Source: Candidatus Endomicrobiellum devescovinae (GTDB taxonomy: Bacteria > Elusimicrobiota > Endomicrobiia > Endomicrobiales > Endomicrobiaceae). Taken from it: a DNA stretch of 33,792 nt. Numbering within the stretch: position 1 is the first letter of the stretch; each line of letters opens with the position of its first letter. The position numbers and the translations under genes are program-made. Location of the stretch: NCBI GenBank assembly GCA_031267795.1, contig JAIRYK010000021.1, positions 1 through 33,792 of the forward strand, in the 5' to 3' direction. The notes under the pieces were generated by a model. The model searched no databases. It had not been told where the DNA came from and was given only the letters and a program-made list of their open reading frames with translations. Shown piece by piece: positions 1 through 33,792 of the stretch.

Positions 1-388
1 GTTTACTGCCACTAGAGCAGCTTTCATAACTACACCAAAACTCTTGTCTTCAGATGTATCTGCAACTGCCTTAACTTTATTGAATAATTCTTCTTCGGAC
101 ATCTCTGCTGGCAAATACTGTTCTATAACTTTTACTTCGTTTTGCTCTTTTTCAACAAGATCTTGTCTTCCACCTTTTTCAAAACTTTCTATAGATTCTT
201 TACGTTTTTTTATTTCGCTTCGCAACACCTTTAACACTTCTTCGTCTGTTATCTTGATATTTTTCATATCTCGCATATTTATTTCGTTAAGAATGGCTTC
301 TTACAACATTTAACTTATTCATATCCTGCGCTTTCATGTAAGCTGTCAAATCTGACTTTAATCTTTTTATCATTTCCGTTTCTATCAT
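1..388 (-). pseudogene. yqeY: YqeY/GatB-like domain protein, frameshifted, runs off left edge
   Basis: Read on the minus strand from ATG 388 (GGAGG five bases upstream), the protein begins MIETEMIKRLKSDLTAYMK and matches the start of the YqeY family, small helical proteins related to the tRNA-binding tail of GatB. After about 30 codons the frame hits TAA because of one extra C in the CC at 295-296. Removing it restores a continuous frame to the window edge, with family-typical stretches such as RSILNEI, SEIKKRKESIESF, GGRQDLVEKE and IEQYLPAEMSEEEL. I therefore call it a single-base frameshift pseudogene; the C-terminal end lies outside the window. It lies 13 bases downstream of the DUF192 gene and is probably cotranscribed with it. 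The shift could be a sequencing error, but other broken genes in this window make real decay plausible. Confidence 0.8.
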
Positions 389-401
389 ACTAGCCTCCAT
401 G

Positions 402-920
402 CTACAATATTAGTATATTACCTTCTTTAATATTCAATTGTTTTGCCCTTCCTGCGCTTAATTCTATAACTGTGTCTATTTCTGTAGGCGGCGGATATGT
501 CTTTAATCTTTCTTCAGGAACTCCCGGTTCTGGTTTTATATTTTCAGTAATGCCGACAATTACATTATTTCTCACCCATACAATATCTAATGAAAATTTC
601 ATATCTTTCATCCAAAAAGACAGTTTTCGTGCTTTACTAAAGAAAAATATCATGCCGTCAAAAGGTATTTTATTTCTCCCAGAAAGCCCTTTCATTATTG
701 TATTGCGTTCTTTTGCAACAACCAATTTCAATATTTGACCGTTTATCTCTACATTTAATGTCCCGCCATCAATATATTCATCTATATTTGGTTTACTAAC
801 AAGCGTGCTAGGCAAAGAAACATAGCTATTATATGTTTTAGCATAACAATTTATGCCAAAAGGCGTTTGCACCAAAATGGCAATAGCTAACAACATAAAG
901 ATATATTTTTCTATTTTCAT
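402..920 (-). CDS. Secreted DUF192 family protein
   Basis: The 172-residue product has an N-terminal hydrophobic segment (residues about 5-27, ending near CYA) that looks like a Sec signal peptide, so it is probably periplasmic or anchored. The rest, from about residue 55, matches DUF192: a central block GLSGRNKIPFDGMIFFF, then FWMKDMKFSLDIVWV and a C-terminal VIELSAGRAKQLNIKEGN. DUF192 is a small beta-rich family of unknown biochemical function, common as a stand-alone exported protein. Its length is normal and the frame is intact. No Shine-Dalgarno sequence is visible before ATG 920, while a TATAAT box lies only seven bases upstream. Family call secure, role unknown. Confidence 0.85.
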   Translation of the reverse strand: MKIEKYIFMLLAIAILVQTPFGINCYAKTYNSYVSLPSTLVSKPNIDEYIDGGTLNVEINGQILKLVVAKERNTIMKGLSGRNKIPFDGMIFFFSKARKLSFWMKDMKFSLDIVWVRNNVIVGITENIKPEPGVPEERLKTYPPPTEIDTVIELSAGRAKQLNIKEGNILIL

Positions 921-927
921 AATGTTA

Positions 928-933
928 ATTATA
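928..933 (-). promoter_or_regulatory. Possible -10 box giving a leaderless DUF192 transcript
   Basis: On the minus strand TATAAT, preceded by TG one base upstream, ends seven bases before the DUF192 ATG. A start at the usual distance would put the 5' end at or next to the start codon. No good -35 is seen at 16-18 bases. Tentative. Confidence 0.3.
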
Positions 934-973
934 CAAAATTTCTAAACTTTGTATTCTAATACCCTATAACCTC

Positions 974-1002
974 TTGACATAAGTTAAATTTAACGCTACA
1001 AT
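974..1002 (+). promoter_or_regulatory. Sigma-70-type promoter of the hrcA operon
   Basis: TTGACA at 974-979 and TACAAT at 997-1002 are separated by exactly 17 bases, a near-consensus vegetative promoter. The expected start lies at about 1008-1010, inside the CIRCE repeat that follows. This is the arrangement expected for HrcA repression of a housekeeping promoter. Confidence 0.85.
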
Positions 1003-1003
1003 G

Positions 1004-1030
1004 CTAGCACTGTGCGAATATGAGCGCTAA
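1004..1030. promoter_or_regulatory. CIRCE operator (HrcA binding site), slightly degenerate
   Basis: CTAGCACTG, nine bases, then GAGCGCTAA. The known CIRCE consensus is TTAGCACTC-N9-GAGTGCTAA; arm and spacer lengths match exactly and each arm departs only slightly. It overlaps the predicted start site of the promoter at 974-1002 and lies 39 bases before hrcA, so it should mediate HrcA autoregulation of hrcA-grpE-dnaK(-dnaJ). Confidence 0.88.
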
Positions 1031-1069
1031 AAATGGGATGCTGCTAAAAATATGAAAAGGGGTTAATGA

Positions 1070-2110
1070 ATGCGTCAAATATCGCTTGAAGTCTTAAAAG
1101 AAAGAAAAACAAAGATATTAAGTGCAGTTATACACCATTATATAAAGACAGGCAAGCCTGTGGGATCAACAGTACTTATAGATGAGTATAATGTTTCTCT
1201 TTCCCCAGCGGCAGTCAGAAATGTTATGGCTGAACTTGAAGAAGAAGGATTTTTAACGCACCCTCATACTTCAGCTGGAAGAATACCCACCGACAAGGGA
1301 TACAGATCTTACGTAGATAATCTGTTGAAACTTCAAAGTTTTGCCATAGGGGAAGAAGAAAGAATAAGAAAAGAATATGAGCAAAAACACGGAGAAATAG
1401 AATCTCTTCTTTCGGAAACTTCGCGTATTTTGTCAGGACTTTCCCAATATGCTGGTTTTGTAATGGCGCCGCAAACCCAATATGATGAAATAAAAAATAT
1501 TGAACTTGTACAAATTTCAAACAGCGAGTTGCTTATAGTATTGCTTACTCAAAGCGGAGTAATAAAGCATAAAAAAATAGAAGCTTTTCTTTCTCAAGGG
1601 GAAATAGCAAAACTTAGAAATTTTTTAAACGACAAATTGCGGGGCGTTTCTATAGCTCAGGCAAATAAAAGGATAGTATCTGAAATTAAAGAGTTTAAAC
1701 AACAGGAAGAAGAAATTTTAAAAGCTGCTGAAAAGATAAGCGATGTTTTCTACAATATACAGGACGACATCTATATAGACGGAACGTCTAACGTAGTCTC
1801 AATACCTGACTTCAATGATTTTGAGCCCGTAAAGTCGCTGATAAAATTTAATGAAAATAAAGAAAAGCTTATAGAAGTAATAAGCAAAGATTTTACTGGT
1901 AACGGAATCAATGTTAAAATAGGATCAGAAAACGCCATTGCAGAACTTAAAGATTTAAGCGTTATAACTACAGTATATAAAAATGGCGAAAGAGCTGTAG
2001 GCGTTTTGGGAATTATAGGACCCAAACGAATGGAATACAAGAAAATGATGTCTCTTGTAAGCAGAGTGTCTGAGATGTTAAACAAGTTTTTTAAAGATAT
2101 GGAAAAATAA
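1070..2110 (+). CDS. hrcA: Heat-inducible transcription repressor HrcA
   Basis: The 346-residue product has the usual HrcA length. Residues about 1-75 form the winged-helix DNA-binding part, with KTGKPVGSTVL, PAAVRNVMAELEEEGFL and the family signature HTSAGRIPTDKGYR. The remainder is the GAF-like regulatory and dimerisation domain, ending in KRMEYKKMMSLVSRVSEMLN. HrcA binds CIRCE elements and represses chaperone genes; it is typically kept active by GroEL, so unfolded protein relieves repression. ATG 1070 is preceded by AAGGGG. It is the first gene behind the CIRCE-bearing promoter and is followed by grpE, dnaK and dnaJ, the classical order. Intact and confidently assigned. Confidence 0.97.
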   Translation: MRQISLEVLKERKTKILSAVIHHYIKTGKPVGSTVLIDEYNVSLSPAAVRNVMAELEEEGFLTHPHTSAGRIPTDKGYRSYVDNLLKLQSFAIGEEERIRKEYEQKHGEIESLLSETSRILSGLSQYAGFVMAPQTQYDEIKNIELVQISNSELLIVLLTQSGVIKHKKIEAFLSQGEIAKLRNFLNDKLRGVSIAQANKRIVSEIKEFKQQEEEILKAAEKISDVFYNIQDDIYIDGTSNVVSIPDFNDFEPVKSLIKFNENKEKLIEVISKDFTGNGINVKIGSENAIAELKDLSVITTVYKNGERAVGVLGIIGPKRMEYKKMMSLVSRVSEMLNKFFKDMEK

Positions 2111-2166
2111 ATGGGTCTCTCTAATAGTCTTAATGTTTTATAATTGTCTTAAGTTTTGAGGCAAAA

Positions 2167-2292
2167 ATGCAGGGTTTATGGAGTGATATGCACAAGTTTT
2201 TTAACGAAGCAGTGGCTCAAAAAGTGCGGCAAGAATATGCATTGAGGTTATTAGAGACACCAAAGTGGGAGGAGCAATTTGGAAAACGATAA
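2167..2292 (+). CDS. Small ORF of unknown function between hrcA and grpE
   Basis: A 41-codon frame starts at ATG 2167, five bases after GAGG, and ends at TAA 2290-2292, overlapping the start of grpE by 14 bases. The product begins MQGLWSDMHKFFNEAV and ends in a charged stretch (KWEEQFGKR). There is no signal peptide or recognisable domain. The ribosome site and overlap suggest translational coupling to grpE, but it could equally be the tail of a decayed gene in this otherwise empty 168-base gap. I do not recognise it. Conservation in relatives would decide. Confidence 0.35.
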   Translation: MQGLWSDMHKFFNEAVAQKVRQEYALRLLETPKWEEQFGKR

Positions 2293-2857
2293 AGAAACTA
2301 CTAATGAGCAAGAACAGGAAAAAAACAGCTGCGAGTGCAGTGACGATGCAAGAGATGAGAAAGTCGCCGAGCTTGAAATTTTAAAACAATCTGTTGACGA
2401 ACAGAAAGCTTTAGCTCAAGATTATTATGATCAGCTTGTAAGACTTAAAGCCGATTTTGATAATTTCAGGAGACGTTCAGAAAAAGAAAAAAAGGATTAC
2501 TTAGATTGGGGAAAAGAAAAAATCCTTGTAAAACAAATAGCAATTGACGACGTTTTGCAGCATGCTCTAAAAAGCGCCAAAGCAGGAAACAATATAGAAA
2601 GCATAATTGTTGGTCTTGACATGATAAGCAAAGAGTTTGCGAAGATGCTTAAAGAAGAAGGCGTTGAAGAGATACAATGCGAAAAGTTTGATCCAAACAT
2701 GTGCGAAGCTTTGAATTATGTTGAAAGCGATGAAGAAGACGGGAAAGTTTTGGAAGTATATCAGAAGGGTTACAAAATGAACGGCAAGTTGATAAGGACT
2801 GCCAAAGTTAAAGTCGCTAAAAACGACAAGGAATCTGAAAATAAAAAAGAGAATTAA
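2279..2857 (+). CDS. grpE: Nucleotide exchange factor GrpE
   Basis: GrpE is the dimeric exchange factor that releases ADP from DnaK. The 192-residue product has an acidic, low-complexity N-terminus, a long helix or coiled coil around residues 25-80 ([20 protein letters not shown]), and the C-terminal beta domain with [19 protein letters not shown] and a closing [16 protein letters not shown] block. The start is TTG 2279, chosen because GGGAGGAG lies just upstream and no ATG or GTG fits. The non-AUG start may lower its expression relative to DnaK. It is followed 16 bases later by dnaK. Intact. Confidence 0.95.
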
Positions 2858-2873
2858 CTATAGGGGGAATTAT

Positions 2874-4736
2874 ATGGCAAAGATTATTGGTATTGATTTG
2901 GGGACTTCAAATTCTGCGGCTGCTGTTATGGAAGGCGGGAAGACTACTCTTATTCCTTCAGCTGAGGGAACTACGCTTGGAGGAAAAGCTTTTCCTTCTT
3001 ATGTTGCGTTTACAAAAGACGGTCAGCTTTTAGTCGGAGAGCCTGCAAGAAGACAGGCTGTTACAAATCCTGAAGGCACAATTAGCGCTTTTAAGAGAAA
3101 AATGGGAACTGATTATAAATATAGCGTAAATGGAAAAGAATTTACGCCTCAGCAACTTTCAGCTTTTATTCTTCAAAAGATAAAAAAAGACGCAGAAGCT
3201 TATTTGGGAGAGCCTATTTCCAAAGCAGTTATTACGGTTCCCGCATATTTTAACGATAACCAAAGACAAGCTACAAAAGACGCAGGTGCAATAGCAGGTC
3301 TTGAAGTTGTGAGACTTGTCAACGAACCTACGGCTGCTTCTCTTGCTTACGGTATAGATAAAGTCGGCAAAGAGCAGAAAATATTGGTATTTGATCTTGG
3401 TGGAGGAACGCTTGACGTAACCATAATGGAAATGGGCGCTGAAGGAACTTTTGAAGTTCTCTCAACTTCAGGCGATACGCAGCTTGGCGGAACTGACATG
3501 GACAATGCTTTGATAGACTACATCGCTGAAGATTTCAAAAAAGCGAATGGTATAGATTTACGCAACGATAAAATGGCTGATCAACGTTTAAAAGAAGCTG
3601 CTGAAAAAGCAAAAATTGAACTTTCAAACGTTTTGGAAACTGACATAAATCTTCCATTTATCACCGCTGATGCATCGGGTCCTAAGCATTTAGCGCTTAA
3701 GCTTACAAGAGCAACTCTTGAAAACCTTGTAAGACCTATCGTTGAAAGATGCAAAACTTCAATAGATCAGGCGATAAGCGATGCAAAACTTACGACAGAT
3801 ACTGTTACAAAGATAATTTTGGTCGGCGGACCTACAAGAATGCCTATAGTCCAGAAATTTGTTGAAGATCACGTAGGCAAAAAAGTAGAGCGCGGAATAG
3901 ACCCTATGGAATGCGTGTGCTTTGGAGCTGCTGTTCAAGCCGCTGTTTTAACGGGCGACGTGAAAGACATTCTTCTTTTAGACGTAACTCCGCTTACTTT
4001 AGGTCTTGAAACTATGGGCGGTGTAAGAACTCCGTTAATAGACAGAAATACGACAGTTCCAGCTAAACGTTCTCAAATATTCTCAACTGCTGCAGACAAT
4101 CAGCCAAGTGTAGAAATTAACGTTTTACAGGGCGAAAGACCTATGGCAAAAGACAACTTATCTCTCGGTAGATTTATGCTTGACGGCATACCTCCCGCGC
4201 CAAGAGGCGTACCTCAGATTGAAGTTACTTTTGATATAGACGCAAACGGCATATTGCACGTCTCTGCAAAAGACAAAGGAACAGGCAAAGAGCAGTCAAT
4301 TAAAATATCTTCGTCAACGAAGCTTTCAAAAGACGATATAGATAAATATGTAAAAGAAGCCGAGCAGTACGCTTCTGAAGACGCAAAACACAAGGAAGAA
4401 ATTGAAGCAAGAAATGAAGCTGACAATCTTGTTTACTCTGTTGAAAAGAGTTTAAAAGAACACGGCGATAAAGTTTCTTCTGATGAAAGACTTGCAATTG
4501 AGCAGGCTTTGACTGCTGCTAAAGACGCTCTAAAAGGCAGCGATGTTGCGGCAATTAAGTCAACAAAAGAAGCTTTGACTACTGCTTCTCACAAACTTGC
4601 TGAGGCTGTATATAAATCTTCACAAGCTCAAAACGCACAAGGCGCAGCTGGACAAGGGCAGCCTGATAATACTCAAAATGCCAATAATGGTGAAAAAGTA
4701 GTGGACGCCGAAGTTGTTGATGATAATAAGAAATAA
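2874..4736 (+). CDS. dnaK: Molecular chaperone DnaK (Hsp70)
   Basis: DnaK is the ATP-driven chaperone that binds exposed hydrophobic segments with DnaJ and GrpE. The 620-residue product has the phosphate-1 loop GIDLGTSNS near residue 6, phosphate-2 [12 protein letters not shown], the adenosine motif [10 protein letters not shown], and the interdomain linker [11 protein letters not shown] near residue 365. The beta-sandwich substrate domain and helical lid follow, then a short Q/N/G-rich tail ending [11 protein letters not shown] 2874 is preceded by AGGGGG. No key motif is missing. It belongs to the CIRCE-controlled hrcA operon and is followed by a hairpin at 4751-4780 rather than directly by dnaJ. 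Confidence 0.98.
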
Positions 4737-4750
4737 GCGAAATATTTTTT

Positions 4751-4780
4751 AGTTGCTCCACAGAAAACTGTGGAGCAACT
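4751..4780 (+). terminator. Perfect 13-bp hairpin after dnaK, no U-run
   Basis: AGTTGCTCCACAG, loop AAAA, CTGTGGAGCAACT form a perfect 13-base-pair stem starting 14 bases after the dnaK stop. A T-run comes before it, not after, so it is not a classical intrinsic terminator on either strand. It may stabilise the 3' end of the hrcA-grpE-dnaK message, or attenuate read-through into dnaJ. Confidence 0.4.
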
Positions 4781-4819
4781 AGCTTATTCTTGTACTTATA
4801 TAAGAAATACAATAAATAA

Positions 4820-5145
4820 ATTCCAACAGATTATTTAAAAAAGTTTAGAAAGCGTGATGTAGATATAGGGACAAATTGTCCCCATGTAGAAATGCTTGTC
4901 AATGGTAAAAAACTAAAAGCACTTGCTGGTGATGTAAAAGACATGTTGCGTATAATTTAATTAGCTGAAACTGAAAATGCTGAAGGTATTAATGAAAATA
5001 AAAAAGCAAGCGTCAAAGGTGTACGTATTGCAAAGAAAGCTAGAGCAGAGCTAGAACTGGAAACAGGCAAATCAGTTATCACAGGAAAGAATTTTTTAAA
5101 AGAAGATAATGCCCAAACTTTGAAGTTAAGGAATAAGAGAAAATG
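4820..5145 (+). pseudogene. Remnant of a Bro-N/phage-antirepressor-type gene
   Basis: One frame runs from about 4820 to TGA 5143-5145 with a single in-frame TAA at about 4958. The first part (DYLKKFRKRDV ... NCPHVEML ... LAGDVKDMLRII) resembles the N-terminal Bro-N region. The second part (AETENAEGINENKKA ... KARAELELETGKSVIT ... NFL) resembles the conserved C-terminal end of the same protein type, related to DinD/prophage antirepressors, where a lysine- and glycine-rich segment usually reads like ENKxAAKxGG. The middle is missing, so this is an internally deleted, dead gene. No start codon with a ribosome site is seen. It lies between dnaK and dnaJ and its stop overlaps the dnaJ ATG. Family assignment is from memory of motif patterns. 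Confidence 0.6.
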
Positions 5146-6285
5146 AAACGCGATTATTATGAAGTGCTTGGCGTTGCCAAGTCTGCAACTAACGATGAAA
5201 TCAAGTCGGCTTACAGAAAGCTGGCTTTAAAATATCATCCTGACAAAAATCCGGGAAATAAAGAAGCCGAAGAAAAGTTTAAAGAAATAAACGAGGCTTA
5301 TGAGATTCTTTCCGACGCTCAGAAAAAGCAGCAGTACGATACTTTTGGTCATGATGCTACGGGCGGTGGCGGAAATCCATTTGGCGGTCAGGGCAATTAT
5401 CAATACTCAAGCGGCGATTTTTCAAATATGGGCGATATTTTTGGAGATATCTTTGGCGATATTTTCAGCGGACAAGGCGGACGAAGAGGCGGCAGAGCTT
5501 CTTCGCAGCACAGGTGCGGTGAAGATTTACGTTATGATATAGACATTTCTTATCTTGAGGCAATGAACGGTGCCGAGATTTCAATAGACATACCCAAACA
5601 AGAAGTTTGTTCTTCATGTCATGGAACTGGCAGCAAAGATGGCTCTGCTCCAAAGCAGTGTCCTCAGTGTAAAGGTTCGGGACAAGTAAGATATTCTCAA
5701 GGATTTTTTTCTTTCAGTCAAGAATGTCCTAAATGTCATGGCAAGGGAACTATTATAAGCAATCCATGCCCTGATTGTAGAGGCGAGGGAACTGTAAAGA
5801 AAAGAAAAACTGTTAAAGTAAGAGTCCCAGCAGGTGTTGACGAGGGAACATCTTTAAAAGTTTCTGGTTCAGGAAATGCCGGAGCAAACGGAGCTCCAGC
5901 AGGAGACTTATACGTGGTTGTGCATATGAGATCTACCCCGGGGTTTAGAAGAGATGGAGACAATTTGCACACAGAGGTTTCTGTTTCCTTTTCGCAAGCT
6001 GCAATGGGTGTGGAATACGACGTCCCTGTTTTGCAGGGAAGCGTAAAGGTGAAAATACCAGTAGGCACGCAGCCGGGAACAACTTTAAGAATACGCGAGC
6101 AAGGCTTTCCCAAACTTGGCAGAAAAAATAGAGGCGATTTATTCGTTAAAGTAAACGTTTCGGTTCCTAAGTCAATGAACGATGCGCAAAAACACGCTCT
6201 TTTTGAATATGCTAAATCTATGGGCGAAGTGCCTGAAGATTCAAAATATCAAAGCGACAACTTCTTTAAGAAAATTTTCGGATAA
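5143..6285 (+). CDS. dnaJ: Chaperone DnaJ (Hsp40)
   Basis: DnaJ delivers unfolded substrates to DnaK and stimulates its ATPase. The 380-residue product has the J domain (residues 1-70) with the HPD triad in KYHPDKNPG, a G/F-rich linker with repeated GDIFGDIF (about 75-120), and the zinc domain with four CxxCxGxG units: [24 protein letters not shown] and CPDCRGEG. The C-terminal substrate-binding and dimerisation domains complete it. It is a full type I DnaJ. ATG 5143 follows AATAAGAGAAA, a weak ribosome site. It is separated from dnaK by a hairpin and a gene remnant, so it may depend on read-through or a weak local promoter. Confidence 0.97.
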
Positions 6286-6511
6286 GAATCTAAATAATTT
6301 TAATTGTTAAATAAACAGTCTTTCTACATTTTTTGTTATATTTTTTAATGTTATTTAAAAATTAAAATAGGAAAGGGTTTCCCTTGAAAAAGGAAAGTAT
6401 TTTTTACAAGAGGTTTGTTTTTTTTGTATTTAAAAAATTGTGCAAATACTTAAATCAAGCTAAACAGAGACTTTTGGTTTCTGTAATTTAGATTAAAAAG
6501 GAGAAAGCATT
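6286..6511. other. AT-rich gap after dnaJ without a gene
   Basis: This 226-base stretch is very AT-rich, with T-runs and stops in all frames. I see no terminator of useful strength after dnaJ, only a weak five-base hairpin (AAGGG-TTT-CCCTT), and no tRNA-like structure. It presumably carries the promoter for the following leader and beta-barrel region, but no hexamer pair stands out. Confidence 0.5.
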
Positions 6512-6586
6512 GTGAAGAAATTTGTTTTGGCAGTCGTATTGTGTTGTTCTTTTGGAGTTAGCAGCGCTTTTGGAGGAGTAATTTAA
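6512..6586 (+). pseudogene. 24-codon signal-peptide-like leader ORF, probable fragment
   Basis: GTG 6512, preceded by AAAGGAG, opens a 24-codon frame encoding KKFVLAVVLCCSFGVSSAFG and ending with TAA that touches the next ATG at 6587. It reads like an export signal with nothing behind it. The GGAGG near its end doubles as the ribosome site of the following gene. It is either the stump of an exported protein gene or a translated leader coupling the two frames; I favour a stump. Confidence 0.35.
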
Positions 6587-7146
6587 ATGCAAATATTAAA
6601 AAATAAAATATTTTTCATATTATTTCTTCTGTGCCTTTCTGTAGGCAGTCTTTTCGCTAGAGAAGTAACTTTATGGACGGGGTATGCTGGAGGAAAAGAA
6701 ATAAAAAATGCATGGATTACAGGGGTAGACCTGCTAGGTTATGATATAAACAAAAACATAACATTAGGTGCGAGGGTATACACTTTAGTAGCAGATAGGA
6801 AACAATATGAAATGGTAATTGTAAGTACAACACTATTTTGCTTGGCGGCATGTATCATACTAATATAAGCAAAAATTTTGAGTTTGACACTAAATTTTTC
6901 ACAGGACTAGGATGGTATTATCGTGAGGGACAAGTTGAAGGACAAAAGGAAAAAGAGGAATATCTAACAGCTTCTCTTTTGGATTGTGACTTATCAGTTG
7001 GAGTGAGATATAATTTCACGAGAAAGTTTGGACTGGGGTTGGGCTTGGGGTATAGGCATTGTTTTGATATAAAGCATAAAACGGACGACAAATTTAATCT
7101 TTCAGGATTTCAAGCTACGTTAAACTTCTGCTTTAAATCTGCGTAG
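6587..7146 (+). pseudogene. Outer-membrane beta-barrel protein, frameshifted
   Basis: The first frame (ATG 6587) encodes a signal peptide (residues 1-24, ending SLFA) and a start of barrel-like strands (VTLWTGYAGG, NITLGARVYTLVAD), then runs out of frame near 6815-6838 into a stop at 6866-6868. The continuation lies in another frame up to 7146: LGGMYHTNISKNFEFDTKF, LSVGVRYNFTRKFGLGLG, QATLNFCF. These are alternating amphipathic strands typical of a small barrel of roughly 185 residues with a terminal strand. Together they are one gene broken by a one-base change. No specific family is recognised. It would have been an outer-membrane protein; as it stands only a truncated product is made. Confidence 0.65.
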
Positions 7147-7268
7147 CAAGGTTAAATTTAATTAGGATTGGTTAGGTTAAGGAATTATATATTAGGATTG
7201 CCAACCCGAGATTTGATTTGAGATAATTGTCCTGCCATATCAGTAGCTATTTCATCTTTTTTGCTGTC

Positions 7269-7307
7269 GCCTAGCCAGTTAATATATACTGGCTAGGCTT
7301 ATCTTTT
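7269..7307 (+). terminator. Intrinsic terminator before nrdR
   Basis: GCCTAGCCAGT (7269-7279), an eight-base AT loop, and ACTGGCTAGGC (7288-7298) form a perfect 11-bp stem followed by TTATCTTTT. It ends the beta-barrel unit and insulates the nrdR promoter, whose -35 overlaps the T-run. Confidence 0.75.
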
Positions 7308-7334
7308 GACAAATCTATCTGTATGTGATAGTAT
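7306..7334 (+). promoter_or_regulatory. Promoter of nrdR
   Basis: TTGACA at 7306-7311, 17-base spacer, TAGTAT at 7329-7334. The -35 is perfect; the -10 matches TATAAT at four of six positions. It leaves a leader of about 55 bases before nrdR ATG 7396. I looked for NrdR-box-like repeats here and saw none convincing. Confidence 0.65.
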
Positions 7335-7395
7335 TGTTTAACACCACAACTGGTAGTTTTGGCTTATTCTTATCTTTAAAATAAAGAGAAATTTA

Positions 7396-7872
7396 ATGAA
7401 ATGTCCTTTTTGCGGGAGTATTCACGATCAAGTTCTTGATTCGCGTCCTGTAGAACACACGTCTGCAGTCAGGAGACGCAGAGAATGTTCCAATTGTAAA
7501 AAAAGATATACAACTTTTGAAAGACCTGAAGAAGTTACTATTATGGTAGTAAAATCCGACGGTAGAAGAGAGCCTTTTGATAGAAAAAAGATTTGGACAG
7601 GCATAGACAGAGCGTGTAAGAAAAGATCAATTTCAGTTGAAACAATAGAAAAAATAGTCAATGAAGTTGAAAATGATATTATGGGCGAATATGTTATGGA
7701 AATTCCTTCCAATACAATAGGCGATAAAATTTTGGAAAAACTTTGGGACGTTGATTTGGTGGCATATGTGAGATTTGCCTCTGTATATAGAAAATTTGAG
7801 GATATAGACGCTTTTATGCAGGAACTAAAGAAATTGAAAAAAGAACATATGAAACGCAGCAATAAGAAATAA
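7396..7872 (+). CDS. nrdR: Transcriptional repressor NrdR
   Basis: NrdR senses adenine nucleotides and represses ribonucleotide reductase genes. The 158-residue product has the family layout. An N-terminal zinc ribbon (CPFCG at residue 3 and CSNCKKRYTTFE) with the RRRREC basic patch comes first. An ATP-cone domain follows from about residue 48 (VVKSDGRREPFDRKKIWTGI) to about 138, including VAYVRFASVYRKFEDI. It sits 98 bases upstream of nrdJ, its likely target, and has its own promoter. Length and motifs are normal. Confidence 0.97.
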   Translation: MKCPFCGSIHDQVLDSRPVEHTSAVRRRRECSNCKKRYTTFERPEEVTIMVVKSDGRREPFDRKKIWTGIDRACKKRSISVETIEKIVNEVENDIMGEYVMEIPSNTIGDKILEKLWDVDLVAYVRFASVYRKFEDIDAFMQELKKLKKEHMKRSNKK

Positions 7873-7970
7873 GCATTGTTTCTAGCAGCTAGTTTAGATA
7901 ATAGAGGACAAAGCAATTTATTTTTTAATAATGATAAAGATATATTAGGTTTTATTTATGGGAGATTTTG

Positions 7971-10265
7971 ATGTCACAGAAATTTAAAGAAGATTTTATT
8001 TCAAATAAAAAGATTAGTTTGGAAAAAAATGCCTTGACTGTTCTTGAAAAGCGCTATTTGAGAAGAGATGAAAACGGAAAGGTTATTGAAAATCCCGAAG
8101 ATTTATTCTATAGGGTTGCGCAAAATATTGCTCAGGCTGATAAAAATTATGACGATAAAGCAGATATAGACGCTTTAACGAAAGAATTTTACGATGTAAT
8201 GTCTTTGCTTGACTTTTTGCCTAATTCTCCGACGTTAATGAATGCAGGCAGACACTTACAGCAGCTTTCCGCTTGTTTTGTTCTTCCTATAGATGATTCT
8301 ATGGATTCAATCTTTGATACCTTGAAAAATACAGCCCTTATACATAAGTCGGGCGGAGGGACAGGGTTTTCTTTTTCAAGACTTCGTCCAAATAAAGATA
8401 AAGTAAACACCACTTCAGGAGTTTCTTCAGGTCCTGTATCTTTTATGCATGTTTTCAATGCTGCTACGGAAGCAATTAAACAGGGCGGTACAAGACGCGG
8501 TGCTAATATGGGCATGCTTAGAGTAGATCACCCCGATATTTTAGATTTTATAGTCTCTAAGGATAAGAACGACAGTTTGAATAATTTCAATATTTCGGTC
8601 GCTATAACCAAAGAGTTTATGGACGCTTTGGAAAAAAACGAAGATTACAATTTATATAATCCGCGCACTAACGCACCTTCTGGGAAACTCAACGCAAAAA
8701 CAGTTTTCAATAAAATAGTTGACCAAGCTTGGAAAAACGGCGAGCCGGGAATAATTTTTATAGACAGAATGAATGAAAAGAATCCTACACCCGACATCGG
8801 AACTATAGAATCTACAAATCCTTGCGGCGAACAGCCTCTTCTTCCGTATGAATCTTGCAATTTAGGTTCAATAAATCTCGGGCATTTTGTTAAAGACGAC
8901 GATGTTGATTGGGAAAGGCTTGAAAAAACCGTAAGAACGGCTGTCCATTTTTTGGATAACGTTATTGATATGAACAATTATCCTATAGATAAAATTGCTC
9001 AAACCACACAATCAAATAGAAAGATAGGGCTTGGCATTATGGGTTGGGCAGATATGCTTTTGTCTTTGGGTATTGCGTACGGCTCAGAAGAATCCTTATC
9101 TTTAGCTGAAAAACTTATGGGTTTTGTACAGACTAAATCTCACGAGGCTTCAGAGGAGCTTGCCGTAAAGAGAGGCGCATTCCCTAATTTTAAAAAGAGT
9201 GTATTTGCCAAAGGTAAAAAGATAAGAAATGCCACTACTACAACAATTGCTCCGACGGGAACTATAGGGATAATAGCTTCAGCTTCGGGTGGAATAGAAC
9301 CTATTTTTGCTCTTGTTTACAAAAGAGCTCAGTGTCTTGACAATGAAGAAATGTACGAAGTAAACCCTCAATTTGAAAAACTTGCAAAAGAAAAAGGTTT
9401 CTATTCGCAGAAACTCATGGACAAAATAGCAGAAAAAGGGAGCATTCAAGGATTTTCTGAAATTCCAGAATATATAAGAAAAATTTTTGTAACTTCTCAC
9501 GACATTAGTCCAGAAGACCACGTGAAAATGCAGGCGGCTTTCCAAAAATACACTGATAATGCTGTGTCTAAGACGGTCAATTTCCCACATTCGGCATCAA
9601 GAGGAGATGTGGAGAACGTTTACATGCTTTCATATAAATTAGGTTGTAATGGCGTTACGGTTTACCGCGACGGCAGTAGGGACGTGCAGGTTTTAAATCT
9701 TGCAAGCAAAAAAGAGGAGCAAATATTGCCCAAAGAAGCAAAGCCGAGAATGCGTCCTATGAAGACAACAGGTTTTACTTTCCTTATGCATACTGGCTGT
9801 GGCAAGATGTACGTAACGATAAATGAAGATGATAAAGGAGCATGCGAAGTGTTTACGCAGCTTGGCAAATCAGGCGGATGTACGTCGTCTCAAGCAGAAG
9901 CTATAAGTCGTCTAATTTCTTTGGCGTTGCGTTCAGGTGTTAACCAAAATGAAATAATAAGTCAGCTTAAAGGCATAAGGTGTCCGTCGCCGACGCTTGC
10001 TCAAGGAGGAGCGATATTATCGTGTGCTGACGCCGTTGCCAAAGCTTTGGAGGCGTACAATAGAGAAAAAATGTCTCATGAATTGTTTAGTAGTGGAAAG
10101 CAATCTGTGAATATTTTGCCTATTAGCGAAAGCAGTCAATATGCTCATGATTCCAATACTAATTTAATGGGAGCATGCCCGCAATGCCCTGAATGTGGCG
10201 AAATGTTGGCTTTTTCGGAAGGCTGCGTTGTCTGTCACGGCTGCGGATATTCTAAGTGTTCTTAA
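7971..10265 (+). CDS. nrdJ: Adenosylcobalamin-dependent (class II) ribonucleotide reductase
   Basis: Class II reductase reduces ribonucleotides to deoxyribonucleotides using adenosylcobalamin as the radical source. I start at ATG 7971, seven bases after GGGAG, giving 764 residues; a TTG sits directly before it. Motifs: LPNSPTLMNAGR, SACFVLP (redox cysteine), GGGTGFSFSRLRP, NPCGEQPLLPYESCNLGSI (active-site Cys/Glu/Cys and C-terminal Asn-Leu-Gly), and TTTTIAPTGTIGIIA. A TSCPD-type domain with EVFTQLGKSGGCTSSQ follows, then a cysteine-rich tail (CPQCPECGE, CVVCHGCGYSKC) that likely carries the shuttling thiols or zinc. It forms a nucleotide-supply cluster with nrdR and dcd. Cobalamin is needed, so it must be made or obtained from the host environment. 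No B12 riboswitch is seen upstream. Confidence 0.95.
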   Translation: MSQKFKEDFISNKKISLEKNALTVLEKRYLRRDENGKVIENPEDLFYRVAQNIAQADKNYDDKADIDALTKEFYDVMSLLDFLPNSPTLMNAGRHLQQLSACFVLPIDDSMDSIFDTLKNTALIHKSGGGTGFSFSRLRPNKDKVNTTSGVSSGPVSFMHVFNAATEAIKQGGTRRGANMGMLRVDHPDILDFIVSKDKNDSLNNFNISVAITKEFMDALEKNEDYNLYNPRTNAPSGKLNAKTVFNKIVDQAWKNGEPGIIFIDRMNEKNPTPDIGTIESTNPCGEQPLLPYESCNLGSINLGHFVKDDDVDWERLEKTVRTAVHFLDNVIDMNNYPIDKIAQTTQSNRKIGLGIMGWADMLLSLGIAYGSEESLSLAEKLMGFVQTKSHEASEELAVKRGAFPNFKKSVFAKGKKIRNATTTTIAPTGTIGIIASASGGIEPIFALVYKRAQCLDNEEMYEVNPQFEKLAKEKGFYSQKLMDKIAEKGSIQGFSEIPEYIRKIFVTSHDISPEDHVKMQAAFQKYTDNAVSKTVNFPHSASRGDVENVYMLSYKLGCNGVTVYRDGSRDVQVLNLASKKEEQILPKEAKPRMRPMKTTGFTFLMHTGCGKMYVTINEDDKGACEVFTQLGKSGGCTSSQAEAISRLISLALRSGVNQNEIISQLKGIRCPSPTLAQGGAILSCADAVAKALEAYNREKMSHELFSSGKQSVNILPISESSQYAHDSNTNLMGACPQCPECGEMLAFSEGCVVCHGCGYSKCS

Positions 10266-10283
10266 ATAAAAGGATAAACATAA

Positions 10284-10835
10284 ATGGTTAAGAATGATAA
10301 ATGGATAAAGAAAATGGCTGTTGAACGTAAAATGATAGATCCGTTTGAGCAGGGTCAAGTTAGAGACGGTAAAATTTCATACGGAACTTCTTCTTATGGG
10401 TACGATATGCGTCTTTCTAATGAATTTAAGATAATGAAAAAAGGCGCTAGACTTTTGGATCCCAAACAGTCTCAAGATAGCTTGTTTGATACGGTAACTG
10501 TTAATGACTATATAGAGATTCCTCCAAATTCAGTTGTTTTAGGGAAAACTATAGAGTATTTTAGAATACCTAGAGATATAGTGACTATTGCATTTGGAAA
10601 GTCCACATACGCAAGGTGTGGGATATTTGTAAATATCACCCCTTTTGAGCCTGAATGGGAAGGGTACGTTACCCTTTCAATAGCAAACACCACATCAGTC
10701 CCTGTAAGAGTTTATGCAAATGAAGGTATAGCCCAAGTACTATTTTTAGGAGTAAATGAAATCTGCGAAGTTTCTTATGCTGACCGAAAAGGTAAATATC
10801 AAGCTCAGAAGACTATAACTTCAGCAAAAATTTGA
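10284..10835 (+). CDS. dcd: dCTP deaminase-family protein with the catalytic Glu replaced
   Basis: Dcd normally converts dCTP to dUTP, feeding dTMP synthesis. The 183-residue product is full-length: SSYGYDMRL near residue 36, FGKSTYARCGIFVNITP (Ser107, Arg111), FEPEWEGYVTL, and the nucleotide-binding YANEGIAQVLF, ending in a KYQAQ tail. The codon at 10677-10679 is TCA, giving Ser132 in TLSIANTT. In dCTP deaminases this position (Glu138 in E. coli, in LEF) is the catalytic glutamate that activates water. The protein may therefore be inactive or altered, though the frame is open and the rest well conserved. It starts 18 bases after nrdJ, in the same nucleotide-supply unit. Confidence 0.9.
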   Translation: MVKNDKWIKKMAVERKMIDPFEQGQVRDGKISYGTSSYGYDMRLSNEFKIMKKGARLLDPKQSQDSLFDTVTVNDYIEIPPNSVVLGKTIEYFRIPRDIVTIAFGKSTYARCGIFVNITPFEPEWEGYVTLSIANTTSVPVRVYANEGIAQVLFLGVNEICEVSYADRKGKYQAQKTITSAKI

Positions 10836-10901
10836 TACAATGTTTCAGACTTCTTACTTTACTTACCGTATGGATATGTATTTAACATAAGGGGGGTATA
10901 A

Positions 10902-11357
10902 ATGTCTGATTTTATAAGGTTATACTTTTGGGAAGTTGTAAAGTTTCATTATGCAGATTTTTGTGGTCGTGCTACTCTTAAGCAGTTTTGGTATTTTGTA
11001 TTAACTCTTTTTGTTCTGTTTATCATTTTAAATGTTATCCCTGTAGGAGTTATTTCTTCTTTAGTATTTTGGTGCATCTTATTACCGTCATTAGCGATAG
11101 CAACCCGTAGATTGCACGACGCTAATATAAGCGGTTGGTTTCAATTATTATGGTTTATTCCAGTGTTTGGTTGGATAATAATGCTTGTTATGCTGTCTTT
11201 ACCTGCGATAGGTTCTAATAGATTTGATAAAACTGAAATAAAAAGAGTTAATGAGCATATAGATAGAAAAACAAATGTTACTCATCGTGTAAAAAAAATG
11301 GCAGGGCATGCAAATATAAATACAAACAAAAGTAAGAGGACAGGAAAAGAAGAATGA
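10902..11357 (+). CDS. DUF805 family inner-membrane protein
   Basis: The 151-residue product has the DUF805 pattern. An N-terminal soluble piece with [13 protein letters not shown] leads into hydrophobic segments at about residues 29-47, 50-65 and 82-104, with the conserved [20 protein letters not shown] between the last two. A basic cytosolic tail of about 40 residues is longer than usual. DUF805 proteins are small multi-span membrane proteins of unknown function. A strong AAGGGGGG ribosome site precedes ATG 10902. Its last four bases overlap the guaA start (ATGA), so the two are translationally coupled, but this says little about its role. Confidence 0.88.
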
Positions 11358-12883
11358 TTTTAATTTTGGATTTTGGCTCGCAGTACACACAGTTGATTGC
11401 GCGACGCATAAGAGAAGAAAAAGTATATTGTGAAATATATCCCGGAAATAAGTCGCTTGACTCTTTTTCAGGAATTAAGGATTTGAAAGGCGTTATATTG
11501 TCTGGAAGTTATGACAGCGTTTACTCAAAAGATGCTCCTTGGCCTGATTCTAAAGTATGGGAATTAAATGTTCCTATTTTGGGTATATGCTATGGAATGC
11601 AGCTTATAGCTGAGCATCTTGGCGGAAAAGTCACTCCGTCAAAACGCAGAGAATTTGGAGTTGCAAAAGTAAACGTAAAGTGCGGTTGCTCTTTGTTTAA
11701 AGGGCTTAAGTCAAAAGAAACGCTTTGGATGAGTCATGGCGATAGGCTCTCAAAAATGCCGAAAGGTTTTAAGACAACGGCAAAGTCTGAAAACTCTCCT
11801 TATGCAGCCATAGAAAACATTTCAAAAAATATATACGGCGTTCAGTTTCACCCTGAAGTAAAACATTCCATAAATGGCAAAAAAATACTAAAAAACTTTA
11901 TATTCAATATCTGCGGTTCCAAACGCGACTGGACAATGAAGTCTTACATAGTGGACGAAGTGAAAAGGATTCGCCAACAAGTTGGCGATAGCAAAGTTTT
12001 GTGCGCATTATCTGGCGGCGTGGACTCTTCAGTTGCGGCTGTAATACTGCATAAAGCAATAGGCAAGCAGCTTGTCTGCGTTTATGTTGACCACGGGCTT
12101 CAAAAACTCGGCGAGACGGAAAGAGTTAAAAAAATTTTCGGTAAGACATTTGGTAAAAATCTCATAATTGTTGATGCCAAGAAAACATTTTTGTCAAAGC
12201 TTAAAGGCGTGACTGACCCAGAAGAGAAAAGAAAAATTATCGGACATACTTTCATAGAAATTTTTGACAAAGAGTCAAAGAAGTTAAAAGGGATAGACTA
12301 TCTTCTACAGGGGACTATTTATCCTGATGTGATAGAAAGCGTTTCTATAAAAGGCTCAAAAGCGCCTATTAAAAGCCATCATAATGTTGGCGGACTTCCT
12401 GAAAAAATGAAGATGAAGCTAGTAGAGCCTTTGAAGTTTTTGTTTAAAGATGAAGTAAGAGTTCTGGGAAGAGAGCTTGGAATTCCTGAAGAAATTATAA
12501 ACAGACAGCCTTTTCCAGGTCCCGGTCTTGCTGTGAGGACTTTAGGAGAAGTAACGGAAGAAAAGCTGAATATTTTGAAAGCTGCCGACGATATAGTAAC
12601 TCAAGAAATAATTAAAGCAGGTCTTTATGAAAAAATCTGGCAGTCTTTTGCTGTAATACTTCCAGTTAAAACAGTAGGTGTTATGGGCGACGCTAGAACA
12701 TACGAGTATGTTATTGCTATAAGAGCTGTAAATTCCGACGACGCTATGACAGCTGATTGGGTAAAACTTCCGTATGATTTACTTGGATGTATATCTTCCC
12801 GAATTATAAACGAGGTTAAAGGCGCAAACAGAGTGGTTTACGATATTTCAAACAAACCTCCAGCTACCATTGAGTGGGAATAA
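11354..12883 (+). CDS. guaA: GMP synthase (glutamine-hydrolysing)
   Basis: GuaA aminates XMP to GMP with ATP and glutamine. The 509-residue protein has an N-terminal class I amidotransferase domain with Cys79 in GICYGMQ and the His166/Glu168 pair in GVQFHPEV. The ATP pyrophosphatase domain follows with the P-loop LSGGVDSS at 219-226, then a C-terminal dimerisation domain ending [10 protein letters not shown]. All catalytic residues are present and the length is normal. It overlaps the DUF805 gene at its start and shares one base with pstS at its end (TAATG). Confidence 0.97.
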
Positions 12884-13770
12884 TGAAAAAAGTAATATTA
12901 AATTTAATATTAGCCTTACTGGCTGCTAGTTGTTTATTTTATAGTTGTGGGAAATATGCCAATGGCGGTGATAAATATGCGGGTTCCATACAGATAAAAG
13001 GTTCGGACACTATTGTAAATTTAATTCAGGCATGGTCTGAGAATTTTGTAGAACAACATCCAACATATAATGTAAGCGTAACAGGTGGAGGCTCTGGAAC
13101 AGGTTTTGCATCTTTAATTAACAAGACTTACGATATAGCTATGTCTTCCCGTGAGATAGAAGATAAGGAAGAGTCGTTAGCAAAGAAAAATAATGTAAAC
13201 CCAGTTGAGTTTAAAGTCGGTCTTGATGGACTTGCGGTTTTGGTAAATAAAAATAATCCCGTTGACAAATTAACGATAGAACAACTCCGCGATATATTTA
13301 TGGCGAAAATTACAAACTGGAAAGAAGTTGGCGGCAAAGATTTAAAAATAGTAATTCTTTCAAGAGAAAGCAATTCTGGCACGCACATGTTTTTTAAAGA
13401 GTGCGTGTTAAGGAATATCGATAAAAACGCCAAAGACGAATTTTCTGTTCATTCTTTGATGATGTCTTCTTCGCAGGCAATATACGATGAGATAGTGCAA
13501 AATCCCAATGCTTTGGGCTATGTAGGAATGGGATTTGTAAACGACGGCGTTAAAGCTTTATCTATAGCGATTGACGGCAAAAGCAATTATATTTATCCTA
13601 ATACGGAAAATGTTTTAAAAGGATTGTATCCTATTTCAAGACCTTTATATTTATATACTAACGGTGAGCCTAGCGGCGTAATAAAAATGTTTATTGATTA
13701 TGCTTTGTCTGACGAGGGGCAAAAAGTTGTTTTAGAAACGGATTTTGTTCCGATAAAAAGTTTGTATTAA
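12883..13770 (+). CDS. pstS: Phosphate ABC transporter, substrate-binding lipoprotein PstS
   Basis: PstS captures phosphate in the periplasm and hands it to PstCA. I start at ATG 12883, which shares its A with the guaA stop, giving 295 residues. The N-terminus is a signal segment with candidate lipid-attachment cysteines at 17 or 22 (AASC, FYSC). The mature part has the PstS signatures IKGSDTIVNLIQAW, GGGSGTGFASLI, the hinge LSRESNSGTH and PNALGYVGMG. It is followed by pstC, pstA and pstB in order. Confidence 0.93.
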   Translation: MKKVILNLILALLAASCLFYSCGKYANGGDKYAGSIQIKGSDTIVNLIQAWSENFVEQHPTYNVSVTGGGSGTGFASLINKTYDIAMSSREIEDKEESLAKKNNVNPVEFKVGLDGLAVLVNKNNPVDKLTIEQLRDIFMAKITNWKEVGGKDLKIVILSRESNSGTHMFFKECVLRNIDKNAKDEFSVHSLMMSSSQAIYDEIVQNPNALGYVGMGFVNDGVKALSIAIDGKSNYIYPNTENVLKGLYPISRPLYLYTNGEPSGVIKMFIDYALSDEGQKVVLETDFVPIKSLY

Positions 13771-13861
13771 ATTTTATAATACTCAAGACGCCCTCAAATA
13801 TATTAATGAAAAATATGGTTTTCCAACTGCGTAAAAGTTTATTATTTTTTATGGGATTAAA

Positions 13862-14731
13862 ATGAGAAAAACTTTAGATTTTATTGTTGAAAAAATAATT
13901 TTTATATGCGGAATAGTATCTATTATATTTGTTATCTTAATTTTCTCTTTTTTGTTTAAGGAAGGTCTTTCTTTTTTTAAAGATTTCGGAGTTTTAAAAT
14001 TTATCGGCGGGCATTTTTGGTACCCCTCGTCAGACCCTGCTTCGTTTGGAGTTTTGCCATTAATAGTGGGTTCAGTTTTTGTAACCATTGGAGCATGCGC
14101 TATTGCCGTTCCTATAGGAGTTATGACGGCTTTGTTTATTTCTGAAATTGTTCCAAAAGGTATTCGCGATATTTTAAAATCTTTAGTTGAACTTATGGCG
14201 GCAATCCCCAGCGTTGTTATAGGTTTTATTGGAATGATTACATTAGTTCCTCTGGTAAAAAGTATTTTTAATCTTCCTACTGGTCTTACAGCTTTTTCAG
14301 GTTCAATAATGCTTGCCTTCATGGCTATACCTACTATAGTTACAATATCTGAAGACGCTATACGTTCGGTCCCTTGGCAGTATAAGCAGGGAGCTTTAGC
14401 TCTGGGTGCTACAAAGTGGCAGACCTTGAGAAGAATTATTCTAAAGGCTGCAATGCCGGGAATAATCGCAGCGGTAATGCTTGGCATAGGTAGAGTAATT
14501 GGCGAGACAATGGCTGTAATGATGATAACAGGCAATGCAGCTCATATCCCTCATTCTATTTTTGAGCCTGTAAGAACAATGACTGCCACAATTGCGGCTG
14601 AAATGGGCGAGACAGTAAGAGGTGGCATGCACTACAAGTCTTTATTTGCGATAGGGCTTGTTCTTTTTTTAATAACATTTCTTATAAATTTTATTGCAGA
14701 TTTATTTCTGGGGAAAAATAAAAATACATGA
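13862..14731 (+). CDS. pstC: Phosphate ABC transporter permease PstC
   Basis: One of the two inner-membrane permeases of the high-affinity phosphate transporter. The 289-residue product has an N-terminal membrane helix (about 14-38), a short periplasmic part with FWYPSSDPASFGVLPLIVGS, and five further helices. The permease coupling loop EDAIRSVPWQYKQGALALGATKWQT occupies about residues 163-187. The C-terminal part contains RVIGETMAVMMITGNA. Length and topology are normal. Its TGA overlaps the pstA ATG by four bases. A weak GGGA precedes ATG 13862. Confidence 0.95.
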   Translation: MRKTLDFIVEKIIFICGIVSIIFVILIFSFLFKEGLSFFKDFGVLKFIGGHFWYPSSDPASFGVLPLIVGSVFVTIGACAIAVPIGVMTALFISEIVPKGIRDILKSLVELMAAIPSVVIGFIGMITLVPLVKSIFNLPTGLTAFSGSIMLAFMAIPTIVTISEDAIRSVPWQYKQGALALGATKWQTLRRIILKAAMPGIIAAVMLGIGRVIGETMAVMMITGNAAHIPHSIFEPVRTMTATIAAEMGETVRGGMHYKSLFAIGLVLFLITFLINFIADLFLGKNKNT

Positions 14732-15582
14732 TTAAACTTAATCCTAAACTATCTCAAAAATTTTCATACACGTTGCTTTGTTGTGCTGCTATTTTGGCAA
14801 TAGCTCCAGTGATTTTAATGGTTTTTATAATAATAAAAAATGGAGCGTCGGCTATAAGCTGGGAATTTTTATCGTCAATGCCTAAAGGCGGCATGTGCAG
14901 CGGCGGAATTTTACCAGCAATACTTGGCACTCTTTCAATAGTGTCGTGCGCTATTATGGTTACTCTTCCCGTAGGTGTATGCGCCGCTATATATTTAAAC
15001 GAATATGCAAAAGACAATATGCTTACCAGAATAATAAAGCTTGCAATCGTTAATTTAGCTGGAGTTCCGTCTGTTGTTTACGGACTGTTTGGACTTGGTA
15101 TTTTCGTTATGTTTTTAAAGCTAGGAGTTTCTATAATTGCAGGCGCTTTAACCTTGTCAATAATGGAGCTTCCAGTGATTATAACTACAGCTAGAAGTTC
15201 GTTAGGCAGCGTGCCATACTCTTTTAGAGAAGCGAGTTTGTCCTTAGGCGTAAGCAGATGGCAGACTATAAGACATGTGGTTCTCCCGAATGCCATACCC
15301 GGCATTTTAACGGGAGCCATTTTAAGTATTGCAAGAATCTCTGGGGAAACCGCTCCCATATTGTTTACTGCAGCGGCGTTTTACGTGCCTCATCTTCCTC
15401 ACTCAATATTTGATCAAGTTATGGCTTTACCTTATCACCTTTATATTATTTCAACGCAAATTCCAAACATGCCAAAAAATATTATATATGGTACGGCTCT
15501 TGTTTTGTTAATGATGGTTTTGACTATGAGCTGCATTGCTATTTTTGCAAGAATTTATTTTAGGAAACGTAGAAAATGGTAG
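14728..15582 (+). CDS. pstA: Phosphate ABC transporter permease PstA
   Basis: The second permease subunit, 284 residues, with the PstA pattern: an N-terminal helix, GGICPAILGTL-like GGILPAILGTLSIV, then VPSVVYGLFGLG, the ABC-coupling loop SSLGSVPYSFREASLSLGVSRW, and ARISGETAPILFTAAAF with six predicted helices overall. It overlaps pstC by four bases and pstB by seven, so PstA and PstB synthesis are coupled. Intact. Confidence 0.95.
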   Translation: MIKLNPKLSQKFSYTLLCCAAILAIAPVILMVFIIIKNGASAISWEFLSSMPKGGMCSGGILPAILGTLSIVSCAIMVTLPVGVCAAIYLNEYAKDNMLTRIIKLAIVNLAGVPSVVYGLFGLGIFVMFLKLGVSIIAGALTLSIMELPVIITTARSSLGSVPYSFREASLSLGVSRWQTIRHVVLPNAIPGILTGAILSIARISGETAPILFTAAAFYVPHLPHSIFDQVMALPYHLYIISTQIPNMPKNIIYGTALVLLMMVLTMSCIAIFARIYFRKRRKW

Positions 15583-16328
15583 ATAAAATAAAGATAGAAA
15601 ACTTAAGTTGTTACTATAATAAAAAATGCGTTTTAGAATCTTTAAATCTTAATGTTGTTAAAAACGAAATTTTGGGAGTTATAGGACCTGCCAACAGCGG
15701 CAAAACTACTTTTTTAAGAACGTTAAATAGAATGAATGATTTTGACATTACGTATTCAAGAAAAGGCGACGTTTATCTTGACGGCGATAATATTTTTGAC
15801 ATAGGTGCAGAGAGTTTAAGAAGAAGAGTAGGTATGCTTTTTGCCATGCCGATACCTCTTCCTATGAGTATTTACGACAACATAACTTATGCGCCAAAAC
15901 GCTTGGGTCTTGTTACAAAAAAAGCTGATTTAGATAATATGGTTGAAAGCGTTTTAAGGGATTCTTCCCTTTGGGATGAGGTAAAAGACAGGTTAGGCGC
16001 TTCGGCTATGAAGATGTCAGGAGGACAACAACAAAGGCTGTGTATTGCAAGGGTGCTTGCAATAAATCCTGAAGTTATTTTATTTGACGAACCTTGCTCG
16101 GGTCTTGATCCCATATCAACTGCAAAGGTTGAAGAGTTAATGGTAGAGCTTAAAGAAAAATATACTATAGTTCTTGTTACAAATAACGTTAAGCAAGCTT
16201 CCCGTGTTAGCGACAGAACAGCGTTTTTCCTCATGGGCAAGCTTATAGAAGTTGATAAAACCGATAAGCTTTTTGTTTCTCCGAAAGAAAAAGAGACGGA
16301 AGATTATATCACTGGACGCTTTGGATAA
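15576..16328 (+). CDS. pstB: Phosphate ABC transporter ATPase PstB
   Basis: The cytosolic ATPase of the Pst system, 250 residues. It has Walker A GPANSGKTT at 37-45, ABC signature SGGQQQRLCIARVLA at 148-162, Walker B VILFDEP at 167-173, and an H-loop region where VTNNVKQASR replaces the usual VTH, so the switch histidine position reads Asn. The Q-loop position reads Ala90 in GMLFAMPIPLP where many PstB proteins have FQ. The stretch PMSIYDNITYAP is typical of PstB. No phoU follows; lpxB starts four bases later. Function as a phosphate importer ATPase is likely despite the two substitutions. Confidence 0.93.
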   Translation: MVDKIKIENLSCYYNKKCVLESLNLNVVKNEILGVIGPANSGKTTFLRTLNRMNDFDITYSRKGDVYLDGDNIFDIGAESLRRRVGMLFAMPIPLPMSIYDNITYAPKRLGLVTKKADLDNMVESVLRDSSLWDEVKDRLGASAMKMSGGQQQRLCIARVLAINPEVILFDEPCSGLDPISTAKVEELMVELKEKYTIVLVTNNVKQASRVSDRTAFFLMGKLIEVDKTDKLFVSPKEKETEDYITGRFG

Positions 16329-16332
16329 TAAA

Positions 16333-17424
16333 ATGCCAAATTATAGAATTTTCATTTCAGCTGGAGATCTTTCTGGCGAAGTCCACGCTTCAAATCTTAT
16401 AAAAGAAATAAAAAAAATAAATCCTTCATGTTTTGTTTTATCTGCTGGCGGCAATAATCTTAAAGCCGTGTCAGATAGTTTTATTGAAGATATAGTAAAC
16501 ATAAACGCTTTTGGTTTTTTGCCAATTAAACAAGCGTTTTATTTGAGGAAAGTTTTTAAAAAAATAAAAAGGCATTTTCTGGAGAATCGTCCTGATAAAG
16601 TTATTCTTGTAGATTATTACGGGTTTCATATACATGTTGCACGGCTTGCAAAGTCAATGGGAATTCCTGTCTTCTATTATATTAGTCCTCAAGTTTGGGC
16701 GTCTCGCAGCGGCAGAATAAAAGAACTATCCAAAGTTATAAAGAAAATGCTTGTTATTTTCCCATTTGAAGAAAAACTTTATAAAGATAACAATGTTGAT
16801 GTTGTTTTTGTAGGAAATCCATTAATAGATAAAACCCCTCAAAAAACAGATTTTCAAAAACATAATTTTAATATTTCAAATCCTCCAATTATAGGCTTGT
16901 TTCCGGGAAGTCGCCAAAGCGCCATAAAACGCCATATTCCTATACTGCTTGAAACTGCAAAAATATTAAAAAAGAAAATTAACGCCAGATTTGTAATGTT
17001 TTGCGTTTCAAATAAAATTAATTTTGCACTGCCTGAATATGTAACTTTTGACGGGTCTGGAAATTTTGAAAAAAGAGTTTCCGTTGATTTTGCTATTTCT
17101 CCTTCAGGCACGGTGTGTTTAGAAAATGCTTTGATGGGAATACCTATGGCTATAGTTTACAAACTCTCGTATTTTAATTATTTTTTTATAAGGGCGCTGA
17201 TTAAAGTAAAATATATAGGAATAGTTAATATTTTAGCAGGGAAAAGTGTTGTTCCAGAATTTATACAATTTGACGCAAATCCTAAAAAAATAGCTCAGTC
17301 TGTGATGGAACAGCTAAAACCTGAAAATTACTCGTCAAAAGTTCAAGAACTCCTTTCTTTTAGAAAATCTCTAGGCTTTCCCGGAGTAAGCAAACGAGTT
17401 GCCGAAATCATTTTAAACAGCTAG
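16333..17424 (+). CDS. lpxB: Lipid-A-disaccharide synthase
   Basis: LpxB joins UDP-2,3-diacylglucosamine and lipid X to form the lipid A disaccharide at the inner membrane, so this cell makes lipid A. I start at ATG 16333 (MPNYRIFISAGDLSGEVH), giving 363 residues. A longer frame upstream overlaps pstB and is not needed. Motifs: AGDLSGEVHA near the start, YYISPQVWAS, FPFEEKLY, VGNPLID, GLFPGSRQSAIKRH and the nucleotide-sugar site SPSGTVCLENALMGIPM, ending with an amphipathic helix. It is the last gene of the guaA-pst run. Confidence 0.94.
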   Translation: MPNYRIFISAGDLSGEVHASNLIKEIKKINPSCFVLSAGGNNLKAVSDSFIEDIVNINAFGFLPIKQAFYLRKVFKKIKRHFLENRPDKVILVDYYGFHIHVARLAKSMGIPVFYYISPQVWASRSGRIKELSKVIKKMLVIFPFEEKLYKDNNVDVVFVGNPLIDKTPQKTDFQKHNFNISNPPIIGLFPGSRQSAIKRHIPILLETAKILKKKINARFVMFCVSNKINFALPEYVTFDGSGNFEKRVSVDFAISPSGTVCLENALMGIPMAIVYKLSYFNYFFIRALIKVKYIGIVNILAGKSVVPEFIQFDANPKKIAQSVMEQLKPENYSSKVQELLSFRKSLGFPGVSKRVAEIILNS

Positions 17425-17498
17425 TGCAGACAAATAATTTTTAAAGTGAATAACTAGATAAAAGAGAAGGACAAAAAAAACGAGAGAGGTGTTTGAGT

Positions 17499-18446
17499 AT
17501 GAGTATTGTGAATAAAAATGAAATTACAACTACAGTAGCTACAATAAATAGTTTTCCACCTGAAGAAAATAAATGTACACAAGGTGGAGTTGTATATTTC
17601 TGTGAAAGCCATAATAAAAGCGTTTATGAGAGATATTATATTCGTAGTACATCCGATTTACTGCATAGGTATCAAATGGAGTTGAGTGAATATGAAAAAT
17701 ATGAACTTCGTACAGGATATTTAAGCAGGTGGAATTATATGCCCAAAGATTTTGAGGAAATGTCTTGTGAAGAGATAGAAGAAGCAAATAAAAAGGGATA
17801 TGAAGAAGAAAATGAATGGTTAAAGAGATGCGAACCAGACTTGCCAAGAGCATTCATTCCTAAAGACTGGAAAGATTGTATTAGCGAGAAAGAAAATCCT
17901 TATTATCAGCAATGTAAAGACTTTATAAATCAAGAGTTAGAAAAAAATGAAATTTTTAATGACGCTTTTAAAAAAAGCGTCAATGCTTATGCTGAAAAGC
18001 ACCACTCAAATCGTAATAATGGTTGGAAGTATGTGTTGGAAGAAGTTGCTTGGGTATTTAGTTTGCCTTTGGTACACCCCAATAAGCATATATATTTAAT
18101 TCATGTTGGGAAAGATAATCCCGCAATAAAAGAGCTGTTTCATGTTTTTCCGAATTTCAATAAAACTGTAAAGTGGTTATCTCCTCGTCTTAGAGAATTT
18201 ACTTTTAAAAATAATGCTGATTTTTTAATGTACTATAACGCAAATCGTAATGTAGGAGCTTCTTATGCTATTAATAACAGAAGTATTGTTGATCCGTTTA
18301 TGAGAACTGTTATTGATAAAAATCATTCATCTTTGGAAATTCAATCTGTAGAAAAGACTTTATTACAAAGTATTATTGAAAAACTTCCCTGCCATGTATA
18401 TTGGCTAAATCGCGAAGAGAAGCCTGAATCAGAAGCCAAGCGCTAA
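17499..18446 (+). CDS. Candidate tRNA-dependent cyclodipeptide synthase (divergent)
   Basis: Such synthases divert two aminoacyl-tRNAs to make a cyclic dipeptide. I start at ATG 17499, nine bases after AGAGAGG (a TTG lies two codons earlier), giving 315 residues. The fit rests on order and spacing of motifs. A strand GGVVYFCES ends in Ser37 with Ser41 four on, like the nucleophile motif. SDLLHRYQ (52-59) resembles DSLxRH. NEWLKR and IPKDW (about 105-124) follow. KYVLEEVAW carries Tyr178 and Glu182, the Tyr-x3-Glu catalytic pair of AlbC. HIYLIHVGKDNPAI matches the late VYP strand only loosely. The helix after Ser37 is about 20 residues shorter than usual, and about 75 extra residues follow. 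No membrane segment or tailoring enzyme is nearby. It lies between lpxB and lysA. Moderate confidence, from pattern memory. Confidence 0.5.
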   Translation: MSIVNKNEITTTVATINSFPPEENKCTQGGVVYFCESHNKSVYERYYIRSTSDLLHRYQMELSEYEKYELRTGYLSRWNYMPKDFEEMSCEEIEEANKKGYEEENEWLKRCEPDLPRAFIPKDWKDCISEKENPYYQQCKDFINQELEKNEIFNDAFKKSVNAYAEKHHSNRNNGWKYVLEEVAWVFSLPLVHPNKHIYLIHVGKDNPAIKELFHVFPNFNKTVKWLSPRLREFTFKNNADFLMYYNANRNVGASYAINNRSIVDPFMRTVIDKNHSSLEIQSVEKTLLQSIIEKLPCHVYWLNREEKPESEAKR

Positions 18447-18530
18447 GTTGGGAACTGGTATATATGTTGACGGTGTATAAAAGGTTTTATAGAATATATA
18501 GATTGAGTGCATTGTCTCAGAGAGGATAAA

Positions 18531-19766
18531 ATGCTTGAGTTTAGAAAGGGTGATTTATATATTGAAAATGTAAAACTTTCCGATATAGCTAAAGAGTATG
18601 GAACAAGCACATACGTATATTCAAAACAACAGATAGTAAACAATTTTGAAAATTATAAAAAAGCTATGGCTTTAAGAGACGGGCTTATTTGTTTTGCTTG
18701 TAAGACAAATTCTAGTGGAGCTATTTTAAAGATTCTCGTAAGTCTAGGGGCAGGAGCAGACACTACGTCGGGCGGTGAGATTTACAGATGTTTAAAAGCA
18801 GGCTTTAATCCGTCAAAGATAGTTTACGCTGGCGTAGGCAAAACTGCTGAAGAAATAGAATACGCTTTAAAAAGTAAAATTTTTATGCTTAATGTTGAGT
18901 CTTTTGAAGAGCTTGACGTTATAGATAAAATAGCTGGCAAACTGAAGATAAAGGCAAACATTGCTTTTAGAATAAATCCTTATGTAAATCCAGATACGCA
19001 TTCTTACATAGTAACTGGTAAAAAAGGTACTAAGTTTGGCATACCTTATGAAGATGCTGTAAAAGCATATTTAACTGCAAAGAAAAAGAAAAATATAAGC
19101 GTTGTCGGCATACATTCCCACATAGGCTCGCAAATTCTTGAAGTTGAGCCATTTGTTGTTGCTGCTAAAAGAATAAAGAAGATAGTTGACAAAGTTGAAA
19201 GGCATGGCATGCGGATTTCGTATATAGACTGCGGTGGCGGTCTTGGTATTAAATATGAGAAAGGTGAAAAAGTTCCTTCTCCAAAACGTCTTATGTCTGA
19301 AATTTTTTCTGTTTTTGATAAAGATAAAAAGTTTATAGTTGAGCCGGGTCGTTCAATAATCGGCGATGCAGGACATCTCTTGGCAAAAGTTTTGTATAGA
19401 AAAATGTCAGGAGGAAAAAGCTTTCTTATAACCGACGCAGGAATGAACGATTTGATAAGACCAACTTTATACGACGCTTATCATGAAATAGTTCCTGTCA
19501 AAAAAACTAACGCTAAAAAAGTTAGAAGCGACGTAGTTGGACCTATATGTGAAAGCGGAGACTTTATGGGCAAAGATAGAATGCTTCCAATAGTTGAGCA
19601 AGGCGAATATTTGTTAGTGACTTGCGCAGGCGCTTACGGTACCGCTATGTCTTCGGAATATAATTCCAGACCTTCGCTTGCCGAAGTATTAGTTGATGGT
19701 AAACAGACAAAGCTAATAAGGAAAAGAGCAAGCTATAAAGATTTGATGCTCAATGAAATTTTATAA
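18531..19766 (+). CDS. lysA: Diaminopimelate decarboxylase
   Basis: LysA decarboxylates meso-diaminopimelate to lysine with PLP. I start at ATG 18531, five bases after GAGAGG; an upstream extension adds nothing family-like. The 411-residue protein has the PLP lysine Lys58 in FACKTN, DTTSGGEIYRCLKAG, GIHSHIGSQI, the phosphate loop CGGGLG (234-239), EPGRS (271-275), and CESGDFMGKDR with Cys340/Glu341. It ends in a YGTAMSSEYNSRP block. All expected active-site residues are present. It heads the dap cluster, with dapF starting directly after its stop. Confidence 0.97.
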   Translation: MLEFRKGDLYIENVKLSDIAKEYGTSTYVYSKQQIVNNFENYKKAMALRDGLICFACKTNSSGAILKILVSLGAGADTTSGGEIYRCLKAGFNPSKIVYAGVGKTAEEIEYALKSKIFMLNVESFEELDVIDKIAGKLKIKANIAFRINPYVNPDTHSYIVTGKKGTKFGIPYEDAVKAYLTAKKKKNISVVGIHSHIGSQILEVEPFVVAAKRIKKIVDKVERHGMRISYIDCGGGLGIKYEKGEKVPSPKRLMSEIFSVFDKDKKFIVEPGRSIIGDAGHLLAKVLYRKMSGGKSFLITDAGMNDLIRPTLYDAYHEIVPVKKTNAKKVRSDVVGPICESGDFMGKDRMLPIVEQGEYLLVTCAGAYGTAMSSEYNSRPSLAEVLVDGKQTKLIRKRASYKDLMLNEIL

Positions 19767-19778
19767 ATGAGAGACATA

Positions 19779-20591
19779 ATGGAAATAAAATTTTCAAAAC
19801 TTACCGCTGCAGGTAATGACTTTGTATTGATAGATAATAGAGAAAATATAATTCTTGAAAAAGATTATCAAAATCTTGCGAAAAAATTGTGCGATAGAAA
19901 ATATTCAATAGGCGGCGACGGGCTGATTTTGTTGGAAAAGAGTTCTTGCAAAGATTTTAAAATGAAGTATTTCAATTCTGACGGTTCCCACGCTTCAATG
20001 TGTGGAAACGGTGGGAGGTCAGTTGCCAAGTTTGCTTATGATTTAGGCGTGGCAGATTCGCAGATGGTTTTTGAGACTGATGCGGGGGTTATAAACGCCG
20101 AGATTTTGTCAGATGACAGAGTTAAGCTTAATTTGTACGAGCCTAAAGATTTGAAAAGAAATATGAAAGTTGAGCTAAGTGATAGAGAATTTGACGTTGA
20201 TTTCATCAACACAGGCGTTCCTCATACGGTAATATTTGTTGACGATATTAATAAGATTGATGTTTTTAAATATGGAAGAGAAATAAGATACCATAAAGCA
20301 TTTGCTCCCTCTGGTACAAATGTGAACTTTGTGCAAGTTGCAAAAGACAATACTCTTTTTGTGTGCACCTATGAGAGAGGTGTTGAAGACGAAACTTTGG
20401 CTTGCGGAACGGGCATAACTGCTTCGGGAGTCATTTCAGTACTAAAAGGATTTGCAAAGTCTCCAGTAAATATTATTGCAAAAGGCGGGGATAAATTGTC
20501 GGTTTCTATGACGGTTGACAACGATAAAATAAGCGACGTAGTTCTTGAAGGTCCAGCTATTATTTCTTTTAAAGGTATAGTAAAAGTTTAA
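19779..20591 (+). CDS. dapF: Diaminopimelate epimerase
   Basis: DapF converts LL- to meso-diaminopimelate by a two-cysteine mechanism. From ATG 19779 (MEIKFSKLTAAGNDF) the product has 270 residues. A second ATG at 19767 abuts the lysA stop, but its leader then contains the GAGAG that serves as ribosome site for 19779. Catalytic cysteines are Cys75 in SMCGNGGR and Cys209 in LACGTGITASG, with the expected GNDF and GGDGLI motifs. Intact and complete. Confidence 0.96.
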   Translation: MEIKFSKLTAAGNDFVLIDNRENIILEKDYQNLAKKLCDRKYSIGGDGLILLEKSSCKDFKMKYFNSDGSHASMCGNGGRSVAKFAYDLGVADSQMVFETDAGVINAEILSDDRVKLNLYEPKDLKRNMKVELSDREFDVDFINTGVPHTVIFVDDINKIDVFKYGREIRYHKAFAPSGTNVNFVQVAKDNTLFVCTYERGVEDETLACGTGITASGVISVLKGFAKSPVNIIAKGGDKLSVSMTVDNDKISDVVLEGPAIISFKGIVKV

Positions 20592-20618
20592 CTTAAATGC
20601 GGTTGATGCGGGGGATTT

Positions 20619-21494
20619 ATGTTTTCGGGAGTTTACACAGCACTAATAACGCCTTTCAAAAAAGGGAAAGTTGATTTTGACGCTTTAGGTAAGCTGATTG
20701 AGAGCCAATATAAAGCAGGAGTAAATGGTATTGTTCCCTGTGGGACGACAGGCGAATCTCCTACTTTGTCGCATGAAGAACACGAACAGATTATAGAGTT
20801 TTGTGTTAAGCAGGCAAAAGGCAAGATGAAGATTCTTGCTGGGACAGGCTCCAATTCTACGGCTGAAGCCATACGGTTTACTCAATTTGCAAAAAAAGTC
20901 GGTTGTGATGGAGCTTTAATGGTTGCTCCATATTACAACAAGCCTACTCAGAAAGGTTTATATTTGCATTTCAAGAAAGTTGCGGATTTGGTTAATATTC
21001 CTATTGTCCTTTACAATATCATGGGTAGGGCTTCTGTAAATATAGAGCCTACAACCATAGCTAAACTTTGCAAAGATTGCAAAAATATTATCGGCGTAAA
21101 GGAAGCTTCAGGATCTTTGTCTCAAATGAGCGCAATAAAGGCTTTAGTCCCAAATATTGAGCTTCTTTCAGGTGATGACGCTCTTACTCTTCATGTCCTT
21201 TCAATAGGCGGTATAGGAGTAATTTCAGTTTTATCTAATCTTCTTCCTTTGGAAACGTTATCTCTTATAAGAGCTTTTGAAAAAGGAAATATTAAAGAAG
21301 CTAAAAAGATACATTATAAGTTTTTGCCTTTAGTTAACGCTTTGTTTATGGAAACAAATCCCATACCTGTAAAAACTGCTGCGGCTATGCTCGGTATTTG
21401 CAGTTCAGAAATAAGGCTTCCAATGTGTGAAATGGAAGAATCTAACAAGTTAAAATTGAAAAAAGTTTTAAAAGATTTTAAATTGTTGAAATAA
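20619..21494 (+). CDS. dapA: 4-hydroxy-tetrahydrodipicolinate synthase
   Basis: DapA condenses pyruvate with aspartate semialdehyde, the first committed step to DAP. The 291-residue protein has CGTTGESPTLSHEEH (41-55), APYYNKPTQKGLY, the catalytic tyrosine in VLYNIMGRA (Tyr132) and the Schiff-base lysine Lys161 in GVKEASGS. A GGGGG ribosome site precedes ATG 20619. It lies 27 bases after dapF and 12 before dapB. Whether lysine feedback applies cannot be read from the sequence. Confidence 0.97.
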   Translation: MFSGVYTALITPFKKGKVDFDALGKLIESQYKAGVNGIVPCGTTGESPTLSHEEHEQIIEFCVKQAKGKMKILAGTGSNSTAEAIRFTQFAKKVGCDGALMVAPYYNKPTQKGLYLHFKKVADLVNIPIVLYNIMGRASVNIEPTTIAKLCKDCKNIIGVKEASGSLSQMSAIKALVPNIELLSGDDALTLHVLSIGGIGVISVLSNLLPLETLSLIRAFEKGNIKEAKKIHYKFLPLVNALFMETNPIPVKTAAAMLGICSSEIRLPMCEMEESNKLKLKKVLKDFKLLK

Positions 21495-21506
21495 CTGGGG
21501 TTTTAT

Positions 21507-22280
21507 ATGAAATTAGCGATTTGCGGAGCTGCTGGAAGAATGGGACAGTCTATAATCGCCATAGCTAAAGAGGATTCCGAGATTCAAATATCAGGAGCTT
21601 TGGAATTTGAAGGCAGTAAAGCTATAGGCATGGGAAGTCCTATAATATCTTCCGTCACTGATTTGGAAAAAATTTTAAAAAATACTGATGCATTGATAGA
21701 TTTTACAAATCCTGAAAGCGCTTTAAAAAATTTGGACTTGGCTGTAAAACAAAAAGTACCTGTAGTTATCGGCACTACGGGATTTTCCGAAGAACAAAAA
21801 AAGAAAATATACGAGGCTTCAAAAATTATTCCTATAGTTTTTTCGCCAAATATGTCGGTAGGCGTGAATATTTTGTTTAAGCTTGTTGAAGAGGCGGCTA
21901 AAAAAATTCCAGATTATGATATAGAAGTAGTTGAGTTGCATCATAATAAAAAGAAGGACTCTCCTTCGGGAACAGCTGCAAAGCTTGCTGAGGTTGCGGC
22001 GTCTTCAATAGGCAAAGATATTAAAGACGTAGGCGTTTACGGCAGACATTCGGCTAATTCTGCAAGAAAAAAAGATGAGATAGGCGTTCTTTCTGTAAGA
22101 GCGGGCGATATTGTCGGCGATCATACTGTTTACTTTGTAGGACCTGGCGAAAGACTAGAATTGACGCACAGAGCGCATTCCAGAGATACTTTTGCTGCAG
22201 GCGCAGTTAGGGCTGCAAAATGGGTTGTAGGTAAAAAACAGGGACTATACGATATGTCTGATGTTTTATCATTAAAATAA
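21507..22280 (+). CDS. dapB: 4-hydroxy-tetrahydrodipicolinate reductase
   Basis: DapB reduces the DapA product to tetrahydrodipicolinate with NAD(P)H. The 257-residue product has the nucleotide motif GAAGRMGQ (7-14), DFTNPESA, IGTTGFSEEQ, SPNMSVGVN, and the catalytic ELHHNKKKDSPSGTA with His145/His146 and Lys150. It ends in a normal dimerisation region (HRAHSRDTFAAGAVRAAKWV). Its product is the substrate of DapL encoded by the next gene, 198 bases on. Confidence 0.97.
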   Translation: MKLAICGAAGRMGQSIIAIAKEDSEIQISGALEFEGSKAIGMGSPIISSVTDLEKILKNTDALIDFTNPESALKNLDLAVKQKVPVVIGTTGFSEEQKKKIYEASKIIPIVFSPNMSVGVNILFKLVEEAAKKIPDYDIEVVELHHNKKKDSPSGTAAKLAEVAASSIGKDIKDVGVYGRHSANSARKKDEIGVLSVRAGDIVGDHTVYFVGPGERLELTHRAHSRDTFAAGAVRAAKWVVGKKQGLYDMSDVLSLK

Positions 22281-22478
22281 ATACCATTTTTAGCAAACTT
22301 TGCCGTTGTGCGAGTTGCAGAATCACAAAATACTTTGTCTTTAGACATTTAGAGTGTATCATTTTGGTGCAGCAAGCGTTGTTTAAACTCAAAATACTGC
22401 GTCCTTTAGCGTCGTCATACACAAAGTTGCAGGACATCTAGTCGTTAATTTTAAATACAAATCTGGAGAATTAGAGAA
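22281..22478. other. Gap between dapB and dapL with a short imperfect repeat
   Basis: No gene is convincing on either strand. An imperfect direct repeat is visible (TCACAAAATACTTTGTCTTTAG near 22321 and CTCAAAATACTGCGTCCTTTAG near 22389). The GGAGAA just before ATG 22479 is the dapL ribosome site. Short antisense frames crossing it have no recognisable content and may be relics. Confidence 0.4.
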
Positions 22479-23645
22479 ATGGAAATTCGTTACAATGAAA
22501 AATTAAAAAAATTGCCTCCTTATCTCTTTATTGAAATAGATAGAAAGAAAAAAGAAGCAATAGACAGAGGTGCAGACATAATATCTTTAGGGGTTGGCGA
22601 TCCTGATATGCCTACTCCTGAACATATAATAAAATCTATGCAGGAGGCGGTTGCAAAGCCTTTTAATCATCAATACCCGTTTGGGGCAGGTTTGCTTTCC
22701 TATAGGAAAGCTGTTGTAGATTGGTACAAAAACAGATTTAACGTTGACTTACATACTGACGAAGTTTGCGCTCTTATTGGTTCAAAAGAAGGAATAGGGC
22801 ATATTCATTTAGGATTTATAAATCCAGGAGATATTGTTTTAATTCCAGAGCCCGGTTATCCAGTATATAATACGGGAACAATTTTTACCGACGGCATTCC
22901 GTACTTCATGCCTTTGCTTGAGAGAAACGGTTTTTTGCCTGATTTAAGTTCTATACCTCAAGATGTCATCAAAAAAGCAAAGCTGATTTTTATAAATTAT
23001 CCTAATAATCCTACGGCGGCTGTTGCTCCGAAAGAATTTTATGTAAAGCTTATAGAATTTGCCAAAAAGAATAATATAATTGTAGCTGCAGATGCCGCTT
23101 ATTCTGAAATATACTATGACGAAAATGACAAGCCTTCAAGTTTCCTTGAGTTTCCCGGAGCTAAAGAAGTTGGTGTGGAATTTCATTCGCTTTCCAAAAC
23201 CTACAATATGACAGGTTGGCGCATAGGGTGGGTGTGCGGAAATAAAGACATTGTTGCAGGCATTGCTAAAGTTAAAGATAATTACGATTCTGGAGTTTTT
23301 CAAGCTATTCAAGAAGCTGCTATTACGGCATTATCATCTTCGCAGAAATGTGTTGAAGACGCTAGAAAAATATATAAAGAACGTAAAGATGTTTTGGTTG
23401 AAGGTTTAAAAAAGATCGGTTGGGAAGTAAGTTTGCCTAAAGCTTCGTTTTATGTTTGGGCTAAGGTTCCAAAAGGATACACTTCTTCCCAAGTAGTCTC
23501 AAAACTTCTTGAAGATGCGTCCATTGTCTGCACCCCTGGCAACGGTATGGGAAAAAGTGGCGAAGGTTATGTGAGATTTGCTTTAACTGTAGGCGTCCCA
23601 AGAATTAAAGAAGCTTTGGAACGTATAAGCAAAATTAATTGGTAA
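22479..23645 (+). CDS. dapL: LL-diaminopimelate aminotransferase
   Basis: DapL converts tetrahydrodipicolinate directly to LL-DAP using glutamate, bypassing the acylated dapD/C/E route. The 388-residue class I/II PLP aminotransferase begins MEIRYNEKLKKLPPYLF, with SLGVGDPDMPTPEHI (36-50), YPNNPTAAV, DAAYSEI, and the PLP lysine Lys240 in HSLSKTYNMTGWRIG. It ends with VRFALTVGVPRIKEALERI. Length and N-terminus match the bacterial DapL group rather than aspartate aminotransferase. Together with dapA, dapB, dapF and lysA it completes the aminotransferase route here. Confidence 0.93.
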   Translation: MEIRYNEKLKKLPPYLFIEIDRKKKEAIDRGADIISLGVGDPDMPTPEHIIKSMQEAVAKPFNHQYPFGAGLLSYRKAVVDWYKNRFNVDLHTDEVCALIGSKEGIGHIHLGFINPGDIVLIPEPGYPVYNTGTIFTDGIPYFMPLLERNGFLPDLSSIPQDVIKKAKLIFINYPNNPTAAVAPKEFYVKLIEFAKKNNIIVAADAAYSEIYYDENDKPSSFLEFPGAKEVGVEFHSLSKTYNMTGWRIGWVCGNKDIVAGIAKVKDNYDSGVFQAIQEAAITALSSSQKCVEDARKIYKERKDVLVEGLKKIGWEVSLPKASFYVWAKVPKGYTSSQVVSKLLEDASIVCTPGNGMGKSGEGYVRFALTVGVPRIKEALERISKINW

Positions 23646-23689
23646 AGTTCATGCAACCGCCTCACAATAAACTTCATATTTCTTAGAAA

Positions 23690-23736
23690 AAAATAAAATG
23701 GCACGATTGAAAGAAATAATCGTGCCATTTTATTTT
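23690..23736. terminator. Strong bidirectional terminator after dapL
   Basis: A perfect 19-bp inverted repeat (left arm 23690-23708, right arm 23718-23736; core AATGGCACGATT) with a nine-base loop has an A-run on its left and a T-run on its right. It should stop dapL transcription and also transcripts from the convergent gene at 23802-25094. Confidence 0.9.
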
Positions 23737-23801
23737 TATATTTTCCAGTTGCAGCTTTTTTAGGCATCAATACAAGGCAACATTAACAGTTCGCAATAAA
23801 T

Positions 23802-24662
23802 CTAAGATATCCCAAACAATCTAAATATAAGGTTTCTATTTTCACCTGCCTGTTCCTCTTCTTGCATTTGTGTTAAAGTAGGAGCTAATAATTGTTGACG
23901 TAAAGGAGGAATATTTGGTGTCTCTATTAGTATCTGTGTCTGCATTTGTGTCGCTGTTTGTAGTCTATCCATGAAAGCTCTCTGGACTCTTCTATTTCTT
24001 TCTCTTTCTATTGCATCCTCATCATATTGATGGAGCTGATTCTGAGTGTAGTCAGCTACGACTGTTGGGTTCTCGCCATCAAAAACAATAGTACCTGGAA
24101 GCATTAGTTCCATATTTATTAGATAGTAGTTTAGTGTTTCTCTTTCTTGGAATCTATTATATCTTGCTTCATGTCCTATTATTTGCCCTAGACGTCTTGC
24201 TCGTTCTAATAATAAAGTATTAATAACGCCAAACTCACCGTATAGTTCCATTGCAAGTGCTCTTGCTCTATTTCTAACATTTTGTATTGCTGTGATTGCT
24301 CTGTGTCCACCTATTATCTCTCGTTGTCCGTCAGGACCAATAAATGGCTGTAAAAATATTTCTTCTTCTTCCTCTACTGGTATTTGCGTAAATGTTGGAG
24401 GAAAAACTACAGTATAATTGGGTCCTAACTCATTAGGTCTTAAGTTTTCTGTGTGCCTTCTTGTTGTTCGTATTCTGGTTATGACGTCATTAGCCCATCC
24501 TACTGCTAATCTTTCAACTTGTCCTAGTCCGTTTCTTAGGTCTTCTATAGCTCTTAGTATTTCTTGTTCCGTATTTACAATATTTTGTATTGCTGTAATT
24601 GCTCTTTGTCCGCCAAATCTTTCTATGTCTTGGTTTTGTGTAATTACTCTGAATGTCCGCAT
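23802..24662 (-). CDS. C-terminal portion of a secreted repeat protein, split by a stop
   Basis: The 286-residue frame holds two related modules: GGQRAITAIQNIVNTEQEIL near residue 18 and GGHRAITAIQNVRNRARALA near residue 118, each followed by a long charged helix-rich part and then a proline/hydrophobic stretch (ELGPNYTVVFPP; MLPGTIVFDGENP). It is rich in Q, E and R and has no signal peptide. The frame is the same as that of the gene at 24678-25094, separated by one TAA and five codons (aga aat gaa cga gta), and no ribosome site precedes ATG 24662. I therefore read it as the downstream part of one interrupted gene. No family recognised; a secreted host-interaction role is only a guess. Confidence 0.6.
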   Translation of the reverse strand: MRTFRVITQNQDIERFGGQRAITAIQNIVNTEQEILRAIEDLRNGLGQVERLAVGWANDVITRIRTTRRHTENLRPNELGPNYTVVFPPTFTQIPVEEEEEIFLQPFIGPDGQREIIGGHRAITAIQNVRNRARALAMELYGEFGVINTLLLERARRLGQIIGHEARYNRFQERETLNYYLINMELMLPGTIVFDGENPTVVADYTQNQLHQYDEDAIERERNRRVQRAFMDRLQTATQMQTQILIETPNIPPLRQQLLAPTLTQMQEEEQAGENRNLIFRLFGIS

Positions 24663-24677
24663 TACTCGTTCATTTCT

Positions 24678-25094
24678 TTATTCCCCCTCTTCTTCTGCTA
24701 TTAGCCCTTCTGCTGTTGTTGTTACCATTAATCCCATTTGTTCTAACTGCGTCCATGTCCATCTGAGATTATGATATGGACCATCAGGCAAAAGTTCTCC
24801 GTTTAAGCCACCTCCATAATTTATTAAAAAGTCTGCTACCATCTCTTCTACGTAGTGTAGTACCTGCCTCATTGTTCCCTGTACTTCTTGTTGTATATCT
24901 GCAATATGTATTCTCTGTTCATCTTGATGGTTATGTAGCAAATGATCTAATTCTTCTTGTGGTTGTACCTCATATTCTAACTCTTCCTCTGGATACCCAT
25001 GAGGAGTATCCTCTGCCACATGTGGTCTGGGAAGTTGTACTGCACTGCATTCTGCTACCAAAAAAACACTAATAATAAATAATAGTAGTTTCAT
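24678..25094 (-). CDS. N-terminal portion of a secreted repeat protein, split by a stop
   Basis: The 138-residue frame begins with a clear Sec signal peptide (MKLLLFIISVFLVAECSAV). A strong AAGGAGAG ribosome site lies before ATG 25094. The rest is acidic and Q/H-rich (YPEEELEYEVQPQEELDHLL), then a helix with ADIQQEVQGTMRQVLHYVEE and a segment LLPDGPYHNLRWTW that resembles the module ends in the following frame. It ends AEEEGE-TAA, and the same frame then continues as 23802-24662. It may yield a short exported protein, or be the stub of a 430-codon gene inactivated by a nonsense mutation. The family is unknown. Confidence 0.65.
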   Translation of the reverse strand: MKLLLFIISVFLVAECSAVQLPRPHVAEDTPHGYPEEELEYEVQPQEELDHLLHNHQDEQRIHIADIQQEVQGTMRQVLHYVEEMVADFLINYGGGLNGELLPDGPYHNLRWTWTQLEQMGLMVTTTAEGLIAEEEGE

Positions 25095-25276
25095 AATTTT
25101 ACTCTCCTTTTTCTATGTATTATTAACTTGAATTTATAATATAATACGAAATTTTATTTTAGAAATTTTAGTTTGTTAAAATTTTGTGAATTATAGCTGG
25201 TTTTACGAGTTTTCAAAAAGTCAAATTCTATAAAAAATGCTAAAATATCAAACGTATATAATGTTTAGGAGAAATT
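25095..25276. other. Divergent AT-rich promoter region
   Basis: This 182-base gap separates the minus-strand secreted protein gene from the plus-strand queF gene and must carry both promoters. It contains many TATAAT-like strings (for example at 25135-25150 and 25257-25262), but I could not pair any with a convincing -35. TAGGAG lies six bases before queF. No preQ1-type riboswitch fold was recognised. Confidence 0.5.
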
Positions 25277-25654
25277 ATGGGAAATAAAATGCTTATTTTT
25301 GACAAAGTTACGTCAAGCTTGCTTGAAGTGATGCCGTATCAGTATGTAGGGAAAGATATAAATGTTTGTATAGAGACTGAAGAATTTACCTGTCTTTGTC
25401 CTTGGACAGGTCTTCCTGATTTTGCATATATCGTTATCAATTATACGCCTGATAAAAATGTTGTGGAACTTAAATCTCTAAAAATGTATTTGCAAAGTTA
25501 TAGAATGGTTGGTATGGTTCATGAAAGCGTGATAAATAGCATATTGGGAGATCTAGTTAAAGTTATTGAGCCTAAGGAGATGTCTCTAGACATAGAATTT
25601 GGTATAAGAGGTGGAATAACAACTACTGTAAGTGCACAATATTTTAAAAAATAG
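25277..25654 (+). CDS. queF: NADPH-dependent 7-cyano-7-deazaguanine (preQ0) reductase
   Basis: QueF reduces preQ0 to preQ1 for the tRNA modification queuosine. The 125-residue product is the short, YkvM-type form. Catalytic Cys41 and Asp48 lie in LCPWTGLPDF, seven residues apart as in the family. VELKSLKMYLQSYR (63-76), His82-Glu83 and IRGGITTTV near the end complete the pattern. The usual CPVTGQPD reads CPWTGLPD, with the reactive residues kept. It lies at the front of the division cluster, 18 bases before murC, probably by chance of order. Other queuosine genes are not in the window. Confidence 0.92.
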   Translation: MGNKMLIFDKVTSSLLEVMPYQYVGKDINVCIETEEFTCLCPWTGLPDFAYIVINYTPDKNVVELKSLKMYLQSYRMVGMVHESVINSILGDLVKVIEPKEMSLDIEFGIRGGITTTVSAQYFKK

Positions 25655-25672
25655 ACTTCTTTGAGGAAAATA

Positions 25673-27025
25673 ATGTTTCGTGAAAACCAAAACATACATT
25701 TCGTCGGTATAGGCGGTTCAGGAATGTCCGGAATTGCCGAAGTTTTGATAAATTTGGGACATAAAGTTTCAGGCTCAGATTTAAAGAAAACAGACGTTAC
25801 CGACCATTTAAAATCAATCGGTGCGATAATTTTTATAGGACATAAAGCAGCTAATATAAAAGATTCAGATGTTGTGGTAATGTCAACTGCTATAAGTAAA
25901 AATAATCCCGAAGTTGTTGCAGCATTAAAGAAAAAGATACCCGTTATTACGCGTATAGAAATGCTTGCCGAGCTTGCGAGGTTAAAATATGCTGTAACTA
26001 TAGCAGGAACGCACGGAAAAACTACCACAACTTCTCTTACTTCTCTTATTTTGGACGAGGGAGGTTTTGATCCAACCATAGTCATAGGCGGAAGGCTTAA
26101 AAATCTTAAGACCAGCGCAATGCTTGGCAAGGGAGATTTTATAGTTGCAGAAGCCGACGAATCTGACGGATCATTTTTAAAACTTTCGCCAGTTATTACT
26201 GTTATAACAAACATAGATAATGACCATTTGGATTATTATGGTAGTATGGAAAATCTTAAAGATGCATTTATAAAACACATAAACTCAGTGCCTTTTTATG
26301 GGGCTGCTGTGATTTGTTCGGACAATGAGATTATAAGAGAAATAACGCCAAAGATTACGAGAAAATATATTACTTATGGATTTATCGGAAAGCCTGACGT
26401 AAAAGCATCTAATATTAAAGTACAAAAAGAATGTACAAGTTTTGACGTAATATATAAAAACAAAAAAATTGGAAACGTTTGTATTAAAATCCCAGGAAGA
26501 CACAATATTTTAAACTCGCTTGCAGCTATAGGAGTAGGATTGCGGCTTAATATACCTTTTAGCTTGATAGCTAAAGCAATCAATAAGTTTAACGGCGTTG
26601 GCAGACGGCTAGAGGTAAAGGGCGAAAAAAATGGAATTATGGTGATAGATGATTACGGACACCATCCGACAGAAGTTGCAGCTACTCTAAAAGCTGTGAA
26701 AGATTTTTGGCCCAAACGCAGGCTTGTCGTTTTGTTTCAGCCTCATAGATATACGAGAACTCAAAATTTATTTAAAGAATTCGGTAAAAGTTTCTCAGAT
26801 GCTGACATCGTGAAAGTGTTAGATATTTACCCTGCAGGAGAGAAACATATAAAAGGTGTAAGTTCTGATTTAATACTTAAAAGTCTCAAGAAAAATAAAA
26901 GCAATGCTGAGCATTTCTCAGATTTAAAAACCTTTTTGTCAATATTGTCCGAAGGCGATATAGTTTTAACTTTAGGAGCTGGAGATGTGTGGAAAAAAGG
27001 CGAAGAGTTGCTAAAGATTATCTAG
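25673..27025 (+). CDS. murC: UDP-N-acetylmuramate--L-alanine ligase
   Basis: MurC adds the first L-alanine to UDP-MurNAc. I start at ATG 25673, with GAGGA upstream, giving 450 residues. N-terminal Rossmann motif GIGGSGMSGIAEVLINLGH, P-loop GTHGKTTTT, EADESDGSFL, NIDNDHLDYYG, GRHNILNSLAA and the Mur-ligase C-terminal DDYGHHPTEV and FQPHRYTRT are all present. First of the murC-murB-ddl-ftsQ-ftsA-ftsZ run. Confidence 0.97.
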   Translation: MFRENQNIHFVGIGGSGMSGIAEVLINLGHKVSGSDLKKTDVTDHLKSIGAIIFIGHKAANIKDSDVVVMSTAISKNNPEVVAALKKKIPVITRIEMLAELARLKYAVTIAGTHGKTTTTSLTSLILDEGGFDPTIVIGGRLKNLKTSAMLGKGDFIVAEADESDGSFLKLSPVITVITNIDNDHLDYYGSMENLKDAFIKHINSVPFYGAAVICSDNEIIREITPKITRKYITYGFIGKPDVKASNIKVQKECTSFDVIYKNKKIGNVCIKIPGRHNILNSLAAIGVGLRLNIPFSLIAKAINKFNGVGRRLEVKGEKNGIMVIDDYGHHPTEVAATLKAVKDFWPKRRLVVLFQPHRYTRTQNLFKEFGKSFSDADIVKVLDIYPAGEKHIKGVSSDLILKSLKKNKSNAEHFSDLKTFLSILSEGDIVLTLGAGDVWKKGEELLKII

Positions 27026-27037
27026 GAACTTTAAGAA

Positions 27038-27922
27038 ATGGACAAAAGTATTTTATCCAAATTGACATCTTTGGGCTGTAGCATTTTCAAGGAAGAACTT
27101 CTTTCAAAGCATTGCTCTTTTAGAATAGGCGGTCCTGCAGATTATTTTATTGAGATTCCCAATGAAGAAGCGTTATCTTTGTTCCTAAAAACCGTAGGCA
27201 ACGATAGTTTTTATGTTTTAGGAGGCGGGACAAACGTTCTGTTTTCTGACGATGGCTATAGAGGAATTGTCATTTCTTTGACTGGTAAATTAAAAGAAAT
27301 TGTTGTTAATGGAGAAGAAATTTTTTGCGGCGGCGGCGCATTGCTTTCAAGTGTTTTAAAGACGGCACTTAAAAATAATTTAATAGGATTAGAATTTGTT
27401 TCCGGGATTCCCGGTTCCGTAGGAGGTGCTGTTTATGGCAATGCTGGATTAAGAGATAAATGGATAGACTCTGTGATAAAGGAAGTAGGCGTTTACACAG
27501 ACTCTAAAAAAGTATGGCTGAAAAGAGAACAAATTGATTTTTCTTATAGGAAAAGCAGCCTTGAAAATAGCGTTATTTCAGATGTATGTTTTTCCTTGAA
27601 AAAGACTGCAGAAAATGATAGTTTAGCAACGGTATTTGAAAGTGTGCAGAGACGTCTAAAAACCCAGCCTTTAAGTTTCCCAAATGCGGGAAGCATTTTT
27701 AAAAATCCTAAAGGGTTTAGCGTTGGAAAACTTATTGAAGAAATCGGACTTAAAGGTGTTCGCGTCGGTGGAGCTCAAATCTCAGAAATTCATGGAAATT
27801 TTATAGTAAACATAGAAAGAGCGTCGGCAAAGGACGTTTTGGCTTTAATTAGTTTGATAGAAGAAAAAATATATAAACAGTTCAGCATAAAACTTGAAAC
27901 GGAAATAAAGATAATAAAATGA
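27038..27922 (+). CDS. murB: UDP-N-acetylenolpyruvoylglucosamine reductase
   Basis: MurB reduces the enolpyruvyl group to form UDP-MurNAc, using FAD. The 294-residue product has the FAD motifs FRIGGPADYFIEI and GGGTNVLFSDDGYRG, GIPGSVGGAVYGNAG, DFSYRKSSL, the proton-donor serine in PNAGSIFKNP, and ISEIHGNFIVN. It lacks the extra domain of the E. coli-type enzyme. The start overlaps nothing; the end overlaps ddl by four bases. Confidence 0.97.
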   Translation: MDKSILSKLTSLGCSIFKEELLSKHCSFRIGGPADYFIEIPNEEALSLFLKTVGNDSFYVLGGGTNVLFSDDGYRGIVISLTGKLKEIVVNGEEIFCGGGALLSSVLKTALKNNLIGLEFVSGIPGSVGGAVYGNAGLRDKWIDSVIKEVGVYTDSKKVWLKREQIDFSYRKSSLENSVISDVCFSLKKTAENDSLATVFESVQRRLKTQPLSFPNAGSIFKNPKGFSVGKLIEEIGLKGVRVGGAQISEIHGNFIVNIERASAKDVLALISLIEEKIYKQFSIKLETEIKIIK

Positions 27923-28872
27923 ATACTAGCGATATTTTAGTAAGATTAAAAAATAAAAAAATAGGCGTTTTGTACGGCGGACTATCCAGCGAAAGAGAAA
28001 TTTCTATTAAGTCTGGCAAAGCTGTTTTAAGTGCCTTAAAAAGATTGAAATTAAAAGCAGTTGGCATAGATGCAACCAGAGATGTTGCGGAAAAAATAAA
28101 AAAAGCAAATATTGACATAGCTTATGTAATTCTGCACGGACCAATGGGCGAAGATGGAACTATTCAAGGAATGCTTGAGATTATGGGTATCCCTTACACA
28201 TGTAGCGGCGTTTTTGCAAGCGCACTTTCAATGGATAAAGATATTTCAAAGAAGCTTTTTAGGTGTAATGGAATTCCTACTCCTGATTGGACGGTTATAA
28301 AGCAGTTTGAACCTTTTACAGAGATAAAAAAATATCCCGTTGTTGTAAAGCCCGTTTCTCAAGGATCTGCTCTAGGCTTGACAATAGTAAAAAAGGCTTC
28401 TCAGTTTGTTGCTGCTGCTAAAGAGGCTTTTAAGTACGACAATGAAATAATGGTGGAAAATTTTGTTTCTGGAAAAGAAATTACCGTCGCAGTTTTAAAT
28501 GGAAAGGCTTTGCCTGTTATAGAGATAGTTCCTAAGGGAGAGTTCTACGACTTTAAGTCTAAATATCAAAAAGGCGGCTCTAGGCATATTATTCCAGCAA
28601 GGATAAGCAGCAGGGCTTATTCAAATGCTCAAAGTTATGCGGAAGAAATTTTTAAAATTTTTAAGTGTAAAACATTATGCCGTGTTGATATGATGATTGA
28701 TAAGAGCAACAAAATTTGGGTTCTTGAAAATAATACTATTCCGGGTATGACTGCGACGTCACTTGTGCCCGACGCAAGTAAAGCTATAGGTTATGACTTT
28801 AATAACTTGGTTCTAAAAATTGTGGAGAGCGCTTTATATGACAGCAAAAAAAAGGAACCGTTACGTTTATAA
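27919..28872 (+). CDS. ddl: D-alanine--D-alanine ligase
   Basis: Ddl makes the D-Ala-D-Ala dipeptide of the wall precursor. The 317-residue ATP-grasp protein has GGLSSEREISIKSGKAV (20-36), LHGPMGEDGTIQG, PVVVKPVSQGSALG, GKEITVAV and CRVDMMIDKSNKIWVLENNT..PGMTATS with metal and ATP ligands. ATG 27919 overlaps murB by four bases. The 3' end overlaps ftsQ by 35 bases, so both neighbours are coupled to it. Confidence 0.97.
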   Translation: MNTSDILVRLKNKKIGVLYGGLSSEREISIKSGKAVLSALKRLKLKAVGIDATRDVAEKIKKANIDIAYVILHGPMGEDGTIQGMLEIMGIPYTCSGVFASALSMDKDISKKLFRCNGIPTPDWTVIKQFEPFTEIKKYPVVVKPVSQGSALGLTIVKKASQFVAAAKEAFKYDNEIMVENFVSGKEITVAVLNGKALPVIEIVPKGEFYDFKSKYQKGGSRHIIPARISSRAYSNAQSYAEEIFKIFKCKTLCRVDMMIDKSNKIWVLENNTIPGMTATSLVPDASKAIGYDFNNLVLKIVESALYDSKKKEPLRL

Positions 28873-29656
28873 AGCAGTTCATACAAACAGCGGCTACTCC
28901 AGAAATAAAAAAGTAAGAAAATTTTTTAAAATTTTTTTCTATCTTGTATTTTTTGGAGGAATTGTTTACGGTTTATATTTTGGCATAAATGAACTGCTTA
29001 GCATAGTTTATAAATCTGATAAAATTATTATAAAGGATATAAATATAGTCGGAGCTAAAAATATTACAAAGGCTGAAATAAAGGAGCTTATTCCTTTTAA
29101 AATTGGCGATAATCTTTTAAAAGTGAAATTATCTGAGACAGAGTCTGAGATAAAAAAATTAAAGCCTGAGCTGAAAAATATTGTCATTAACAGGCGTTGG
29201 CAAAAGATTAAAATCAAACTTTATGAAAGGACGCCAGAGGCTTTTGTAATGCAAAACGGCGAAATTCGCGGAATAGATTTTGACGATAAGCCATTTCCTC
29301 TGTGCGGTTTTATGAGCGAGATGAAAATTCCTAAGATTGTCTATAAAAACGATGAAGAAAGGAAGCGTCTTTTGGATTTTATAAAGAGATTTAAATTTGT
29401 TTGCGACGGATTTTTAGATAATATTTTAGAAATGAGAATAAATAATACAGACGATATTATTTTTGTCACTGCAGACAACATGACAATTATTTGGGGGGAA
29501 GAAATGCCCGAACATTTGCCTAATAAATTTAAAAAATTCCGAAAAGTTTACGAGGATGCAATCTCTAGATATAAACAAATAGAGTATATAAATATGAATC
29601 TTTATTCTTCTGGCAGAATTATTGTAAAACCTGTTGCTGGAATATTAGCGGAATAA
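28838..29656 (+). CDS. ftsQ: Cell division protein FtsQ (DivIB)
   Basis: A bitopic inner-membrane divisome protein linking FtsL/FtsB with the ring. I start at ATG 28838 (MTAKKRNRYVY), with GGAGAG about ten bases upstream, giving 272 residues and a 35-base overlap with ddl. A basic cytosolic tail of about 35 residues leads into one membrane helix (FFYLVFFGGIVYGLYFGI). The POTRA domain follows (IIIKDINIVGAKNITKAEIKEL...GDNLLKVKLSE) and then the FtsQ beta domain (NRRWQKIKIKLYERTPEAFV). Position before ftsA supports the call. Confidence 0.92.
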   Translation: MTAKKRNRYVYKAVHTNSGYSRNKKVRKFFKIFFYLVFFGGIVYGLYFGINELLSIVYKSDKIIIKDINIVGAKNITKAEIKELIPFKIGDNLLKVKLSETESEIKKLKPELKNIVINRRWQKIKIKLYERTPEAFVMQNGEIRGIDFDDKPFPLCGFMSEMKIPKIVYKNDEERKRLLDFIKRFKFVCDGFLDNILEMRINNTDDIIFVTADNMTIIWGEEMPEHLPNKFKKFRKVYEDAISRYKQIEYINMNLYSSGRIIVKPVAGILAE

Positions 29657-29705
29657 ATTCAACTTTAACGTATAAACATAATTATTTGCTGGTAGAGGAT
29701 TAAAA

Positions 29706-30947
29706 ATGTCTAAAAAAAATCTTGTGGCAGGTCTTGATATTGGCAGCAATCAAGTTTGTTGCGTTGCTGGCGTTTGCGATGAGGAAACAAGGATTTCAAA
29801 AATTCTTAGTGCGGTTGCAATGCCGTGCGATGGAATTAAAGCAGGAGCTGTTATTAACATACAAGAAGCAGCTCTTGCAATAGGCAAAGCTTTTGAAGAG
29901 ATTGAGAAAGTTGCTGGTGGTCAGATAGGAAAAGTTATTGTTGCTTTGAGAGGCAATTTTATCCATTCCAGAAATTCCAAAGGCGTAGCAAATATTAACT
30001 ATTCCAATAGGGAAGTTACGGAAGAAACCATAGAGAACGCTTTGGAAAGCGCAAGAAAACAGATAAGAATGGATCCAGATCAAGAAATATTGCAGATAGT
30101 TCCGTGCGAATATATACTAAACCAGCAAAGAGGAATACAGAATCCTATTGGAATGGAAGGTACTTATATAGAAGTTGATGTACATGCTTTTATAGCTTCA
30201 AGCAGCAATATAGGAAACATAAACAAAGCGATGGCGTCTGTAGGTGTAAATTGTGACGATAGGGTTTACGGATATTTGGCTGCCAGTGATATTCTGATTA
30301 CCAAAGAAGAAAAAGAATTGAGCTGCCTTGTTATTGATTTTGGTGGGCTTACCACAGGGCTTGTTCATTATGTTGATGGAATAATAAGACATACAGACGA
30401 AATTCTTGATGGTTCTGACTATATCACAAGAGATATAGGTCATAGATTGAGAGCTGCTTACTCTGTTTCAAAAGAAATTAAAGAAAAGTATGGAGCGGCG
30501 TTTATTTATACTGATTTTATTAATGAAGAGTTTGAGTACAGAGCTGCAGACGGCAGGAATATAAAAAAGTGTAACAGGCATGAACTTGTAAACACTATAA
30601 TAACGCCCCGAGTGGACAGAATTTTGTACGAAATAAAAGAATTAACAGAAAAAAATAATTACGGAGACGAATTCCTTTCTGGAGGAATAATTCTTACTGG
30701 AGGCGGCAGCAGTCTTCCCGGTCTTGCTGAGGCTTTTGAAAAAGCGTTTAATTGTTCAGTCAGGACTGGAAGCCCAAATTTAGACAAGGTTGTAGGTCGC
30801 GACGAAATATTATTAAATCCGTCTTATACTACAGCGATAGGAGCTGTAGCTTCAAACCTTTCAAATTCAAGGTTTTATTCGGAAAAGAAGTCTTCAAAGA
30901 TTGGAGTAGTGTCTAAAATATCAAAGTGGTTTGAGGAAGTTTTCTAA
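29706..30947 (+). CDS. ftsA: Cell division protein FtsA
   Basis: An actin-like ATPase that anchors FtsZ to the membrane. The 413-residue product has phosphate-1 GLDIGSNQVCCVAG, an SHS2-like 1C region (about 90-180), phosphate-2 LVIDFGGLTTGLVHY, a GGIILTGGGSSLPGL adenosine motif and a C-terminal amphipathic helix (KISKWFEEVF) serving as membrane anchor. A GAGGA ribosome site precedes ATG 29706. Its stop is immediately followed by the ftsZ ATG. Confidence 0.96.
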   Translation: MSKKNLVAGLDIGSNQVCCVAGVCDEETRISKILSAVAMPCDGIKAGAVINIQEAALAIGKAFEEIEKVAGGQIGKVIVALRGNFIHSRNSKGVANINYSNREVTEETIENALESARKQIRMDPDQEILQIVPCEYILNQQRGIQNPIGMEGTYIEVDVHAFIASSSNIGNINKAMASVGVNCDDRVYGYLAASDILITKEEKELSCLVIDFGGLTTGLVHYVDGIIRHTDEILDGSDYITRDIGHRLRAAYSVSKEIKEKYGAAFIYTDFINEEFEYRAADGRNIKKCNRHELVNTIITPRVDRILYEIKELTEKNNYGDEFLSGGIILTGGGSSLPGLAEAFEKAFNCSVRTGSPNLDKVVGRDEILLNPSYTTAIGAVASNLSNSRFYSEKKSSKIGVVSKISKWFEEVF

Positions 30948-32051
30948 ATGAGTATAAAACTAGTGTTGCCTTCAAAGGATATGAATACGGGACAGCCTGC
31001 TGTAATAAAGATAATGGGTGTTGGCGGCGGCGGTTGCAATGCCGTTAATAGAATGATTGCTGCTAATGTCGGCAATGTGGAATTTGTTGCTATAAATACT
31101 GATGCGCAAGCATTGCTCAAATCATCTGCTTCGGATATTTTACAGATAGGCGAAAAAATAACAAAAGGTCTTGGCGTAGGGGGAAACCCTGAAGTTGGCA
31201 AGCAAGCGGCAGAAGAAAGTATTGAAGAAATAAAGGGAAGGCTTGTCGGCGCAGATATGATTTTTGTAACTGCAGGCATGGGTGGCGGAACAGGAACAGG
31301 GGCTGCCCCGATAATTGCAAAACTTGCAAAAGAAGCAGGGATACTAACTGTCGGTGTTGTTACAAAGCCTTTTGAACACGAAGGTAAAATAAGAATGCAG
31401 CAAGCTGAAGATGGAATAAAGAATCTTAAAGAATATACAGACGCTTTAATAGTTATTCCAAACGAAAGAGTTTTTAATGTTATAAATGAGAGGGTGGCTC
31501 TTGACGCTTTTTATCATATTATAGACGATGTCTTAAGACAGAGCATTCAAGCTATAACGGACGTTATAACGGTTACTGGCGAGATTAACAGAGATTTTGC
31601 AGACGTAAAAAATATCTTGTTAAATTCAGGAACTGCCTTAATTGGTATAGGCGAAAGTTCTGGAGCCGATTCTAAAGAAGCTGTTAAAAAAGCTGTAACA
31701 AGCCCTCTTTTAGACAATTACGATATTTCAAAAGCAACAAAAGCATTGGTGAATATAACTACAAATTCAAATATTGCCGCAATAAAACTTCAAGAGATAT
31801 TTAACGACATAAAAAGTTATGGCATTAACGGTCATGTTTTTTTTGGACATACTATAGACAACAGACTTGACGACAAAATCAAAATTACAATTATTGCTAC
31901 AGGATTTCAACTTGGAGATTCTAAAGAAGATCCAAAAGAGAAAAAAGAGATACAGCCTGACTTCTTTTCACAACAGATTTCTTCTAACTCCGAAAATATT
32001 GAGCCGTCAAAACCTGCGTACACGTATTGGAAGCCAAAATTTCTGAAATAA
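30948..32051 (+). CDS. ftsZ: Cell division GTPase FtsZ
   Basis: The tubulin-like protein that forms the division ring. The 367-residue product has GVGGGGCNAVNRM (24-36), the GTP signature GGGTGTGAAP (112-121), the synergy-loop region NRDFADVKNIL and a second domain. The linker is short and the extreme C-terminal peptide, YWKPKFLK, keeps only the core of the usual FtsA-binding tail (commonly IPxFLR). It directly abuts ftsA, with GAGGAA inside the ftsA end as ribosome site. Confidence 0.97.
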   Translation: MSIKLVLPSKDMNTGQPAVIKIMGVGGGGCNAVNRMIAANVGNVEFVAINTDAQALLKSSASDILQIGEKITKGLGVGGNPEVGKQAAEESIEEIKGRLVGADMIFVTAGMGGGTGTGAAPIIAKLAKEAGILTVGVVTKPFEHEGKIRMQQAEDGIKNLKEYTDALIVIPNERVFNVINERVALDAFYHIIDDVLRQSIQAITDVITVTGEINRDFADVKNILLNSGTALIGIGESSGADSKEAVKKAVTSPLLDNYDISKATKALVNITTNSNIAAIKLQEIFNDIKSYGINGHVFFGHTIDNRLDDKIKITIIATGFQLGDSKEDPKEKKEIQPDFFSQQISSNSENIEPSKPAYTYWKPKFLK

Positions 32052-32121
32052 TCTATATAAATATAAGCTATCAGAAAAGATTTGACTAGTATATAGGAAG
32101 AAAAAATATCAAACCATAAAA

Positions 32122-32766
32122 ATGAATTTTATATTCTCTCCAAATTTTCCTTACAAACATTTTACAACCGCTAAATCAGCTGGGGATATGAAGAATAAGG
32201 CTGAAAGGGATTCTTTCTTTCGGTCAGTTAATTTAAATCCTGACAATTTAGTTCTTGCCAATCAAGTTCATGGGAATAATGTAAAAATTGTTAAGAGCTG
32301 CGACAAGAATAATTTCATTGATAATTGCGACGGTTTAATAACAGATGATAAAAATTTATTGTTGGGTATTTTTACTGCTGATTGTGTTCCTATTCTTGTT
32401 TCTTGTAGCGATGGCAAAGTTAAAGCTGCGGTGCATGTTGGTTGGAAAGGACTTTATCTGGGAATAGTTGAGAACGCTATAGGAATATTAATAAATGACT
32501 TTTGTATAAACCCTAAAAACTTAAAAGTTTATATAGGTCCTCATATTCGTTCTTGTTGTTACAAAACCGGAACCGAAATGGAAGACAAGTTTAATATTAA
32601 ACTTGCAAACGGTAAACTGGATTTATCTGCGATACTTCGCACTAAGTTAGAAAGCTGTGGTGTTAACGAAATTTTTGACGTTAATCAATGTACTTGCCAT
32701 AATGAACAATTATTTTTCTCTTATAGGCGTGATTGCTGCGCTGATAGGCTCCTTTCTGTAATATAA
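32122..32766 (+). CDS. pgeF: Peptidoglycan editing factor PgeF (YfiH/laccase-domain)
   Basis: PgeF-type proteins hydrolyse misincorporated residues (such as L-Ser for L-Ala) in wall precursors; many are labelled polyphenol oxidase. The 214-residue product has the family motifs ANQVHGNNV, GLITDDKNLLLGIFTADCVP, HVGWKGLYLGIVENA, and GPHIRSCCYKTG, keeping the metal-binding His/Cys/His set. No good ribosome site is seen close to ATG 32122; GGAAG lies about 20 bases upstream. Its place after ftsZ fits a cell-wall role. Confidence 0.93.
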   Translation: MNFIFSPNFPYKHFTTAKSAGDMKNKAERDSFFRSVNLNPDNLVLANQVHGNNVKIVKSCDKNNFIDNCDGLITDDKNLLLGIFTADCVPILVSCSDGKVKAAVHVGWKGLYLGIVENAIGILINDFCINPKNLKVYIGPHIRSCCYKTGTEMEDKFNIKLANGKLDLSAILRTKLESCGVNEIFDVNQCTCHNEQLFFSYRRDCCADRLLSVI

Positions 32767-32788
32767 AATCACAAACTTTTTACCTTAT

Positions 32789-32816
32789 TATATTAAAGAC
32801 TACAATCTTTAATATA
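32789..32816. terminator. AT-only hairpin after pgeF
   Basis: TATATTAAAGA, loop CTACAA, TCTTTAATATA form a perfect 11-bp but AT-rich stem 23 bases after pgeF. It is followed by TACTATTTTCT, a weak T-tract. It could terminate the division operon, or sit in the promoter of the gene starting at 32829. Confidence 0.4.
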
Positions 32817-32828
32817 TACTATTTTCTA

Positions 32829-33792
32829 ATGTATAAGGTTATAAAGTTTCTATTGTTTACAATATTTATTTGCTGTTTGTTTGGCAAAACTAATGCTACA
32901 AATTTAACACAGCCTAGCAGCGATTCGTTCAATTTAAAAAGATTTCATGATGTTCAAACAGGAGAGCTATTAGGACGTGTTGAACGCGAATTGCAAGCAG
33001 GAAATAAGACTGGTCATTGGATTTGGTATATTTTCCCACAGTTTAAAGGATTGGGGACAAGCCCCCAAAGTCTCCAGTATAGTATCAAGTCTTTGGATGA
33101 AGCAAAAGCATATTTAGCCGATTCTGTCTTACATAACAATTTAATACATCACACTCAGCTCGTTCTTGTGCACAAAGATTCAAAACCTTTGCAAACGATA
33201 TTTGGAACTTCTCTTGATGCTGCAAAGTTTATATCTTCAATGACTCTATTCAATGTTGCAGAACAATCAGAACAACTATTCGTTGATGCGTTAAACTATT
33301 TTAACAGCGGTAATTGTTGCCAAAAAACACTAAAACTTCTAGCTTCAGAGGAAAAAGCACCAGATGCAGATGGAGATAGCGCAAAAGGAAAGCCAGAAGA
33401 GTCAATAAGGATAGAGTTTAGTCCTAGTGGAGAATGGCATAGTGAGACGACGCTAGAATCAAAAAGTAAAGAAAATCCAGAAGCAAAGGATATAAATGTA
33501 GAAGAGGCAAAAGGAAGCGAAGAATCATCAGAAGGAACAGAATACAGGGTAGTAGATCCAAACCCAAAAGAAGAAGCAAAAGAGACAGACAGGTATAAGG
33601 TGAAAACTCGTAGAAATGTAGAAAGAGAGAGAAAGAAGGAAGAAAAAGGAAGGAGTGAAGAGACAACTAAAACAGAAGATACAAGTAAGCCAGTAACAGA
33701 TGAAAAAGCACAAGATGGAGAAGATACAAAAGCAAGTGATTCAAAAGGAACATCTTTACCAAGACCAAAGGCAGAAGAGCTAAAGGTAGAGG
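32829..33792 (+). CDS. Exported DUF1810-domain protein with long charged tail, cut by window end
   Basis: ATG 32829 opens a frame that stays open to the window edge (321 codons seen). Residues about 1-24 form a Sec-type signal peptide (IKFLLFTIFICCLFGKTNA). Residues about 34-172 are a complete DUF1810 domain: FNLKRFHDVQ, ELQAGNKTGHWIWYIFPQFK, GLGTSPQSLQYSIKSLDEAKAYL, DSVLHNNLI and a closing DALNYF region. DUF1810 proteins are normally small cytosolic proteins of unknown function, often mislabelled calpastatin. From about 173 the chain becomes an E/K/S/T/D-rich, low-complexity, probably disordered tail with no hydrophobic segment. Signal peptide plus tail is unusual. No clear ribosome site precedes the start. 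Function unknown. Confidence 0.85.
   Translation, partial: MYKVIKFLLFTIFICCLFGKTNATNLTQPSSDSFNLKRFHDVQTGELLGRVERELQAGNKTGHWIWYIFPQFKGLGTSPQSLQYSIKSLDEAKAYLADSVLHNNLIHHTQLVLVHKDSKPLQTIFGTSLDAAKFISSMTLFNVAEQSEQLFVDALNYFNSGNCCQKTLKLLASEEKAPDADGDSAKGKPEESIRIEFSPSGEWHSETTLESKSKENPEAKDINVEEAKGSEESSEGTEYRVVDPNPKEEAKETDRYKVKTRRNVERERKKEEKGRSEETTKTEDTSKPVTDEKAQDGEDTKASDSKGTSLPRPKAEELKVE

Follow-up and report, generated by a model that had tools for sequence, protein, structure and literature searches.

A predicted cyclodipeptide synthase-like domain, fused to PAS-kinases in its relatives, and a putatively truncated copy in Candidatus Endomicrobiellum devescovinae

The window, that is the whole stretch of 33,792 nucleotides analysed here, is the complete contig C17 of a Candidatus Endomicrobiellum devescovinae genome (G000) of 1.28 Mb in 24 contigs. 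On its plus strand, positions 17499-18446 hold an open reading frame (ORF) of 315 amino acids counted from ATG; an alternative TTG start at 17493 would lengthen it by two residues. The flanking genes are used as locus markers, and from their sequences the products are presumably LpxB-like upstream and LysA-like downstream. The original prediction had described the ORF as a possible divergent cyclodipeptide synthase (CDPS), and the elements on which it relied, namely Ser37, Ser41, a DLLHRY segment, WL at residues 107-108, PKDW, YVLEEVAW and His202-Val203, are, like the ORF itself, all found where it had placed them. The features of the locus, with the evidence for each, are as follows.

16252-17424 (+): upstream neighbour, presumably lpxB-like, locus marker (synteny)
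17499-18446 (+): ORF comprising the CDPS-like domain, a linker, the start of PAS and a kinase C-terminal tail (ORF, relatives)
17523-18302 (+): CDPS-like domain, residues about 9-268, predicted to be Rossmann-type (AF2, Foldseek, conservation)
17607-17609 (+): Ser37 codon, directly after strand 30-36 (invariant in 29/29 members, DSSP)
17760-17834 (+): helix region, residues 88-112 (net charge compared with genuine CDPS)
18030-18044 (+): Tyr178 to Glu182, YVLEE (invariant in 29/29, hhalign against eight distant CDPS)
18102-18104 (+): His202 codon, at the place of the cyclising Tyr202 of CDPS (His in 29/29 versus Tyr in 15/15)
18345-18413 (+): end of the linker and first PAS residues, ending in HVYWLNR (runs on into PAS in intact relatives)
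18414-18446 (+): tail EEKPESEAKR and stop codon, aligned as a kinase C-terminus (kinase 3' ends of genomes G009 and G023)
18531-19766 (+): downstream neighbour, presumably lysA-like, locus marker (synteny)

Elsewhere in the window, an ORF cut by the contig end at 32829-33792 (+) contains a DUF1810 domain (E 3e-40), a start that by eye resembles a signal peptide, and a long charged C-terminal region. Two neighbouring ORFs of 286 and 138 aa at 23802-25094 (-), without significant Pfam relatives, sit where most of the coding is on the plus strand, and the 138-aa ORF has, by eye, a start like that of a secreted protein. At 6587-7146 (+), an apparent frameshift divides an outer-membrane beta-barrel-like gene, whose best Pfam score is just under the cut-off, into two ORFs (93 and 102 aa).

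Searches with the window ORF alone returned no match in NCBIfam and only noise in Pfam (AntA, E 0.081) and in a phmmer search of PDB. With an alignment of 29 family members, an hmmsearch of PDB gave two weak matches, to designed or unrelated helical proteins, and no CDPS. The CDPS family PF16715 had been proposed as a profile check of the original prediction, and no match over its cut-off (27 bits) was obtained from any of the 29 members; CDPS was also absent from the best 25 of the 32 Pfam families matched by these members at E<=10, the lower-ranked families scoring less than the last of those 25. Judged by family profile, the window gene is not a CDPS.

Profile-profile alignment with hhalign gave modest support for a CDPS kinship. 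Against 15 diverse CDPS, the family scored 33.1 (E 6e-4, probability 28%) over a short aligned part around residues 120-165, with control maxima of 25.4 for 100 column shuffles, 19.7 for 100 block shuffles and 14.0 for the reversed profile. Against eight distant CDPS alone the score was 27.7 (E 0.005; shuffle maxima 22.5 and 24.7), and Tyr178 and Glu182 fell on the CDPS Tyr and Glu in this alignment. As a positive control, seven CDPS (six from the window's genus and one from Holosporales, L088) matched the same eight distant CDPS with E 6e-45. The six genus CDPS alone gave no support (E 0.19 and 0.18) and the set of seven gave E 0.081, so that the profile likeness is informative only with diverse CDPS.

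The AF2 model of the window domain, computed with 29 sequences, had a pLDDT of 85.9 and a pTM of 0.78. In a Foldseek comparison with PDB its best 40 rows were all CDPS chains with XYP-type enzymes leading (best match E 5.5e-8, TM on target 0.68, rmsd 4.8), and the next matches after the CDPS rows were TyrRS. A second AF2 prediction, with the alphaproteobacterial member L069 (40% identical) placed first in the same sequence set, had a pLDDT of 89.2, and its Foldseek rows 1-34 were again all CDPS (E 1.4e-8, TM on target up to 0.75). Both models predict a class Ic synthetase-like Rossmann fold of the CDPS type for the domain. The comparison of predicted with solved structures thus bore out the proposed CDPS fold and its nearness to the XYP type, a true remote similarity that the original prediction had seen from sequence alone. 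With the XYP-type enzymes (5OCD from Fluoribacter dumoffii, 9I5M/5MLQ from Nocardia brasiliensis and 5MLP from Rickettsiella grylli) the window domain shares, besides the predicted fold, a Ser after a strand, a Tyr and a Glu four apart in a helix, and the 24 residues from this Tyr to position 202, a spacing that was checked on 15 other CDPS. In contrast to these enzymes, it shows only about 15% identity to them, stays below the Pfam cut-off, carries His in place of Tyr202, and has relatives that are fused to a PAS-kinase.

Ser37, Tyr178 and Glu182, which were matched to the catalytic residues of CDPS by secondary structure, spacing and profile alignment, are invariant in 29/29 aligned members; by eye, a partial copy outside this alignment (L008) has Lys at the place of Glu182. 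The Ser-to-Tyr spacing is 139 or 141 in 27 of the 29 members (136 and 129 in the other two) and 139-144 in 15 genuine CDPS, and the distance from Tyr178 to position 202 is 24 residues in all 29 and in all 15. This position is His in 29/29 members and Tyr in 15/15 genuine CDPS. By position, Tyr178-x3-Glu182 corresponds to the CDPS catalytic pair, as had been proposed, and the late Tyr-Pro position does read His-Val. From the proposed serine pair Ser37 was retained, whereas Ser41 is not conserved (Ser in 3/29). In NYH-type CDPS, a basic helix binds tRNA. The helix at residues 88-112 has a net charge of -6 to +1 in the 29 members versus +4 to +6 in six genuine CDPS, the helices being matched by eye. 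PMC7566563 reports almost strict conservation of Ser37, Tyr178, Glu182 and Tyr202 among active CDPS, and states that XYP-type enzymes bind tRNA through other strands, which makes the charge argument weaker for this type. Given the replacement of Tyr202 by His and a basic helix that is apparently not kept, the synthase reaction appears to have been lost and the pocket kept as that of a sensor. We read the family domain as a CDPS-derived ligand sensor and not as an enzyme.

Genome G000 has paralogues of the window domain with 61% identity on contig C4 and 46% on C20, as well as a split copy on C23, and in the paralogue reading frames the window-type domain forms the N-terminal part of longer proteins, which continue into PAS and kinase. 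Full-length members comprise 755-802 aa. PAS_4 and HATPase_c were over the Pfam cut-off in all five full-length relatives scanned (L014, L007, L069, L058 and L077). HisKA was not listed by Pfam in these five proteins, and an H-box is visible by eye; two of them gave Response_reg scores of 17.5 and 20.5 bits, under the 30-bit cut-off, for a receiver domain. PAS sensor histidine kinases with enzyme-derived input domains have an N-terminal input domain followed by PAS and HATPase_c, and the family shares this order; its CDPS-type input sets it apart, and we know of no other PAS sensor histidine kinase with such an input. The open-licence literature searched, including word searches of PMC5816076, PMC5767969, PMC11257099 and PMC13220807, yielded no CDPS-type sensor domain on a kinase, and the word cyclodipeptide is absent from PMC11257099. 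In the CDPS fusions described in PMC5816076, the CDPS moiety is N-terminal in a larger protein, as in the family, but the partners are tailoring or transport ones, whereas the family's partner is a sensor kinase.

A scan of genome_contigs with two short peptide patterns, which remoter kin may escape, detected 35 loci titled Endomicrobium, Endomicrobiellum, Holosporales, Holosporaceae or Alphaproteobacteria, the last title belonging to two records (PG1894_49 and a roe deer rumen bin). Most of the Holosporales bins probably stem from termite guts, since they share isolate codes with Endomicrobiellum bins. The intracellular lifestyle invoked in the original prediction agrees with a genus of endosymbionts, and Endomicrobia include endosymbionts of termite gut flagellates (PMC11257099). 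Family members were present in 16 of 41 genomes of the window's genus, in none of the 24 relatives, of 59 searched, that lie outside this genus, and in 9 of 49 genomes of the order of one Holosporaceae member. When 31 rows were placed in a tree, the two lineages required 5 label changes compared with 10.6 in shuffles, and also 5 when well supported branches alone are used. From these few label changes, family genes seem to have been transferred between Elusimicrobiota and Alphaproteobacteria, and more than once. A viral origin of the family was also considered and rejected, as no relative was found in viral_contigs.

The genuine CDPS of genome G000 is not the window ORF but a separate gene on a different contig (L038, G000:C23:200176-200811; PF16715 E 2e-45, 155 bits). 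It keeps Tyr202 and the basic helix and lies 5' of a PAS-PAS-HATPase ORF. It shares with the window gene the organism and the partner domains (PAS, HATPase), but differs in being a separate gene that reaches PF16715. Two genus CDPS scanned scored 155 and 171 bits; matches over the PF16715 cut-off, some of them remnants, occur in 12 of the 41 genus genomes, and all 12 genomes over the cut-off in a 247-genome sample of the phylum belong to this genus. A PAS-containing ORF lies directly 3' on the same strand in all six intact CDPS loci examined (L033-L038), and Pfam identified PAS and HATPase in 4/4 downstream ORFs scanned (L038, L033, L034 and L036), the available L035 and L037 stretches ending before the HATPase. 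In Holosporales, L088 has a CDPS of 166 bits in frame with 51 residues that are 67% identical to the PAS start, a short piece cut by the contig end and not called by Pfam. Together with the fused kinases, these loci show that a CDPS beside a kinase, a CDPS in frame with PAS and a diverged fusion all exist; the diverged domain could have come from a genus or Holosporales CDPS or from an XYP-type CDPS.

A CDPS over the cut-off was found in one of 11 genomes reached via Holosporales or other alphaproteobacterial loci, and in 0 of 398 genomes of a Pseudomonadota sample in which control genomes were likewise without a match. Among the 41 genus genomes, with remnants counted and relatedness uncorrected, 16 have the family, 12 have CDPS and 10 have both (Fisher p 3e-4); restricted to the 18 genomes that reach 1.0 Mb and 85% completeness, the test gives p 0.043, relatedness again uncorrected. 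In genome G013, a CDPS remnant with stops (C22, 67352-67597; L043, L075) sits immediately 3' of an intact fused kinase and has the same orientation. A gene for a PQ-loop membrane protein was observed in both phyla: it directly precedes four fused kinases and the L088 CDPS on their 5' side, and it also occurs close to one CDPS remnant. PF04193 was over the cut-off in all three small PQ-loop proteins scanned, and this protein may be a transporter partner of the CDPS/kinase system. The PQ-loop genes are located as follows.

L002, 1793-2071 (-): PQ-loop gene
L067, 4653-4928 (+): PQ-loop gene
L069, 4668-4922 (+): PQ-loop gene
L054, 1973-2247 (+): PQ-loop gene in two pieces
L088, 1191-1472 (+): PQ-loop gene
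L042, 786-1067 (-): PQ-loop gene

The window ORF lacks the PAS and HATPase_c domains; all that is left is the beginning of PAS and the ten final residues of the kinase. Its last ten codons and stop align with the kinase C-termini of G009 and G023. G009 has a copy of 77% identity next after lpxB that stays open as far as its contig reaches, and a second G009 contig has the 3' end of a kinase in front of lysA; we infer that the two pieces are one gene. G023, too, has a kinase 3' end upstream of lysA. Since the ten-codon tail aligns with kinase ends located before lysA, the window ORF is best read, by comparison with these copies, as a kinase after an in-frame internal deletion of about 440-490 codons, a size estimated against the full-length members of 755-802 aa. 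The C-terminal extension noted in the original prediction is real: a linker helix is followed by the beginning of PAS and then by the ten kinase C-terminal residues. The idea of an intact small-molecule gene kept by a shrinking genome gives way to that of a sensor kinase whose signalling half is apparently gone.

Among the 30 lysA loci of the genus examined, lpxB lies within the covered stretch in five (the window, G184, G011, G005 and G013). In the latter four, lpxB and lysA are adjacent without the family gene, with a short kinase-like scar between them, by eye, in G184 and possibly in G011. Next to lpxB in G015 lies a degenerate copy. We also weighed whether the gene had been inserted into an old lpxB-lysA junction and rejected this, as the G009 and G023 kinases and the scar in G184 (possibly also G011) fit ancestral presence with repeated loss better. 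A Holosporaceae copy of 290 aa (L071, 4926-5798 (+)), close to a contig end, also stops before PAS; it may likewise be a truncated sensor domain, or else result from a frameshift. Misassembly at the deletion junction of the window copy is a possible alternative to a true deletion: the G009 kinase spans two contigs and several G000 kinase copies are at contig ends, family-type kinase matches being found at or near the ends of C1, C4, C10, C14, C19, C20 and C22. This suggests that near-repeats broke the G000 assembly at kinase copies, and they could hide or distort copies in this genome.

Building on the predicted fold, the relatives with their architecture and the residue pattern, all obtained by computation, we consider it likely that the window ORF is the CDPS-like sensor half of a PAS-kinase, a ligand binder of CDPS descent whose kinase was deleted here. 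The domain order of the family would be [CDPS-like domain]-PAS-HATPase, frequently closed by a receiver-like end, and its N-terminal domain would descend from a cyclodipeptide synthase, with the pocket and three of the four catalytic residues kept. As for the ligand, the sensing and the present function of the truncated copy, the proposal is that the domain would most likely bind a small ligand, which could be a cyclodipeptide, a dipeptide, an amino acid or an aminoacyl group, and that the signal would pass through PAS to the kinase without any product being made. At the lpxB-lysA locus, an in-frame internal deletion would have removed PAS and kinase and left the sensor domain alone, so that the window copy would now be a remnant or a free ligand-binding protein.

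The invariance of Ser37, Tyr178 and Glu182 in all 29 members and the XYP-type CDPS as nearest folds could also mean that the domain is a divergent but active cyclodipeptide or dipeptide synthase, in which His202 replaces the role of Tyr202 and the fused kinase reads its own product; in L088 the frame of a genuine CDPS continues into a PAS start, and CDPS fused to other domains are known (PMC5816076). We regard an active synthase as unlikely, because Tyr202, almost strictly conserved in active CDPS according to PMC7566563, is His in 29/29, the helix matched to the basic one of the compared CDPS is mostly acidic in the family, and no member reaches PF16715. On the same three grounds, the CDPS enzyme identity originally proposed was not sustained. 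Very unlikely, in our view, is a starvation sensor derived from an aminoacyl-tRNA-using fold, which would sense charged tRNA or a free amino acid; the class Ic synthetase fold with TyrRS next in Foldseek and the retained catalytic Ser, Tyr and Glu agree with it, but the family seems to have lost the basic helix present in the compared CDPS.

Whether the window copy is a decaying, functionless pseudogene, a view compatible with the sensor-kinase reading of the family, is in our estimate evenly balanced. Its PAS and kinase are missing, other family copies are broken in G000 and the genus, and the locus is empty or degenerate in relatives. Against this, the frame is open with all alignment-invariant residues kept, and dN/dS relative to the G009 copy is 0.20-0.27, although a very recent deletion would give equal figures. 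With three outgroups, window-specific changes are fewer than G009-specific ones (12 versus 25, 11 versus 25 and 7 versus 28), and here too a very recent deletion would look alike. No relaxed selection was seen in the window copy, which fits a dead remnant poorly; a recent deletion and a retained stand-alone binding protein both fit.

If the sensor-kinase reading is correct, a biosynthetic enzyme would have been turned into a receptor in genomes that still hold the enzyme beside a related kinase. A wider and rather doubtful suggestion is a signalling circuit in intracellular bacteria of gut protists, in which CDPS genes coupled to PAS kinases make a signal, kinases with a repurposed CDPS read it, and the receptors cross phyla. 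Such a circuit could let unrelated symbionts pick up one another's signals, and this would extend to genomes with the receptor and no detected CDPS. The system would have moved between phyla and been lost piece by piece in reducing genomes, and the findings make testable a possible role of cyclic dipeptides as signals in endosymbionts of gut flagellates. The main object of interest is the family, of which the window copy would be a broken or trimmed representative.
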